A DNA stretch of 64,000 nucleotides, taken from contig NZ_CP012665.1 of NCBI RefSeq assembly GCF_001318295.1, positions 186,001 to 250,000 on the forward strand. Reading direction: 5' to 3'. Position 1 is the stretch's first letter, and every line of letters starts with the position of its first letter. The position numbers and the translations under genes were made by a program. Source of the stretch: Candidatus Xiphinematobacter sp. Idaho Grape (GTDB lineage: Bacteria; Verrucomicrobiota; Verrucomicrobiia; Chthoniobacterales; Xiphinematobacteraceae). The notes under the pieces were generated by a model. That model saw only the letters and a program-made list of their open reading frames with translations, made no database searches and had not been told where the DNA came from. Positions 1 through 64,000 of the stretch are shown in pieces.

Positions 1-1472
1 GCAAGGATGCGCTCTTCAGGAACATGGAGACAGAAGGCAGGAGTTTCCGGTAAGGTACCTTGTAATTTTCTAAAAATCGACCGGACGCGCACATAAGCAT
101 TCTGGAGATACGGAGCGGTATTGCCCTGGAAAGAAAGCATTTTTTCCCAAGAGAAGACGTAGTCGGTAAGACGATTTTGGGAAAGCTCAGCGTACTTTAC
201 TGCGCCGATACCAATTGTACAGGCTACTTCTGCCTTCTCTTCAATAGAAAGTGAGGGATTTTTTTGTCCTATGACCTGAGTAGCTCTAGTAATAGCCTCC
301 TGTAGGAGATTTGCTAGCGGGACATTATCACCAGCTCGAGTTTTCATCATCTTGCGATCCTTTCCAAGAATGCTGCCAAAAGCGACATGAGTTAGTTCAG
401 CCCGAATACCTAACCGGCGTGCTATCTCAAAAACCTGTTGGAAATGAAGGGATTGTGGAGCACCTGCTACATACCAAATGGCATCCGGATTCCAGGCTTT
501 GATGCGGTACTCCAGCGTGGCGAGATCCGTCGTAGCATACAAGAACCCTCCGTCGCTTTTTCTAACCATGCACGGCTTATCTGTCAGCTTAGGAGTCTCT
601 GGGAAAAAGACGCAGACAGCCCCTTGGCTTAACCGAGCAATACCAGCGGCTAGCAGACGCTCTACCAGGGGGGAAAGCGCATGGTTATAGAAGCTTTCCC
701 CCAACTGATGGTCAAAACGAATACCGAGAACCCTATAGACATCCTCAAATTCTTTCCATGAAAACTCTACAATTTTACCCCAAATGGAAAGATTTTCAGG
801 GTCGCCTTGCTGTAACAGGACTAGCTCCTCACGTATTTTATCAGAAACATTTGGGTTTTCCTCCTCTAGACGACTAACCTCTCGATAGAGACGTACTAAC
901 TCAGCTATTGGCTTGCAAGCTAAGCGGTCCGAATCCAAGAGGTGCTTCCAGCCGTAAATCACCTTGCCAAACTGAGTACCCCAGTCTCCAACGTGGTTAT
1001 CAGTAATGACTTTATGTCCGAGAAATTGAGCAATACGAGCAAGAGCATCACCTAGGACCGTAGTTCGGATGTGTCCAACATGCATAGGTTTGGCTACGTT
1101 AGGGGAACTAAAATCGATCACGATACGTCTAGGGGAAGATGTACAAGGAACACCAAGGCGGGGATCGTAGGAAAGCTGTACCAGATGTTGAACAAGGTGA
1201 CTATTCAAGATGCGAAAGTTCAGAAATCCTGCTCCAGCGATTCTCGGCCGGAGGCTAAGGTCAGAAACGTCTATCTGGGAGAGAATTTGTGCAGCAACTG
1301 TTTTTGGGTCTTCCCGGAGGGACTTGGCTAACACCATAGCAGTATTTGACTGATAGTCCCCAAAGTGAGATGCTGCGGTCGGGGAGATTTCAGCAGAATT
1401 CTCCGGGAGCCCAAGTTTTGTAAGAGCTTTACTAAGCCGAGCTATCAGCTCCTTGCGTAAGGAGAGGTTCAT
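1..1472 (-). CDS. argS: Arginyl-tRNA synthetase (C-terminal end outside the window)
   Basis: Class I aminoacyl-tRNA synthetase that charges tRNA-Arg with arginine in the cytoplasm. Reading the minus strand from the ATG at 1472 gives MNLSLRKELIARLSKAL, then an open frame to the left edge. The HIGH-type motif appears as HVGH in PNVAKPMHVGHIRTTVLGDA, and a KMSK-like KMMKTR follows AFGSILGKDR. The N-terminal additional domain typical of ArgS precedes the catalytic core. The 3' end and the anticodon-binding domain's last part are cut by the window edge. The ptsN-like gene lies 21 bp upstream on the same strand, so the two are probably co-transcribed. Confidence 0.96.
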   Translation of the reverse strand, partial: MNLSLRKELIARLSKALTKLGLPENSAEISPTAASHFGDYQSNTAMVLAKSLREDPKTVAAQILSQIDVSDLSLRPRIAGAGFLNFRILNSHLVQHLVQLSYDPRLGVPCTSSPRRIVIDFSSPNVAKPMHVGHIRTTVLGDALARIAQFLGHKVITDNHVGDWGTQFGKVIYGWKHLLDSDRLACKPIAELVRLYREVSRLEEENPNVSDKIREELVLLQQGDPENLSIWGKIVEFSWKEFEDVYRVLGIRFDHQLGESFYNHALSPLVERLLAAGIARLSQGAVCVFFPETPKLTDKPCMVRKSDGGFLYATTDLATLEYRIKAWNPDAIWYVAGAPQSLHFQQVFEIARRLGIRAELTHVAFGSILGKDRKMMKTRAGDNVPLANLLQEAITRATQVIGQKNPSLSIEEKAEVACTIGIGAVKYAELSQNRLTDYVFSWEKMLSFQGNTAPYLQNAYVRVRSIFRKLQGTLPETPAFCLHVPEERIL

Positions 1473-1493
1473 AGAGAGAGCAGTCAACGGGAC

Positions 1494-1952
1494 TTATGCA
1501 CGGTTTGTAAACACGCCCAAAACTTGTTGTACATCTTTAGCCTTAGCTAGACCATCCCGCACGGTTTTGTCGTTCAGAAACTTAGCAATGGCTGCAAGAG
1601 TACGAAGATGAGTCTGGAACTGGCTACTTGGCACAATAAAAAGGACAACGAAATATACTGGAGCATTGTCCAAAGCATCAAAAGAGATGCCTTTAGAGGA
1701 TCTTCCGAAACCAGCGACTACACTAGAGACACACTCCAACGAAGCATGAGGGATAGCGATACCATAACCGATCCCAGTGCTCATCGTTTCTTCCCTTCGC
1801 CGCAAAGCCTCCAAGACGTTTTGCTTGTCTTTTTTCTCAATCTTGCCTTGCTGGATTAAAAGGGACGCTAATTCTGTAATGGCGTCCCACCGCTTAGTGG
1901 ATTTCATCTCCAGGATGATCTGCTGGGCAGATAAAAGATTAGCTAACATCAT
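1494..1952 (-). CDS. ptsN: PTS EIIA component of the fructose/nitrogen (PtsN) type
   Basis: A 152-residue single-domain EIIA of the PTS_EIIA type-2 family. The phospho-accepting histidine sits in GYGIAIPHASLECV, and the family pattern of an N-terminal helix, LRRREETMSTGIG and a late FLNDKTVRDGL helix is complete. No EIIB or EIIC domain is attached or nearby, so a role as a regulatory phosphoacceptor (IIA-Ntr-like) rather than sugar transport is inferred. The only PTS partners in the window are ptsI, ptsH and hprK at 39-42 kb. It sits just upstream of argS on the same strand. It could be a stand-alone fructose IIA, but the size and lack of a permease argue against that. Confidence 0.85.
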   Translation of the reverse strand: MMLANLLSAQQIILEMKSTKRWDAITELASLLIQQGKIEKKDKQNVLEALRRREETMSTGIGYGIAIPHASLECVSSVVAGFGRSSKGISFDALDNAPVYFVVLFIVPSSQFQTHLRTLAAIAKFLNDKTVRDGLAKAKDVQQVLGVFTNRA

Positions 1953-2047
1953 TGCTCGGAAAACATCTGCAGGTTACTAGTGGCCTCCTTGATTACAAGC
2001 ATGGATTCTCTCCACAGTCAGTGCAGACTCAACAAGCTATACTCAGG

Positions 2048-3010
2048 TTAATTGGGACTCTCCAAGAAATATCCATTGATCTTCTCGTAATAGGAAGAAG
2101 GCAATAGAGAAACTGGGCCCAAGTAAACCCAGTGTGGGATCGCCGGACATTTTTGGGAATGACATGATGGCTGGTCGCCTTCGTCTGCTGAAGGAAGGGT
2201 ATAAAAATTGCTTCCTCCCTTTTAGTTTAGGTATCGTAGCCGGAAGAGTTCCGGGCAGTAACTGATACTCTCCTAACTGGATAGTAAAACATTAAGGAAA
2301 AATCCCTCCCATAAGGGACTGCTATTGCATAATAGTAACCATCTCCTACGGCTTTCCGATGAGAGCTTCTTGCAAACACCCTCGCACTTCCCGCGCCTAC
2401 AACCAGATATAACACGCTACGCCATCAGACCGAGAGGGACACTGTAGGGGGGATAAAGCATCTTAGGGGAACGCGCCCCAACCAACCTCGGGGCCCCCTA
2501 CGGTAAGCAGCAGGTAGAAGAGGAACAAAGAATATCCAAGCGATAACTGTTGCATCCCCTGCTGAGGAAGAGTCATTCGTGCACCAGTAAACAAAGTAGT
2601 TGTGCGTACCCGCACGGAAAAGGAAAAGGGATTCTAGCCCCAGCAAAGACAGCGCATGGGAACGGCCCCTTATGGCAGAAGGACATCTCTCTCTTGCCAA
2701 GCGGATACTTCTGGAGACAGGAAGAGGGAATATCCGTCTGCTAAAGATAGCACGCCTGGACTTACACCTACAGTGGTAGATGCACGGAGAGAGAAGGGTA
2801 GAAAGTCATCTCTCTGGAAGGAAATTTTTATGGAGCCCTACGTAGCGCACTCGCATGGAACGAAGCCTCCCTCTAACGAAATAGGCGAATTCCTGCCCTT
2901 ACGTTGTGGTGTCTTATGCTTCAGCCAAGCTCTTAAGCTTAGAGAGAACGGAATGCCTCCATAACACGCAAAGGATCACCAACAAGGGGGTAGTATGTAA
3001 TAGCCTATCT
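2048..3010 (-). pseudogene. Decayed coding remnants in a 1.3-kb spacer
   Basis: No intact gene fills 1953-3252. On the minus strand several open stretches read like protein but sit in different frames. 2670-2837 contains GVSPGVLSLADGYSLF. 2227-2424 follows a lone TGA at 2425-2427 and contains GDGYYYAIAVPYGRDFSLMF. 2048-2221 contains KGGSNFYTLPSADEGDQP. None has a convincing start with a ribosome binding site. I read this as one or two genes broken by frameshifts and stops. The family is not recognised, and chance open frames cannot be excluded for each piece alone. Confidence 0.35.
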
Positions 3011-3252
3011 ATTAAATTAACATTTAGATAGAATTCTAAACGATTGAAGAAAGCTTGGTTTTACTATCCTAACATCACCGGCCGTCTGTCATATGACGGG
3101 CAATTGATAAACACCATGTCTAATATAAGTGTTTTTGGTCCTAAGGAGACACCATGTGACTTTGTTTGTGGTAGTGTGTGACATCGGCACACTTTACTCC
3201 CTTATAGAGAGGGGATTTGCCTAACTATCCAAGGAACTGGACCGCCTCTTTC

Positions 3253-3585
3253 TTAGTCTCTCTCATTGGAATTCTTCTTTAGTTTCTCAGTCCTTAGCAT
3301 TACGCGTCGTTGCATAACCCTGCCTGGTCTAAATTTTACCGTCGCTCGGGCTGGGATAACCACATCTATTTCTGGCTTGTTAGGGTTGCGACCGATCCTT
3401 GCTTTTGTCAGCTTGACCTCGAATACGCCAAAGTTGCGTAGTTCTACGTCTTGCCCCTTAGCCAGAGATTCAACGATGTAGTCCAGAGTCTTTTGTATCA
3501 CTTGGGAAACATCCTGCTGTACCAGATTAAGTTCTTCACTGACGCTCAGTACCAGACTGCGCTTAGTAAGGTTACCTAGTTTCAT
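3253..3585 (-). CDS. HU/IHF-family DNA-binding protein
   Basis: A 110-residue histone-like protein that bends and compacts DNA. The start MKLGNLTKRSLVLSVSEE fits the HU helical dimerisation region. The family signature follows as ELRNFGVFEVKLTKARIG, then RNPNKPE and the DNA-binding arm IPARATVKFRPG. It is slightly longer than the usual 90-100 residues because of a basic C-terminal tail (RRVMLRTEKLKKNSNERD). It stands alone on the minus strand between two gene-poor spacers, so it should have its own promoter upstream of 3585. HU versus IHF subunit cannot be decided from the sequence. Confidence 0.93.
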   Translation of the reverse strand: MKLGNLTKRSLVLSVSEELNLVQQDVSQVIQKTLDYIVESLAKGQDVELRNFGVFEVKLTKARIGRNPNKPEIDVVIPARATVKFRPGRVMQRRVMLRTEKLKKNSNERD

Positions 3586-3863
3586 TACCTCAATTGCTAA
3601 TTCAATAGTTCACTTTGTTGTCGTCTGTGAGCGTTGAGTATAAGTCACATGATATGACGTTGCAACACTGGGACTATACCCGCATCCAATCTGGTATAGG
3701 GAGCGAGCTTGGTCCGCTCTGACACAAGAAAAGATGGAATCTAAAATGTCAAGACTGCTTGTCGATACGCCACCCGGTAAAACTGGTGACAGGGAAAGAA
3801 TAACTAGACCATTGGTAGCAAAAAGACCTTTTCAGATAGAACGAATGCGTTGCCCTGTAATTT

Positions 3864-4436
3864 CTAGGGACCTGCATGCTTAACTCGGCCAAGCATAATA
3901 CCGTAGAAGTTCAGCAGGTCCATCCCTGGTGGAACCACCAGGCTAGTTACTCTTCTATTCCGTATTGGCCCACACATGGAAGGGACACTCCGAGTGCATA
4001 AGAAGTCTACCACAATAATTCTATCTGTTGCCTCCCCTCAGGCACTTTGGTTTATTGAATATGCAATCTTTTTTTAGACGAAAGAGCCGAAAGTAAAATC
4101 GCCCGAGGTGAGAACACCTCAAATGGAGTAGAGCCGTCTCGCTTTCAATGAAAATTAGCCCTTGAGTTTCAGCTCTTTCCACAGTATCTTTGCTATTAGA
4201 TGGGAGGCTTCTCCCCTTCCCCTTTCTGCAAGAAAGTTAGGAGTACAAGTTTTCGGGGAAAAGGAGGAAGCGCTCGCTTGCCCCTTCACAGCACTCGATG
4301 CTGCCTAACCTGCCGTAACTTCAGAAGGGGAGAAGCCTTCCACTCGTCTTGCTTGATGGATCCAGTTTGCAATTCCTCAGCAAAAAGTGGCCACCCAGTG
4401 GTGCACAATGTTGTCCAACGGCGTTTCTTGCTCCAT
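3864..4436 (-). pseudogene. Decayed gene with several frameshifts
   Basis: The spacer between the HU gene and coxB (3586-4557) holds protein-like stretches on the minus strand in shifting frames. From upstream to downstream these are MEQETPLDNIVHHWVATF from 4436, then EELQTGSIKQDEWKASPLL, then KDTVERAETQGLIFIESE near 4160. After a run of seven A's near 4074 comes KKIAYSINQSA followed by a TGA at 4038-4040. The last piece, 3864-4037, contains DRIIVVDFLCTRSVPS and SLVVPPGMDLLNFYGIMLG before a TAG. The consistent protein-like character over about 570 bp on one strand supports a former gene. The last part resembles the C-terminal membrane anchor of GldG-like ABC accessory proteins, but that is only a guess. 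Confidence 0.55.
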
Positions 4437-4560
4437 ACTGCTATTTTTTTCTGAGAGAGCCCTCTTTCCCCTATTGCAAAAGGAAAAAGTGTTGTCTTTC
4501 CTTTGTGCTCCCGCGTAATGACTTGAGGATGGAGGTTATCGAGGGTACGGTCACGCAGTG

Positions 4561-5658
4561 ATGCAGGCGATGTTTTGCAAATGCCGCGTGGTACTCACTG
4601 CTCTCCTACTTACCTGGACACTTTGGATTCCTAGGCTGGCTATGTCCGAGGTCAATACAGTTCCGAGTAGTTTTCACCCATGTTCTGTGCCTGCACGCGC
4701 CATTTACGAGCTCTCCGTACTGGTGTTAGCAATTTGCTCTGGGATTTTTGTGGTGGTTACAGCGATGCTTCTATTTGTAGTGGTACGTTACCGTAGACGT
4801 CCTACGGATAGTGCGCAGGAGCCTCCTCAAATTTACGGCAGTTCACAAATTGAATTAGCTTGGACAGTAGTTCCTATTATAATTACACTCGTGCTGATCT
4901 TAGTGACGGCCCGCACTATTGGAGAAATCCAGAACAAAAATCTTCCAGAAGATGCATTGATGGTAGAGGTGATAGGACATCAGTGGTGGTGGGAGGTGGG
5001 CTATCCCCAGTACGGAGTGAGGACAGCAAATGAAATTCACGTGCCGGTCAGTTCTTCTGCTCATCCAGCACCCACTCGAATCATATTGAAATCTGCAGAT
5101 GTACTTCATAGCTTTTGGGTGCCGCAGCTTGCTGGGAAGATGCAATTGGTCCCCAACAAAATCAACATGACCTGGATTGAACCTCTGCAAACGGGAGTGT
5201 ACTTGGGCAGCTGTGCCCAGTACTGTGGAGCCCAGCACGCTTTCATGCTACTGCGTGTGATAGTACATACCCCAGAGGGATTCCAGCGTTGGGTCGCCAG
5301 TCAAAAGGGACTTTTTGCTGGGTCATTGGCTACGGCAGCCGCAACTACTTCGCGTAGAGTCTCGAGCAAAAATAGTACAGACCTAGCAGCTAATGGGAGG
5401 AAGACGTTCTTTTCAACTGCTTGCGTAAGCTGTCATCGAATTGATGGGACCACTGCGCAGGGTACCTTTGGACCGGATTTAACACACTTAATGAGTCGAC
5501 ATACTATCGGGGCAGGAGTGGCTAAAAATACACACCAAAACCTTGCCACCTGGGTACGTGACCCACAGCTCCTAAAGCCAGGTTGCTTTATGCCAGACAT
5601 GCACTTAACTCCATCCCAAATCCACGAAGTTGTAACCTATTTGGAGACCTTGCAATAG
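4561..5658 (+). CDS. coxB: Cytochrome c oxidase subunit II with fused c-type haem domain
   Basis: CuA subunit of an aa3-type oxidase. Residues 1-28 form a signal peptide. Two membrane helices lie at about 50-75 and 98-118. The periplasmic cupredoxin domain carries the CuA ligands in VLHSFWVPQ and SCAQYCGAQHAFM. A C-terminal cytochrome c domain adds one haem at STACVSCHRIDG (about 288-292), with a late methionine in FMPDMHL as probable axial ligand, so this is a caa3-like subunit. It is first in the eight-gene respiratory operon, 21 bp before coxA. An in-frame GTG lies directly before the chosen ATG (4558), so the true start differs by one codon at most. Confidence 0.95.
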   Translation: MQAMFCKCRVVLTALLLTWTLWIPRLAMSEVNTVPSSFHPCSVPARAIYELSVLVLAICSGIFVVVTAMLLFVVVRYRRRPTDSAQEPPQIYGSSQIELAWTVVPIIITLVLILVTARTIGEIQNKNLPEDALMVEVIGHQWWWEVGYPQYGVRTANEIHVPVSSSAHPAPTRIILKSADVLHSFWVPQLAGKMQLVPNKINMTWIEPLQTGVYLGSCAQYCGAQHAFMLLRVIVHTPEGFQRWVASQKGLFAGSLATAAATTSRRVSSKNSTDLAANGRKTFFSTACVSCHRIDGTTAQGTFGPDLTHLMSRHTIGAGVAKNTHQNLATWVRDPQLLKPGCFMPDMHLTPSQIHEVVTYLETLQ

Positions 5659-5679
5659 GGAACAGCCGTAGAAAATAGA

Positions 5680-7356
5680 GTGAGTACCCATACTAATACT
5701 ATTCCTACAAAGATGGGGGCGGGGAGGAAAGCCCTTCCTGGTTTAGTTCAGGAGCTTGTTTATACAGTTGACCATAAGAAACTAGGGATGATGTACCTAG
5801 GATCAGGCCTAGTATTTTTTATGCTAGCAGGGATAATGGCGGTCGCCATTCGTGTTCAGTTGGCTGTGCCCAATAACCATTTTCTCAATCCGAGTGCGTT
5901 CAATCAGTTCTTTACTATGCACGGCACTACTATGGTCTTCCTGGTCGGTATGCCACTAATACTAGGACTAGCAAATTACCTTGTCCCCATCATGATAGGC
6001 ACAAGAGATATGGCTTTCCCACGATTGAATGCATTCGGTTTTTGGATATTTTTATTCAGTGGATTTTTACTTTACTTTAGCTACCTGGGGGGTTCTGGAG
6101 TTTACGGTATAGGATCTGCCCCGGATGTTGGTTGGTTTGCCTACTCACCTCTAACGGCTAAAGCATTCTCTAAAGGACACAGTACAGATTATTGGACTCT
6201 TTCCCTATTGGCTGGTGGTATTGGGAGTATAGCTACAGCTATTAATCTGATAGCCACCATTTTTTGTTTGCGCTGTAGGGGAATGACGCTTAACCGTATG
6301 CCCCTTTTTGTGTGGCTTAATGCGGTTGTGGCATTTCTCATCATTCTCGCGATGCCTCCGCTTTCCGCCTGCCAGATCATGTTATGCCTAGACCGTTACC
6401 TAGGAGCCAAGTTTTTCGACACTCAAGCAGGAGGCTCTGCCATTCTCTGGCAGCATTTTTTCTGGATCTTTGGGCATCCAGAGGTCTATATTCTGATCCT
6501 TCCCGCGTTTGCTATTATCTCAGAGGTCATCCCGGTATTTTCGCGTAAGCCCATTTTCGGCTACCCAATTATGGTAATGGCAAGTGTGATGATCGCATTT
6601 ATCAGCCTTGGGGTTTGGGCGCATCACATGTTCACTGTGGGGATGAGCTCCGTTAGCAACACCTTCTTTTCAGCCTCTACCTTTGTCATAGCTGTCCCGA
6701 CTGGCATTAAGATTTTTAATTGGATTGGCACAATGTACGGGGGTAAGCTCCGCATGGAGCTTCCGTTACTATTTTCCATTGCATTCCTGTTCCAGTTTCT
6801 CATTGCTGGCTTAACAGGGGTCATGCTTGCTACCACACCCTTCGATTGGCAGCTTAATGATTCTTATTTCGTAGTTGCCCATTTCCATTACGTTCTTGTT
6901 GGAGGACTACTTTTTTCCATCTTTGCAGCCTTTTATTATTGGTATCCGAAAATGATTGGCCGCATGTTGGATGGGGCGATGGGGCGTTGGCATTTTTGGC
7001 TATTCCTCGTTGGCTTCCACCTGACTTTCTTCCCCCAACATATCATGGGTATTCTAGGGATGCCCCGGCGTATTTATAGCTATCCTGCGGATCGTGGATG
7101 GGAGATCGGGAACCTACTTTCCAGTATAGGTGTCATCTTTCAGGCTACAGGGATCCTGATTTTTTTAATTAACCTGCTTTATTCCTACTACAGGGGAAGA
7201 AGGGCTGGAGACGATCCTTGGGATGCATGGACACTAGAGTGGGCGACCACCTCTCCGCCTGCTGAGTATAATTTTGAAAAGCTGCCAGAAGTCCATAGTG
7301 CACGTCCACTCTGGGATTTAAAGCATCCAGATGAGCCGGATTGGAAACATAACTGA
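5680..7356 (+). CDS. coxA: Cytochrome c oxidase subunit I
   Basis: Catalytic haem-copper subunit, 558 residues, with about 12 membrane helices. The ligands are all visible. Haem a binds at HGTTM (H81) and at one histidine of AHFHYVLVGG. CuB is bound by the histidine in GHPEVY (H266, cross-linked tyrosine Y270) and by the AHHMFTVGM pair (H315, H316). Haem a3 is bound by the other AHFHY histidine. D-channel Asp in GTRDMAFPR and Glu in HPEVY, plus K-channel Thr/Lys in AVPTGIKIF, mark an A1-type proton pump. Translation starts at a GTG at 5680. It precedes coxC with either a small gap or an overlap, depending on the coxC start. Confidence 0.97.
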   Translation: MSTHTNTIPTKMGAGRKALPGLVQELVYTVDHKKLGMMYLGSGLVFFMLAGIMAVAIRVQLAVPNNHFLNPSAFNQFFTMHGTTMVFLVGMPLILGLANYLVPIMIGTRDMAFPRLNAFGFWIFLFSGFLLYFSYLGGSGVYGIGSAPDVGWFAYSPLTAKAFSKGHSTDYWTLSLLAGGIGSIATAINLIATIFCLRCRGMTLNRMPLFVWLNAVVAFLIILAMPPLSACQIMLCLDRYLGAKFFDTQAGGSAILWQHFFWIFGHPEVYILILPAFAIISEVIPVFSRKPIFGYPIMVMASVMIAFISLGVWAHHMFTVGMSSVSNTFFSASTFVIAVPTGIKIFNWIGTMYGGKLRMELPLLFSIAFLFQFLIAGLTGVMLATTPFDWQLNDSYFVVAHFHYVLVGGLLFSIFAAFYYWYPKMIGRMLDGAMGRWHFWLFLVGFHLTFFPQHIMGILGMPRRIYSYPADRGWEIGNLLSSIGVIFQATGILIFLINLLYSYYRGRRAGDDPWDAWTLEWATTSPPAEYNFEKLPEVHSARPLWDLKHPDEPDWKHN

Positions 7357-7390
7357 AAAAACGCAGCTTATCCATTTTTGTGTTATATCC

Positions 7391-7990
7391 ATGAGTGACG
7401 ACGGACCAGGTGGAGCATCATCTCCTGCCACTGAGTGGAAGCTACCCTCTGTCAGAAAGGTAGCTATGATTTCTCTTATCACTGCGGAGAGTGCTTTATT
7501 TTGCATCTTTCTCGTTGCCTATGCGTTCTACATTGGCAAAAGCCTGAACCCACCTTCTCCAAAAGAAATCCTTGAGTGGCCTATCCTCGCTTCTATAGCT
7601 TTGTTGTCAAGTAGTGGGACTATCGTTTTCGCTGAAAAGGCACTTTATGGAGGTCGATTAGCAAGGTTCCATTGCTGGTGGCTAGTTACTATCCTCCTTG
7701 GAATGACTTTTCTAGGATACACGGCTCGTGAGTGGTATGAGTTCATCCACCATCGCCACTTTACGCTTGCTACGAACGTTTTTGGCTCCACCTTCTATTC
7801 ACTGATAGGGCTTCATGTTAGCCATGTTATTGCCGGTTTGGTCCTGCTTTTGCTTGTTTTCGCCATGAGCCTTGTAGGAAAGGTCAGGGCGGAGCATCAT
7901 GAGCATGTGGAAATGGTGTCTTGGTATTGGCACTTTGTAGATATAGTCTGGGTAGTTGTCTTTGTTGTTGTCTATGTAATTGGCCGTTAA
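7391..7990 (+). CDS. coxC: Cytochrome c oxidase subunit III
   Basis: Integral membrane subunit that stabilises the oxidase, about 199 residues with five helices. Family features include KVAMISLITAESALFCIFLV near the N-terminus, the GREWYEF-like REWYEFIHHRHF segment, and GLHVSHVIAGLVLL followed by the C-terminal VSWYWHFVDIVWVVVFVVVY. I place the start at the ATG at 7391 (MSDDGPGGASSP). An in-frame ATG at 7331 would add 20 residues and overlap coxA by 26 bp. It is followed after 14 bp by the next operon member. Confidence 0.93.
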   Translation: MSDDGPGGASSPATEWKLPSVRKVAMISLITAESALFCIFLVAYAFYIGKSLNPPSPKEILEWPILASIALLSSSGTIVFAEKALYGGRLARFHCWWLVTILLGMTFLGYTAREWYEFIHHRHFTLATNVFGSTFYSLIGLHVSHVIAGLVLLLLVFAMSLVGKVRAEHHEHVEMVSWYWHFVDIVWVVVFVVVYVIGR

Positions 7991-8004
7991 AGCTAGGGTT
8001 TTCT

Positions 8005-8829
8005 ATGTCGAAACTACGTGATTCTCAAGAGCTAGATTGCATTCAGCTGCCTGTACCGACGCCGTGGCCTATGGCAGCTGCATTTGCCATGGTCCTTATC
8101 TTTGCTGGGTTGGTAACCAGCCTAGCAGTCTCCTTTACCGGACTCCTTTGTGCAATAGTAGCATTCGTTGGTTGGTTCTTGGACGTTTTTCCACATCCAC
8201 AACATGGAGCGGTAGAATTGAAACCTCTGGAGGAACGAGCTGCACCAGTGCTGATGACAGAACGCACTATCTCTTACCTGCAAGGAGGTAGTTATCGAGT
8301 TCATGTTCCGGTGCATGTACACAGCTATTCTTCCGGAATTCTCGGCGGAATATCTGGCGGGATTGCCATGGCAATTGTAGCTCTGACCTTCGGGTGTCTG
8401 GAGGGAAGTGTTTGGTATCCAATCAATCTGGTCGCTACGGCCGGTTTGCCCAATCTAGGAGCCATGGATAAGGAGGGTCTTAAGCAATTCCACTTCTGGG
8501 CGCTTTTGGTGGGCTTTATAGTCCATGTTTCTTTTTCCGTCTTAGTCGGGCTTTTGTATGTGGCCTTGCTACCAACCTTACCAGCAAAGTTTGGATGGCT
8601 TTGGGGGAGTATTGCAGCACCTCTTATTTGGACCTCTCTAGTCTATTCCTTTCTAAGTGCTATCAATCCTGCACTTGCAGCGCACGTCTCTTGGCCCTGG
8701 TTCATTCTTAGCCAGGTAATGTTTGGTTTGGTGGCAGGGATTGTAGTATATAGAACTGCCAGAATCAGCATCATGCAGACCTGGTCTCTCGTAGATAGGA
8801 TGGGTGTAGGAGGGATGCGAAAGAGGTAA
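8005..8829 (+). CDS. Multi-pass membrane protein of the oxidase operon
   Basis: A 274-residue membrane protein with about seven helices, beginning MSKLRDSQELDCIQLPVPTP. An earlier in-frame codon exists, but it lies inside coxC. The first helices (about 20-65) end in FLDVFPHPQHG, and a segment near residues 100-130 runs RVHVPVHVHSYSSGILGGI. No redox cofactor motif is visible, although several histidines lie near helix ends. It sits exactly where small accessory subunits or oxidase-associated proteins occur in bc/aa3 operons, and its stop is directly followed by the next start. A role as accessory oxidase subunit or quinol-oxidising partner is inference from position. I do not recognise a named family. 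Confidence 0.8.
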   Translation: MSKLRDSQELDCIQLPVPTPWPMAAAFAMVLIFAGLVTSLAVSFTGLLCAIVAFVGWFLDVFPHPQHGAVELKPLEERAAPVLMTERTISYLQGGSYRVHVPVHVHSYSSGILGGISGGIAMAIVALTFGCLEGSVWYPINLVATAGLPNLGAMDKEGLKQFHFWALLVGFIVHVSFSVLVGLLYVALLPTLPAKFGWLWGSIAAPLIWTSLVYSFLSAINPALAAHVSWPWFILSQVMFGLVAGIVVYRTARISIMQTWSLVDRMGVGGMRKR

Positions 8830-9633
8830 GTGAGACACCTCTACTGGAAAGCTGTGGATACTAGTAGGTTGCTTAAGTTGTCAGTAATGGCGTCGTGGCT
8901 ATGTGTTACGATAGGTGAGACTTTCTTCCTAGGTGGATGTAGGTTACCTGGCAAGCCGGCCGTTACCGACTTATGGCGACCACCAGAATCCAATTTAGAC
9001 TTCCATAGCCTCTACACAACTAACTGTATCGCCTGCCATGCAGATCAGCGGGGAATAATTTCCCCTTCCATCAATCTGAACAATAGTGTGTACCTCTCTT
9101 TGATTACTCCGGAGAAAATGCGCCAAATTATTTCCGATGGAGTCCCTGGGACAGCTATGCCAGCTTTTTCGGAAAAAAGCGGAGGCCGGTTGACCGAAGC
9201 ACAGATCAATGTGCTCGTAAAGGGGGTTTATGCATGGAGGCTTCCTGGAGAAACGTTCCCCTCGTCACTACCTGCGTACACCGCTCCTTTAGGAGATGCC
9301 AAGCACGGAGCAGCCGTGTTCTCTACATATTGTGCTGGTTGTCACGCAGAAGACATAAAAGCCAAAGTAGAGGGATCGATTATAGGATCTTCCTATCTTG
9401 GGTTGGTATCTAATCAGTATCTACGGACAGTAATTATTTCTGGTCGGCCAGAGATTGGCCAGCCAAATTGGAAAGAATTATCACCAATGTCCGATCAAGA
9501 CGTATCGGACGTAGTAGCCTGGATGTCTGCACAACGTTGTAACGGTAGACAAAAGAGTTCTTTCCTAAATGGGATAGATTACACGTCAGGGCGTACCTCC
9601 CGGCTAAGAAACAAGAATGTAACAGAGAAGTGA
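8830..9633 (+). CDS. Di-haem cytochrome c lipoprotein
   Basis: A 267-residue exported cytochrome with two c-type haem sites: TTNCIACHADQ (C66, C69, H70) and STYCAGCHAED (C168, C171, H172). Methionines in AMPAFSE and SPMSDQD are plausible sixth ligands. The N-terminus is a lipoprotein signal with lipobox FFLGGC (C37), so the protein should be anchored to a membrane. The GTG start at 8830 follows the previous stop directly, and its own stop overlaps the Rieske start by four bases, which suggests translational coupling. The likely role is to carry electrons between the Rieske/cytochrome b complex and CuA. No soluble cytochrome c is encoded in the operon. Confidence 0.93.
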   Translation: MRHLYWKAVDTSRLLKLSVMASWLCVTIGETFFLGGCRLPGKPAVTDLWRPPESNLDFHSLYTTNCIACHADQRGIISPSINLNNSVYLSLITPEKMRQIISDGVPGTAMPAFSEKSGGRLTEAQINVLVKGVYAWRLPGETFPSSLPAYTAPLGDAKHGAAVFSTYCAGCHAEDIKAKVEGSIIGSSYLGLVSNQYLRTVIISGRPEIGQPNWKELSPMSDQDVSDVVAWMSAQRCNGRQKSSFLNGIDYTSGRTSRLRNKNVTEK

Positions 9634-10244
9634 AAACGAATAACAGCAAGACCACTGAGATAGAGAGAGATACTAGGCTCTGTAAGGGGGGTAACCAGTC
9701 ATCTCGGCGTGACTTCCTATTAAAGGTGGGTATTGGACTAAATATCGCTGCCGGAGTTATGGTAGGTATTCCAGTAATAGGATATGTTTTTTCTAGCCTT
9801 ATCAGGAGGCCCAAACTCCATTGGATCGCACTTGGAGAGACCGATTCTTTCCCAGAGGAAGAAACACGCTTATCAAAGTATAGAAACCCAAGCCATCGCC
9901 CCTGGGATGGGGCAATTACGGACATTCCTTGCTGGGTCCGCCGGCTAAAGGGGGATGTTTTTCAGGTTTTTGCCATTAACTGCACCCACTTAGGCTGCCC
10001 CGTGCGTTGGTTTGCCGAATCCAAGCTCTTCTTTTGTCCGTGTCATGGAGGAGTTTACTACCAAGATGGTTCCAGGGCGGCTGGCCCTCCTCCACGGGGC
10101 TTGTTTGAGTATGAAACCAAGATTGAGGAAAAGAAGCTTTGGATTAAGGGCGGAATCCTGCCGACTCTAGCGAATACTCCTCAGAAGGTTTACTTGAATG
10201 ACTTCACTAAGGAACAAGGAGAAGAAACAGCGAGTGTAAAGTAA
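9630..10244 (+). CDS. qcrA: Rieske iron-sulphur protein
   Basis: A 204-residue Rieske protein of a bc-type quinol oxidase complex. The [2Fe-2S] ligands lie in NCTHLGCPVRW (C118, H120) and FFCPCHGGVYY (C136, H139), with the structural disulphide cysteines C123 and C138. The N-terminus has a twin-arginine motif SSRRDFL followed by a single hydrophobic helix (about 33-57). That is typical of Tat-exported Rieske proteins that keep the helix as anchor. It starts at a GTG inside a GTGA overlap with the cytochrome c gene. It is followed after 30 bp by the cytochrome b/c gene. Confidence 0.95.
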   Translation: MKTNNSKTTEIERDTRLCKGGNQSSRRDFLLKVGIGLNIAAGVMVGIPVIGYVFSSLIRRPKLHWIALGETDSFPEEETRLSKYRNPSHRPWDGAITDIPCWVRRLKGDVFQVFAINCTHLGCPVRWFAESKLFFCPCHGGVYYQDGSRAAGPPPRGLFEYETKIEEKKLWIKGGILPTLANTPQKVYLNDFTKEQGEETASVK

Positions 10245-10274
10245 GATTAAACACTTTTAAACATTGGCTAGTTG

Positions 10275-11720
10275 ATGCGAATACTGCGAAATGTAGCTTT
10301 TTGGCTTGATGATCGCCTGCATATTACCCACCTTTTTAAGGAAACGGCAGGACATCCTATCCCTAAAACTTCTGCAAGTTGGTTCTACGTTTTTGGCAGC
10401 GCAACGCTCCTATGTTTGGGTGTCCAGATTGTGAGCGGCATCTGTCTGGCCTTAGTTTACATACCCTCCGGTTCAGAATCTTATTCTACGCTACGTTATC
10501 TAACCCTCTATCAAGAGTTGGGATGGCTCTTGCGAGGTATGCACTGTTGGGGATCCAACTTCATGGTTGTTATCATGGCATTGCACATGACTCAAGTGTT
10601 TCTCTGGGGTGCCTATAAATATCCTAGAGAGATGACATGGATTTCTGGGTGTGCTCTACTGGTTATCACTCTTGGACTGGCATTTACAGGGCAGATCCTC
10701 CGTTTTGATGAGGATGCCTATTGGGGGCTAGGTATCGGTGCTTCCATCCTTGCACGCGTGCCCCTTGTGGGGGACCAGCTTGTCCATCTTGTGTTGGGGG
10801 GAGCCATTATTTCAGCGGACACTCTTTCACGCTTCTTTGCTTTGCATGTGTTTGTACTACCAGGATTAGCGTTGGCTATCGTCGGGCTCCACTTATATCT
10901 GGTAGTTTTGAAGGGGATCAACGAGTACCCTCAACCGGGAATACAAGTTAGAAAGGATACCTATGATGCTGAGTACCGCACCATTTTGGCAAAGGAGAGT
11001 ATTCCATTTGTTCCAAAAGCGATTGGTAAGGACTTAATAGCTGCTGCAATTGTCCTTTTTGGTATTGTCAGCTGTGCAGCAATCTTTGGGCCTAAGGGTC
11101 CAATGGGACCGCCTGTCCCAACGCAGATTGATTCCGTACCACGTCCAGATGCTCCTTTTATGTGGATTTTTGCTTTGGCAGCATTACTGCCAGACTATAT
11201 GGAGGATGTAGTCATTTTGGGTGCGCCCCTGCTTTTTGGAGGCCTGTTACTGTCGCTTCCATTCCTTTCGAATGAGGGAGAAAAGAGTTGGAGAAGACGT
11301 CCTATTGCCATCTTAGCTGTAATTCTTCTTTATCTCTCTGTTGGACTATTGACTTACTTAGGATACACTGCTCCATGGTCACCAGATATGAATGCTTGGA
11401 CAGCTGCACCTATTCCCCAAAAGTTTTTGGAGGGCCGTACTCCTCTTGAGCTTGCCGGTGCTTCCATTCTACAGTTCAAGCAGTGTCGTAATTGTCACGC
11501 TCTTGGTAGCGTAGGAGGTTGTCGTGGACCAGATCTATCAGATGTGGGAACTCGCTTGACAGCACCACAGCTAGCCCGCCAAATCCTTCAGGGAGGCGGA
11601 AATATGCCCGCCTATGGAAAAAACCTTAGCCCTTACGAAATAAAGGCACTGGTGGACTATATGGTTACCCTGCGTCCAAAACATATTCCAGCTACACGTG
11701 GATCTATTGCATCCCCGTAA
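10275..11720 (+). CDS. Cytochrome b fused to a C-terminal cytochrome c domain
   Basis: Quinol-oxidising cytochrome b of the complex III equivalent, 481 residues. The N-terminal four-helix part binds two b haems through the histidines in RGMHCWGSN, MALHMTQVF, FFALHVFV and GLHLYLV. The second pair is spaced by 14 residues, as in b6f-type rather than mitochondrial-type cytochrome b. A subunit-IV-like part with about three more helices follows, then a cytochrome c domain with CRNCHAL (about 404-408) and a GGNMPAYG methionine. At the Qo site, where families usually have PEWY or PDWY, the sequence reads PRPDAPFMWIF. A TTG one codon before the chosen ATG is an alternative start. Confidence 0.93.
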   Translation: MRILRNVAFWLDDRLHITHLFKETAGHPIPKTSASWFYVFGSATLLCLGVQIVSGICLALVYIPSGSESYSTLRYLTLYQELGWLLRGMHCWGSNFMVVIMALHMTQVFLWGAYKYPREMTWISGCALLVITLGLAFTGQILRFDEDAYWGLGIGASILARVPLVGDQLVHLVLGGAIISADTLSRFFALHVFVLPGLALAIVGLHLYLVVLKGINEYPQPGIQVRKDTYDAEYRTILAKESIPFVPKAIGKDLIAAAIVLFGIVSCAAIFGPKGPMGPPVPTQIDSVPRPDAPFMWIFALAALLPDYMEDVVILGAPLLFGGLLLSLPFLSNEGEKSWRRRPIAILAVILLYLSVGLLTYLGYTAPWSPDMNAWTAAPIPQKFLEGRTPLELAGASILQFKQCRNCHALGSVGGCRGPDLSDVGTRLTAPQLARQILQGGGNMPAYGKNLSPYEIKALVDYMVTLRPKHIPATRGSIASP

Positions 11721-11870
11721 GGCTTCTCAAAAAGCCTGTGTTACAGTTGTTCTCCACTAGAAAATGAGGTTGCAGAGCAGTGTGCCTGGTTTTTTAGAGG
11801 AAATGATTTTTTCATCTGCTGACTTTAGTTGTGTGGAGTCTATTGCTCAACACGAAGGGCCGTGTGTTCC

Positions 11871-14147
11871 ATGGAACAGGTAGCAGAAGCCGCAATATTT
11901 TCCTGGAATTGGGAGCCAGCGGTTCTGCTTCCCCTCTCCTTCTCCCTGTGGGTTTACAGACGTGGGTGGAAGAAGCTACGTACCTTGGCTCCCTCTCGCT
12001 TCCCACTCTGGCGTTTCCTCTGCTTCCTGGGAGGCTCAGTGGTCCTGTTTTTAGCTATTTGTTCGCCACTAGATACTTTTGGGAACCTTCTATTGCAGGT
12101 GCACATGGTGCAGCACCTGCTGCTTACGATGATAGTACCCCCGCTCTTACTTCTCGGGTTTCCCTATCTACCTATTCTTCTTGGGCTGCCTCGTGGGTTG
12201 GTTGCCAATGTGCTGGGGCCGTTCCTTTCCTGGAAGATATTAAAGATACTTGGAAAATTTCTGACCCATCCAGCAATATGCTGTGGCTTGTTTCTTTTCT
12301 CCAATATCCTTTGGCATGTACCTTTCTTCTACGAAGCGGCACTTAAGTTTCCCGTTTGGCACAAAACAGAACACGCTTGTTTTGTGTGGACCTCTTTACT
12401 CTTCTGGTGGCCAGTTATCCAGCCATGGCCCAGTCGTGCTTGTTGGCCTCGCTGGACGATGGTTCCCTATTTACTCATAGCAGACCTTCAAAACACCATC
12501 CTCTCTGCCTTTCTCTCCTTTTGTGATCACGCCCTTTACCAAACATACGCCATAGCTCCACGCATAGGCGGGATTAGCACATTGGAGGACCAAGCAGCCG
12601 CTGGAGCCATTATGTGGGTGCCTGGATCCATTGTTTTTCTGGCACCTGTCAGTCTGATTGTCTTCCAGTTTCTAAGTCCACAAAGATCGGTGATTTACCA
12701 ACCTGCGATAGTTATTCATAAACCTTTGCCCAATAGTCCTTTTGACCTTCTAAGAGCTCCACTAGTTGGCAGCCTCCTGCGCAGAAAGGCCGTTCGCCGA
12801 TTTCTGCAGGTGACTCTATTAATGCTAGCAATCTTAGTCATGATAGAAGGATGGTGGGGACCCCAGTTTGGTCCAATGAATCTTGCTGGAATTTTGCCTT
12901 GGACACACTGGAGGGGATTAACTGTGATGGGACTATTGATTGCTGGAAATTTTTTTTGCATGGCTTGTCCTTTCACCCTAACACGCGACTTGGCACGGAG
13001 GATTCTGCCATTCCAGCGTTGGAGCTGGCCAAAGTGGCTGCGCACCAAGTGGATTGCAGTAGGACTCCTGGTTCTTTTTTTCTGGGCCTATGAAGCCTTC
13101 AGCCTATGGAACTCCCCCAGGCTAACGGCAGGGATAATAGCGGGATATTTTTCGTTAGTGGTGCTGATAGATGTTCTCTTCAAGAATGCGGCTTTTTGCA
13201 AGTACGTTTGCCCAATTGGGCAGTTCCATTTTGTGCAATCCCTTAATTCTCCCCTACAAGTACAGGCACGAGACGCAACTGTGTGCGCATCATGTCGCAC
13301 TTATGATTGCATTCGGGGAAGCACCATAGAAAAAAAGAGAAAAAATCGTGGCTGTGAGCTACACCTTTTTCAGCCGCACAAGCATGGGAATATGGATTGT
13401 ACATTCTGCCTGGACTGCGTGTACGCGTGTCCCAAGGACAACGTCGGTTTAGTTATGTCACCTCCATGGAAAGAATTAGCGCTAGACCATAAACGCTCTG
13501 GAGTAGGCAGATATTCACATCGCTTTGACCTAGCAGTACTCGTTGTGGTTTTAACATTTGGAGCATTTGCGAATGCCATGGGCATGGTAACGCCGGTCCT
13601 CCAATTGGAAAATACGATAAAAACCCTGTGTGGGATTACTTCTACACTTCCAATAGTTACAGCGTTCTATATCTTGGCACTTCTCGTTTTACCGGCAATC
13701 ACAGTAAGCCTAGCAGGCTGGTTAAGTCTACGCTTAGGTAAACCCCAAGCAGGCTGGAAGCAAATTTTCTCACAACTCTCCATGAGTTTAGTTCCTGTGG
13801 GGTTTGGGATGTGGCTCTCCCATTTTCTTTTCCACTTCTTTACAGCCTCTCACACATTTATCCCGGCCTTTCAGAGATTTTTTTCTGATATAGGACTTCC
13901 TCTGCTGGGAACACCGGATTGGTCCATACGTTCCTGGGCCTTTCCGGGGTTATTAGGCTGGGAACTGCTTCTACTTGATCTTGGACTTTTAATGGGACTC
14001 TTTGTGGCATGGGAACGTGCAGGCCTTTTAGGTTTAAGTACTTCTCGGTTGGGAATATTTCTTCCATGGGGAACACTCATCTTACTGCTTTACTCAGTCG
14101 GTGCATGGATTCTCCTTCAGCCTATGGACATGCGCGGCACTATCTGA
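11871..14147 (+). CDS. CtaG-like oxidase assembly domain fused to a membrane polyferredoxin
   Basis: A 758-residue fusion. About residues 1-280 match the caa3_CtaG family of oxidase copper-assembly factors, with VHMVQHLLLTMIVPP, FSNILWHVPFFYEAA and WHKTEHACFVWTSLLFWWP. The rest looks like a NapH/CcoG-type membrane iron-sulphur protein. It has NFFCMACPFTL (about 362-368), CKYVCPIGQFH (about 443), CASCRTYDC (about 472-480) and a ferredoxin motif CTFCLDCVYACPKDN (about 510), set among further helices. It closes the respiratory operon 150 bp after the cytochrome b/c gene. The inferred role is copper delivery and redox-dependent assembly of the oxidase. The chosen ATG gives MEQVAEAAIFSWNW; a TTG 42 bp earlier is possible. 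Confidence 0.85.
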   Translation: MEQVAEAAIFSWNWEPAVLLPLSFSLWVYRRGWKKLRTLAPSRFPLWRFLCFLGGSVVLFLAICSPLDTFGNLLLQVHMVQHLLLTMIVPPLLLLGFPYLPILLGLPRGLVANVLGPFLSWKILKILGKFLTHPAICCGLFLFSNILWHVPFFYEAALKFPVWHKTEHACFVWTSLLFWWPVIQPWPSRACWPRWTMVPYLLIADLQNTILSAFLSFCDHALYQTYAIAPRIGGISTLEDQAAAGAIMWVPGSIVFLAPVSLIVFQFLSPQRSVIYQPAIVIHKPLPNSPFDLLRAPLVGSLLRRKAVRRFLQVTLLMLAILVMIEGWWGPQFGPMNLAGILPWTHWRGLTVMGLLIAGNFFCMACPFTLTRDLARRILPFQRWSWPKWLRTKWIAVGLLVLFFWAYEAFSLWNSPRLTAGIIAGYFSLVVLIDVLFKNAAFCKYVCPIGQFHFVQSLNSPLQVQARDATVCASCRTYDCIRGSTIEKKRKNRGCELHLFQPHKHGNMDCTFCLDCVYACPKDNVGLVMSPPWKELALDHKRSGVGRYSHRFDLAVLVVVLTFGAFANAMGMVTPVLQLENTIKTLCGITSTLPIVTAFYILALLVLPAITVSLAGWLSLRLGKPQAGWKQIFSQLSMSLVPVGFGMWLSHFLFHFFTASHTFIPAFQRFFSDIGLPLLGTPDWSIRSWAFPGLLGWELLLLDLGLLMGLFVAWERAGLLGLSTSRLGIFLPWGTLILLLYSVGAWILLQPMDMRGTI

Positions 14148-14243
14148 CAAACCGAAACGCAAGCAAGAGCTCTCCTGGCATCTGTCTCTATACGCCTCGC
14201 TGTCTTAGTTTACTCTCCTTCGATAGACACTCCAAATTTTGAT

Positions 14244-15350
14244 TCAAGATTGACCGGCATTCAGTTTTTGTAGAGCTGGTAAAACAAATAAGCCATCTTT
14301 GCGAACAAGTTTGTCGTCAAACCATACCTCCCCTCCGCCATAATCTGTCCTTTGGATGGATATCATATCCCAGTGGATACGACTCTTGTTACCGTTTCCT
14401 CCTACAGAATAGGCCTGACCTGGAGTAAAGTGAAAAGAGCCTGCGATCTTTTCATCGAAAAGGATGTCACGGATAGGATGAAGAATGTAAGGATTAAACC
14501 CTAGCGAGAATTCCCCGATATAGCGGGCACCAGTATCAGAATCCAAAATTTCATTGAGCTTCCTTGTATTGTTAGAGGCAGCCCTTACTATTTTGCCTGC
14601 TCTAAATTCTAGATGAATATTGTCAAATGGAGCGCCCTGATAGATCGTTGGCACATTAAAATGCACGTATCCTTCCACGCTACGCTTTATTGGACAGGAA
14701 AAAACTTCTCCGTCTGGAATATTCCTCTCCCCGCCGCATATCACAGCCCCAATCCCTTTTATACTGAAGCGGAGATCAGTTTCCGGTCCAACTAGGTTTA
14801 CCTTGTCAGTTTTCTCCATTAGGCCCTTCAGGGCCCCCATAGCAGGCAGCATGCTCGAGTAGTCAAGCGTACAAACTCGAAAATAGAAATCTTCGAAAGC
14901 CTCGGTGCTCATCTGAGCCTGTTGAGCAAACGAGGATGTAGGGCAGCGGAGCACTACCCACTTAGTCTTGTTAATCCGGCAGTCTAGGACAGGGCGCATC
15001 ATTCCGGCGGTAAGTGCCATATTGGCTTCTGGAACGTCTATCAGTTCTGTCATATTATGCCCCCCTCGTAAAGCGACATACGCTTGCATTTTTTTCATGC
15101 GAACCAGCGCCACAGCCCGGCAAACATCTAGCTGTGACTGGCTGACGCCAAGAGCCAATTCGCGAGCAATTTTTGCGCGATGTAGTTGGACAAAAGGAAC
15201 ACCCTCTTTAGAGCGCACTGCGCGAATAAGTGCAATAACTGCTTCATCCGAAACGTCAAAAGCATCTATTAGCACCCGCTCTCCCGCTTTTAAGCGTATG
15301 GAGTGTTCAACAAGATGTTTAGCTAATTGGTCATAGCGAGGATCACTCAT
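14244..15350 (-). CDS. M29-family metallo-aminopeptidase
   Basis: A 368-residue member of the thermophilic-type M29 aminopeptidases, which use a two-metal site to remove N-terminal residues from peptides. The start [20 protein letters not shown] is typical of the family, followed by [18 protein letters not shown]. Metal-binding residues are expected in the C-terminal half, for example around GEFSLGFNP and the histidines in NKSRIHWDM. The frame is open for 55 more codons upstream (to 15515), but that part does not look like the family, so the ATG at 15350 is preferred. It is convergent with the respiratory operon. Confidence 0.87.
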
Positions 15351-15862
15351 ATGCGCGGCACAGCTTTCAAACTGCTGTACCCCTATCACAAAGGGGCTTA
15401 CTGCGGGAAACTTTTTCTTCAGTATAAGAACTCTGTGTACAACAGACTCGAGATTTAATGGTTCCTCATGCTCGTCATACTTCGCATGACATCCCAATGT
15501 GTCCTGCGAGGGCAATCCTGCAAACGACTATCTCTCCGGGATTCTCCGGACAGAAAAGAGGGGATGCTCCGTCGTTGCGGTAGTTTGTGACCTCCGATGT
15601 GTAACCGAGGTAAAACCTAGCAACTTGGCACAGGCCCCCTCCCTGAGGGCATTATGTTCGCGGGGAGACGCTGCGAGACGAGCTAACAGGGGAGACCAAG
15701 TAAATCTGAAAGTAAACTTGAAGTGCAGTTTTAAGAAACCTTGCACCAAGAGATACAAGAGGCGGCCAGTATATTACAGGATATCGATGTTTTTAAAGGA
15801 TATTGACGCCAAAGCATGTTGTGTTTCCTCAAGGGAGATGTCATTGCCACAAAATAGGTCAC
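15351..15862. other. Spacer without a recognised gene
   Basis: About 510 bp between the aminopeptidase start and the regulator stop. The aminopeptidase frame stays open to 15515 but does not look like its family there. No tRNA, strong hairpin or convincing coding stretch was seen in the rest. Confidence 0.5.
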
Positions 15863-16789
15863 TCATTCTGGCTTAAGTGCCGTTGCAATAATAGTCTGGA
15901 AGTGAGGGGCCTGTCTCTCCCTAGAGACAACGGAGATTTCTGTCTTTATGAACGCAGCTCTCTCCAAGAATTGGTGCAACTCGATTTCAGAAAATCCTAA
16001 CCAGACATGTGCATATAACTCACGTGCCTGTTCATAGGTGTGGCTCACTAAGTCCAAAATCAAAACCCTCCCACCAGGTCGGAGAATACGTGCTGCCTCG
16101 TAGAGGGCGCGCTGCGGGCTGGAGGTGTGATGCAAGGCTTGGCTGAAAAGTGCCAGATCAACCTCTCCATCCTTTATGGGGAGGTTTTCAATATCTCCCA
16201 GGCGATATTCTAGATTTTGGCATCCATGGCTACGAGCCAAAGAAGAACCAAATTTTACCATAGCTGCAGAATTATCTACGGCAATTACCCTTTGAGCAGT
16301 ACGTGCGAGTAGTTGCGAGAGGGTGCCTTCTCCTGCACCTAAATCTGCAATTACTCCTGGAGGAAGAATCCTTAAAAGAGCGTGTGCTAGTGCCTGCCAA
16401 GACCTTCCAGGAATATATGCACGGTCAAATTTTCCGGCTAATTTGCTAAAGTACTCCGTCGCCCTATCCTTCCTTTTTTGGAGGGCAAGGAGTAAAGCAT
16501 TTTTATCGCGGTTAATATCTGGTAAGTCCTCAACAACTCTTCGCAGCAAAAAGTTCAGGGGCTCCAGCCTACCGTGCACGGCGGAGTAAAAAACGTTTTT
16601 TCCGACTCGACGCTGAGCAACCAAGGCTTCTCGGTGAAGCAATGCAAGATTAGCCGAAATCCTGGACTGGCCCATGCCAAGGATTTCTTGAAGCTCTGCT
16701 ACAGTAAGTTCCTCTTCTAACAATAAGGAGAGAAGTCGGAGGCGAGTAGGCTCGGTAAGTACTTTAAGCACTTGAAGGAGGGAACCCAT
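15863..16789 (-). CDS. ArsR-type repressor fused to a SAM-dependent methyltransferase domain
   Basis: A 308-residue two-domain regulator. Residues 1-85 form a winged helix of the ArsR family (LKVLTEPTRLRLLSLLLEEE, then AELQEILGMGQSRISANLAL). From about residue 110 a class I methyltransferase fold follows, with the SAM-binding motif VIADLGAGEGTLSQLL, AVDNSAAMV and LFSQALHHT. Proteins of this layout, including the SahR type, are known to sense SAM or SAH and repress methionine-cycle genes. Here it is divergent from metK-ahcY, with only 59 bp between start codons, which fits that role. No other targets can be seen. Whether it methylates anything or only uses the fold as a sensor cannot be told. 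Confidence 0.88.
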   Translation of the reverse strand: MGSLLQVLKVLTEPTRLRLLSLLLEEELTVAELQEILGMGQSRISANLALLHREALVAQRRVGKNVFYSAVHGRLEPLNFLLRRVVEDLPDINRDKNALLLALQKRKDRATEYFSKLAGKFDRAYIPGRSWQALAHALLRILPPGVIADLGAGEGTLSQLLARTAQRVIAVDNSAAMVKFGSSLARSHGCQNLEYRLGDIENLPIKDGEVDLALFSQALHHTSSPQRALYEAARILRPGGRVLILDLVSHTYEQARELYAHVWLGFSEIELHQFLERAAFIKTEISVVSRERQAPHFQTIIATALKPE

Positions 16790-16808
16790 ACTTAAGTTTA
16801 TGAAGTTA

Positions 16809-16828
16809 TTGACATGTTTTGATATGTA
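16809..16828 (+). promoter_or_regulatory. Tandem 10-bp repeat, candidate operator over a -35 box
   Basis: Between the regulator and metK the sequence reads TTGACATGTT directly followed by TTGATATGTA, a head-to-tail repeat with a period of one helical turn. The first copy contains a perfect TTGACA. At a spacing of 16 bp there is only a weak -10 candidate, TTTATC at 16831. Repressor binding here would block metK transcription and perhaps the regulator's own. The assignment is inferred from position and repeat structure. Confidence 0.45.
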
Positions 16829-16848
16829 GATTTATCTGTTTAAGGACA

Positions 16849-18018
16849 ATGCCCCGCCAATTCGTTTTTGCCTCCGAGTCTGTAGGAGAGGGACATCCCG
16901 ACAAGGTATGTGACACAATTTCCGATGCCATCTTAGATGCGTGTTTGGTTCAAGATGAAGATAGCCGCGTTGCTTGTGAAATTTATGCCAAGAGCAACCT
17001 ATTAGTAATAGGAGGAGAAATCACGACGCGGGCCAAGGTGGCTTACAACGACATTGCTAGGAGAGCAATCCGGGAAATTGGGTATGTAGATGACGATGAC
17101 GTTTTCCATGCTGATAAAATCCTCATTCTCAATGCCATCACAAAGCAAAGTGAGGATATTGCCAGAGGGATAACCAAAAAGGCTAGCAGAAGGAGAGTTG
17201 CTGAACAATGCGCTGGTGATCAGGGCTTAATGTTTGGGTATGCTTGTATCGAGACCCCGGAACTAATGCCAGCACCCATTATGTTTGCACATCGTCTCGG
17301 CTACGAATTGACTCGTCTACGCAAGCAAGGTGGAATCGGCTGGCTGCGGCCCGATACCAAAAGTCAAGTCTCCGTCGTTTACACCGGAAATAAACCCACT
17401 GCTATTTCTAGCGTAGTAGTTTCCACTCAGCACACTCCGGATATCTCACAGAAAGAGATTAAGTCCTTTGTTACTGAGGAGGTGGTTTGGAAGGTACTAC
17501 CTCTAGAATTGCTTAACAGCGAAACACGTCTTCTAGTTAATCCTACTGGGAACTTTGTGGTGGGAGGGCCTCAAGGCGATGCAGGACTCACAGGGAGGAA
17601 AATTATTGTGGATACTTATGGTGGTATGGGGCGGCATGGTGGCGGAGCCTTTTCCGGAAAAGATCCCTCCAAAGTAGACCGTTCTGCGGCCTATATGGGG
17701 CGATACGTAGCAAAAAACGTGGTAGCAGCTCAAATAGCAGATCAGTGTGAAGTCCAACTTGCTTATGCCATTGGATGTGCCGAGCCTGTTAGTCTACACG
17801 TCAATACTTTTGGAACATCAAAGATAGATGAAGCGCGTATTGAAGCCGCTGTAAAAGCTGTTTTTGGGTTTAGGCCAGCCGAAATTACTAAACAGTTAGG
17901 CTTGCTCAGACCTATCTATTCTAAAACCACCAACTATGGGCACTTTGGTAAAGTAGGTGGGGAATTTTCCTGGGAGAGGACTGATAAAATAGAGGCCCTC
18001 CGGGAAGCCATAAAATAA
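16849..18018 (+). CDS. metK: S-adenosylmethionine synthetase
   Basis: Makes SAM from methionine and ATP in the cytoplasm. The 389-residue protein starts [20 protein letters not shown], the usual MetK N-terminus with the ATP-binding GHPDK. Later signatures are [12 protein letters not shown]-like [13 protein letters not shown], the phosphate loop [19 protein letters not shown] and the C-terminal YGHFGK. An upstream TTG at 16819 is in frame, but the ATG at 16849, preceded by AAGG, matches the family start. It is followed after 13 bp by ahcY, so the two form the core of the SAM cycle under the divergent regulator. Confidence 0.97.
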
Positions 18019-18031
18019 GAACTTGAATCCT

Positions 18032-19462
18032 ATGAATACTGCAAACCTAATTTCCCATCAGGCGGACCATCAAGTAGCGAACCTTGCACTTGCCAATTGG
18101 GGGCGCAAGGAAATTACCATGGCCGAGCATGAAATGCCCGGACTCATGGCACTTCGGACAAAGTGGAGTAAAGAAAAACCCCTGCAAAACGTGCGGATTA
18201 CTGGTTTGGTTCATATGACCGTCCAAACAGCGGTACTTATCGAGACTCTCTGCAGACTAGGTGCTTCTGTACGTTGGGCAAGCTGCAATGTTTTCTCCAC
18301 GCAAGACCACGCCGCGGCTGCTATTGCTAAGGCGGGAGTGGCTATCTTTGCATGGAAGGGGGAGACGCTGGGAGAGTACTGGCAATGTATCTATCGGGCT
18401 CTCTGTTTCCCAGGGGGGCAAGGGCCCCACCTTATCATAGATGATGGTGGAGACGCTACCTTTCTTGTTCATAAAGGCTACGAGCTAGAAGAAGGCAGCG
18501 ACTGGGTGAATGCTTCGTCTATAACCTCTGAAGAGAACATCATCAAAAATCTTCTGAAGCGAGTCCATATGGAAATCCCCTTCCACTGGCATGAGATTAC
18601 CAAGGAGTGGTGCGGAGTTGCTGAAGAAACCACTACCGGTATACGCCGCCTTTATAAGATGTTAGAACAAGGAAGACTCTTGGTACCCGCCATCAATGTC
18701 AATGACTCCGTTACTAAGTCAAAGTTCGACAATTTGTATGGTTGCCGCGAGTCTATAGTGGACGGAATTAAGCGTGCCACTGATGTGATGATTGCTGGAA
18801 AGGTCGCAGTTGTTTGTGGATATGGGCCTGTAGGTAAAGGGTGTGCACACGCACTTTGTAGGTTCGGTGCACGTGTGATTGTCACAGAGATTGATCCTAT
18901 TAATGCTCTGCAAGCAGCAATGGAGGGGTTTGAGGTTACTTGTGTGGAGCAATCGCTTGGAAAAGCCGATATCTATGTGACTGCCACTGGCAATTGTGAT
19001 GTTCTAACCCTAGAGCATGTCTTTGAAATGAAGGATCAGGCCATTGTTTGCAACATTGGACATTTTGATAACGAGATCCAAGTGGACCGTTTGAACCGAC
19101 ACCCTAGGGTTACTAAGTTAAACATTAAGCCGCAACTAGACTGTTATGAACTCCCTAATGGCCACCAGATTTACCTGCTAGCAGAAGGGCGTCTAGTTAA
19201 TTTAGGGTGTGCCACCGGACATCCTAGCTTTGTGATGTCTAATTCCTTTACTAACCAGGTGCTTGCACAAATTGATCTGTGGGAGAACCGCAAGCAATAC
19301 AAAGCTGGGATTTATCGCCTGCCTAAGCATTTAGATGAAGAAGTAGCTCGTCTGCATCTGGGAAAAATTGGGGTCCGACTTACACGACTAACGCCTATTC
19401 AAGCAGACTATCTCGGTGTGCCTGTAGAAGGACCATATAAGCCTGAACGCTACCACTATTGA
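18032..19462 (+). CDS. ahcY: Adenosylhomocysteinase
   Basis: Hydrolyses S-adenosylhomocysteine to homocysteine and adenosine, removing the inhibitor left by methyltransferases. The protein is about 476 residues, as in the long bacterial/eukaryotic form. Visible signatures are [17 protein letters not shown], the NAD-binding [33 protein letters not shown] and the C-terminal [12 protein letters not shown]-like [12 protein letters not shown]. An in-frame TTG three codons upstream (18023) is an alternative start. It is the second gene of the metK-ahcY pair, and its 3' end slightly overlaps a gene remnant on the other strand. Confidence 0.97.
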
Positions 19463-19605
19463 ACTAATCCCTGAATTTCTGCCATCCGCTGATTGTGCAA
19501 GTTGCCCAATGGAATTTTCATCCATGGAGCCAGTTTGGTTCCTTGGAGAAGGGAGGCCACTTCAGACCAATTTTCATAGGGAAGGGAAGGCCAGTTTTTT
19601 CCTAC
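19456..19605 (-). pseudogene. Gene remnant in the ahcY-degT spacer
   Basis: A 49-codon open stretch on the minus strand, between a TAA at 19606-19608 and a TAG at 19456-19458, with no start codon at its head. It reads like a real protein end: WPSLPYENWSEVASLLQ, then TKLAPWMKIPLGNLHNQRM. Upstream in another frame, SHFQTGSSLGFSRWL may be an earlier part. The rest of the 410-bp spacer (19463-19873) holds two copies of GGAGCCAGTTTGG about 105 bp apart and no intact gene. The family is not recognised. Confidence 0.45.
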
Positions 19606-19873
19606 TTAGGATTTTTATAACCAACGTGAGAATCCTAGTGAGGAGCCAGTTTGGAAGTGGCTTCACCAGAAGCTGGCAAAACGACACAACGCCAGTACAG
19701 AAGCATGCTACACTCGTCGTTCCATTTTCAATGGAGGCAGAGAGTTAAGCTGAGGAGTTATCGGAGTGCAAATTCTTAGAAGCCCGCTCCGTTCTTAGAG
19801 GGCAGAGACACATCCCCGCTGCCAGGCTTTTACAGTGCTTTACAAGTTACAGGTACCTACTTTGTCTGCCATA

Positions 19874-20977
19874 TCATCCTAGGAAGAAGTGCCGAATTTG
19901 GCTGCAGACAAACTCAATTTGCTCTCCCGTCAACTCAGGATAGATCGGAAGGCTGAGACATTCGACTGAAGCACGCTCGGCTACCGGAAAATCGCCAACT
20001 CGATACCCAAGGGGAGTATAGCATTGCTGTAGATGCAGAGGCCGTGGATAGTGTATGGAACACTCTATTCCTTGCTGCAACAGAAATTTCTTAAGTTGAT
20101 CACGTTTTGGGTGTCGTATGGTGTATAGGTGCCATGCGCTTCTGCAGCCTTGTGGTTCAATGGGAAGACGCAGCGGTACATCCGCCAGCATTTGGGAGTA
20201 CAGTTCCGCTACCCGGCGTCTACCTTTGATCCAGGCTGTTAGATGCTTTAGCTTAACACAAAGCACCGCAGCTTGGAGCCCTTCCATCCGGTAATTATAA
20301 CCGATTTCGTTGTGATAGTAACGTTGTTTTGTCCCATGCTCGCGGAGCGAACGAGCGCGAGCTGCGAGGGTAGCATCGTTAGTGAGAATAGCTCCTCCCT
20401 CCCCAAAAGCCCCAAGATTCTTTGCAGGATGGAAACTAAAGCAGGACAGCGTGCCAAATGAGCCTACCTTACGTCCACGATAGATGCCCCCATGTGCTTG
20501 GGCTGCATCTTCTACTAAAGGCAGTGAATGGGCACTGGCAACTTTTAGAAGATGAGAAAGGCTACAGGGTAGGCCATAAAGATGTACGGGAAGAATGGCC
20601 TTGGTTTTCGGGGTGATGGCCTTTTCCACTTGCGCAGCGTCAATGTTAAAAGTGGAGTCCTCAATATCTACATATACTGGTCTTGCACCCATATAGGAGA
20701 TGGCCCAACTTGTGGACGCGAATGTGTATGGTGTAGTAATGACCTCATCCCCAGGTCCTATACAGAGGAGACGAAGAGCGAGATGTAAGGCAGAGGTCCC
20801 ACTATTGACCGCCACAGCATGTTGTACGTTGCAGAACCTGGCAAATTGCTGCTCGAAATCTATGACGTCAGGCCCCAGGCAGAAGGTGCAGTGTTCTATA
20901 GTTTTCCCCATTGCCTTCTCAAGTTCCTGGCGTATAGAGGCAATTTGCAAAGAAAGGTTTAAACAGGTTATTTTCAT
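19874..20977 (-). CDS. DegT/DnrJ/EryC1/StrS-family PLP aminotransferase
   Basis: A 367-residue sugar aminotransferase of the kind that makes amino sugars for LPS or glycans from nucleotide-keto-sugars. Signatures are AVAVNSGTSALHLALRLL, PGDEVITTPYTFASTSWAI, VEDAAQAHGGIYRGRKVG and the PLP lysine in CFSFHPAKNLGAFGEGG. The C-terminal half carries the usual REHG...YNYRMEGLQAAVL and CSIHYPRPLHLQ segments. It stands alone on the minus strand, so the specific sugar cannot be assigned. A role in outer-membrane glycan synthesis is inferred from the LPS genes elsewhere in the window. Confidence 0.92.
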   Translation of the reverse strand: MKITCLNLSLQIASIRQELEKAMGKTIEHCTFCLGPDVIDFEQQFARFCNVQHAVAVNSGTSALHLALRLLCIGPGDEVITTPYTFASTSWAISYMGARPVYVDIEDSTFNIDAAQVEKAITPKTKAILPVHLYGLPCSLSHLLKVASAHSLPLVEDAAQAHGGIYRGRKVGSFGTLSCFSFHPAKNLGAFGEGGAILTNDATLAARARSLREHGTKQRYYHNEIGYNYRMEGLQAAVLCVKLKHLTAWIKGRRRVAELYSQMLADVPLRLPIEPQGCRSAWHLYTIRHPKRDQLKKFLLQQGIECSIHYPRPLHLQQCYTPLGYRVGDFPVAERASVECLSLPIYPELTGEQIEFVCSQIRHFFLG

Positions 20978-21196
20978 GAAGTTCTCTTGTCTACGCCTGG
21001 AAGAAAAAGAGGCTCAATAAGCAAAAGATTGTTTTCATTTTTGATTATTTTAATAATCCACTTATTATGTCGTGCATGGTAAGATACGGGGCTCCGGTTT
21101 TAAACCGGCGCTACCGGACACTGTTGGTCAGCGTTGATTGTGCGATCTAAGTGTTCGTAAAAGGAATAAGGATGTGGGGTTTCCTAGAGGGGGGCC

Positions 21197-21286
21197 TTAC
21201 TGGTAGACGGCTTTAGGTGTCTCGTATGCCTCTCCCCCTTCCAGGAGGGGGATCTCCGGCTTCACTCCAAAAGGGGATAATGGCAT
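21197..21286 (-). CDS. Possible 29-residue peptide or remnant after pyrF
   Basis: One base after the pyrF stop an ATG opens a 29-codon frame (MPLSPFGVKPEIPLLEGGE, then AYETPKAVYQ and TAA). A GGAGG lies upstream within the end of pyrF. The sequence is protein-like, but the frame is very short. It could be a coupled small gene or the start of a decayed one. The G/C-rich hairpin at 21234-21252 lies inside it. No function can be proposed. The remainder of this spacer, 21000-21196, contains a perfect inverted repeat CCGGTTTTAAACCGG and no gene. Confidence 0.25.
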   Translation of the reverse strand: MPLSPFGVKPEIPLLEGGEAYETPKAVYQ

Positions 21287-21287
21287 C

Positions 21288-22013
21288 CTAACATCCTCCC
21301 GTTTTTGAAACAAATCCTGTCGTTATTTCCTTCTTAATCCTGAGCAGTGCCTCAAGAGGTGATGATGCAGTAGTGATTGGACGCCCGATAACTAACCAAT
21401 TAGCTCCTAATTGAGCTGCCTGTAGGGGGCTAAGAGTGCGCTTTTGGTCGTCCCCGAGAGCCCAAGTTGGCCGAATGCCCGGTGTTACGATTTGAAGAGA
21501 GTTCCCAAAGAAGTTCCTTAGGGGAAGAATTTCCAGCGGGCTTGCAACGACCCCTCCTCCCAGATATTGCACGGCGAGACCGGCAAGCCGGAGTACCTGT
21601 TCTTCCACAGTCGACGAAACTCCAGTGACGGCAAGAGTATTTGCGTCACAGCTTGTAAGGACACTTACTCCTACCAAAAGAGTAGAAGTTCCTTTCACAC
21701 TTTGAGCGGCTGCTTCCAGCATGTCAGCCCCCCCACAAAGATGAACAGTTATCAGATCCGCTCCAAGGGAGCACGCAAGCGCTACAGCTTGAGCCACTGT
21801 ATTAGGAATGTCGTGAAATTTTAGGTCTAAAAAGACCTGCACTCCTATAGCTTTCAATCTTCGCACTATTTCTGGCCCCTCACGCACAAAGAGCTGCGGA
21901 CCTACCTTGAAGGCATCGGCTTCGGATCTAAGAATTTCTACGATTCGCACAGCGTCATGTAATGTATGTACGTCTAGGGCTACAACAATTTTTGTTTTTG
22001 TCAGGCTGTGCAT
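21288..22013 (-). CDS. pyrF: Orotidine 5'-phosphate decarboxylase
   Basis: Last step of UMP synthesis: decarboxylates OMP. The 241-residue TIM-barrel protein has the start KTKIVVALDVHTLHDAVRIV, FKVGPQLF, and the catalytic DLKFHDIPNTVAQAV with its Asp-Lys network. It also has VTPGIRPTWALGDDQKRTLSPLQA and the phosphate-binding WLVIGRPITTA. It is divergent from ispE with only 10 bp between start codons, so the promoters must overlap the coding ends. No other pyrimidine genes are in the window. Confidence 0.96.
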   Translation of the reverse strand: MHSLTKTKIVVALDVHTLHDAVRIVEILRSEADAFKVGPQLFVREGPEIVRRLKAIGVQVFLDLKFHDIPNTVAQAVALACSLGADLITVHLCGGADMLEAAAQSVKGTSTLLVGVSVLTSCDANTLAVTGVSSTVEEQVLRLAGLAVQYLGGGVVASPLEILPLRNFFGNSLQIVTPGIRPTWALGDDQKRTLSPLQAAQLGANWLVIGRPITTASSPLEALLRIKKEITTGFVSKTGGC

Positions 22014-22023
22014 ATTTTTTTAT

Positions 22024-22887
22024 ATGAAACCGAGGAAAATAAAACTGCACCCTCCGGCTAAGATCAATCTCTTCTTGAAGATTATCGGACAAAGGACGGA
22101 CGGATATCATGAGATTAAGACGCTAGTTACTCTCTTAACACTGGAGGATACCCTCCATATAGGGCTGACTCCAGGTCGGGGGATTGTTCTAGCATGCAAT
22201 GATCCCGCCCTTCCATGTGGCAGAACCAACTTAGCTTTTATTGCTGCTAAATCCTATCTGGAAGCAGTCGGTTCCAGCCTTGGCGTCCGCATTACTTTGG
22301 AAAAACGTATTCCAATAGCTTCCGGGTTAGGTGGAGGTAGCAGCGACGCGGCTTTTGTACTGCTTGCCCTTGATATTTTGCATAGTCACTCATTGAGAGG
22401 AGAGGTTCTTCATTCCATTGCTGCGAGCATTGGCTCAGATGTCCCCTTTTTTTTAAGGCGGAGAACGGCTTGGTGTCATGGGCGGGGAGAAATTTTGGAA
22501 GCTGAAAATTTCCGTTGCTTCGAAAACCGTACGGCGGTGCTAGTAAAGCCTCCATTTCCAGTGGAAACCTCATGGGCCTATCAAAGCTGGGCCAATGCAA
22601 GGAAAATACCAGGCTTCCTTTACTGCCAGCAACCTTCGCCATGGAGTGAACTCTACAATGACTTAGAGGTGCCAGTTTTTGAAAAATTCCCTCTTCTAGG
22701 CCTTATTAAACAATGGCTCCTCAGTCGCCAAGAGACAGAGTTTGCCTTAATGTCTGGCTCAGGCCCGACACTCTTTGCAATTCTACGGCAAGGAGCTTCC
22801 TCACATGAGTTAGAGACCGCAGCTGCCTCAGAGCTTGGGGACGATCTTTGGGTGCACACTTGCAAAGTCCAGTTACCAAAATCTTAG
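22024..22887 (+). CDS. ispE: 4-diphosphocytidyl-2-C-methyl-D-erythritol kinase
   Basis: GHMP-family kinase of the non-mevalonate isoprenoid pathway; phosphorylates CDP-methylerythritol. The 287-residue protein starts MKPRKIKLHPPAKINLFLKI, the usual IspE beginning. The ATP-binding GHMP loop is PIASGLGGGSSDAAFVLLAL, and the third motif is FALMSGSGPTLFAIL. A longer in-frame opening upstream runs inside divergent pyrF and is not used. It is a single gene followed by a 630-bp spacer. This supports isoprenoid synthesis through MEP in this organism. Confidence 0.95.
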   Translation: MKPRKIKLHPPAKINLFLKIIGQRTDGYHEIKTLVTLLTLEDTLHIGLTPGRGIVLACNDPALPCGRTNLAFIAAKSYLEAVGSSLGVRITLEKRIPIASGLGGGSSDAAFVLLALDILHSHSLRGEVLHSIAASIGSDVPFFLRRRTAWCHGRGEILEAENFRCFENRTAVLVKPPFPVETSWAYQSWANARKIPGFLYCQQPSPWSELYNDLEVPVFEKFPLLGLIKQWLLSRQETEFALMSGSGPTLFAILRQGASSHELETAAASELGDDLWVHTCKVQLPKS

Positions 22888-23211
22888 GAGGGGAATCCAC
22901 CATGTCACCCCCCCTTCTGGTAGTGGAGATCAGGCGCGATCTTTTCCCGCGTTGCAGGGTGTTACAACCAATAGCAAAAATGGGGCCTCCCTTGGCTAAG
23001 GGCTATCCTACCATCCAACAGGAGAACAACAAAAGGCCTGCGCCTTGACTGGGGATCCATGAAAATATTGCCTTGTTTCTCCTGTAATTTTTCCTTATCC
23101 CCCCGTTTTTTTACAAAAAAGAAGGTAAGTCATACATCAAATCGAGTGGCCGTGTTTGTGATGGGCCGTAGGTGGCGCGTTGTGCCTCCTAGCAGTGCAA
23201 GACGGCAAACC

Positions 23212-23230
23212 GACACACCCAAGGTGTGTC
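23212..23230 (+). terminator. Perfect 8-bp hairpin after ispE
   Basis: GACACACC and GGTGTGTC form an 8-bp stem with a CAA loop, about 325 bp past ispE. There is no run of T's behind it, so intrinsic termination is doubtful and another role is possible. The rest of 22888-23295 shows no gene. Confidence 0.25.
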
Positions 23231-23295
23231 TAGGATCTAGGTCAGCTCGCTTCCAGAAGTCACCCTAGGATTGGTTTGATTTTCACGCTTGCGAA

Positions 23296-23482
23296 TTAAC
23301 CCAGAATGTCATGGAGGGCTTGGAGGAGACACAGGACCATACTGCTACTTCTCAGACGATCAAGTTTTGATAGTAAGTTGTCGATGGCGTTAGGCGATCC
23401 CTTCCGCACAGGGGGCGTTTTCGCTGAGCTTTTCTAGAATAAGCTCCTCCAAGAATGGGGGTTCTGGCAATGCGGCCGCTTG
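23296..23482 (-). pseudogene. Frameshifted gene remnant downstream of terC
   Basis: On the minus strand two adjoining frames read like one protein end. The first (23403-23482) contains LPEPPFLEELILEKLSENAP. The second, one frame over and ending in TAA at 23296-23298, contains SPNAIDNLLSKLDRLRSSSM and VLCLLQALHDILG. The switch near 23403-23407 looks like an indel. Neither part has a start codon. It is likely the tail of a lost gene; the family is not recognised. Confidence 0.4.
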
Positions 23483-23515
23483 CTATGAGCCCACATAGAT
23501 TCATTGTTTGATTCA

Positions 23516-24457
23516 TTATTTTTTAGGTGCCGCTAAAATGAGAGATGCTAGGACGGAACCTGACAAAAGGGCGAGAATAACAGTGAGAGACCGCACTGCA
23601 TTTATACACAGTGATGTGTGGCTGAGCATCATCTTTAATCCAATGAACACTAGAGCGGCGGAAAGCCCTAAGTGCAAGAAGCGAAACCGATCCACGCATC
23701 CTGCTAGAGCAAAGTACATTGCTCGCAGCCCTAAGATTGCAAGGGCATTCGACGTTAGCAAAATGAACGTGTCACGGGTTACCCCGAACACAGCAGGAAT
23801 GGAGTCGACCGCAAAGATTAGGTCCGTCGCCTCGATGATCAATAATATGACGAACAAGGGGGTTACCAAGATTCTATCGTTTTCTCGGATAAAAAAAGAG
23901 CTTTTATGGAAGTCTTTTGAAACTGGAAAGCATTGTCTTGCCCACCTTTCCACCAGAAAAGCAAATGAATGTTCGTTCGGCCGCACAAGCATGCGTATTC
24001 CCGCTACTATCAGCACCCCGCCGAAAAGATAAGTAGCCCATTGGAAGAAATACAGAATCTGGAGTCCAGCGAGGATAAAAATACCTCGCATTCCTAGCGC
24101 TCCAAGCACCCCCCAGAGCAGGACACGGTGCTGCGCGGCACCTTCTACCCGGAAATGACGAAAAATGAGAGCGAATACAAACATGTTGTCTAGGCTTAAG
24201 ACTATCTCTACTAGATAAGCAGCCAAAAATTCTAGTCCAGCAGACTGCTGTAGTTTTGGTGTCTCATATCCGCCAACCCATCCCATATAAATTCCTGCAT
24301 TGAAGATTGCCGCCAATCCAACGCGGAGTGCTATAGCGGACAGAGCTGAATGAAAATCGATAGCACCTTTACATCGACCTAGCGCCCCTAGATCCGAGGC
24401 AAATAGAACTGCAACAAACCCTCCGAAGACTACCCACCAATACCAAGACACCACCAT
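23516..24457 (-). CDS. TerC-family integral membrane protein
   Basis: A 313-residue protein with about eight or nine helices of the TerC/Alx family, thought to move metal ions, in particular manganese. Family signatures are FLAAYLVEIVLSLDNMFVFA and VILLIIEATDLIFAVDSIPA, whose acidic residues in the membrane are the proposed metal site, then FGVTRDTFILLTSNALAILG. A long loop between about 160 and 190 carries FPVSKDFHKSSFFIREN. It is a single gene upstream of the tRNA-fMet on the other strand. The substrate is not certain. Confidence 0.93.
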   Translation of the reverse strand: MVVSWYWWVVFGGFVAVLFASDLGALGRCKGAIDFHSALSAIALRVGLAAIFNAGIYMGWVGGYETPKLQQSAGLEFLAAYLVEIVLSLDNMFVFALIFRHFRVEGAAQHRVLLWGVLGALGMRGIFILAGLQILYFFQWATYLFGGVLIVAGIRMLVRPNEHSFAFLVERWARQCFPVSKDFHKSSFFIRENDRILVTPLFVILLIIEATDLIFAVDSIPAVFGVTRDTFILLTSNALAILGLRAMYFALAGCVDRFRFLHLGLSAALVFIGLKMMLSHTSLCINAVRSLTVILALLSGSVLASLILAAPKK

Positions 24458-24583
24458 AGTGCATTTTATTGTGTAAGCCCTCTACCTACTACTTTCCAGC
24501 CAATTTCTGAGAGGCGATTCACACGACTCACAAAATTCCTCTTGCGGATACTGAGCTACTTGATCTACTCTAGCCTGGTGAAT

Positions 24584-24657
<74 letters not shown>

Positions 24658-25309
24658 ATATGCCTCTTGTTTCTGCTTTCCCAATTCGGCTGCCGTGGGT
24701 CTTTCTTGGATGCAGTTGGATAGGGGGCACTTTGCCGCTCTGTTCCGGCTTGTAGTCACGAAGTTTTTCTAAAGTGGAATGTAGAGGTCCTCCTAATAGG
24801 AGTCATGCCTCTGTGTCCCTTTCATAGAGAGAAATTTGGAAAGGGCACAGCCCACTCGAGGCGCACAATGGCTGCAGATCACCAGAGACTCAAATCTATT
24901 GTGGGCTACTTTGCCTATTGTCCCTATTCTATGCTGTCATCGCGTCTATTTTGAACTTTATTTTATCCAGCTCCTAGTGGTTCCTCTATACCAAGGCAGG
25001 TTAGTTGTCCTCCCACTCCTTGCTAGTAGAATCTGCGCTTTTAACGTCATTTAGCTGCCTACTTTTCAGGAAAAAGTCAGGCTCAACAGAAAAAACGTTA
25101 AACGTTATTAGACAAATAAGTAGTGATCCTTCTGATTTCTGTCTCGATAGAAGATATTTATTGGTACGAAAGGGCTGCTTTCTATGATGGAATCTATGAT
25201 GGAAGTAAGGCAAGGACAGAAAGCTCCTCCTTCAAAACTTTCGTTCCACCTTAAAAGAAGGACTACACTGTCAATTTTCCTCTTCCGGCGCCGCCGATGT
25301 CGACTGCCC
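24658..25309. other. Spacer with one nested hairpin
   Basis: About 650 bp between tRNA-fMet and the stress-protein gene. At 24783-24812 two nested stems (AGAGG/CCTCT around CTCCT/AGGAG) could be a terminator or RNA structure. The stress-protein frame is open upstream to 25184 without family resemblance. No convincing gene was seen. Confidence 0.4.
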
Positions 25310-25747
25310 ATGTATCATAATATATTGATCCCTCTAGAAAACAGTATAGCAGACTCCACAATTTTAGAGCACGTTTGTCGGTTAGCTCACTCAATCGGTG
25401 GATACCTGCACCTTCTCCATGTAGCAAGTGGATGGGTAGCTAGAAACTATGATCAGCTAAATCTTACTGAGAGTGAAGAAATGAAAAACGATCTGAGGTA
25501 CCTCGAGTCCGTGGCACAGGCTCTTCGAAAGGGGGGCCTCGAATGCAGTTATGAGCTTGCCATGGGAGAGCCCTCCAACGAGATTATCCGGATTGCCAAA
25601 GAGCGCGAGGTAGATCTAATTGCCATGTCTACCCATGGACACCGCTTTCTGGGAGATTTTATTTACGGAAATACTGTCGACCGTGTTCGCCATCTGGTGG
25701 GGGTTCCCGTACTGCTCCTCAAGGCCGCAGGTAAGGGGAAAGATTAG
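25310..25747 (+). CDS. Universal stress protein (UspA family)
   Basis: A 145-residue single-domain UspA protein starting MYHNILIPLENSIADSTILE. It has the ATP-binding-type signature near its end: AMSTHGHRFLGDFIYGNTVD, followed by RVRHLVGVPVLLLKA. The G-x2-G-x9-G-(S/T) pattern is only partly kept (G-HRFLG-...-GNT), so ATP binding is likely but not certain. Upstream in-frame starts at 25184 and later would add a basic, unrelated stretch, so the ATG at 25310 is preferred. The gene stands alone. Confidence 0.9.
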   Translation: MYHNILIPLENSIADSTILEHVCRLAHSIGGYLHLLHVASGWVARNYDQLNLTESEEMKNDLRYLESVAQALRKGGLECSYELAMGEPSNEIIRIAKEREVDLIAMSTHGHRFLGDFIYGNTVDRVRHLVGVPVLLLKAAGKGKD

Positions 25748-25872
25748 ACTACACTTGTGAAAAAGGCCGTCCCATTTGGACAGATAACTATTGGTGTTAC
25801 CGTGATTGTAATCCATCTCTTAAGGAGAGACCTAACTACTCTAACATCCTTCCAATATTTGTCCCCCAACCG

Positions 25873-28227
25873 TCAGAACTGGATGAGGGGTTTAAGCCGC
25901 TTAAGTCGCCAGTCCGGTCGCGAGAGCGTGCCCCTTGATTCGAATTCCAGCAGCTTACTTACTGGAAGAAGCACCATTCCAGGAACCCCTTGTGCATTGA
26001 CTCGAACGGTCATGTTCATTTTTCCAGTAAAAAAGTCAACATCTCCGCAACCTAGAAGGTTAAATCCTGGCCCAGCTATCTGTAGATTCTTGGTACTTAC
26101 TTTCCGATTTTCGACTTGAAAAGCTACGCAGGCCTTCCTTGCGGGTTCATACCCAATACCGGGAATAATCTGATTCAAGATAATAGAAAGAGGTCTAAGA
26201 AATGGGATTGAGAGAACACTGCCTTCCTCAATTCGAATATAACCACTTCCCAGCATGCCTTCTTCCCTATCTGTACAAGCCCGAAAACGATAGTTTCCAG
26301 TTAAAAACCCATTAGACCTGGTATAGCCGAAAAAGAGTTCTGTAAGACGCGAACACTCGATGTGGGAAAGACGAACATCTAGTTCGAAAGTTGGCGGAAG
26401 GGTGTCAGGATGAATACTGGCCTGGAGGGCTATCGAGCCCTGGAAGAGGGCAGCAGACGGGATCCGTATTTTTACTTGAGTCCCCTCTATGCACACTGTT
26501 GCTCGAGTTGGTCCGAAGCACAGTGTTCGCCCAAATAGATCATAGTCTAAACCAGACCGAGAATAGATTTGTACTGAAAGTGCATTAAGCTGAGGATCGG
26601 AAGGGTATAGGCACCCGTCTACTTGAACAATGGGAGGGGAGCGAAATCTGTAAGGAGAAACGACCTGCGCGAGTTGTGGGCTTATCCAAAGCATAACGTC
26701 CTGCGGCATCAGTGTGGAGACAACATTATATAGCTGTATCTGCCCCTTCCCAAAATTATAGGAAAGGGTTCCGGATCCTCTCCCTCTTTTGCATCTCACC
26801 TCAAAATCGCGACAGGTGACGGATTGGGGAGAAATTTCAATCTTGGAGGAGCCGTAATCTGCCCACGCGCCCCGCACAGCAGTGCGGCCAATGCTCAATT
26901 CCCCTTGACCGTGGAGAAAGTCTAGTGTGCGACCACTAAGCCGGAGAGTAAGCCTGGGTGAATCCAGAAATTGCGTCTGATCCAGAAGTTTGCGAACCTT
27001 TAAGCCGAAGAGGTCAGAGAACTCCTTAGGATTTAGCGTGCTACCCAGCCGGATTTGAAGAAGCTCCTTGATCTTTCTGACATCCGCACGGAGCACGCCA
27101 GAGCGACACTGAATGGATAGATCTTGTATAAACCACTGCCTATCCTCAAACAGAAAACCCAACTCTAGGCGTTGTAAGAATGACTTTCCATAAAAGAACT
27201 TGCACACGGCTGCAGAACCGAGAACTTTGTACCGTAGGTGATCTCCTTTCCAGGAGAGATGCGTTGTCAAGTCAATTTGTGAAGAAGCTCCTGTTTGCAG
27301 TTTGTGCACGACAAGCTTCTGGAGCCTATTGCGGGGGAAGAATTCTGTGAAGAACGGTTGTAGATTAAGAGAGCTACTTATTGCAAACTTCCCCTCTGAG
27401 GCAAGGAAATCTACCGTTCCAGATCCATCGAGGTTACCTTCTGTATCCCTCATATATAGTTTATAGATTTCTAAAACTCCGTTGGTACAACGAGCCCCTA
27501 ATTCCATCTCCCGAAGAAAAATACTGCAATATTGAATATTCTTTGCATGAAGGGTTATCTTGTGCGCCCGGAACGTCTGAAAAGCAATAGGATCTCCCTC
27601 CACGACTATGTCTACTTGGGCTGGCTTATCTAAATATCGGATTTTTCCTAGCTCTCTGACTATACGCTCTATCATTTTCCAGTTAGTCCAGTCAGGCTGC
27701 CTTTTCAAAGTGCTTGCGAGAGGCTGGAGGAGTGGATTGCGAATGGAGCCACTGACCACAAAGCGGATGTTTCCAAAAGTAAACTCTGCGATAGAAAGTC
27801 TTAGATAATGGGATTGCAGGAGCATTCTAGCACTTAGGTCTTGAATAGATAAATGACTCTCCATTTCATTCAGTGGGGAAACATCCAACGAGGCTCCATC
27901 CAGTTGCACCTCATTGATAAGGATCTTTCCCCAAAGGAATTGGCTGATACTGAATGAGAAGGTAAGACGTTGAGCATGAATGCATACCCTTGCAGATTTT
28001 AGAACAGTATTTTTCGCAATAAAGCCCTGAAAGGGACTAAAAGAAAGGCGCTCGATCTGAGCCTGAAGGCCATCTCTTTTCAGAGCAAGCTCAACGCGAC
28101 GTTTTATAATCTCTCCAAACCCAACACTCCAGAAGAAAGTTAGGCCTATTGGTAGACTAACAAGTAGAATAAGCAAAAGAGAAAGCACTAGCTTGACCAT
28201 GGGTAAGCGCAGGAGGGAACTCCACAA
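25873..28227 (-). CDS. AsmA-like envelope protein
   Basis: A large (784-residue) protein with one N-terminal membrane helix (VLSLLLILLVSLPIGLTFF) and an otherwise periplasmic, beta-rich repeat body. The early segment SFSPFQGFIAKNTVLKSARV and the late GYIRIEEGSVLSIPFL resemble AsmA/YhdP-type proteins. So does the C-terminal block LLGCGDVDFFTGKMNMTVRV. These are thought to bridge the envelope and carry phospholipids to the outer membrane. It shares the minus strand with priA 52 bp upstream, so co-transcription is likely. The exact family member cannot be decided. Confidence 0.75.
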   Translation of the reverse strand: MWSSLLRLPMVKLVLSLLLILLVSLPIGLTFFWSVGFGEIIKRRVELALKRDGLQAQIERLSFSPFQGFIAKNTVLKSARVCIHAQRLTFSFSISQFLWGKILINEVQLDGASLDVSPLNEMESHLSIQDLSARMLLQSHYLRLSIAEFTFGNIRFVVSGSIRNPLLQPLASTLKRQPDWTNWKMIERIVRELGKIRYLDKPAQVDIVVEGDPIAFQTFRAHKITLHAKNIQYCSIFLREMELGARCTNGVLEIYKLYMRDTEGNLDGSGTVDFLASEGKFAISSSLNLQPFFTEFFPRNRLQKLVVHKLQTGASSQIDLTTHLSWKGDHLRYKVLGSAAVCKFFYGKSFLQRLELGFLFEDRQWFIQDLSIQCRSGVLRADVRKIKELLQIRLGSTLNPKEFSDLFGLKVRKLLDQTQFLDSPRLTLRLSGRTLDFLHGQGELSIGRTAVRGAWADYGSSKIEISPQSVTCRDFEVRCKRGRGSGTLSYNFGKGQIQLYNVVSTLMPQDVMLWISPQLAQVVSPYRFRSPPIVQVDGCLYPSDPQLNALSVQIYSRSGLDYDLFGRTLCFGPTRATVCIEGTQVKIRIPSAALFQGSIALQASIHPDTLPPTFELDVRLSHIECSRLTELFFGYTRSNGFLTGNYRFRACTDREEGMLGSGYIRIEEGSVLSIPFLRPLSIILNQIIPGIGYEPARKACVAFQVENRKVSTKNLQIAGPGFNLLGCGDVDFFTGKMNMTVRVNAQGVPGMVLLPVSKLLEFESRGTLSRPDWRLKRLKPLIQF

Positions 28228-28279
28228 GCCAAGGGGTCTGTGAGACAGAGGATTAAAAGGTCCCCCCTTAGTCGAGCTT

Positions 28280-30523
28280 TTAAAGAAGTTGATAAGGATC
28301 TACGTCTACAGAAAGAGCCACATCTGATGGAATGGGTAATTTACCCAAAGCAATCCGTAGAGCATGTACAACTGCGGAAACTCCTTTAGTGCGAATTGCA
28401 AGGTGGAAGCGAAATTTTCCCCTCGCCCTTTGTAGGGGAGCTGGTACAGCGTCGCCTATCCTAACTGTAGGCGGCAGTATCGCGGCTAATTTATGAGCTA
28501 TTCTCTTGGCAATGGACTCAGCATGTTCTCGAATGCTGGAACGTAATGTGAGGAGAACGAGATGGGAAAATGGAGGGTGTCCGCAGTATCGTCTGAATTG
28601 TATTTCTTGCTCAAAAAAACCCTCGTAATTGCGGTGACAGGCGAATTGGATATAAGGACTAGAGGGGGTAAATGTTTGTACGAGGACCTCTCCCTGTGTT
28701 GCTCCTCGCCTAGCCCTGCTAGCTATCTGGGTGAGAAGCTGGAAAGTTCGTTCTCCCGCACGGAAGTCCGTTATATGAAGACTAAGATCGGCATTTACGA
28801 TGCCAATGAGAGTTACATTGGGGAAATGGAGGCCCTTAGTAAGTATCTGTGTGCCAATCAAGAGGTCAATCTGGCCAAGTTTAAGGAGCCCTAACACTTC
28901 CTCGTAAGCATTCTTACGCTTCATAGAATCGGCATCTACTCTAACAATACGAGCAGTAGGAAAGAGTTGTTTGGAAATTTCCTCGATCTTTTGTGTACCC
29001 ATTCCTGTATAACGAATGGAGAAATCTTCACAAGAGGGACACCTTAAAGGGGCTAAAGCTATGTAGCCACAAAGGTGACAGATTAGCCGAACCCCTATGT
29101 GATGATAAGTCATAGAGAGACTACAATCGGGGCACCGGCAGACGTGGCCGCAAATGGTACAAATCATTGCGGTAGAAAACCCCCGACGATTGAGAAAGAG
29201 AATGGTCTGCTCATGGCGATTCAGGCGTTCTTGAATGGCTGAGCATAGCGGTTCACTTAGAATAGACTGTAGCCTCCCTAAGCGTCTCAGTTGGCGGAGA
29301 TCTAAAATACGCATGGTAGGCAGAGAACGGTTTTCTACATGGTTCTTCAACCGAAGGAGACGGTACTTGCCTTTACGCGTATTGAGAAAGCTTTCTAGTG
29401 AAGGAGTGGCACTGCCCAACAGAATGGCACATTTCTCCCGGGTAGCTCTCAGAACGGCCATATCTCTTGCGTGATATTTAGGAGATTCCTCCTGTTTATA
29501 AGAACCTTCGTGTTCATCATCCACGATGATGAGACCAAGATCGTTTAGCGGGGAAAAGACAGCACTGCGCGCCCCAATCACCACTAGAGCCTGTTTGGAA
29601 TGGATTCTCTGCCATGCATCAACGCGGCTACCTCTAGAAAGGTGACTGTGTACCACTATTACTTGATCCTGAATAGAGGGGAGACGAGATCTAAGACATT
29701 CCGTTATTTGGGGAGTTAATGAAATTTCTGGTACAAGTATGATTGCAGTGCGACCGAGGCGCAGGGTTTCTTCAATTGCACCCAGATAAACCTCGGTTTT
29801 GCCACCTCCAGTTGCCTCATACAAAAGTATTGGCCTGGAGTTTTCAGGATCTCGAATGTATGTAACTACCTCTTGTAAGGCTATCTCTTGTTCTGCACTT
29901 AACGCAGATGTCCTGCTTTGTAAGTGCACCTTTCCACTGCAGGAATGTCGCCGGTGTGCTTGTGCCCTCTCAATACAAAGAAGACCACGCTGCTCCAAGC
30001 TGCGAGCCAGAGAACCAGCCCGCTTCAATTTTTTTTCTACGTCAGCAAGTGCTAGTTTCCCCTCCGGATCCTTTAAAAGACTGAGTAATAGTTGTGCTTG
30101 ACAAGGGGCCTTCTCCCTCAAGAGCGAGAGTTCGTCGGCGTCTATCTTGCGTGCTAGTTTGAAAATATAGCGTTCTTTGGAGGGCGCCTGCACCTTGCGC
30201 ATGATAGCCGGCAACATACATCGCAGCGCTGCCCCCAAGGGGCAATAGTAGTACTCAGCCATCCAATGCGCCAAGCTGATCAGTACAGGCTGAACTGAGA
30301 GGGTCTCACTTACTATTTCATAAATGGCACGCAATTTCCCCCCCAACTCATTTCCGACAGACTCAGAAACATCGATGACAACCCCTTGGGCAACACGTGT
30401 GCGAAGGGGGACAAGGACGCACATTCCTACCTTTACCTGATTTTGAAGCAGTTCCGGGACGAGGTAGCTTAGTATCTTTCCCGTAGACTGGCCCACTATA
30501 ACTTTGGCAACAACTATGGGCAT
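28280..30523 (-). CDS. priA: Primosomal replication helicase PriA
   Basis: Restarts collapsed replication forks: binds fork DNA and unwinds with ATP. The 747-residue protein starts with the DNA-binding domain MPIVVAKVIVGQSTGKILSY. The helicase core has Walker A YEATGGGKTEVYLGAIEE, the DEAH-like DDEHEGSYKQEESPKYHARD and ILLGSATPSLESF. The zinc-binding insertion has paired cysteines in CTICGHVCRCPDC and CHLCGYIALAPLRCPSC. The later GTQILTKGLHFPNVTLIG belongs to the second RecA lobe. All motifs are intact, so the gene looks functional. Confidence 0.97.
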   Translation of the reverse strand: MPIVVAKVIVGQSTGKILSYLVPELLQNQVKVGMCVLVPLRTRVAQGVVIDVSESVGNELGGKLRAIYEIVSETLSVQPVLISLAHWMAEYYYCPLGAALRCMLPAIMRKVQAPSKERYIFKLARKIDADELSLLREKAPCQAQLLLSLLKDPEGKLALADVEKKLKRAGSLARSLEQRGLLCIERAQAHRRHSCSGKVHLQSRTSALSAEQEIALQEVVTYIRDPENSRPILLYEATGGGKTEVYLGAIEETLRLGRTAIILVPEISLTPQITECLRSRLPSIQDQVIVVHSHLSRGSRVDAWQRIHSKQALVVIGARSAVFSPLNDLGLIIVDDEHEGSYKQEESPKYHARDMAVLRATREKCAILLGSATPSLESFLNTRKGKYRLLRLKNHVENRSLPTMRILDLRQLRRLGRLQSILSEPLCSAIQERLNRHEQTILFLNRRGFSTAMICTICGHVCRCPDCSLSMTYHHIGVRLICHLCGYIALAPLRCPSCEDFSIRYTGMGTQKIEEISKQLFPTARIVRVDADSMKRKNAYEEVLGLLKLGQIDLLIGTQILTKGLHFPNVTLIGIVNADLSLHITDFRAGERTFQLLTQIASRARRGATQGEVLVQTFTPSSPYIQFACHRNYEGFFEQEIQFRRYCGHPPFSHLVLLTLRSSIREHAESIAKRIAHKLAAILPPTVRIGDAVPAPLQRARGKFRFHLAIRTKGVSAVVHALRIALGKLPIPSDVALSVDVDPYQLL

Positions 30524-30628
30524 CCCAACTGGCTAACCCTGGTTAGCTATGCACGGAAAAGAGAAACGACACATAAGCCCTCTACGGATGTGGAACCCAG
30601 TCCGGCCTCTTCTAGAGCTAACTATCCC

Positions 30629-32413
30629 TCATTCGGTTAAGACATCCTTGTAGGTCATACCTGCAGGAATCATTGGGAGCACATGCTCTGTATACGGTAC
30701 CATGACATCCAATACATAAGCCTCCTTACTGTCCAGCAAGCGTTGGATGGCAGCACAAAGATCTCTTTTATGACAAACACGCTCCGCCTGTACCCCAAAT
30801 CCTTTACAAATTGTCACATAGTCGGGATAAATACGCTCGGGATCTCTGGGGTCACCAAGGAAAGTATGGGCGCGGTTGCTGCTGTGGAAGCGATCCTCCC
30901 ACTGGACTACCATACCAAGATGCTGGTTATTGAGGATGATAATTTTAGCGGCGATGCCTTCGATGTGGGCAGTAGCTAATTCCTGGATGTTCATCAGAAC
31001 TGACCCATCACCGTCGATGTCAATTACCTGTTTGTCCGGGCAGGCAATTTTGGCACCCATAGCAGCCGGATATCCAAATCCCATGGCACCGAGACCAGCT
31101 GAGGTCAGGAAGGTGCGTGGATGGGTAAATTGATAGTATTGAGCAGCCCACATCTGGTGTTGTCCCACTCCAGTAGTCAGGATGACCTCACCACAAGTTA
31201 GTTCATCAAGCAGACGGATGACGTACTGAGGCTGGATCAGATCGTCTGTATCCTTGAAAGCGAGCGGATGCTGCTTCTTCCATGCCCCAATCCGTTCGTA
31301 CCACTGTGTGAAGCGGTCGAATCCTTTAGTAATTCGGCTTCTTCCCATCTGAGACAAGAGGTGGTTTGTTCTGGACAGGGCATATTTTAAATCGCTAAGG
31401 ACAGCAACCTGTACTGTCCGATTTTTATTGATTTCAGAGCGGTCAATGTCAACGTGGACGATGGTGCCGTGCTTACAGAACTCTTCAAACTTGCCTGTAA
31501 CGCGGTCGTCGAAGCGCACCCCGATTGCCAGGAGGAGATCAGCCTCATTTACCGCATTGTTAGCATAAACCGTACCGTGCATACCAAGCCACTTGAGGGA
31601 AAGAGGATGGGTTTCTGGGAAGCAGCCAATGCCCATAAGAGTGGTCGCAACAGGGATCTGCGTACGCTCGACAAATTCAAACAATTCCTGACTAGCGTTG
31701 CTAGAAACCACTCCGCCTCCACAGTAGATCATGGGGCATTGGGCCTTCTCAATTAGTTGGATCACCCTGTAGAGAACCTGGTCCTCGATTTGCGTAATCG
31801 GGTTATACCCGCGAAGATGAATCTCTTCCGGATGCTTCGGAGAGACTCTTTGAGTCTGAATGTTTTTGGGGATATCGATTAGCACTGGCCCGGGGCGTCC
31901 GGATTGGGCAATATAGAAAGCCTCTTTCACCACTCTAGGAATGTCTTGGATGTCGCATAACAAATAGCTATGCTTCACCACTGGTAGTGTCATTCCAACG
32001 ATATCCGTTTCCTGAAAAGCGCCACGTCCAATCATTGATTGAGGGACTTGACCTGTGATAGCCACCAGTGGGATTGAATCCATGAATGCGTCAGCAATGC
32101 CAGTGACTAGATTTGTAGCTCCAGGACCAGAAGTAGCCATACAAACTCCCACGCGTCCACTTGCCCTAGCATATCCCTCCGCTGCAAATATGCCCCCCTG
32201 TTCATGACGTGGGAGGACTACGCGAATCTTTCGGGATTGGGTAAGCGCCTGGTGAATCACCATGGAAGCACCACCTGGGTAGGCGAAAATAACTTCCACT
32301 CCCTCCTTCTCTAAGCAGTCGACAAGTATTTCGGCTCCATTTGCCTCCCCATTGGGAGATGGGCTTTTGCATGCAGACTTGTTAGAGGCATCATGGGAAA
32401 CGCAGAAATTCAT
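30629..32413 (-). CDS. ilvB: Acetolactate synthase large subunit
   Basis: First common step of valine, leucine and isoleucine synthesis: joins two pyruvates (or pyruvate and 2-oxobutyrate) with ThDP. The 594-residue protein has FAYPGGASMVIHQAL, the ThDP glutamate in RHEQGGIFAAEGYARASG and GVGQHQMWAAQYY. The metal/ThDP motif is DGDGSVLMNIQELAT through IIILNNQHLGMVVQWEDRF. A 30-residue N-terminal extension precedes the family start. The regulatory small subunit ilvN, often next door, is not in the window. The gene suggests retained branched-chain amino acid synthesis in an otherwise reduced genome. Confidence 0.96.
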   Translation of the reverse strand: MNFCVSHDASNKSACKSPSPNGEANGAEILVDCLEKEGVEVIFAYPGGASMVIHQALTQSRKIRVVLPRHEQGGIFAAEGYARASGRVGVCMATSGPGATNLVTGIADAFMDSIPLVAITGQVPQSMIGRGAFQETDIVGMTLPVVKHSYLLCDIQDIPRVVKEAFYIAQSGRPGPVLIDIPKNIQTQRVSPKHPEEIHLRGYNPITQIEDQVLYRVIQLIEKAQCPMIYCGGGVVSSNASQELFEFVERTQIPVATTLMGIGCFPETHPLSLKWLGMHGTVYANNAVNEADLLLAIGVRFDDRVTGKFEEFCKHGTIVHVDIDRSEINKNRTVQVAVLSDLKYALSRTNHLLSQMGRSRITKGFDRFTQWYERIGAWKKQHPLAFKDTDDLIQPQYVIRLLDELTCGEVILTTGVGQHQMWAAQYYQFTHPRTFLTSAGLGAMGFGYPAAMGAKIACPDKQVIDIDGDGSVLMNIQELATAHIEGIAAKIIILNNQHLGMVVQWEDRFHSSNRAHTFLGDPRDPERIYPDYVTICKGFGVQAERVCHKRDLCAAIQRLLDSKEAYVLDVMVPYTEHVLPMIPAGMTYKDVLTE

Positions 32414-32541
32414 AACGGTCTTTATAAGGATTTCTCACCGAAACTAGAACAACACTGTCCACGGTGCTAGGCGACAGCATAATGTGCAAACATCAGTAAG
32501 GGCAAGAGCTAAAGGTCTCGGGGCTAATCTGGTTCTAGCAT

Positions 32542-32778
32542 TTATTTATTGCTATTGAGTCTAGATAAGAGGGGCTCATCTGCTAAAAATAGCACGCCAG
32601 AACCCGAAGCGTGGAGCTGTACAGAAGAAAGCCTGAACCCTAGTGACGCACGCTTTAAGTCTAGGGGGCTGACTAATTTTTCAATTTCCACGGCATCCAG
32701 GAACTCTACCAGCGGAATAATCGCTAGATACTTATCTCCACGAAGTAAACTTTTTTCAAAAAGGTTGACTATTCTAGC
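32542..32778 (-). pseudogene. Gene remnant beside tRNA-Gly
   Basis: A 78-codon open frame without a usable start, between a TAG at 32779-32781 and a TAA at 32542-32544. It reads convincingly as protein: NLFEKSLLRGDKYLAIIPLV, then EIEKLVSPLDLKRASLGFRL and HASGSGVLFLADEPLLSRL. The upstream part of the gene would lie where tRNA-Gly now is, so the 5' end is lost. A short GTG-initiated version (51 residues) cannot be excluded. The family is not recognised. Confidence 0.5.
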
Positions 32779-32808
32779 CTATTGGGCCATCCAATGGAGG
32801 CTTCTTGT

Positions 32809-32879
32809 GCGGGTATAGCTTAGTGGCAAAGTTCCAGCCTTCCAAGCTGGCCAGGAGGGTTCGATTCCCTCTACCCGCT
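32809..32879 (+). tRNA. tRNA-Gly (TCC)
   Basis: A 71-nt cloverleaf without encoded CCA. The acceptor stem is GCGGGTA/TACCCGC with discriminator T. The anticodon arm CCAGC-CTTCCAA-GCTGG gives TCC, and the T arm is GAGGGTTCGATTCCCTC. CCA must be added after transcription. Confidence 0.96.
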
Positions 32880-33200
32880 CTCCCTTATATACTGTATCTT
32901 GCACAGCACAACTAGGCCCATGGAACGATGAGGCGCCTGCAAGTATGTGCGGGAGTTTACAAGAGTAGCGTGTAAATCACTCATGCAGCAGCCGACAGGG
33001 TCCCCTTTCCCAGGGGCTATAAAAAGTCCTGGCTGTATCTATATATTTCCCGTCAGACGTTCTTGTAAGAAGACTCCAACGATATCGACCCTATACCAGT
33101 CTCTCAACGCAAAAAAGCAGTGGATTCTGGAATTTAATTTCCAGTCTCAAGTTCCATTCTCTACTTATGGCCGGCAGTCATTAGTGGCTTATTTCACGCG
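32880..33200. other. Spacer upstream of coaE
   Basis: About 320 bp without a recognised gene. A short stem, CCCC/GGGG around TTTCCCA near 33001, is the only structure noticed. It probably holds the promoter for coaE-rho. Confidence 0.35.
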
Positions 33201-33809
33201 ATGCGTACCGTACCTACTGTTGCCATTACTGGAGGAATCGCTTCAGGAAAAACCTCTTTCTGTCGGCATCTCTCTGTCTTTTTGGAGAATACCGAGTGGT
33301 TTGATGCGGATGCTTGTGTCTCAAGGTTGTTAGATGGATCAGAGGAAGTACGGGTGGAAACCGCAAAAGTACTTGGGAAGGGGGTATACGTGGGAGGAAA
33401 ATTGGACCGCGCGCAGGTACGTTCTCGCATTTTTTCTGACCCTCGTCGTCGGGTGCAATTGGAGCGTGTTCTACATCCTCGTGTGAGGAAAATATGGATG
33501 GCGCAGGCAGTCCGTTCTAAGGCAGTTGGACGTAAATTTGTAGCAGATGTTCCTCTGCTCTATGAAGCAGGTTGGGAAACGGCTTGTGACTTTATTGCAG
33601 TGATAGCCTGTTCCTCTGCTAAACAACTGCAACGCCTGACTTCACGAGGTGTTTGCGAGTCGCTTGCCCGCAAAATGATCGCTGTACAACTTCCAATGGA
33701 AGAAAAGATGCGCCGCGCACATGAGGTGGTATGGAACAATGGTCCGCTCCAACTGCTTACCGAGCAAGCCCGTATAACAGCTGACTACTTGAACGAGCAC
33801 TATGGATAA
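33201..33809 (+). CDS. coaE: Dephospho-CoA kinase
   Basis: Final step of coenzyme A synthesis: phosphorylates the 3'-hydroxyl of dephospho-CoA. The 202-residue P-loop kinase has AITGGIASGKTSFCRHLS, the FDADACVSRLL motif, the lid region around DPRRRVQLERVLHPRV and the VADVPLLYEAGWE strand. The last eight bases overlap the start of rho, so translation is probably coupled, an arrangement seen in several bacterial phyla. Confidence 0.95.
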   Translation: MRTVPTVAITGGIASGKTSFCRHLSVFLENTEWFDADACVSRLLDGSEEVRVETAKVLGKGVYVGGKLDRAQVRSRIFSDPRRRVQLERVLHPRVRKIWMAQAVRSKAVGRKFVADVPLLYEAGWETACDFIAVIACSSAKQLQRLTSRGVCESLARKMIAVQLPMEEKMRRAHEVVWNNGPLQLLTEQARITADYLNEHYG

Positions 33810-35118
33810 AGCAAAGCTTCCCCCGGGATACGGGTCTTCATGCTCACCTCACTGGAAACAAGAAGTCTTTTCGCTAGATTTTCTGCAGAAAAAGTCCCTC
33901 CGGGAATTAGTAGATTTAGCAAAAAAGAAAAACATTCGCATGCGGCCAGAAGTATCCAGACACTATCTGGTTTTGGATCTCGCCCGTTCCGCCCTTACTG
34001 TTCAAGAAGTGTCAGGGGGAGGGATGTTAGAAATGAGTGGAAACCACGGTGTTTTGCGGTCATCGTTTTTTAACTTTAAACCTAGCGTAGAAGACATCCA
34101 AATTCCTGCTCCAATTATTCGGCAATTTTCACTCAAGCCCGGCTTGGAAATTCGCGGTAGCGTTTGTATGGCGATGGAAAGAGGATGTGGTTTCATCCTT
34201 AAAACTGTGCATACTATCGAGGGGGTTAAAGCTGCCAATTGGATGGCTGCAAAGGACTTTGAGAAGTTAACCCCTATTTTCCCACAACGGCGTCTCATTC
34301 TAGAGAACAGAGTGTATCCCTCCATCTCTGTCCGCGCTATGGATATTGTTGCCCCACTGGGGATGGGGCAGCGTGGGTTGATCGTTGCCCCACCAAGAGC
34401 AGGGAAAACCATGCTTATGAGAGACATTGCACGAGCAATTATTGCCAACCACTACGATGTCCACCTCATTCTCCTTCTTGTTGACGAGCGACCAGAGGAA
34501 GTTACCGACCTAAGAAGAGATGTTCAGGCTGAAGTCATCAGTTCCACTTTTGACGAACCGATTACTCGCCATATTCAGGTTTGTGAACTGGTTGCTGAGA
34601 GAGCCAAGCGGCTTGTGGAACTAGGCAAGAACGTAGTGATTCTCCTAGACAGCATTACACGGATGGCTCGCGGATACAACAATCTGCGACCAAAGAAAGA
34701 CCGCACAATGAGTGGCGGCGTCGCTTCTCAAGCTCTCACCCGACCCAGAAAGTTTTTTAGTGCTGCAAGAAATATCGAAGAAGGAGGAAGCCTAACCATT
34801 CTTGCTACAGCCCTTGTCGACACCCAAAGCCGCATGGATGACCTCATTTTCGAGGAATTTAAGGGCACCGGGAATATGGAAGTACACTTAGATCGTACTA
34901 TTGCCGAACAGCGCATCTTTCCCGCTCTCCATATTGTTAAGTCAGGTACTCGCAGGGAGGAGCTACTATATCATCCAGATGAGTATCAACGTGTGCTTCT
35001 CCTTAGGAGGCAGCTCTCTAGCCTACCTGCAATGGAAGCCATGGAAATTCTTGCTGCTAATCTCGAGACCACACGTACAAATGCCGAATTATTACTAGTC
35101 GGGCTGCGCGGAATTTAG
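33802..35118 (+). CDS. rho: Transcription termination factor Rho
   Basis: Hexameric RNA helicase that ends transcription. The 438-residue protein has the N-terminal helical part [20 protein letters not shown] and the cold-shock-like RNA-binding domain ([18 protein letters not shown]). The Walker A loop is [19 protein letters not shown], the Walker B is [17 protein letters not shown], and the late [20 protein letters not shown] is the usual Rho ending region. It starts inside the end of coaE. It shows no insertions, so it should be a standard Rho. Confidence 0.97.
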
Positions 35119-35173
35119 GAGTCCGCGCGAGAGATTCATTCCCCTCTTCTCCCAACTCCCCCGAAAATTAAGA

Positions 35174-35983
35174 TCAATTATCCCTCCGGGGTGAGGGATT
35201 CCTTTCATTGCCAGGAGCAGATGGTAGATGCTTTAAACAGTATTCCCGACCGTTAGAAGAAGAAACTCGGAAGTCCATATCTGGAGCAGAAATTTCTGTC
35301 GCGCCACAAGTGTAACAATAGTGCAGGGTTTCCTCTAAGTGCGAGTACGGAAAAAGTCGTACTCGGCGTTTGTAAGTCTTTCTCCCGTAAAGAGCTTCTT
35401 GCAGAACGGCGGGAACAAAGAAAACAAGGTAGTTTCCAAAAGAAAGGATCATAGCTATTTTACCTAAGATAGAAGAGAGACAGAAAGGGTAGGCGAGAAT
35501 AGCAATGCTAATCCATGCCAGCCACTTGACTTTGCAAGGTAGAAAAAAGAAATAGACTGGATACTCTGGATCTAGAGTGGCAAATGCAAACAAGATTGAA
35601 AGATTGAGGTACCAATTGAACATGCTTCCACCATTCCCGGTTAAAAATGCAGCAGATACACCGCCTAACACGCCTAACCAAAAAAACATGTTTGTACGCA
35701 ATGTACCCCAGCTGGATTCCAAAAAGTCTCCCAGAAACCAGAGCCACAGGATGGAAAACAGGATCCAAAGATAGCTCGTAGTTTGTGGGATAAACGTCCA
35801 AGAGACAATCCTCCACAGCTGGCCGCGCAGAACAGCAGAAGGATCTAAAGCTAGGTATTCCAAATATCCTGGTACTAGCTTAGCAAGGATAAACACTAGA
35901 AATTGGGCCGCCGATACATGTCGCAGTAATCTTGGGATAGCGATCCAACTTATTTTTTCCTCAATTTTATCTTTCCAATTCAC
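35174..35983 (-). CDS. Rhomboid-like membrane protein with a cysteine-rich tail
   Basis: A 269-residue protein with about six helices in the first 200 residues. The layout resembles rhomboid proteins: LRGQLWRIVSWTFIPQ, like the usual L-x-x-GQ-W-R-h, and then FLGDFLESSWG. The catalytic GxSG serine is not seen at the expected place (GNGGSMFNWYLNLSILFAFA), nor is a clear catalytic histidine, so it is probably an inactive rhomboid or Derlin-like protein. The C-terminal tail has CYTCGATE and EYCLKHLPS, which could bind a metal or form a disulphide. It is convergent with rho and stands alone. Confidence 0.7.
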   Translation of the reverse strand: MNWKDKIEEKISWIAIPRLLRHVSAAQFLVFILAKLVPGYLEYLALDPSAVLRGQLWRIVSWTFIPQTTSYLWILFSILWLWFLGDFLESSWGTLRTNMFFWLGVLGGVSAAFLTGNGGSMFNWYLNLSILFAFATLDPEYPVYFFFLPCKVKWLAWISIAILAYPFCLSSILGKIAMILSFGNYLVFFVPAVLQEALYGRKTYKRRVRLFPYSHLEETLHYCYTCGATEISAPDMDFRVSSSNGREYCLKHLPSAPGNERNPSPRRDN

Positions 35984-36063
35984 GTAGGTTCTGCTAGCGA
36001 GACGGCTGCGCTCGGCTGTATATGACGAGTATACCCCCTCCCATTTTATCTAAGTAACTTGAG

Positions 36064-36435
36064 GTGTCCACCTCCTTGACAATTCTTCCATATCCCCTCT
36101 TGATTTTCGACGGTGACTGTCGCTTTTGCCAGCGGCAGGTGTTGCGTTGGCGTAGAGTTACTGGTGACAGAGTTTTCTATATACCTTATCAGTCCATCAT
36201 CGTAGATCGGGAATATTTGGGGGTTTCTAGACAAGAATTTGAGAGTTCGATTCAGCTCCTGGAGAGCAAGAGAAAGCACCGTAGACAGGGAGCGGATGCT
36301 GTACTCCATGCGCTCGCTTGTGGGGATAGAATATGGAGAGGCTTCGCTACTCTCTATGATCGATGCCCGGCTTTTGCCTCAGCAAGCGAGCTCCTTTATC
36401 GTGTAGTTGCGCGTGCTAGGGGGGTCTTGCTGTAG
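36064..36435 (+). CDS. DCC-family (DUF393) thiol-disulphide oxidoreductase-like protein
   Basis: A 123-residue protein whose start region LLIFDGDCRFCQRQVLRWRR carries the DxDCxxC signature of the DCC/DUF393 family, a thioredoxin-fold group of unknown substrate. The later ADAVLHALACGDRIWRG and FASASELLYRVVAR match the rest of the domain. Translation probably starts at the GTG at 36064. The stop codon lies in the first copy of a short tandem duplication. Redox activity at the C-x2-C pair is a family expectation, not shown here. Confidence 0.87.
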   Translation: MSTSLTILPYPLLIFDGDCRFCQRQVLRWRRVTGDRVFYIPYQSIIVDREYLGVSRQEFESSIQLLESKRKHRRQGADAVLHALACGDRIWRGFATLYDRCPAFASASELLYRVVARARGVLL

Positions 36436-36481
36436 GAAACCCCCCTTACTTCTTGCTTTGTAGGTACAACCCCCCCTTACT
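36425..36481 (+). repeat. Diverged tandem duplication at the end of the DCC gene
   Basis: Two neighbouring units, 36425-36450 (TCTTGCTGTAGG through ACCCCCCTTACT) and 36451-36481 (TCTTGCTTTGTAGG through ACCCCCCCTTACT), differ by small insertions. The first unit contains the DCC gene's stop codon. Beyond it, 36482-36749 shows no gene. Confidence 0.65.
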
Positions 36482-36749
36482 GTGTGACCTTCCTATGGCT
36501 TGTAGAGCTTCGCAAAGGACAAAAAGGATGGTAGAGCCAAAACTCCCTAGTGGCTCTCGCGTTTGTTAGTTCAAACATAGTTTTTAGATTCTTTGTGTCT
36601 ATCGCAGGTTGAAGGTTGGCAGCAAGGTTAAGGAAAACCGGTCAGATAATGTCCTCGCAGTCTGCGCCTACGGATTCCCTCCCTACGTGGGCCCCACTCA
36701 AGGAGTGGGAACCAGACGGCGATTCTACCCAGAAACTCACAGAAGAAAC

Positions 36750-36824
36750 TACACTCGTCGGGATTTGAACCCGAAGCCTTCGGCTCCGGAGGCCGATGCT
36801 CTGTCCAATTTGAGCTACGAGTGC
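36750..36824 (-). tRNA. tRNA-Arg (CCG)
   Basis: A 75-nt cloverleaf on the minus strand. The acceptor stem is GCACTCG/CGAGTGT with a terminal G-U pair and discriminator A. The anticodon arm TCGGC-CTCCGGA-GCCGA gives CCG, and the T arm is TCGGGTTCAAATCCCGA. CCA is not encoded. Confidence 0.94.
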
Positions 36825-36875
36825 ATGCGAGGCTGCAACTCTGCTGGGTTAGGTACAATAAATTAAAGAGTCAAG

Positions 36876-37979
36876 TCACAGAGAAGAGAACACTGCCATT
36901 TTTAGTAGCAGTTTAGCGATTTTGCGAGAGGCTGAGGGGTAGCTCACCTTAACTATGTTTTTCTTCCAAAATTTCCATAGGATCGCGTCTTCAGAAAATG
37001 CTCTGACTACCGCATTGCCTATATTAGTAACAGATCCTGCAGCGAGAATTCCAATTTTAGCTTCCTCAATCAGTTGAATGTTACCTTCTTCTTGTCCTGG
37101 AACAAAATGACTCACGACCATCGGGCACTGAGCAGCTATGGCTTCCTGAGTTATTGCACCCCCCGCTTTACCAATGAAAAGATGGTGGGAAGCAAGTAAC
37201 TGTGGTACTTGTTTTGTCCAGCTGAAAGTCCTTAGTCTTTCTGAATTAAGTCTAGCTCGGATGGTTTCTGCCACATGGGGGTGTTTACCCGAGAGAATTG
37301 TCAGGTAAATATCTGGCAACGCTAGGAGTAGCCTTGCAACACGAAGAGAGTGTGTCACTCGGGTTGATGGCAAAAAGAGGATTTTCCATGGAGGAGGCGT
37401 TGACTGTGGCAGGGGCACAATATTTTCAAAATCCAAACTAACGGGGAACCCAAGCACGTGTATCCTCCTGATCGCCACGCCATGCGATGAAAGAACCCTA
37501 GCCGTGGAAGCATCAGCGACGACAAAAGCGTCAGACGGATAACGATACCACACTGAGTTAATCATTGTTGAGTCTGTCACAACTGTAACAAATGGTACTT
37601 GAGCGGCTTCGGAGTGCTTACGCACTCCCCTAATAAGGAAGCTATAAAGAGGGTATGTGGAGATGATAATATCCGGGCCGAGTTTCTCTATCTGTCTATT
37701 GAGCTCACGCTTAACAAGCCCCAAAAAAGGAAGTGTGGCTTCTACGGTTCCCTCTCGGTCAAAAGCAAGAAATGCTACTTTCCACAAGAAAGTAAACTGA
37801 TTGATAGCTAGAGAATAACAGCGTTGTATCCAGTGATTAAGATGAGGGAGGGCAATGCCAAAAAGGTCCATAACATGGACCTCAGCATATGGAGACTCAC
37901 TCAGAATGGCATCACGAACATTCCTAGCAGCTGTATTATGACCCTCTCCATGGCTAGCGGAAAGAATGAGGAATTTCAC
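36876..37979 (-). CDS. Monogalactosyldiacylglycerol-synthase-like glycosyltransferase
   Basis: A GT28-family enzyme that would transfer a sugar from a nucleotide donor to diacylglycerol or a similar lipid. The GTG at 37979 gives the typical family start VKFLILSASHGEGHNTAARN. The acceptor domain follows with RELNRQIEKLGPDIIISTYP and TVVTDSTMINSVW. The donor domain has WKILFLPSTRV, then HHLFIGKAGGAITQEAIAAQ, the usual nucleotide-sugar site. A longer form from the ATG at 38084 adds 35 unlike residues. The sugar and lipid are unknown; a glycolipid membrane component is inferred. Confidence 0.85.
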   Translation of the reverse strand: MKFLILSASHGEGHNTAARNVRDAILSESPYAEVHVMDLFGIALPHLNHWIQRCYSLAINQFTFLWKVAFLAFDREGTVEATLPFLGLVKRELNRQIEKLGPDIIISTYPLYSFLIRGVRKHSEAAQVPFVTVVTDSTMINSVWYRYPSDAFVVADASTARVLSSHGVAIRRIHVLGFPVSLDFENIVPLPQSTPPPWKILFLPSTRVTHSLRVARLLLALPDIYLTILSGKHPHVAETIRARLNSERLRTFSWTKQVPQLLASHHLFIGKAGGAITQEAIAAQCPMVVSHFVPGQEEGNIQLIEEAKIGILAAGSVTNIGNAVVRAFSEDAILWKFWKKNIVKVSYPSASRKIAKLLLKMAVFSSL

Positions 37980-38184
37980 GATATCGGAAGAACCAAAAAG
38001 AAAAAAGCGTAGAAGGTGAAAAGATGCGGGCTTACATGATAGCAGATTAATGTTAGGATTCCCATCCATCTTCCCCATTAACATCAGCTGAAGTTATGCG
38101 ATGTCTGCCGCTTACGAAGAGAATTGAGGAAATAAATTACATCTGTGCAGCACGAAGCGAGTCAGACTGTGTGATCTCATTCTA

Positions 38185-38640
38185 ATGAAATTCCTATATC
38201 GAGCCAATGTGGCCCTCATTTTAGAAAACACTGATGGAAAAATCCTCATCGGCGAGCGAAGTGATATAGCCGGAAGTTGGCAATTCCCCCAGGGTGGGGT
38301 TCGGCATGGGGAAAGCCTGGAAGAGGCACTCTATCGCGAGGTCGAAGAGGAAGTTCTTCTCCTCCCTTATCTTTACCGCATCCATCAGTCAAAAGGACCC
38401 TACCACTATCGCTTCCCAAAAACATGGAGGAAGGGCAAGATTATTGGTCAGCGACAGCACTACTTCCACGCCCTACTCCTCTCGGAGAGGACCTCTCTGA
38501 AGATGGGGGACACCTCAGGTGAATTCCGTTCCTTACGTTGGATTGATCCAGACGAATTTCAACTAAAGTGGCTACATCCCATGAAATGGGAGGTGTATAT
38601 CCGGGTCTTCCGGGACTTCTTTAATATGAAACTTTCCTGA
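38185..38640 (+). CDS. rppH: Nudix RNA 5'-pyrophosphohydrolase (RppH/NudH-like)
   Basis: A 151-residue Nudix hydrolase. The start KFLYRANVALILENTDGKIL and the AGSWQFPQGGV segment match RppH. The Nudix box is complete: GGVRHGESLEEALYREVEEE, with the metal-binding glutamates. The later QRQHYFHALLLSE and FRSLRWIDPDEF also fit RppH, which removes pyrophosphate from mRNA 5' ends and starts their decay. A dinucleoside polyphosphatase is the alternative in the same family. The gene stands alone, upstream of the oppositely oriented tRNA-Ala. Confidence 0.88.
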   Translation: MKFLYRANVALILENTDGKILIGERSDIAGSWQFPQGGVRHGESLEEALYREVEEEVLLLPYLYRIHQSKGPYHYRFPKTWRKGKIIGQRQHYFHALLLSERTSLKMGDTSGEFRSLRWIDPDEFQLKWLHPMKWEVYIRVFRDFFNMKLS

Positions 38641-38690
38641 TGTCACTTTCTTTTTGCATTGATCCAGGTCTTGTGGATGTTCTCAGGCTA

Positions 38691-38763
38691 TGGAGCCATG
38701 GGGACTCGAACCCCAAACCACCTCAATGCCATCGAGGTGCTCTACCAGTTGAGCTATGGCCCC
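38691..38763 (-). tRNA. tRNA-Ala (GGC)
   Basis: A 73-nt cloverleaf on the minus strand. The acceptor stem GGGGCCA/TGGCTCC contains the G3-U70 pair that identifies alanine tRNAs, with discriminator A. The anticodon arm CCTCG-ATGGCAT-TGAGG gives GGC, and the T arm is TTGGGGTTCGAGTCCCCA. CCA is not encoded. Confidence 0.96.
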
Positions 38764-39025
38764 AATTACCCTTTTGGAGAAAAGTGGCACTCTTGCAGAC
38801 AACTCCCTATAGAGATAGGCCTGCAGTTTCGTGGACCGGAAGGTGTCTACGAAAAAGCTAAAACCGCCTCCTTTTTCTCCAAAAGAAGCATCCCAGTAGG
38901 GATAAGTACACATCCCAAGCGAAGATCACAATTCCTATTTGGAATAAGGAAGGGCATCCGACTACAAGAAAAAAGGGCGATAAGGCACGTAAATCTAGGG
39001 TGAAATGCAAGAAAGAAATACGTAG

Positions 39026-39139
39026 GGTGGATCCTTGTTGGCATTTACAGCACTTCTTTCTCTTCCGCTGGCCGCCCAGCCTTTGGAAAGGGTATTACAG
39101 GATCAAAATGAGATCGATATGAGAAAGAAACTAGTGTAG
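39026..39139 (+). pseudogene. Remnant of a secreted-protein gene
   Basis: A 37-codon stretch between a TAG at 39023-39025 and a TAG at 39137-39139 reads as a signal peptide: LLAFTALLSLPLAAQP, then LERVLQDQNEIDMRKKLV. It has no ATG; a TTG at 39035 is the only start-like codon. The abrupt stop after the signal suggests a truncated gene. The rest of the spacer (38764-39243) shows no intact gene. Confidence 0.4.
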
Positions 39140-39243
39140 AATGGGCAGGGGACAGTAAACAAATCATATTTCCTAAACACCGTGGCTCTCAGGTGTCCAA
39201 CTACAAGTTGCGTAGCGATCATGCGGCAGGTGCCGCAGTAGTC

Positions 39244-41031
39244 TTATGCAAGAAGTTCGCTGTAGTGGAACTTGGCAATAGAAAGACATTTTTCTAAAAT
39301 TGCAGCGCTTGAATGAGCTTGTACGGAAGCTTTGGCAAGGCTGATACATGTCCCCATGTCCAGACTTTGCACAGCTTTTTTAATACGGGGTATAAGTGAG
39401 GTGCCGACGCTTAGTTCGTCAAGGCCCAGACCAAGAAGAAGAGGAGTGAGGCGGATATCGCTAGCTATCTCTCCGCAAAGACCTATCCAGATGCCCCGTG
39501 CATGCGCAGCTTCGACCACCATTTGGATGAGACGGATAAGTGCAGGATGCGTGGGATCGTAAAGGTGCGCGATTTGTTCATTGACCCGGTCTACTGCTAC
39601 TGTATACTGGATCAAGTCGTTGGTTCCTATGCTGAAGAAGTCTACCTCTTCAGCGAGGGTGTGAGCAGTCAGCGCAGCGCTGGGAACCTCGATCATTATT
39701 CCCACTTCTAGGTTTTGTTGGAATGGTATGCCCTCTTCTTGGAGTTCGGTTTGGGATTCTTTGAGTAGAGCGTTTGCTCTGCGAAGTTCGGTGATACCGG
39801 AGATCATTGGATAGAGCAGACGGATGTTTGTTTCGACGGCGGCGCGCAGAATGGCCCGAAGCTGTTTTTTAAAAAAATTTGGGTGCTGGAGACAGAAACG
39901 GATGGCTCGGCAGCCTAGGGAGGGGTTCTGTTCCTTTTCCGGATGCAAACTCTCGACGGTTTTGTCACCTCCGGCATCTACAGTACGGATGATAACTCCG
40001 TACGGTTTTGTGCGCTGCGCAACAAGGCGGTAGTTTTGGTATTGTTCTTCCTCAGATGGTGGGATAGATCGATTGAGAAAAAGAAATTCTGTCCGATAAA
40101 GACCAACCCCCTCAGCTCCGTTTTTATGGACGTCCTCTACTTCTGCCAATAGCCCAATATTGGCAGAGAGGATAATATGGAAGCCGTCTCTAGTGATAGA
40201 AAGTGTGTTGCGGATAGACTCTAGGCGCTCCTCCACTGCTTCTTTCTGGTTGGCAAGCTTTCCGTAATGGTCAAGCGTCTCTACTGCAGGATTATGGATG
40301 AGGCTGCCTCTGTAGCCATCTAGTAAAATTTCATCACCTGTTCTAACCCTGCTGCAAATACCTATTATCCCAAAAATGGAAGGAATATTAAGCGAACGGA
40401 TAATGATTGCCGTGTGGGAATTTCTACTACCAACCTCTGTTGCGCAGCCTAATACGGCTTTCGTATAAAGGAGAACAGTATCGGCTGGAGAGAGACTATG
40501 GGCAATCACAATGTAAGAGCCTTTCGAAATCTCATCAAGCTTGTGGAGGTGAAACTTACCCAGCATATGCCGAAGCATCCGCCTGCGAACGTCTTCAATG
40601 TCTGCCACTCGTTCGCGGAGAAATGGATCACCGATGTCATGCAGGGTTCTGCAGTAACGTTCTACCACTCGATCGAAAACATGCTCAACGTTCTTCAGCT
40701 CGCGCTCTAACGTTTTTAGGACCTCATCAACAAGCGTGTGATCTTCTACTACAAGAAGATGAGCTTCAAAGATACTGGCATCCTTCGCGCCAATAGCGCT
40801 AGCAATTTTCCGTTGGATTCCCAAGATCTCAGCTCTGGTAGCAATACGAGCCATCTCGAATTTTTCAATCTCCTGTGGAAGATCCTCCAACGCAATTTGC
40901 CGAATCGGGGTTTGTTCATCCTCGTGTCGGTAAATGAAGGCTTTCCCATGGCAGATTCCTTCTGCGATGGGGATCCCATGAAAAGAATACTCCCCCACAC
41001 CTCCACTCTGCATACTAGAGTGTTGTGTCAC
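39244..41031 (-). CDS. ptsI: Phosphoenolpyruvate-protein phosphotransferase (Enzyme I)
   Basis: Takes phosphate from PEP and gives it to HPr, starting the PTS relay. The 595-residue protein has the N-terminal HPr-binding domain and the phospho-histidine in [17 protein letters not shown] (H206). The PEP-binding barrel has [11 protein letters not shown]-like [27 protein letters not shown] and the late [20 protein letters not shown] with GLCGEIAS. All catalytic segments are present. It lies 43 bp after ptsH at the end of the LPS-PTS gene block. Without a sugar permease in the window its phosphate probably goes to regulatory acceptors. Confidence 0.97.
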
Positions 41032-41074
41032 ATTTTCTACCAGGTAAGTAAGTACTCTAACGCCATTCTACCAG

Positions 41075-41389
41075 TCATTCTTCACCGAAACGGCTTTCTA
41101 TAAGCTCTTGGATCTCAGAAATAGCTTTTTCAGAGTCCGCTCCTTCTGCAAGGAGTTTCAACTTGGTCCCCTTACAAGCAGCAAGCATCATAAGACCCAT
41201 AATTGACTTCCCATTGACCCGCTCCCCGTCCCTTTCTACCCAGAGGTCCACGTGGTGTTTGCTGGCAAGTTTAACAAAGAGGGCAGCTGGACGCACATGT
41301 AGTCCGTTCTGATTCTGGATAATGACCTCCTTTTCTAGCCGCGGAGAAACTACTATGTTAACCTTCTTTTGACGTGCGGGTGGTCTCAT
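41075..41389 (-). CDS. ptsH: Phosphocarrier protein HPr
   Basis: Small PTS carrier, 104 residues. The EI-phosphorylated histidine lies in NQNGLHVRPAALFVKLA (H31), and the HprK-target serine lies in GERVNGKSIMGLMMLAA (S62). Both are kept, so it can be phosphorylated on His by EI and on Ser by HprK. An N-terminal extension of about 16 residues (MRPPARQKKVNIVVSP) precedes the normal HPr start; a later start is possible. Its start codon is only 1 bp past the hprK stop, which suggests coupled translation. Confidence 0.96.
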   Translation of the reverse strand: MRPPARQKKVNIVVSPRLEKEVIIQNQNGLHVRPAALFVKLASKHHVDLWVERDGERVNGKSIMGLMMLAACKGTKLKLLAEGADSEKAISEIQELIESRFGEE

Positions 41390-41390
41390 T

Positions 41391-42347
41391 TTACTTTGCT
41401 CGGTGAACGCTCATAATCTGTAGTAACCGCTGATTAAATTCCACTGCGCTGTTTGAACCCATGCTTTTTAGTTTCTGGTCCAGAGCAGCGACTTCCACTA
41501 ATCTGCCCATATCGCGCCCCATTTTTACTGGCAGTATGACATGGGGAATTTTGACCCCCAAAATATCATAAAAATCTGTGTCTAGCCCAATTCTATCTAC
41601 ATCTTCTAGTTCGCGCCAGTCCTTCAGCGTAACAACAAGATCGACTCTTTTTTCAATGCGGACGCTACCGATCCCAAAAACTGCGGCTACGTTGATAATT
41701 CCAATCCCTCGAACTTCCATATGGAATTTGGTGATATCAGAGGCCATTCCAACTAGCTCACGTCCTTCTACAAAACGGATTCTTGTAATATCATCGCTGA
41801 CCAAGCTGTATCCGCGTTCGATAAGGCCGAGCACACATTCACTTTTTCCAATTCCGCTTGCTCCACGTATAAGCACTCCAACACCCAAAATGTCCACCAT
41901 GCTACCATGCTCGGTTAACGTTGGGGCAAATTCAAACTCGAGTGCAATGGTAGCCGCATTAATAAACCGCATGGTAACCATATTGGTACGGAAAACAGGT
42001 GTTCCATGGTGCTGTGCCTCTTCCAGTAGCAGCGAAGAAACGCTGAACCCTCGCGCCACTATTAAGCAAGGGATGTTATTGGCAAACAGACCGCGCAAGC
42101 GGCAAGCAAGAAGTTTTATTTCTAGGCTGCGCAAATAGCTCTGTTCGGCTGCGCCAATTACTTGTATTCGCTTGGAGGCAAAGTAATTATAGAATCCACT
42201 GAGAGCTAAACCGGGGCGGTTGATAGTAGGTTCCATGATCCGACGTTCCATCCCTTGTGAAACATTACCTTCCAAGGAGAGTCCCAAACGCTTCAGATGT
42301 GTAGCATAGAAATGCCCAACGGTTATAAAATGGGATCGATCTGTCAC
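41391..42347 (-). CDS. hprK: HPr kinase/phosphorylase
   Basis: Phosphorylates and dephosphorylates the regulatory serine of HPr according to metabolite levels. The 318-residue protein has an N-terminal domain with [17 protein letters not shown] and a catalytic domain with the P-loop [20 protein letters not shown]. The HprK signature [15 protein letters not shown] and the downstream [19 protein letters not shown] are both kept. Its first codon overlaps the lptB stop by four bases, and ptsH follows directly, so LPS export and PTS regulation share one transcript. Confidence 0.97.
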
Positions 42348-43123
42348 ATGGTGAATGTCTCTCCAAGGTAAAGCTTTCGACTAATGGGATCATTGAGGAG
42401 AAAATCTTTGTTTCCCTCACTTTCTACCCGTCCTTCGTAGAGGAGATAAGCGCGGTCCACGATGTTAAGGGTTTCGCGTACGTTGTGGTCGGTAATCAGG
42501 ATGGCCAGTCCAGAAGTGCGCAAGTTGGTAATAATCTGTTGGATATCATGAACTGCGATGGGATCCACTCCACTAAATGGTTCATCTAGCAGAAGGAGAG
42601 AAGGATTGGTAACCAGGGACCTGGCGATAGTAAGGCGCCGTTTCTCCCCTCCACTTAGCGTCAGGGCATAGTTTTTAGCAAGGTGTCCAATACCAAACTG
42701 ATTGAGGAGTTGTTCACAGCGCTGTCTGCGCTCCTCAGCTCTCATGGAAGTTATCTCCAAAATAGCCAAGATATTCTCCTCCACTGTAAGCTTTCGGAAG
42801 ATACTTTCCTCCTGAGGTAAATATCCCATACCCTGCCGAGCCCGACGGTACATAGGCATATTAGTGACATCTTTACCTCCGAGAAACACTCTTCCTCCAT
42901 CTGGACGAGTCAACCCTACAACCATGTAAAACGTGGTAGTTTTTCCAGCCCCGTTGGGACCCAGCAGACCTACAATCTCTCCTGCCCGCACGCCAATGTC
43001 TACCCCATTGACCACAGTACGTCTGCCATATACCTTAACCAACCTCTCGGCATAAAGGATGTGCTGGTCAGAGACTAGATTGTCAATAGCAGTTGCTTGA
43101 GCAAGAGGAAAGGCGGTACCCAT
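42344..43123 (-). CDS. lptB: LPS export ABC transporter ATPase LptB
   Basis: ATPase that powers extraction of LPS from the inner membrane by LptB2FG. The 259-residue protein has Walker [21 protein letters not shown], signature [16 protein letters not shown], Walker [18 protein letters not shown] and the switch histidine in [11 protein letters not shown]. The LptB type is shown by [20 protein letters not shown]. About 25 N-terminal residues precede the usual start. It lies 26 bp after lptA and overlaps hprK. The membrane partners LptF and LptG are not in the window. Confidence 0.96.
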
Positions 43124-43149
43124 TTTTCATTTCTTAGTCAAAGGAAATT

Positions 43150-43749
43150 CTAGCTATCTTGCAACCCTTCAACAACTACTGTCTTACTTTGTCCAATGGT
43201 GCTGCTATGTCCGTCCTTATTAAGGATCATTCTAGTTTTTTTGCCCATAGCGATGTGGTTATTAGCCCCCTGCCGAAGTTGCGGCCACTCAGTAAGGAAA
43301 AGATTCCCAGTAAGGGAATCATAGTGAGCTCGCCCAGCACGGCCAATAGAGCGGACAGTTTGTCCCTCAGAGTTAGCATTTTCTTGGATGACAACTACAT
43401 TACCAATTGCCTCAGCATGTTGGATACCTTGATGGTCCCTTCTCAAGGTAAGAATCAGGTGATCACAACAAAGTGCAAATTGAGGGCCCCTGACAATGAC
43501 TCGACCAAAGAACTCGGCTATGTTGGTCTTATCTCTAAAAGTAGCCTCCCTTGTACAAGCGATCTCGATACTGTCTTTCGTTGCAGAACAACAACTGTCT
43601 TCCGGGTTCAGTTGGCTAGATACAGCACTCAAATGTGTGGTGGGAGTGATGAAAGTGTCACAATCGTTATCGACTAAAGTGTAGGCAGAGTGGCACTGAG
43701 AAGTGTAGGAAAGAAGGAACAGGAGGAACTGAGGGAAGGTCATTTCCAA
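43150..43749 (-). CDS. lptA: LptA-like LPS transport protein (OstA domain)
   Basis: A 199-residue periplasmic protein expected to form the bridge that carries LPS across the periplasm. The start MEMTFPQFLLFLLSYTSQCH is a short signal sequence. The OstA domain shows in REATFRDKTNIAEFFGRVIV, DHLILTLRRDHQGIQHAEA and IGNVVVIQENANSEGQ. That alternating pattern is typical of LptA/LptD-N proteins. Its start overlaps the end of the LptC-like gene by 10 bases. It belongs here on both sequence and position directly before lptB, so the call is fairly firm. Confidence 0.85.
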   Translation of the reverse strand: MEMTFPQFLLFLLSYTSQCHSAYTLVDNDCDTFITPTTHLSAVSSQLNPEDSCCSATKDSIEIACTREATFRDKTNIAEFFGRVIVRGPQFALCCDHLILTLRRDHQGIQHAEAIGNVVVIQENANSEGQTVRSIGRAGRAHYDSLTGNLFLTEWPQLRQGANNHIAMGKKTRMILNKDGHSSTIGQSKTVVVEGLQDS

Positions 43750-44213
43750 GTTTGCAAAATTCCGGTTGGTTGACCACTATTGTGAATAGTTATCTTCACG
43801 TCTCCTTTGAGACTAACAAGGCGTTCCCTTGCCAGGAATACGACACTTTGGGCAACGGCACATATGCCGCGGCGATGGAGGATGATGCCGCCGCAGCCAG
43901 AAAGAATATGGGTGTAAAGGTCGAGGGTGCCTGAAGGTATGTCGATGTGGAAGGGATGGTTGTTTTCTTCAAGTAAATAGACTACCAAATCCGTAAAAAT
44001 GGCATGGGTTTCATCTGTTTTACGAACAAGGTGGGCGTCAAACTGTGCCTCCAACCTTCCCATTTCATTGTAGTAGGGAACCCGGATACCAATAACGTCT
44101 TCATTTAGCGGGACAGGGAGATCCAGTTTACCGTTTGGAACAAGACGGGACGACTCTTCAAAAGGGAAGAGAGTAGAACAGAGGAAATTTGCCAGCAACA
44201 AAACTCTAGGCAT
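43740..44213 (-). CDS. LptC-like membrane-anchored protein
   Basis: A 157-residue protein starting MPRVLLLANFLCSTLFPFEE, a signal anchor, followed by a beta-rich body with PYYNEMGRLEAQFDAHLVRK and FHIDIPSGTLDLYTHILSGC. This resembles LptC (YrbK) proteins, which hold LptA to LptB2FG. Weak sequence resemblance is supported by its place just before lptA. A longer reading from 44336 lies inside kdsA, so the ATG at 44213 is chosen; it overlaps the kdsA stop by eight bases. The late VSLKGDVKITIHNSG also fits the fold. Confidence 0.65.
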   Translation of the reverse strand: MPRVLLLANFLCSTLFPFEESSRLVPNGKLDLPVPLNEDVIGIRVPYYNEMGRLEAQFDAHLVRKTDETHAIFTDLVVYLLEENNHPFHIDIPSGTLDLYTHILSGCGGIILHRRGICAVAQSVVFLARERLVSLKGDVKITIHNSGQPTGILQTWK

Positions 44214-45024
44214 TACATAAATGAATAGCCTGGAGAGTTCGGAGGAGAGAAGCCAGTCCCGAAAGGGGTAACTGGCTGAGACCATCGGAGAGGGCGCGTT
44301 CGGGATTAGGATGCGTTTCCAGAAAAACGCCGTCACAACCAGCGGCTACTGCTGCTCGAGCTAATACGGGGACTAGATGCCTATCTCCTGAGCTACTTGT
44401 TCCTGCACCACCTGGGCGCTGCACTGCGTGGGTGGCGTCAAACATTACATGGTAGTTCATTTCGCGTATCCAAAAAATGGAACGCATATCTGCAACCAAG
44501 TTGTTGTAACCAAAAGTAGTTCCTCTTTCGGTAAAGAGGTACCTTTTGCAGCCGCCTTTCTCCAATTTCTCAGCAATGTTTCGAATTTCCCAAGGGGAAA
44601 GAAACTGACCTTTTTTAACGTTTATGACACGCCCAGTAGAGGCAGCAGCAAGGATGAGATCTGTCTGCCGACAGAGAAAAGCAGGGATTTGAAGCATGTC
44701 AATGTAAGGAGCCGCAGTTTCAACCTCTGCTGGGGAGTGGACATCTGTAGTGACAGGTGCTCCAATGTCTCGTCCAACCTCTTGGAGAAGCTTACAACCT
44801 TCTTCTATGCCAATGCCTCGAAAGGATTGGAGAGAAGAGCGATTTGCCTTGTCGTAAGAAGCCTTAAAAATAAACGGGGCTCCTTCCCTGTCACAAATCT
44901 CACGGATCCTTTGGGCTACTTGGATGAGAAATGGGCGTGATTCAATTACACATGGACCAAGTATAAAAAGAAGTCTACCGCCGCCCAGCTGTCTATTACC
45001 GATAGAAATGACAGGCGCATTCAC
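44206..45024 (-). CDS. kdsA: 3-deoxy-8-phosphooctulonate synthase (KDO8P synthase)
   Basis: Condenses PEP with arabinose 5-phosphate to make KDO8P for the LPS inner core. The 272-residue TIM barrel has FILGPCVIESRPFLIQVA, FKASYDKANRSSLQSFRG, VKKGQFLSPWEIRNIAEK and the metal/substrate site FDATHAVQRPGGAGTSSSGD. It ends with FLETHPNPERALSDG. It starts the run kdsA-lptC-like-lptA-lptB-hprK-ptsH-ptsI, where every junction is an overlap or a short gap. This supports KDO-containing LPS in the outer membrane. Confidence 0.97.
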   Translation of the reverse strand: MNAPVISIGNRQLGGGRLLFILGPCVIESRPFLIQVAQRIREICDREGAPFIFKASYDKANRSSLQSFRGIGIEEGCKLLQEVGRDIGAPVTTDVHSPAEVETAAPYIDMLQIPAFLCRQTDLILAAASTGRVINVKKGQFLSPWEIRNIAEKLEKGGCKRYLFTERGTTFGYNNLVADMRSIFWIREMNYHVMFDATHAVQRPGGAGTSSSGDRHLVPVLARAAVAAGCDGVFLETHPNPERALSDGLSQLPLSGLASLLRTLQAIHLCNA

Positions 45025-45079
45025 CGCAAATGAAGCAAAAGTACAGGGAGCCTCTCTTTGTTATTTTTACTACGTTGGA

Positions 45080-46351
45080 CTAGCGGAGGGATGAAGTTTT
45101 CACTCGCTCGATGTGGGCTCCTAGGCCATTGAACTTCTCGTCAATCCTTTCATAGCCACGGTCAATGTGATAGACCCGGTGAACTTCGGTAATCCCTTCT
45201 GCTTGAAGTCCTGCCAGGATAAGAGCAGCAGAAGCCCGCAGGTCACTGGCCATAACTGGAGCTGCTCCTAGAATAGGTACACCCCGTATAGTAGCAGTAG
45301 CTCCTTCTAGTTCTATGTTAGCTCCCATGCGTTTTAATTCTGCAAGATGCATGAAGCGCCGTGGAAAAATATGATCCGTTACAGTACTTAGGCCCTCAGT
45401 GGTACTTAGAAGGGCGCACATCTGAGCCTGCATGTCCGTGGGAAATCCAGGATGTGGCTTGGCATCAACCTTAAGGGGTTGGCTTTTCCCCCTCTTATGA
45501 AGGGTGATGGAGTTTGTACCTATTTCTATCCGTAGCCCAGTCTTTCTTAGTGTTTCAGTGACACTTTGCAAGTGTTGAGGAGCAACATGCTGAACTGTGA
45601 CCCCTTCTCCACAAATGGCGGCAGCTACAAGAAAAGTTCCAGCTTCAATCCGATCGGGAATAATTTCATGTTCTGCCCCATATAGCTCTTTGACACCTTC
45701 AATCACAATGCGAGAAGTTCCAGCACCTTCAATACAGGCACCCATTTTTACAAGAAAACTTGCTAGATCAACAACCTCTGGCTCTTCAGCAGCGCCCTCG
45801 ATTACTGTAATACCGTCAGCTAACGCAGCTGCCATCATAACATTGTCTGTACCTAGAACTGTGGATCCGTGCTTACCGCGCAAAAAAATGGTGTTGCCCT
45901 TAAGTCGAGGAGCTAGGGCTTTTATGTTGCCTCCTTGCATTCGGATAGCTGTACCCAGTTTTTCAAATCCCCTCAGATGAAGGTCAATGGGGCGGTCCCC
46001 GATTACACATCCTCCTGGTAATGAAACCGTGGCTTCGCCCTCCCGCCCTAACAGGGGCCCTATGATGCAAATAGAGGCTCTCATTTTTCGAACAGTATCA
46101 TAGAGTGCCTGAGTGCATATTTTTTGAGCGCAAACCCGAACAATTCCGCTGGCTCTTTCTACTTCACAACCCAGTGTACTTAGAATGGTAAGCATATAGT
46201 GGATATCGCTTAAATCCGGCACACGACTAATGGTACACTTACCCCGAGTCAGCAAGGTAGCTGCCAGGATAGGCAATGCTGAGTTCTTAGAACCTCCAAT
46301 TTTTACTGTCCCTCGGAGAGGACGACCGCCATGGATAAAGATCCTGTCCAT
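45080..46351 (-). CDS. murA: UDP-N-acetylglucosamine 1-carboxyvinyltransferase
   Basis: First committed step of peptidoglycan synthesis: adds enolpyruvate to UDP-GlcNAc. The ATG at 46351 gives [20 protein letters not shown] with the KNSALP substrate loop. The fosfomycin-target cysteine is present in [20 protein letters not shown]. Other family parts are [14 protein letters not shown] and [16 protein letters not shown]. An upstream in-frame ATG at 46429 lies inside prmC and is not used. It follows prmC by seven bases on the same strand, so it belongs to the prfA-prmC-murA run. Confidence 0.97.
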
Positions 46352-46358
46352 AGGGACA

Positions 46359-47201
46359 TTATTTTCTCGCAGAAACGAACCGTGGAAACTTGTTGTAGTC
46401 CCTATGAACATTAATTTCGCCGAACCCACTTTTTCTTAGGAAGGATATAGTGACTTCTTTTTGTCGGCTGCCGATTTCCAGCCAAAGCCATCCTCCTGGG
46501 TGGAGACAGGTTGCTGCAGCTTCGATTAAGCGCTCGATCGTAGCTATTCCTCTTGGACCTCCATCTAGGGCCTCTACAGGTTCATGTTGGACCTCCAGAG
46601 GAAGCGTAGCAATTTCTTCAGTTGGAATATATGGGAGATTAGCGAAAACTGCCTCATAACGACGAATTCTATGCATTGGGAGAAGGTCTACTTGTTGAAG
46701 TTGAACACGTTCTGCAAGACGGTGTTTTTCTAAATTTTCTGCAGCAAGCATTAAGGCGTTAGGGGAAATATCTGTGGCATCTACGGAGGCCCATGGCAAC
46801 TCCATAGCCAAAGTTGCAGCAATAACTCCAGAACCGGTCCCAACATCCAAGAGGGCAATTGGCCTATCCAAGTAGAGAAGAGATGGAAGGGCCAATTCTA
46901 CAAGAAGCTCTGTCTCCTGACGGGGAATCATGGCCCGGCAGTCACAGAAGAACTGACGTCCATAAAACTCCGAGGTGCCCAGGAGATACTGAAGAGGACA
47001 GTGTTCTGCTCGAGAATGCACTAGCTCCCACAGGAGCCTGCATTCTGCTTCCTTCATGTGCTGACTAAATTCCAGATAGAGCTCAAGGCGTTTTTTTCCG
47101 AGGATATAGGCAAGAAGATATTCTGCATTGAGCTGAGGATCTTCCACTCCGTACTTGGCCAAATAGCGCGAACTAGAGGTAAGCGTGTCCAAAATGGTCA
47201 T
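46359..47201 (-). CDS. prmC: Release factor glutamine methyltransferase (PrmC/HemK)
   Basis: Methylates the glutamine of the GGQ motif in release factors. The 280-residue protein has an N-terminal helical domain with DPQLNAEYLLAYILGKKRLE and FYGRQFFCDCRAMIPRQETE. The SAM fold has IALLDVGTGSGVIAATLAM. The catalytic motif is written ANLPYIPTEE, where the family usually has NPPY. The order prfA-prmC is the common one, and prmC begins directly after the prfA stop, which fits translational coupling of enzyme and substrate. Confidence 0.93.
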   Translation of the reverse strand: MTILDTLTSSSRYLAKYGVEDPQLNAEYLLAYILGKKRLELYLEFSQHMKEAECRLLWELVHSRAEHCPLQYLLGTSEFYGRQFFCDCRAMIPRQETELLVELALPSLLYLDRPIALLDVGTGSGVIAATLAMELPWASVDATDISPNALMLAAENLEKHRLAERVQLQQVDLLPMHRIRRYEAVFANLPYIPTEEIATLPLEVQHEPVEALDGGPRGIATIERLIEAAATCLHPGGWLWLEIGSRQKEVTISFLRKSGFGEINVHRDYNKFPRFVSARK

Positions 47202-48293
47202 CTAATTGTGGTGAAGAATTGGTCCAAAGCTCTGCTTAACTCTTTCCTCAAGGTCTCGATTCTGGAGTGCTTCAATAAGCTCATGAATTTCCCCTTCGAT
47301 AAAGCGGTCGAGACTATAGAGAGTGAGGCCGATGCGATGGTCAGTGACGCGATTTTGAGGAAAGTTATAAGTGCGTATTTTTTCCCCACGACCTCCACTA
47401 CCAATGAGGTTTTTACGATGGGCGGAGTACTTTTTTTCCTCTTCTCGCCGCTTTTCTTCCAGGAGGCGGCTACGGAGAATTTGGAGTGCTCGTTCCTTAT
47501 TCTGTTGTTGGCTGCGGCCATCTTGACAGCGGACAATTTTTCCGGTAGGGACGTGGAGTACTTGGACGGCAGAATCGGTGGTGTTCACACCTTGTCCTCC
47601 AGGACCGCCTGCCCGGCAGACCTCAATGCGTAGGTCTTGAGGGAAAATATCAATGTCGATTTCTTGTGCCTCTGGAAGTACTGCTACTGTCGCTGTGGAA
47701 GTGTGGATGCGTCCTTGGGTTTCAGTGGCAGGCACACGCTGCACACGATGAACCCCACTTTCATAGCGCAATCGGCGAAAGACTACCTCACCTGACATTT
47801 TAAAGGTAACCTCCTTGAGGCCACCTAGTTCGCTCTCGCTGACGTCCATAGTTTCTGTCTTTAGCTCATTGGCTTCAGAGTATCGACAGTACATACGGTA
47901 TAGGTCGGCAGCGAAAAGAGTAGCCTCTAACCCGCCGGTTCCAGCACGGATCTCTATGATGGCGTCACGGCCTTCACCAACAGCTGGTGGAAGAAGACCG
48001 ATCCGGACTTCCCGTTCGAGGTATTCCTTGTCGGATTCTAATACAGCAATTTCAGCAAGCGCTAGTTCAGCTATTTCTCGATCAGTGCCATCCGCAAATT
48101 CCCGATCTTCTGCAATGCGCCTGCGGGTATCCAGCAAGGCTTTCCAGGTCTTTACAAGATGCTTAGTGCAGGCGTGTTCACGCAAAATCTGACGTGCGTA
48201 GGCAACATTACTGAAAAATCCCGACTTTCCCAATTCATGTTCCAATTCAGTAAGTCGGGAGATTTTTTTTTCAATTAGCTGGGAAAGATCCAT
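47202..48293 (-). CDS. prfA: Peptide chain release factor 1
   Basis: Recognises UAA and UAG and triggers peptide release. The 363-residue protein has the coiled N-terminal domain, the middle domain with VGEGRDAIIEIRAGTGGLEA and the peptidyl-hydrolysis motif CRAGGPGGQGVNTTDSAVQV, whose glutamine is the PrmC target. The RF1-type stop-recognition region contains VQRVPATETQGRIHTSTA; the PxT-type motif (PAT) marks RF1 rather than RF2. It is followed directly by prmC. Confidence 0.97.
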   Translation of the reverse strand: MDLSQLIEKKISRLTELEHELGKSGFFSNVAYARQILREHACTKHLVKTWKALLDTRRRIAEDREFADGTDREIAELALAEIAVLESDKEYLEREVRIGLLPPAVGEGRDAIIEIRAGTGGLEATLFAADLYRMYCRYSEANELKTETMDVSESELGGLKEVTFKMSGEVVFRRLRYESGVHRVQRVPATETQGRIHTSTATVAVLPEAQEIDIDIFPQDLRIEVCRAGGPGGQGVNTTDSAVQVLHVPTGKIVRCQDGRSQQQNKERALQILRSRLLEEKRREEEKKYSAHRKNLIGSGGRGEKIRTYNFPQNRVTDHRIGLTLYSLDRFIEGEIHELIEALQNRDLEERVKQSFGPILHHN

Positions 48294-48397
48294 TAATTAA
48301 GTGCAGCGCGCGGGTGGAGAAGCGCCACGCTGGAGAAGCTGAGGGGAGAGTTTTCCCTACACACCGCAGCAAAAGCTGCTTCAGAGATGGATTTGAG

Positions 48398-48637
48398 CTA
48401 AGCCGAAACCCTCTTAGGTCTAGCAGGGCGAGAAGTGTGCAGGCTGCCATAACGGCGAGCAAATCTTTCCACACGCCCCGCGGTGTCTACAAACCTCTGT
48501 TCTCCGGTAAAGAGTGGGTGACATGCAGCACAGATCCCAACTTTAACATTCCTCCTGGTGGAGCGGGTGCGATACACTGCTCCACAGGCGCAGGAAATTT
48601 CTGTCATTTCATATCCAGGGTGAGTATCTTTCTTCAT
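48398..48637 (-). CDS. rpmE: 50S ribosomal protein L31 (zinc-binding type)
   Basis: A 79-residue L31, starting MKKDTHPGYEMTEISCACGA. The zinc ligands are the two C-x-C/C-x2-C pairs in ISCACGAVYRT and VGICAACHPLFTG, and the rest GEQRFVDTAGRVERFARRYG is typical. The frame is open upstream for 45 codons with a MSSAPELQINCPICFDVYP stretch, but this is not L31. It stands 104 bp upstream of prfA on the same strand, an arrangement found in many bacteria. Confidence 0.96.
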   Translation of the reverse strand: MKKDTHPGYEMTEISCACGAVYRTRSTRRNVKVGICAACHPLFTGEQRFVDTAGRVERFARRYGSLHTSRPARPKRVSA

Positions 48638-49057
48638 AGCTGAAGGGGGAAGTCCATAGGCCAATTTGGGATATACGTCAAAGCAAATTGGACAATTAAT
48701 CTGGAGTTCAGGTGCACTGCTCATTCCACTCATTCCAGTGGTAAGAGAGTGCCGTACCGTAAAATTGTACATATCGCCGCAGACAGTAGGTAGAAAACGG
48801 ACCCCACATGGCTCCGCGCAGACTGCTGGACTTTCGTTTGAGGAAAGAGGTCTTTTTTCAACTTAGAATTGTCCCTCCAGCCAAAACACAGGTGTTCCAG
48901 GAGAACAGATTCACCAGATCAGGAATGGAACTTTTTGCAACCGGGAGGTCCTCCCTACTCCCTAGAACGGAGAAAGATTGGAGGATAAGAACAATCAGCA
49001 GAAATTGCTATAGAGGCCCGCAGGTAAGGGAGGTAGGCTTATAGGTCGTCGCGGTAA
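48638..49057. other. Spacer between rpmE and the topB-side remnant
   Basis: About 420 bp. The rpmE frame continues open to 48772 with a C-P-I-C motif that may be leftover coding sequence. No intact gene, tRNA or strong hairpin was seen in the rest. Confidence 0.35.
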
Positions 49058-49216
49058 GGTTTATATTCCCTCCTAGGCAAAATTCCAGCTGCTGGCCTTT
49101 CCTTATTTGATGCTTTGGATAAACGGAAGGGTTTTCTAGAAGCAAGAAAGGAAACGTTAGTGGTTACTCCAGCCGAAGTCGCTGAGATTTGTGGTGGGAA
49201 AAACATACACAGATGA
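49058..49216 (+). pseudogene. Gene remnant upstream of topB
   Basis: A 52-codon open stretch after a TAA at 49055-49057, lacking any start codon near its head. It reads like protein: IPAAGLSLFDALDKRKGFLE and KETLVVTPAEVAEICGGK, ending at TGA 49214-49216. The second half resembles the beginning of a small DNA-binding helix (TPAEVAEI), but this is only suggestive. It probably is the surviving tail of a gene on the same strand as topB. Confidence 0.45.
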
Positions 49217-49417
49217 AACGCGCTTTACTGCCCTGCCTATTTCTGACACATTCCGGGGATGGGGTGCAAGGGGCCAGGCCGTGTCTGTCTCGGTGCTCCT
49301 CATGTAAAGCTTTCTATCTCTGGGTCTCTGTATGTCATGGTTCGTTGTTTTATCCATCGACGCCGACGCTTTTCCTTCGTTTCCACATATCATATTGACT
49401 GAAAGATCCTCCGATAA

Positions 49418-51853
49418 ATGGGAAAGAGCCTCGTTATTGCAGAAAAACCCAGCGTTGCAACTAGCCTAGCACGTGTACTTGGGAAGTTATCTAAAAAAGG
49501 CGATTACTTTGAGAACGAGCAGTATGTGATTACATCTGCTATCGGCCATCTTGTTGAGCTTTGTTTACCAAATGAGACAGACAAAAAAAACAGGAAATGG
49601 GATTTTTCTAACCTTCCTATTATTCCCTCCAGCTTTGGGCTGAAGCCGATTAAAAAGACGGTAGGCCGTTTTCAACTAATTTGTAAATTACTTCATCGCC
49701 AAGACGTTGTAGAAGTTATCAATGCCTGTGATGCTGGACGTGAAGGGGAGCTCGTTTTTCGCTACCTCATGCGGCTTGCTAAAAATCACAAGCCAACTCG
49801 CAGACTTTGGCTACAATCCATGACCGGTGAGGCAATTCGTGCAGGATTCCAAAACTTACGGCGGGAAAAGGATGTCTTTCCGCTAGGAGAGGCAGCTATT
49901 TGCCGTTCTGAGGGCGATTGGCTAGTGGGCATTAACGGAACACGTGCAATGACAGTCTTTAACTCCGGATCTGGGAGGTTTCGACTTACACCAGTAGGGC
50001 GTGTACAAACACCTACGCTTAGCATTCTGGTAGAGCGAGAGGAAAAAATCCACTCCTTTACACCGCGTGCCTATTTTGAAATCCTGGCCAATTTCAGTTG
50101 TAAAGAGGAAGAATACTGGGGACGATGGTTCGATCCCCTCTTTCAAAGAGGCGGCGATGAAGACGATCGCGCAGAGAGACTGTGGGACAGAAAAAAGGCG
50201 GAGGCTATTCAGGCTAAGTGTCAAGGCGGACAAGGAATTGCAGTTGAGGAAAAAAAGGAATCTTCGCAAAGTGCTCCCCTACTCTATGATCTCACCTCCC
50301 TTCAAAAAGAAGCAAATATCCGCCATTCTCTTAGTGCGCGTAGAACGCTTCAAATTGTGCAGACACTTTACGAGCGCCATAAGGCTTTGACTTACCCAAG
50401 GACAGATTCTAGGTACTTGCCGGAAGACTATCTTCCAGTCGTACGTTCCGCTTTAGAGTCTATCAAGGAAGGAAAGTTACACGTTTATGCTAAAAAAGCG
50501 TTGGCCCAAGATTGGGTCAAACCAATTAAGCGTGTCTTTGATAATGCAAAAGTGACCGACCACCACGCTATTATCCCTACTGGGGTAACACCTAGAAATT
50601 TAGACGAGATGGAAACAAGAGTTTATGACATGATTAGACGTCGGTTGGTTGCAGCTTTTTATCCTGCTGCCCAGTTCCAATTAACTACTCGTACTACCAC
50701 CGTGGAAGGGGAAAGTTTTCAGAGCGAAGGAAAAACCCCCATCGATTTGGGATGGCTTTCTGTCTATGGCAAACAGCTCCCTAGCCAGGAAGTGCTTGCG
50801 CCGATACATGCAGGAACGCTTTTAGCTACGAAAATGGAAGTGGTTGAACACCAAACCAAACCGCCAGCTCGTTATTCGGAAGCCACATTGCTCTCCGCCA
50901 TGGAAGGCGCCGGAAAATTGCTTGAGGAAGAGGCATTACGAGAGGCCATGCATCAACGTGGTTTGGGAACTCCTGCTACACGAGCACAGATTATTGAAGG
51001 ATTGGTGACTGATGGCTACGTAACGCGCCAGGGACGCAGGCTGATAGCTACTGCTAAAGGTATAATGCTGATGACCTTATTACGCGATATTGGAATCCAG
51101 GACCTATGTTTCCCAGAACTTACAGGAGAATGGGAGTATAAGCTCAAACGCATAGAAGCGGACCAATTTGATCGTGACGCCTTCATGGGGGAGATACGCC
51201 GATTTGCAGAAAAAATTGTGGAGAAGACGAGAAGATTTTTTGAACTTTCTTCGAAAAAAAACTGTCAAGATCTAGAAGCTCGATGCCCCAAATGCCACGC
51301 TACGAGTTTTTCGGAATCCTTTCACACTTACGAGTGCAAAAGCTGCGGGCTTTTGTTCTGGAAAAACGTTGCTGGAAGACAATTCACTCCTGAAGAAATC
51401 CGTGGCCTACTTGAAACAGGATCCATTGGTCCCCTGGAGGGATTTCGCAGCAAAAATGGGAATTCCTTCGTAGCTAAAATCAAGCTAGATAACGCCTTCA
51501 AGGTAAGTTTTGATTTTGGAGATTCCTATTCGGAAATGGAAAGAAAACAGGCAATCCTCTCCTCAACCTCTATCGTTGGTTCTTGCCCAGTTTGCCATGA
51601 GGGGAAGGTTTATGACACTGGATTTTCCTATTGCTGTAATAGGATGCTCGCAAAAGAGTGCACCCTAAACATCGGGAAGGTCATCCTGCAGAAGGAAATT
51701 CCACAAGATCAAATGATCAAAGTCCTACAGACCGGCAAGACCGACCTTATTTCTCAATTTGTCTCTAGGAAAGGCCGTCGTTTTTCTGCCTACCTCATCC
51801 TAAAAAATGGGAAAGTGAAGTTCGAGTTCCTGGAACGCCAGAGGGATGCCTAG
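49418..51853 (+). CDS. topB: DNA topoisomerase III
   Basis: Type IA topoisomerase that separates linked single strands during replication and repair. The 811-residue protein begins with the Toprim domain GKSLVIAEKPSVATSLARVL and has the metal-site INACDAGREGELVFRYLMRL. The catalytic tyrosine is in HKALTYPRTDSRYLPED. The GLGTPATRAQIIEGLVTDGY motif is the usual type IA late signature. The C-terminal part has two cysteine-rich zinc-ribbon-like pieces, RCPKCHATSFSESF and SCPVCHEGKVYDTG, fitting TopB with accessory tails. Confidence 0.95.
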   Translation: MGKSLVIAEKPSVATSLARVLGKLSKKGDYFENEQYVITSAIGHLVELCLPNETDKKNRKWDFSNLPIIPSSFGLKPIKKTVGRFQLICKLLHRQDVVEVINACDAGREGELVFRYLMRLAKNHKPTRRLWLQSMTGEAIRAGFQNLRREKDVFPLGEAAICRSEGDWLVGINGTRAMTVFNSGSGRFRLTPVGRVQTPTLSILVEREEKIHSFTPRAYFEILANFSCKEEEYWGRWFDPLFQRGGDEDDRAERLWDRKKAEAIQAKCQGGQGIAVEEKKESSQSAPLLYDLTSLQKEANIRHSLSARRTLQIVQTLYERHKALTYPRTDSRYLPEDYLPVVRSALESIKEGKLHVYAKKALAQDWVKPIKRVFDNAKVTDHHAIIPTGVTPRNLDEMETRVYDMIRRRLVAAFYPAAQFQLTTRTTTVEGESFQSEGKTPIDLGWLSVYGKQLPSQEVLAPIHAGTLLATKMEVVEHQTKPPARYSEATLLSAMEGAGKLLEEEALREAMHQRGLGTPATRAQIIEGLVTDGYVTRQGRRLIATAKGIMLMTLLRDIGIQDLCFPELTGEWEYKLKRIEADQFDRDAFMGEIRRFAEKIVEKTRRFFELSSKKNCQDLEARCPKCHATSFSESFHTYECKSCGLLFWKNVAGRQFTPEEIRGLLETGSIGPLEGFRSKNGNSFVAKIKLDNAFKVSFDFGDSYSEMERKQAILSSTSIVGSCPVCHEGKVYDTGFSYCCNRMLAKECTLNIGKVILQKEIPQDQMIKVLQTGKTDLISQFVSRKGRRFSAYLILKNGKVKFEFLERQRDA

Positions 51854-51999
51854 ACCCCCTTCAGGCTGTCGCTCGTCAAGCAAAGCCTTCTGTCTCAACG
51901 CTGAAGCACTAAGAAAGAAGCAGGGAACCAGAGACGTCCTTTTAGGACCCCGAGAAGATGTCGATAAGGCCCAGCTTTCTGCCACATACCTTAATTCAG

Positions 52000-52071
52000 A
52001 GGCGGGGGGCGGAATCGAACCGTCGTATAGGAGTTTTGCAGACTCCGGCCTTACCACTTGGCTACCCCGCC
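52000..52071 (-). tRNA. tRNA-Cys (GCA)
   Basis: A 72-nt cloverleaf on the minus strand. The acceptor stem is GGCGGGG/CCCCGCC with discriminator T (U73), the main identity element of cysteine tRNA. The anticodon arm GGAGT-CTGCAAA-ACTCC gives GCA. CCA is not encoded. Confidence 0.96.
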
Positions 52072-52201
52072 ACTGCTAGTCTTAAATACCTAAGATACAC
52101 TTCACTGCAAGCATAACTTTGGGTTTCCCCCTGGCAACAAGACTCCGTAGCCAACTTGTTTATTAACTTTTACCCTCTCCTGCGATCAGACAGCCAAGTA
52201 G

Positions 52202-52798
52202 TCAATAGATCCTCGTGGCTCGCATGCGTTCAACATATTTTGCTACCATGTCAAACTCTAAATTAATATGCATTCCCGCGCGTAGACTGCCCAAGTTGGT
52301 ACATTTATGTGTGTAGGGGGTGATGCAGACTGCAAAAGACCGCTCTTTCAGCTTGGCTACCGTTAGACTCACCCCATTCACCGCTATAGATCCTTTGAAG
52401 ATCAGGTAGTGAGCAGCTGCCAGAGGAATTTCTATCTCAGCCCAGAAATCTTGGCCAAGGTAACGGGAGGAAAGCACGCGTGCAGTACAGTCAATGTGTC
52501 CCTGCACAAGATGGCCGCCTAGCCGTCCATTTGCAAGAAGAGGAAGTTCGCAATTAATGTGATCCCCCACTTGCAAATCCCCGAGGTTGGTACGGAAAAG
52601 AGTTTCTTGAAGCAAGTGAAACTCTATCTGATTTTCAGAAATTGCTACTGCCGTCAGGCAACAGCCATTAACAGCAACGCTGCTCCCGATTGGGCAAGAA
52701 GCTGCTGTTTTTGGAGCGTAAGCACTCAAGAGGGAGGCCTCAGCTTGTTTTTCTAAACCTATCACCCGTCCTACTTCTTCGATAAGGCCTGTAAACAT
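52202..52798 (-). CDS. ribE: Riboflavin synthase alpha chain
   Basis: Last step of riboflavin synthesis: turns two lumazines into riboflavin and a pyrimidine. The 198-residue protein is two tandem lumazine-binding barrels. The first begins MFTGLIEEVGRVIGLE with SSVAVNGCCLTAVAI, and the second repeats it with GHIDCTARVLSSRYLG and GSIAVNGVSLTVAKL. Length and symmetry match the family. It stands alone on the minus strand, apart from the other rib genes, and no FMN riboswitch was seen upstream. Confidence 0.96.
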   Translation of the reverse strand: MFTGLIEEVGRVIGLEKQAEASLLSAYAPKTAASCPIGSSVAVNGCCLTAVAISENQIEFHLLQETLFRTNLGDLQVGDHINCELPLLANGRLGGHLVQGHIDCTARVLSSRYLGQDFWAEIEIPLAAAHYLIFKGSIAVNGVSLTVAKLKERSFAVCITPYTHKCTNLGSLRAGMHINLEFDMVAKYVERMRATRIY

Positions 52799-53418
52799 AC
52801 ATTATCCCTCCTGAGAGGAACAGACCATCCCCTCTACTGTTGGATGGTAGACACTTTGCTGGAATCTTGTTGCAATAGCCTAACAAAGACATTTTGGAGG
52901 CAAATAGCTAATACTGACATACCTCCTACAGCGGCAGGGCCGCAATTTCCAGTAAGAGGAGAGTTCTTAGGGATCAAAAAGAAAGAAGAAATTCGTTCAC
53001 TATCACTATGGAAATGCCGGCAGAAACAATACTAAGCTGGAAAGATACTTCTAGGGTTATCGCCTTTTTGCATGCATTTCAAGCGCCATATAATGTCCCC
53101 ACCCCACCCCCCCGAATGGGCCTAGGGAGGCCCATGGATGAATTTTTATGATAGGGGGATTAGAAGAGCGCAGGACCTCGCTTCTTCAAATAGGGGTACA
53201 ATCCATCCTCTTGCCTTTCCTGCCTTCTCTGAAGCGGTCTCCGATTTTCCGCCAAGGGACACAGAATTTTGTTGTACAGCGAAAGATGATTGCAAGCACA
53301 CCATAGGGCATGGCCTGTGCAGGGGCAAAAGGTAACTACTTAGGAATATCCTGGTGAATTTCCATCACAACGCTACTTATGCTTTTCCGACTCTCCCACT
53401 CGGAACTATGGTGAGGCG
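52799..53418. other. Spacer with a hairpin and a possible short frame
   Basis: About 620 bp between ribE and alr. A 47-codon frame at 53008-53151 on the plus strand reads KDTSRVIAFLHAFQAPYNV, which may be coding debris. Within its end ATGGGCCT/AGGCCCAT (53116-53135) forms an 8-bp stem followed after six bases by TTTTT, so it may be a terminator. Nothing else was recognised. Confidence 0.4.
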
Positions 53419-54561
53419 ATGATGATAGACATTCATCCGAGGGCAGGAATGTTGCGCTGCTGGACAGAAATACAACTAGACTTATTGACGCTTAATCTAA
53501 GAGAACTACGTTCACAACTACCCTGCAAATGTGGTGTTATTAGTGTCTTAAAGGCAGACGCTTATGGCCACGGGTTAGTTGAAGTCGCCCTGGCTCTAAG
53601 AAGTGAGTCTACAGCTTTCGCTGTTGCCTGTCTTCCAGAGGCCATCAAACTTCAGACGGGCATTCCTGACCGTGATATCATCATCCTCGGGTCTACTCTT
53701 CCCGAAGAGCGTCAGCGAGTGGTAGAATGCGGGTTTATCGCTACTGTCTCAAGCGTGGAAGAAGTAGTAGGATATGCAAAATATGCTAGAGTGCGTCCCG
53801 CGCGTATCTGCATAAAAATCGATACTGGTATGGGGAGGATTGGGATTTGGAAAGAAGAGGCAGGACGCTGCCTACAAGCACTTGCACGGATTCCTGGGAT
53901 ATCGGTTCATTCCATTGCGACTCATCTTCCAGTTTGGGAAGAAGACCTGGTGTTTAGCTGGCAGCAGCTGCAATGGATGAGGAACTATAGTGCTTTTTTT
54001 CGAAAACTCTTTCCGGGAGCCTACTTACATGTGCTCAGTAGCACAGGAATTTTGGAATTTCCAAGCAGTGCATTCGATTTAGTGCGACCTGGGTTGGCTC
54101 TCTATGGAATTGCCATACCTCGTCAGCATCAACACCGCCTAAAACCTGTTCTCGCATGGAAAACTCGCGTGGTAAGTGTGCGACAAGTTGAAAAAGGACG
54201 CAGCGTCGGTTATGGGAGAACATACATCACTTCAAAGGTGTCGCGTCTGGCCACTCTAGCTGTAGGCTACGCCGATGGTTATCCCTATTCCCTCTCTGGA
54301 AGTTCTGCTTCCGTGTTAATCCGCGGGCGCCACTGTCCCGTAGTAGGACGCGTGACTATGGACTCCACGGTTGTGGATGTTTCTGAGCTACCTGACATCC
54401 ACTACGGAGAGGAGGTAGTTTTAATTGGGAGAGATAGGGAGGAAGAAATCCTCGCTTCCGATATGGCAGGTTGGGCGAGTACTATTGCATGGGAGATCTT
54501 AACCCGTATACATCCTGGGAGGATGACACGTTTATTTCTCGGCAGTTCAACAATTCAGTAG
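53419..54561 (+). CDS. alr: Alanine racemase
   Basis: PLP enzyme that makes D-alanine for peptidoglycan. The 380-residue protein has the PLP lysine in VLKADAYGHGLVEVALAL and the substrate-binding IKIDTGMGRIGIWKEE. The catalytic tyrosine lies in the GRSVGYGRTYITSK region, with RLATLAVGYADGYPYSLSG after it. The end TIAWEILTRIHPGRMTRLF is normal for the family. The start ATG-ATG at 53419 follows a GAGG. It is 37 bp before manA on the same strand. Confidence 0.96.
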   Translation: MMIDIHPRAGMLRCWTEIQLDLLTLNLRELRSQLPCKCGVISVLKADAYGHGLVEVALALRSESTAFAVACLPEAIKLQTGIPDRDIIILGSTLPEERQRVVECGFIATVSSVEEVVGYAKYARVRPARICIKIDTGMGRIGIWKEEAGRCLQALARIPGISVHSIATHLPVWEEDLVFSWQQLQWMRNYSAFFRKLFPGAYLHVLSSTGILEFPSSAFDLVRPGLALYGIAIPRQHQHRLKPVLAWKTRVVSVRQVEKGRSVGYGRTYITSKVSRLATLAVGYADGYPYSLSGSSASVLIRGRHCPVVGRVTMDSTVVDVSELPDIHYGEEVVLIGRDREEEILASDMAGWASTIAWEILTRIHPGRMTRLFLGSSTIQ

Positions 54562-54598
54562 GCAAAAAGACAGGTACCCTTGTGAATGGCGGTACTTC

Positions 54599-55543
54599 AT
54601 GAACTCAGGAGAACCCTTAACCTTCAAGCCGCTTCCAGTAAAACGCATATGGGGAGGGAGGAAGCTTAATTCCTACGGCAAAACCATTCCCTATGGGATT
54701 TCTGTTGGAGAACTATGGGAGGTGGCAGATCGTAAAGAGGTCCAAAGTACAGTACGTTATGGTCTACTGAAAGGGAAAACACTCAATGCCCTTTGGAGGG
54801 GTTACAGAGAGGAGATTTTCGGAGCACATCTTGTGACTTCTTCTTCTCCTCGCTTTCCAATTCTTTGCAAACTACTAGATGTGCGGGAATGCCTTTCTGT
54901 GCAGGTGCATCCTCCAGAAAGGGTTGCTAAAGCACTGAATGGGGAACCTAAGGCTGAAGTTTGGTATTTTCTAGACACCACTCCTGGAGCGAAAATCTAT
55001 GCAGGACTTAAAAATGGTATATCGAAACGGTCTTTCAAAGCGCTTTTGGCTACGGGGCGTATAGAAGAAGCCTTACATAAACTCCCCGTAGAGGCAGGGG
55101 ATTCGCTTTTTATCCCCAGCGGGAGACTACACGCTATAGGGGAAGGAAATGTCATTGTAGAAATTCAGCAGAATAGCGACACGACCTTTCGGCTCCACGA
55201 TTGGGACCGGCTTGGATTTGATGGTCGTCCGCGCCGTTTGCACATCCGAGAGTCACTTGCATCGATCAATTTCTCTGATTTCGAGCCCAGGCTGCAACCA
55301 CCAGGCCAGGCTATTATCGCTAGTTGCCCATTCTTCCGGGTCGACTTTCTAGAGATTGCTCGCCCAACACAGGCTCACTACGAAAAAAAGTTTTCTATTT
55401 ACGTAGTAGTCAGGGGGTGCATCTCCTGTGGAGGAAACAGCTTTACTACTGGTCAATTTTTCTTTGTGCCCGCCCAGGCTTTCGAGATATCCATTCTTCC
55501 CCTTGATAGGAAGTCCTGCGTCCTGAAAACTACTCTCCCATAA
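54599..55543 (+). CDS. manA: Mannose-6-phosphate isomerase, type I
   Basis: Zinc enzyme that interconverts fructose 6-phosphate and mannose 6-phosphate. The 314-residue protein begins with PLPVKRIWGGRKLNSYG and SVGELWEVADRKEVQST, typical of short bacterial ManA. The metal site is formed by LSVQVHPPE and KAEVWYFL, then PSGRLHAIGEGNVIVEIQQN. It provides mannose 6-phosphate for sugar-nucleotide or glycan synthesis. It follows alr by 37 bp and may be co-transcribed. No other mannose genes are in the window. Confidence 0.94.
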   Translation: MNSGEPLTFKPLPVKRIWGGRKLNSYGKTIPYGISVGELWEVADRKEVQSTVRYGLLKGKTLNALWRGYREEIFGAHLVTSSSPRFPILCKLLDVRECLSVQVHPPERVAKALNGEPKAEVWYFLDTTPGAKIYAGLKNGISKRSFKALLATGRIEEALHKLPVEAGDSLFIPSGRLHAIGEGNVIVEIQQNSDTTFRLHDWDRLGFDGRPRRLHIRESLASINFSDFEPRLQPPGQAIIASCPFFRVDFLEIARPTQAHYEKKFSIYVVVRGCISCGGNSFTTGQFFFVPAQAFEISILPLDRKSCVLKTTLP

Positions 55544-55689
55544 ATGTTGGAAAATATGCTTGCAGCCACTACACATAAAACCAGCACAGCGCATAGGCTG
55601 CGTGGCGAGAGAATAAGTGTATTGGAGGGCCATTCTGTCTGCTCCCAACATTTCTTTTCTAGTCTCTCCAGGCACCGCCGAGTCGCTTT

Positions 55690-57168
55690 CTAAGGAGCTA
55701 GATGGTGATTGACTCCTCGCATGCTCGTAAACGAATCGGTTCTCTGTCGATGTAAGTTTAGTTCCATCCCAACTGGGTATTCATAGGGATCGAACGGTTG
55801 CTTGAGATCCGGGTGGAGACATTGGAGCTGCTCTCTGACACGCCGGCGGATTGCTTGAATTCCTACATCTTGGTAAACCTGCTTTCCCTTCCGAAAAATG
55901 GGAACTAATAAGTCACTTATGATAGCATTGACCGGCATTAGCCTAGTTCGAGTCGTATCCGTAGGGTCAACAATAATATGTTCGCTGGCCTTCAAGATCG
56001 TCTCGTCATAGATCATATCTCCAACAAACTCTCGACCCATCTGAAAACGGCGAACTTGGAGAATTCCCGGAATTGACATCTTTTCTAAGTGCTCCGAAAT
56101 CTTAATACAAGGGCGCCAAGTTCCGTCCTGCTTCTTGATAGCTCCTAATTTATAAACACTCCCCAATGCAGGCTGATCATAACCAGAAACCAGTTTAGTC
56201 CCAATGCACCAAACATGGATAGGCACCCTCTGACGCTTCAGCCTGGCAATGATGTTTTCATCCAGTTCGTTACTGGCAATGATCGCCATGTCAGCACATC
56301 CTGCTTGGTCAAGAATTTTCTGCGCTTCCGTACTGAAGTAGGCGAGATCTCCCGAGTCCAGTCGAATCCCTACGGCAGCATGGCCTTGCTCCCGCAATCT
56401 CTGGGCCATCCATACCGCATTCCGCACCCCCTCTAGGGTATTGTAAGTATCAACCAAAAAAACACAATTATTGGGTATGGCCTCCGCATAAGCTTGGAAG
56501 GCCTCTCTTTCTGTCTCAAATGCCATAACCCAGCTGTGTGCCTGTGTCCCTTTGACGGGAATATCGTAGTGCATACCAGCAAGAACATTGGAAGTGGCTA
56601 CACAGCCGCCAATATATGCAGCTCTAGTAGCCGCCATCCCGCCATTAATTCCCTGGGCATGGCGCAATCCAAATTCAATAACTGGATCTCCCTCAGCAGC
56701 TAAACAAATTCTAGCTGCTTTCGTAGCAATAAGGCTCTGGGAGGCAATAAGATTGAGCAACACTGTTTCCAAAATCTGAGCTTGGAGAATTGGACCACGG
56801 ACACGGAGCACAGGCTCATGGGGAAATACAATAGTTCCCTCCGGAACGGCATCTACATCGCAGGAAAAATTCATCTTTCTCAAATAGTCTAAAAAATCCT
56901 TCTCAAAAAGAGGTCGCTTGTCATTACCAACAAGACTCTGTAGGTAACAGCATTGTGCACCATCTATAGAAAGATGGCGAAGATGGTCAACGGCATCAGC
57001 CAAACCACAGGCTACACTATAGTTCCCCCGGAATGGATTTCTACGAAAAGAGAGGTGAAAAACCGCTTCACGTTCATGTATACGATGCTTCCAGTACCCG
57101 TAGGCCATGGTAAGTTCGTAGAGGTCCGTTAGCAGCAAGGAATGACTTCCACATTCAACTCTCTTCAT
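55690..57168 (-). CDS. pncB: Nicotinate phosphoribosyltransferase
   Basis: Makes nicotinate mononucleotide from nicotinate and PRPP, the first step of NAD salvage. The 492-residue protein starts with LLLTDLYELTMAYGYWKHRI, the usual N-terminus. It has EFGLRHAQGINGGMAATRAA, GTQAHSWVMAFETEREAF and the late RLDSGDLAYFSTEAQKIL with IIASNELDENIIARL. Its start overlaps the stop of the broken phosphoribosyltransferase by four bases. The gene suggests nicotinate is taken from the host or recycled; no quinolinate pathway gene was seen here. Confidence 0.96.
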   Translation of the reverse strand: MKRVECGSHSLLLTDLYELTMAYGYWKHRIHEREAVFHLSFRRNPFRGNYSVACGLADAVDHLRHLSIDGAQCCYLQSLVGNDKRPLFEKDFLDYLRKMNFSCDVDAVPEGTIVFPHEPVLRVRGPILQAQILETVLLNLIASQSLIATKAARICLAAEGDPVIEFGLRHAQGINGGMAATRAAYIGGCVATSNVLAGMHYDIPVKGTQAHSWVMAFETEREAFQAYAEAIPNNCVFLVDTYNTLEGVRNAVWMAQRLREQGHAAVGIRLDSGDLAYFSTEAQKILDQAGCADMAIIASNELDENIIARLKRQRVPIHVWCIGTKLVSGYDQPALGSVYKLGAIKKQDGTWRPCIKISEHLEKMSIPGILQVRRFQMGREFVGDMIYDETILKASEHIIVDPTDTTRTRLMPVNAIISDLLVPIFRKGKQVYQDVGIQAIRRRVREQLQCLHPDLKQPFDPYEYPVGMELNLHRQRTDSFTSMRGVNHHLAP

Positions 57169-57837
57169 GTCTTGGTATGTTCACGTTGAACTGCCCGGGC
57201 CAGCAGACTTTGGACTTCTTCATCTGTTATTTGCCTAAAGTCCCTATAGAACTGACTGACACTATAGAATGGGCTGGGTGTGGCTGGGCAAATGACCTCG
57301 TCGGTCTCCTCATCTTGAAATGAAGAACAGGCCTCTGAGGAACCTACAGGGGCTGCCACAATACAACCACTTGCCTTCATAGTGAAGCCTAATTACTCGT
57401 ATAGCTGCATGCATGGTTGTACCTGTAGCAAGGCCATCGTCAGTTAAAATGGCCTTCTTCCCCCTAAAAGGCATGGAGGATACAGAGGAAAGAATCTGGT
57501 GCTGTTTTTCACACCGTCTCAGTTCTCGCTCTGCGACCTTCTTTAAAAGTTCTGTTTGTGGAGCAAGTACAGAACTAATAGCTGGATTAAGGACATACAC
57601 ACCACCTGAAGCAACTGCTCCTATAGCAAGCTCTGGGTGTTCCGGCGCGCAGAGTTTGCGCACAAAGCAGACTGCTAGAGGGATGTTAAGGGCAAGAGCA
57701 ACTTCGTAGGCCACCGGAACTCCACCCCTGAAAAGACCAAAAGTAACTACATCTGGTCGGTTTCTATACTGGCTGAGACACTGAGCAAGTATACAACCAG
57801 CCGCTCGGCGATTATGATAGGGAAGCTGAAGATACAT
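57165..57837 (-). pseudogene. Phosphoribosyltransferase split by a +1 frameshift
   Basis: A family of about 210-residue phosphoribosyltransferases with the PRPP motif is recognised here in two frames. The first, from the ATG at 57837, has TFGLFRGGVPVAYEVALAL, VRKLCAPEHPELAIGAVASG and the PRPP loop AILTDDGLATGTTMHAAIRV. It then loses the family after RLHYEG. One base further, from about 57380, the next frame resumes as GCIVAAPVGSSEACSS, then DEVICPATPSPFYSVSQFYR and DFRQITDEEVQSLLARA. The break lies at about 57370-57400, with no homopolymer there. It may be a decaying gene, a sequencing error or a recoded one. The stop overlaps pncB. Confidence 0.85.
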
Positions 57838-58050
57838 TCTTTATGATACTAGCTGCAGCCAATTCCAGCTAGGAAGTATTTATTTGAATGGAGTAATAGT
57901 GCGAGTCCTGAGCTAAGGAGAATCTTTATTCAAGGTGCTAAAATAGGAGGTACTTTTACTGAAGGGACTCTGCTAAACACCTCTGCATCCATAGATAAAT
58001 AGTGGATAGTATCATGCGCCCTTTTTCAATGTTTCTACCGACTCTACTGC

Positions 58051-59565
58051 GTGTTTAATATCTTTCGTAAAAGACAATGTATCCTTGTAATAAGTGTGTC
58101 CATTTCAGCTATTTTTGTTTGCGTCTTTTACTTTCATACCTATGCAAATTCTATCATTGATCCCGGGTTGAAGGTAGCTTCCATCTACGGTCGGGACATT
58201 ACTCAAGCGGAGGTCAACCACCTCGCGGAAAATTATTCACTCGCTGTTATGCTTGGACTCTACGACTTCTTAGAAACGCTCGGAGGAAGCGGTCCAGTTG
58301 TGGATGAGTGGGCTGCTCTGAATGAATTTGTGCTTAATCAGCTTGTTATGCAGCACGAGAGTAAGGCGTTAGCAGTTACTGTTCTAGATCGTCAGATAGC
58401 CCAGGCCATTGCAAAATGTCCCCTCTTTCGACAGAGAGGGGGATTCAGCGTAGCTAAATATCGAGAGTTTATACAGAAGCGGCTAGCTATACGAGGGCTG
58501 AACGGACGTCTTCTAGAGAACTTGTTTCGCGATTCTTTACAAGCCGCTCGTGTTCGTCAGATTGTCTCTGGATCCGTCGCGATATCCGACCAAGAGGTCC
58601 TTAGGGCTTTTCGCGCTTATCAGAAGGAGGATCTCCAGATAATAAAGTTTAACCTTTCTAAGTATGCTGCTCAAGCCCACGTTACGGTTGATCAGATGTG
58701 GAAGCTCTACACAAAGGAATTGGGAAACTTAAGAACTCCAGAAACCCGCTCAGTGCGCTATGTGGTATTTAAAATGTCGGAGGAAAAGAGATTGCCAAGG
58801 GATAAGGCACGAATTAGCACCCTACAAGACGCAGCTGATCGAGCAGCTACCTTCATAGAAACCCTTGCTGGAGGAAAGGTTTCTTTCGAGAAGGCCGCCG
58901 AGCAAGCCAGCGTTCCCATAAACTTACTGCCTCCATTTAGTGATGGATTCAGTGATAGCAAGGTGTTCAAGGAACTAAAAAGAGAACTTCCAGGACTAGT
59001 ATATGTTACCTCTCGTCTTACCAAGGAACACCCCTACAGTGATGCACTAGAGGGAATAGATAAAGATCGGTTTTACGTACTGGAATTGCTTTCTGTCCAG
59101 CCCTCTCGTCCCCTCACATTTGAAGAAGCACGACCTCGGCTACAAGAAATATTGTGTGTTCGAGCTGCATCTAGAATGCTCCATGAGGAAGGAAGAGCCG
59201 TCGCGGCTTCTATTGCAAAACAGCTGCAAGAAGGAAAGTCATTTAAAGAAGCCGCCGCCCTAGAAGGGGTGAAACCCCAGAAGATTTTGGGTGTAACCCC
59301 ATTCTCTAGAGTATCTCCTGAGCATTCTCTCTATGCTGAAGTAGCACTTCTGCTTTCTCCTGGGGAAATAAGTGCCCTCCAGAAGTCCGACGACGGTGGG
59401 GCATACACGGTCTTTCTGACAAGGCGGGAGGCTATCCGACCGACAGAGTTTACAAAAAGGAAGACGAAACTAAAGGCACAACTGCTTAAGGTGAAGCAAA
59501 CGCTTCTTTTCCTTGAATGGATGCGAAGTGCAAGAGAGGCGGCTAATGTTCGTACCACAAGCTAA
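58051..59565 (+). CDS. SurA/PpiD-like periplasmic folding chaperone
   Basis: A 504-residue protein anchored by one N-terminal helix (ILVISVSISAIFVCVFYF). The SurA_N-like region has VASIYGRDITQAEVNHLAEN and NEFVLNQLVMQHESKALA, typical of membrane-bound PpiD-type chaperones. The middle and C-terminal parts (FEKAAEQASVPINLLPPF, SFKEAAALEGVKPQ) resemble degenerate parvulin domains, so isomerase activity is uncertain. It probably helps outer-membrane proteins fold. The start is taken as the GTG at 58051. A 213-bp spacer upstream (57838-58050) should hold the promoter. Confidence 0.8.
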   Translation: MFNIFRKRQCILVISVSISAIFVCVFYFHTYANSIIDPGLKVASIYGRDITQAEVNHLAENYSLAVMLGLYDFLETLGGSGPVVDEWAALNEFVLNQLVMQHESKALAVTVLDRQIAQAIAKCPLFRQRGGFSVAKYREFIQKRLAIRGLNGRLLENLFRDSLQAARVRQIVSGSVAISDQEVLRAFRAYQKEDLQIIKFNLSKYAAQAHVTVDQMWKLYTKELGNLRTPETRSVRYVVFKMSEEKRLPRDKARISTLQDAADRAATFIETLAGGKVSFEKAAEQASVPINLLPPFSDGFSDSKVFKELKRELPGLVYVTSRLTKEHPYSDALEGIDKDRFYVLELLSVQPSRPLTFEEARPRLQEILCVRAASRMLHEEGRAVAASIAKQLQEGKSFKEAAALEGVKPQKILGVTPFSRVSPEHSLYAEVALLLSPGEISALQKSDDGGAYTVFLTRREAIRPTEFTKRKTKLKAQLLKVKQTLLFLEWMRSAREAANVRTTS

Positions 59566-59975
59566 AAGCATTACATCCGTCTTGCCACCTACGAATCTTT
59601 CCGTTGAAGCACCCCTTAAGGGTGATGTTTCTGTTAGCAAAGTAGAGAAATCTGAAACCTCCATACCTACGGGAGGAATGCCGACAATGTGCAAAAAAAG
59701 ATGCAACTAGATTAATTTGACGTCTCAGCATGTTTCTGGCACCCTGGCCGGGAGTTTTTTGGAGTGTACGATGAAGAAGGATGGTTTGGCAGGTTGTTAC
59801 CGTAGTATTGATCCGGAATGACCAGGATCCGCCCTCCTCAGTGGGGATCTGCCAAATTCTAAGAGCTGGAACCACAGGCATTGGGTTGTATATTCATTCT
59901 TGGATTGGGAGCAGAGACGTGGAGAGGTGGGTCCCACCTTTCTTTCTACCTTTATCAACGTGATGGGGCAAGGCA
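59566..59975. other. Spacer upstream of metG
   Basis: About 410 bp between the chaperone gene and metG. Open stretches on the plus strand are short and not convincing. No hairpin with T-run or RNA gene was noticed. Confidence 0.35.
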
Positions 59976-61514
59976 GTGAGTCCGAAACCATTTACTTTAA
60001 CCGCTGCTATCGACTATGCTAACGCCGATCCCCACATTGGGCATGCATACGAAAAAATCCTTGCTGATGTAATCGCTCGCTTTCAACGTTTATGTGGCCG
60101 TGGTGTATTTTTTATGACGGGGGTGGATCAACATGGTCAAAAGGTCGAGCAGGCTGCCGCAAGACTGGGGATGGATACTCAGGGTTTTGTTGACTCTGTC
60201 GCTGCTAGGTTTCGCACGCTCTGGGAAACTCTGGGGGTTGCATACGATTGCTGGGCAGCAACCACCCACCCGTTGCACCAGCAAATAGTCTGCAAAGTCC
60301 TTCGACAGCTCTTTAGTGCTGGCGATCTCTATAAGTCTACCTATCGCGGTTTTTACAGCGTAAGACAGGAACAGTTCCTAACTGATAAAGATCGGGACGC
60401 AACTGGCAAATTTGGACCAGAGTGGGGGGAAATCATTTTCTTGGAAGAAGGAAATTGGTATTTCCGCCTTAGCAAGTACTTACCTTGGCTTTCGAAATTT
60501 ATAGAAACCCACTCGGAATTTGTGATCCCGGCATTCCGCCGGACAGAAATTACCCATGCCATTCAGCACTGGAAACAGGATTTATGCATATCTAGGCCCC
60601 GCTCTCGTCTGTCATGGGGGATTGAACTTCCTTTTGATCAAGAATTCGTAACCTATGTTTGGTTTGATGCACTGATTAGCTACCTGAGTTTCACTGGCTA
60701 TCTTTCTGAAGATCCTGTGGAGGAGGGGAGATTTCGGCAGCGCTGGCCCGCACTACACATTCTTGGAAAGGATATTATGATACCGGCGCATGCTGTTTAC
60801 TGGCCTACTATGGTTCACGCCATGGGATTTTCTGATCAACAAATCCCTCAACTGCTCGTTCACGGTTGGTGGAATTTTGACGGAACCAAGGTAAGCAAAA
60901 GTACCGGGAACACGGTAGATCCCTTCATACTCGCATCTCGATATGGGCCAGCGGCACTGCGATACTATCTTATGCGGGATATTTCCACCGGCCGGGATGC
61001 TAACTTTAGTGAGGAGAGGCTAATTCTGCTCTGCAACACAGAGCTGGCAAACGGTTTGGGGAATCTTCTCAATAGAACGTTAAGTATGGTCAACCTCTAC
61101 CTTGGAGGCTCCCTCCACCCCGGATTCTATTCCCATGACACAAACACCATACGTGAACAGAATAGACGCTCTACATCTGAGTACTTTCTTCGAATGCAAT
61201 CCTTTGAGATTGACCGCGCAATTATGGCAATCATGGACATCGTATCCCGCTCTAACGCATTCATAGAGGCTAGCTCTCCCTGGGAGCTTTACAGGAAACC
61301 AAAGCAAAGAGCAAAACTAGCGGAGGTACTCGCAACCCTCCACGAGAGCATCCGGCTGGCGGCTAGCCTACTTGCACCCATCCTGCCGAAAGAGTCCGCC
61401 GCCATGCTCAACCAACTAGGGATCGAAGCCATTGACTTCTCCCATCCAGATCCCACTCTCCGCACATCGCTGGCAGTGAGCCCACCACAACCGGTCTTTC
61501 CAAAATTCCCCTAG
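59976..61514 (+). CDS. metG: Methionyl-tRNA synthetase
   Basis: Charges tRNA-Met, including the initiator. The 512-residue class I enzyme has the HIGH motif in YANADPHIGHAYEKILADVI, the KMSKS motif as GTKVSKSTGNTVDP and DISTGRDANFSEERL with NTELANGLGNLLNRT. The zinc-binding cysteines of the knuckle insert are missing; the segment reads GFYSVRQEQFLTDKD. This is the short zinc-free type. No C-terminal dimerisation domain is present. A GTG at 59976, preceded by AAGG, is the start. Confidence 0.96.
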   Translation: MSPKPFTLTAAIDYANADPHIGHAYEKILADVIARFQRLCGRGVFFMTGVDQHGQKVEQAAARLGMDTQGFVDSVAARFRTLWETLGVAYDCWAATTHPLHQQIVCKVLRQLFSAGDLYKSTYRGFYSVRQEQFLTDKDRDATGKFGPEWGEIIFLEEGNWYFRLSKYLPWLSKFIETHSEFVIPAFRRTEITHAIQHWKQDLCISRPRSRLSWGIELPFDQEFVTYVWFDALISYLSFTGYLSEDPVEEGRFRQRWPALHILGKDIMIPAHAVYWPTMVHAMGFSDQQIPQLLVHGWWNFDGTKVSKSTGNTVDPFILASRYGPAALRYYLMRDISTGRDANFSEERLILLCNTELANGLGNLLNRTLSMVNLYLGGSLHPGFYSHDTNTIREQNRRSTSEYFLRMQSFEIDRAIMAIMDIVSRSNAFIEASSPWELYRKPKQRAKLAEVLATLHESIRLAASLLAPILPKESAAMLNQLGIEAIDFSHPDPTLRTSLAVSPPQPVFPKFP

Positions 61515-61520
61515 GAAAGA

Positions 61521-61826
61521 CTAAAAACGACGGGACTTGCTAAAACGTCTGGCATTCCCACCACCAGGCGGGCGATTTTCCAGAGGACGAGCTTCGTTGA
61601 CGGTCAAGTTACGCCCATCCAGATCGGCACCATTAAGCCCATTGATAGCTGCCTCACCCTCACTTTGGGTAGACATCGTAACAAAACCAAACCCACGAGG
61701 CTGATTTGTATTGCGATCTTGCATAATTTTTACATCCGTCACTGTTCCGAACTTCTCAAAAGCTGCGCGCAGCTTGTCTTCTGATGTATCGTAGGAGAGG
61801 TTCCCCACATAGAGTCTCTTATTCAT
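61521..61826 (-). CDS. RRM-type RNA-binding protein
   Basis: A 101-residue single RNA recognition motif protein. RNP2 is KRLYVGNLSY and RNP1 is PRGFGFVTMS, followed by a short glycine/arginine-rich tail (GGGNARRFSKSRRF). Such small RRM proteins occur in cyanobacteria, Verrucomicrobiota and other bacteria, often in several copies and under cold control, but their targets are mostly unknown. It is convergent with metG, with only six bases between the stops, and is followed by a 280-bp spacer towards trmD. Confidence 0.95.
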   Translation of the reverse strand: MNKRLYVGNLSYDTSEDKLRAAFEKFGTVTDVKIMQDRNTNQPRGFGFVTMSTQSEGEAAINGLNGADLDGRNLTVNEARPLENRPPGGGNARRFSKSRRF

Positions 61827-62107
61827 AAATTTTCAGGCGAAAGAAACAACTGACTGCCGCAAAGCCGTTCCCGGGAGTCGGGTTTCAAATCACCATCGAG
61901 ACTAACTCACCTGACGATCCACCAAGCTGCTAACACACCAATCGGTTCCAACGGGAGCCAGTCTGCTCTGCGGCTGCGAAATTTGCAAGATAAACTTTTG
62001 ACAAAAGGGGAGACAATAATTCGTTGTTTTGCAACAATTCCCTTGCCAAATCTACCCAATACTTCAACAAGCTATTCTCCCGTCGCTACCGGAACTGTGA
62101 GAGTCCT

Positions 62108-62812
62108 GTGAAAATCCAAATTCTAACACTCTTCCCGGATGTATGTGAGGGGATGCTTTCCCAAAGCATTCTAGGGCGTGCGAGAAAGCGTGGGTCGATA
62201 GAAATTCAAGCCTTAGATCTGAGGCAGTGGGCTGTTGGCAAACACCGTGTTACAGATGAAGCACCCTATGGTGGAGGCCCGGGGATGGTAATGAAGATAG
62301 AACCCTACGCTAGTGCTCTGGCTGATTTATGTAGTCCTCATACTCGTACGGTGTTGATGTCTGCTCAGGGACGGCGTTTTCAGCATACCATTGCCTATGA
62401 GTATTCTTTGGAAAAGGAGGTTATTTTATTGTGTGGTCACTATGAGGGAGTCGACCAACGTGTTGCCGACCACCTAGTAGACGACGCAATTTCGATAGGA
62501 GACTATGTTCTGACCAGCGGTATTCTCCCAGCATTGGTGTTTGTGGACGCAGTAGCCCGGCTGATCCCAGGTGTATTAGGAAATACGGATTCTACCGGCC
62601 AAGAGTCCTTCATTACCGGGCTTTTAGATCACCCTAGCTATACAAGGCCGGAAACGTTTCAAGGATGGAAGGTGCCCTCTATCCTACTCTCAGGCAATCA
62701 CGCTGAAATTCAGAAGTGGCGTGCTGTTGCTGCTTTGGAATTAACGAAACAGAGGAGACCTGATCTGCTGGGCTTCCATCTCGCACAAGAGGGGGGATAT
62801 CCCCACGGGTGA
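62108..62812 (+). CDS. trmD: tRNA (guanine-37-N1)-methyltransferase
   Basis: Methylates G37 next to the anticodon and so prevents frameshifting. The GTG at 62108 gives a 234-residue protein starting VKIQILTLFPDVCEGMLS, a typical TrmD beginning. SPOUT-fold signatures are APYGGGPGMVMKIEP, LLCGHYEGVDQRV and SIGDYVLTSGILPALVFVDA. An opening further upstream (62024) lacks family likeness. The rpsP, rimM and rplS genes that usually flank trmD are absent; instead the type III secretion-like cluster follows. Confidence 0.96.
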   Translation: MKIQILTLFPDVCEGMLSQSILGRARKRGSIEIQALDLRQWAVGKHRVTDEAPYGGGPGMVMKIEPYASALADLCSPHTRTVLMSAQGRRFQHTIAYEYSLEKEVILLCGHYEGVDQRVADHLVDDAISIGDYVLTSGILPALVFVDAVARLIPGVLGNTDSTGQESFITGLLDHPSYTRPETFQGWKVPSILLSGNHAEIQKWRAVAALELTKQRRPDLLGFHLAQEGGYPHG

Positions 62813-62993
62813 GAATGTGCGCAAAAAGGGGTGCCGAGCAGACAACGAAGACGCGTCCTGCAATGTTTTCTGCAGAAAGCGGCTTGGGCTGGGCCTTCTT
62901 TGGATTTTCTCACTGGACAAAGAGACGTTTAATGCTATCATTCCGGCGTGGCTTTGACTTTGCGGTGTGTCGACCACATGTTGTTGTATTGAT

Positions 62994-63257
62994 ATGAATG
63001 GAGCACCTCTACAGCGCTTGGACTATCCCTCGGTAGGGCTCAATCCGGCGGAAGTTATCAATGCCGTTGGTCCACAGGCAAGGGGGTATTATTCAACTAT
63101 TATGCAAATGTTGCCTGCCCTGGATACTGCTAACGCAGGGGTGTTGGCAAAGTTCAACGTTTACTGGGCGATGTACAGCGCTACCATTCAGTTTATGTCT
63201 CAGTTCACTGTGGCAAACCAGGCCTTGTGGAAGGAATGCATCCAAAACATTCGTTGA
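62994..63257 (+). CDS. Type III secretion needle-like small protein
   Basis: An 87-residue protein starting MNGAPLQRLDYPSVGLNPAE. Its last forty residues (VLAKFNVYWAMYSATIQFMS, ending KECIQNIR) resemble the C-terminal helix of needle-forming SctF proteins, in particular the PrgI ending (DAAIIQNFR), and the size fits. The gene partner behind it is a SctG-like protein, which is the known needle co-chaperone partner. An inner-rod (SctI) role is the main alternative. The assignment rests on remembered alignments and context, so it is moderately supported. Confidence 0.5.
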   Translation: MNGAPLQRLDYPSVGLNPAEVINAVGPQARGYYSTIMQMLPALDTANAGVLAKFNVYWAMYSATIQFMSQFTVANQALWKECIQNIR

Positions 63258-63610
63258 GTGGCTCCACAGTACTCACTCCAAAAGGCGAGCAGTGGGAGGT
63301 AGGTCCGATTCCGGCTGCGTTACGACGCTTGTTGATGGAAATTAGCCTGATGGGATTGGGTTGTGGGTTGCGCGTAGAAGCTTTTCAGCTCCTTCAGTTG
63401 CTTCGTGCCGTGGAGCCGGATGCGGCCTACCCGTTACTTGGATTATCTCAGTTTTATATGCTCAATAATGAAATGGAAAAAGCTAGAGAGCTTCTGTCGG
63501 AATTGGCGCTTCGCCAAGATCTTCTGGGCACGCCACTTCTAAAGATGGTACAGGCGCTCCAAACTTCAGGAGCCCAAATTTTGCGAACCTGTCCAGTAGA
63601 GACTGTTTAA
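63236..63610 (+). CDS. SctG/HrpB1-like type III secretion protein (TPR-like)
   Basis: A protein of about 124 residues from the ATG at 63236 (a GTG at 63227 is an alternative). The body is helical with TPR-like repeats: LRRLLMEISLMGLGCGLRVE, then PDAAYPLLGLSQFYMLNNEM, then EKARELLSELALRQDLLGTP. This matches the pattern of YscG/HrpB1-type proteins, which in type III secretion hold the needle subunit before export. It overlaps the end of the needle-like gene by 22 bases, so the two are coupled. Unrelated TPR proteins could look similar. Confidence 0.5.
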   Translation: MHPKHSLSGSTVLTPKGEQWEVGPIPAALRRLLMEISLMGLGCGLRVEAFQLLQLLRAVEPDAAYPLLGLSQFYMLNNEMEKARELLSELALRQDLLGTPLLKMVQALQTSGAQILRTCPVETV

Positions 63611-63700
63611 CCGGCTAGGTTTGGCGAAGATACACACCTAGTGTAAGCTGGGTGGTTATTGAATCCGTGGTGCAAGCGGCCAGCCTCGTTCTAAAAAGAG

Positions 63701-63988
63701 ATGTCTTCTTCCATTTTTCACTCCGTACTTGCAACCGGAAGATGGGTTCTTAGGTCAGAGGGAATCCCTCCCCAGAAGCTGTCAGAAGCTGTCATCCGTC
63801 AGAAGTTGGTTAACGAGGGCAAACTTGGTGAGACTCAATCCCTAGAGGAATATTTTTCCAACATACCAGAAGGGGAGATAATCAGAGACCTCCAGCAGAG
63901 CATCCTTAGGCACTTGCAGGACCAGATACGAGTGGAAATACAAGAAAGGGAAAAGGAAATTGCAGAATTGAGGAAGGAGAGAAAATGA
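63701..63988 (+). CDS. Small coiled-coil protein of the same cluster
   Basis: A 95-residue protein, MSSSIFHSVLATGRWVLRSE, whose last third is strongly charged and helical (QDQIRVEIQEREKEIAELRK). No known domain is recognised. It lies 90 bp behind the SctG-like gene, and its stop overlaps the next ATG by four bases (ATGA). A chaperone, stator or regulator in the type III-like cluster would fit its size and coiled coil, but this is only inferred from position. Confidence 0.5.
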   Translation: MSSSIFHSVLATGRWVLRSEGIPPQKLSEAVIRQKLVNEGKLGETQSLEEYFSNIPEGEIIRDLQQSILRHLQDQIRVEIQEREKEIAELRKERK

Positions 63989-64000
63989 AGTCGTTTCTAT
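63985..64000 (+). CDS. Start of a gene cut by the window edge
   Basis: An ATG at 63985 overlaps the stop of the previous gene (ATGA) and opens MKSFL before the sequence ends. The coupling suggests a further member of the same operon. Confidence 0.4.

Follow-up and report, generated by a model that had tools for sequence, protein, structure and literature searches.

A CtaG–polyferredoxin fusion protein as a candidate redox module for loading copper into a single type of A-family cytochrome c oxidase

In the genome of Candidatus Xiphinematobacter sp. Idaho Grape, a symbiont of nematodes, a single polypeptide joins a CtaG domain to a NapH-like polyferredoxin and a further conserved membrane domain, and we suspect, with a probability of roughly 60%, that it serves as a redox module in the copper maturation of a single A-family cytochrome c oxidase type. 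The gene lies in a stretch of 64,000 nucleotides (the window), to which positions refer unless a genome is named. According to our reading, the CtaG half would handle copper for subunit I or II, and the polyferredoxin half would take electrons from a donor into up to three Fe-S clusters on the cytoplasmic side. These electrons would in turn keep copper, or a carrier of it (Sco or the YtkA/FixH-like protein that we call H), reduced beside CtaG. Such a module fits because separate polyferredoxin genes cluster with genes for Sco, YtkA-like proteins and H, and because the fusion co-occurs with the oxidase; the electron transfer itself, Cu(II) as its substrate and the place of action are points that we infer.

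The fusion gene (positions 11,871–14,147, + strand) is a single frame of 758 residues followed by one stop. The mechanically called open reading frame starts earlier, at a TTG (11,829), which is a possible start and would give 772 residues. The first frame of the reverse complement of this interval contains many stops, and the open reading frame list holds no minus-strand frame of at least 120 residues across it. The original prediction, that CtaG and a polyferredoxin are combined in one 758-residue protein, is confirmed by translation, Pfam and the AlphaFold model, with the PF09678 and Fer4_5 (PF12801) profiles both scoring above cut-off in the same chain. A frameshift or a pair of adjacent genes is ruled out, since full-length matches without internal stops are found in other species, including a second reduced genome with 83% identity to the fusion.

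Along the chain, a Caa3_CtaG domain (residues 27–268) is followed by a disordered linker, the NapH-like polyferredoxin part (about 291–540) and the C-terminal membrane domain (541–758). AlphaFold models the whole protein with a mean pLDDT of 91.2 and a pTM of 0.70, and pLDDT falls below 50 over three or more consecutive residues only in the linker core (residues 272–279; 12,684–12,707, +). Searched with the whole model and with the polyferredoxin half, Foldseek returned no match at E ≤ 0.001, which is not proof of a new fold; the best VIA-align Z scores, 6.0 and 6.8 respectively, lie in a range that the program's own note terms common. A sequence search for solved relatives of the fusion likewise found none, its one row (E 0.16) being taken as chance. 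For one pair of reduced genomes, our own (G000, one contig of 915,884 bases) and G003 (a contig of 917,278 bases), simple counting gives dN/dS values of 0.084/0.676 (about 0.12) for CtaG, 0.071/0.673 (about 0.11) for the NapH-like part and 0.115/0.801 (about 0.14) for the C-terminal domain. Given these low ratios, the CtaG and polyferredoxin halves both seem to be maintained by selection in reduced genomes. Linker residues 271–290 evolve without visible constraint (dN 0.443, dS 0.434, a ratio of about 1 over 20 codons).

The CtaG half (11,949–12,674, +) matches Pfam PF09678 (175.4 bits, cut-off 27.7; E 1.7e-51), covering positions 1–235 of the 237 in the profile; with the CtaG equivalog model TIGR02737 it scores 57.5 bits and does not reach the cut-off of 279.35. 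H78, M79, Q81, H82, H149, H164, H168 and M248 are kept in all 43 fused rows of our alignment, and D240 in 42 of them. We take D240 to be the counterpart of D249 in Bacillus subtilis CtaG, a pairing made without aligning the two proteins. The B. subtilis residue is described as an invariant Asp (PMC8239418). AlphaFold renders this half as helical, and hydropathy and the positive-inside rule suggest that its His, Met and Asp residues face outward, the outward side of the His set being read from charge counts. According to a 2022 review, the role of Caa3_CtaG at CuB needs confirmation, and in a CtaG fusion the site served may be CuA rather than CuB (PMC9145763). Elsewhere, copper trafficking is described as involving CtaM and CtaG, and a fusion of CtaG with CopD is reported (PMC13344008).

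The NapH-like polyferredoxin part (12,741–13,490, +), delimited by Pfam, NCBIfam and conservation, had been predicted to hold at least two cysteine clusters. Twelve invariant cysteines are indeed present, in the pattern C363xxC366P, C443xxxC447P, C472xxC475xxxxC480, C495 and C510xxC513xxC516xxxC520P, and they are shared by fused and separate forms alike (62–64 of the 62–64 rows having a residue there, in an alignment of 43 fused rows that comprises 64 once separate forms are added). Twelve would suffice for three four-Cys Fe-S clusters, and judging from hydropathy and positive charge all of them probably lie on the cytoplasmic side. In AlphaFold this half has a pLDDT of 88.7 and a pTM of 0.90. 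The PF12801 score is 26.8 bits against a cut-off of 22, with the best stretch at residues 428–451; three other members that were scanned score 17.1, 16.5 and 18.6 bits, all below that cut-off, and a genome-wide PF12801 search reported no match. The nearest curated family is NapH/MauN (TIGR02163), matched over residues 352–525 at E 3.9e-12 and 46.2 bits against a cut-off of 213.05. The CcoG model (TIGR02745) matches weakly, at E 4.9e-4 and 19.2 bits (20.7 for the half alone) against 316.7, and membership in CcoG is rejected on that account. The NapH/CcoG-like label first given to this half therefore stands in part: the protein is closer to NapH than to CcoG, but reaches the cut-off of neither.

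Beyond the polyferredoxin, about 218 residues (541–758; 13,491–14,144, +) make up an additional conserved membrane domain that carries no annotation and was not part of the original prediction; its extent is drawn from conservation and the AlphaFold model. The model is nearly all helical here, with no C-terminal Ig-like periplasmic domain, and fold searches with the whole model and the polyferredoxin half gave no clear PDB match for it. M572, W648, H651 and H655 are invariant in the alignment, and M647 (57 of 60 rows) and a QPMxMRG ending (Q750 in 58/59, P751 in 60/60, M752 in 57/60 and M754 in 58/60) are nearly so. By hydropathy and positive charge, these Met and His residues are predicted to face the outside of the membrane. 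A tentative extension of the redox module would be a relay in which electrons pass from the cytoplasm-side Fe-S clusters to an outward site made up of M572, M647, H651, H655, M752 and M754, reducing Cu(II) outside the membrane and passing Cu(I) on to CtaG in the same chain; H and Sco or YtkA would be its partners. The same six residues could conceivably move copper themselves, the C-terminal domain replacing an ATPase and the Fe-S part setting the redox state. Conserved Met and His residues at the predicted outer face would suit such a passage, as would the fact that the only P-type ATPase found in the genome is one that we take not to be of the copper type, but we regard it as very unlikely: distant homologues have the His pair as well, and part of the PMxM end, and no transporter-like match was prominent in the fold comparison, itself weak evidence.

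These distant polyferredoxin homologues (L118–L120) include the C-terminal domain and keep H651, H655 and part of the PMxMR ending, with the MWxxHxxxH of the copper-linked forms changed to YHxxHxxxH by replacement of M647-W648 with YH. Next to L118 lie genes for a molybdopterin oxidoreductase and a second membrane Fe-S protein, and next to L119 a gene that reads as a molybdopterin oxidoreductase. Since the His pair is shared by all three and L118 lies by such an oxidoreductase, the site need not be copper-specific. The setting of L118, together with NapH/MauN being the best curated match, is also what a role in respiratory transfer would lead one to expect, the protein acting as a NapH-like quinol dehydrogenase for a cytochrome or other acceptor and sharing with CtaG an operon only. 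We nevertheless think this improbable, because the neighbours of the separate polyferredoxin genes are Sco, YtkA and H, along with a ZnuA-type metal-binding protein and ABC transporter genes in Gemmatimonadota, and because such a role would hardly explain why the protein is linked covalently to a copper factor, or why the CtaG-H fusions described below exist.

In line with the operon first proposed, the fusion lies in the same gene run as the oxidase, downstream of the cox and bc genes on the same strand. The run comprises coxB (subunit II, cytochrome c-like at its C-terminus; 4,558–5,658, +), coxA (subunit I, to which the copper is probably delivered, with homologues in relatives; 5,680–7,356, +) and coxC (subunit III, in the same order in relatives; 7,331–7,990, +), all three named by reading. 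They are followed by a membrane protein with no Pfam match (7,921–8,829, +; real start probably near 8,005), a two-domain cytochrome c (8,830–9,633, +; PF13442 in two stretches), a Rieske iron-sulphur protein (9,630–10,244, +; PF00355) and a cytochrome b that ends in a cytochrome c domain (10,272–11,720, +; PF00033 and PF13442). The last is the nearest gene upstream of the fusion and ends 150 bp before its ATG. The run as a whole is rich in fused genes, as seen in the cytochrome b with its cytochrome c domain, the two-domain cytochrome c and, by reading, the coxB with its cytochrome c tail. Further downstream (15,863–19,462), an ArsR-like regulator joined to a methyltransferase on the minus strand stands beside metK and ahcY on the plus strand, all of them named by reading. 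A promoter scan gave fewer sites than in shuffled sequence, so nothing is concluded on regulation, and an Rfam scan found five tRNAs only.

The architecture is not confined to this genome. Query matches were obtained in 21 of 57 relatives (our own genome included), and 19 of them have the fusion; the remaining two are G046, where a contig end holds just the polyferredoxin half, and G032, with CtaG alone. A scan of a species-genome collection gave at least 69 loci, a lower bound because only loci that matched one of six peptide patterns exactly could be retrieved. Both searches together yield 84 loci: 42 with the fusion (this locus among them as L001, two, L013 and L022, with identical rows, and three cut by contig ends), 21 with a polyferredoxin but no CtaG, and 21 with a CtaG but no polyferredoxin. 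Contig ends also affect L049, which begins inside the gene, and L075, which ends inside CtaG. Fusions occur in three phyla (Verrucomicrobiota, Planctomycetota and Acidobacteriota), and the polyferredoxin has a gene of its own in Gemmatimonadota, Thermomicrobiota and Chloroflexota. Within Verrucomicrobiota the distribution is patchy: 40 of 288 sampled genomes match at E ≤ 1e-20, with CtaG alone in 34, the polyferredoxin part alone in four and the full fusion in only two, of the same genus, so that a phylum-wide trait is rejected.

In the polyferredoxin tree, one branch parts fused from separate forms with support of 100/100, and it stays at 100/99 with 66 rows, after five acidobacterial rows were added and duplicates dropped. 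The CtaG tree (83 rows) has CtaGs without a polyferredoxin scattered among the fused ones, which forces at least four changes of the fused label, as does the tree of 80 rows from which L075 and duplicates were removed. Both trees fit one old fusion followed by repeated loss of the polyferredoxin half, the direction of which we infer, the trees being unrooted. A chance chimera, or a read-through of two genes with no joint function, had nothing in its favour and is extremely improbable given a fusion found in three phyla, a single split with support of 100/100 and 100/99, and low dN/dS over both halves. We also considered whether separate polyferredoxins in Acidobacteriota are broken-off pieces of fusions and rejected this, as all four group with the other separate forms. 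Among 20 genomes in which CtaG lacks a polyferredoxin (L075 left out), 14 have no polyferredoxin anywhere, one has a weak match, four have a separate polyferredoxin and one has a second, fused copy. Because many acidobacterial CtaGs come without it, the polyferredoxin is dispensable to CtaG in some settings.

A cytochrome b gene is the nearest recognised upstream gene in 36 of the 42 fused loci, the exceptions being L032, with a flank of just 69 bp, and L007, L019, L024, L038 and L041. Constant proximity to coxBAC, a point raised in the original prediction, does not hold: of the 15 fused loci whose available upstream sequence reaches 7.5 kb or more, 12 have coxB-coxA-coxC there, and L024, L038 and L041 lack it. 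On the other side of the fusion, the neighbourhoods bring out H, a new YtkA/FixH-like protein with a putative signal peptide and a C-terminal transmembrane segment, which on our reading is a predicted beta-sandwich. The gene for H is directly downstream of the fusion in 28 of 42 loci, with a weak match (3.6e-5) at the locus end in L015, and seven of the 13 fused loci without an H match end within 760 bp. H lies about 2.5 kb downstream of the fusion in G033, and in our own genome it is distant from it (G000:C1:436474-437022, minus strand; E 2e-46). Five H proteins scored at best 19.3 bits with YtkA (PF13115, cut-off 25.9) and 13.8 with FixH (PF05751, cut-off 23); those of our genome and of L117 had no Pfam match at 0.01, and no conserved metal motif was found across 24 rows of H. 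In six of the 21 CtaG-only loci, all acidobacterial (L056, L057, L059, L060, L061 and L062), CtaG is fused straight to H, looking as if the polyferredoxin may have been excised from the middle; these CtaG-H fusions sit in two clades of the CtaG tree.

Separate polyferredoxins keep similar company. A YtkA-like gene lies upstream in 20 of 21 loci, the remaining one having no flank, and H lies downstream in 15, with two of the other six cut off; a CtaG is encoded elsewhere in 20 of these 21 genomes, with no match in G064 (L050). Sco belongs to the cluster in 14 of the 21 (11/11 in Gemmatimonadota, 3/5 in the Thermomicrobiota branch and 0/5 in Chloroflexota). Pfam confirmed the YtkA-like neighbours for L042, L055 and L063 and the Sco neighbours for L071, L040 and L048. 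The 11 Gemmatimonadota loci share the order of a divergent ZnuA-type gene (11/11), sco, the ytkA-like gene and the polyferredoxin, with ABC transporter genes, by reading, in 10; H comes next after the polyferredoxin in 10, and L052 ends at the polyferredoxin. In the Thermomicrobiota branch (L048–L051 and L054; L050 and L051 were assigned from the tree), all five loci have H downstream and three have sco. The ytkA-like gene is the only neighbour found in the five Chloroflexota loci, and the four with downstream flank (L063–L066) have neither Sco nor H. An H-like gene is beside the separate polyferredoxin in all four CtaG-only genomes that have one, and a YtkA-like gene in three of the four. In acidobacterial clusters L113–L116, a conserved, His-rich membrane protein of about 200 residues (the L114 copy without a Pfam match) accompanies a separate polyferredoxin, with a YtkA-like lipoprotein in between in L113, L114 and L116 and FG-GAP repeat proteins afterwards in L113.

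The frequent presence of Sco in these clusters (14/21 loci) brings up the main rival to copper reduction, in which the polyferredoxin would send electrons outward to the Cys pair of Sco or to the CuA site of coxB and thus act as a thiol reductant. In its favour, Sco has a thioredoxin-like fold and one match in our own genome. We consider such a role rather unlikely, since the polyferredoxin half has no conserved outward Cys, all 12 being predicted cytoplasmic, and since the partner to which it is fused is CtaG, neither Sco nor a thioredoxin.

The proposed link to oxidase maturation is borne out by gene neighbourhood and by co-occurrence with one coxA type. A coxA with at least 65% identity to our own is present in 18 of 57 genomes, in some as fragments, and the fusion is found in 18 of these 18; the 65% line was set after a gap between 65% and 56% had been seen, and the genomes are related, so these co-occurrences are not independent events. 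Thirty-two genomes have only other coxA-like genes (at most 56%) and no fusion, and five have neither a coxA match nor the fusion. The other two are G039 (82% complete, 690 contigs), with the fusion and only other coxA types found, and G046 (89% complete, 620 contigs), with the polyferredoxin-half match and a coxA fragment at 57%. Within one genus (g7), G054 has both the coxA type and the fusion, and G009 and G025 have neither. The two lie on different contigs in G018, G023, G052 and G054.

As for the rest of the copper pathway, our genome retains four consecutive genes: ctaA, ctaB (matched by the UbiA family), sco and a CtaM-type gene of the DUF420 family. Its single Sco match has an AhpC/TSA match, which is a thioredoxin-like fold. 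Cox11 was considered as a copper factor and dropped, having no match in the genome. A PF00122 search found no copper-type P-type ATPase, its sole hit in this genome (G000 C1:873057-873626) having no CPC motif; we take this lack to mean that it is not of the copper type, and it reads like a magnesium pump. With no copper P-type ATPase found, a CcoG/CcoI-like route of reduction in the cytosol followed by export cannot be assumed.

The closest functional parallel is CcoG/RdxA/FixG, a membrane polyferredoxin that, as we propose for the fusion, takes part in the copper maturation of an oxidase: CcoG is described as a cupric reductase of the Fe-S type, its gene is in a conserved ccoGHIS cluster, and some homologues such as YccM also have no C-terminal Ig-like domain (PMC7558416). 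Just as ccoG is followed by ccoH, the fusion is often followed by the small, membrane-anchored H. It differs from CcoG in lying under the TIGR02745 cut-off (19.2 versus 316.7 bits), in being joined to CtaG, in its nearly all-helical C-terminus without an Ig-like domain, and in being associated with an A-type rather than a cbb3 oxidase, with no CcoI-like ATPase found in our genome. From NapH/MauN it differs by score (46.2 versus 213.05 bits), by the extra membrane domain of about 218 residues and by polyferredoxin neighbours that are copper-maturation genes rather than nap genes. Corynebacterium glutamicum CtiP, described as CopD joined to CtaG (PMC9145763), similarly couples a CtaG domain to another copper-related membrane module, but there CtaG is C-terminal and its partner is CopD, whereas in the fusion CtaG is N-terminal and its partner an Fe-S protein. 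In Archaeoglobus fulgidus, CopZ, a copper carrier, is described as joined to an Fe-S domain with Cu(II)-reducing activity (PMC7558416), a combination similar to the one that we propose here; CopZ is a cytosolic chaperone and the fusion a membrane protein, and the two are likened by description, not by sequence. Our best reading, by analogy, is that the fusion may work like CcoG, yet it is no CcoG or NapH by curated cut-offs. No CtaG–polyferredoxin fusion was found among the matches listed in a search of literature titles and abstracts, a scope outside which most subscription papers fall.

No copper reductase of A-type oxidases is known to us. The fusion, and the separate form clustered with Sco, would indicate a specific redox partner for CtaG, and the neighbourhoods bring H forward as a further conserved partner. 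If the tentative relay were true, it would allow an endosymbiont whose genome yielded no copper P-type ATPase to load its oxidase with copper taken from outside.
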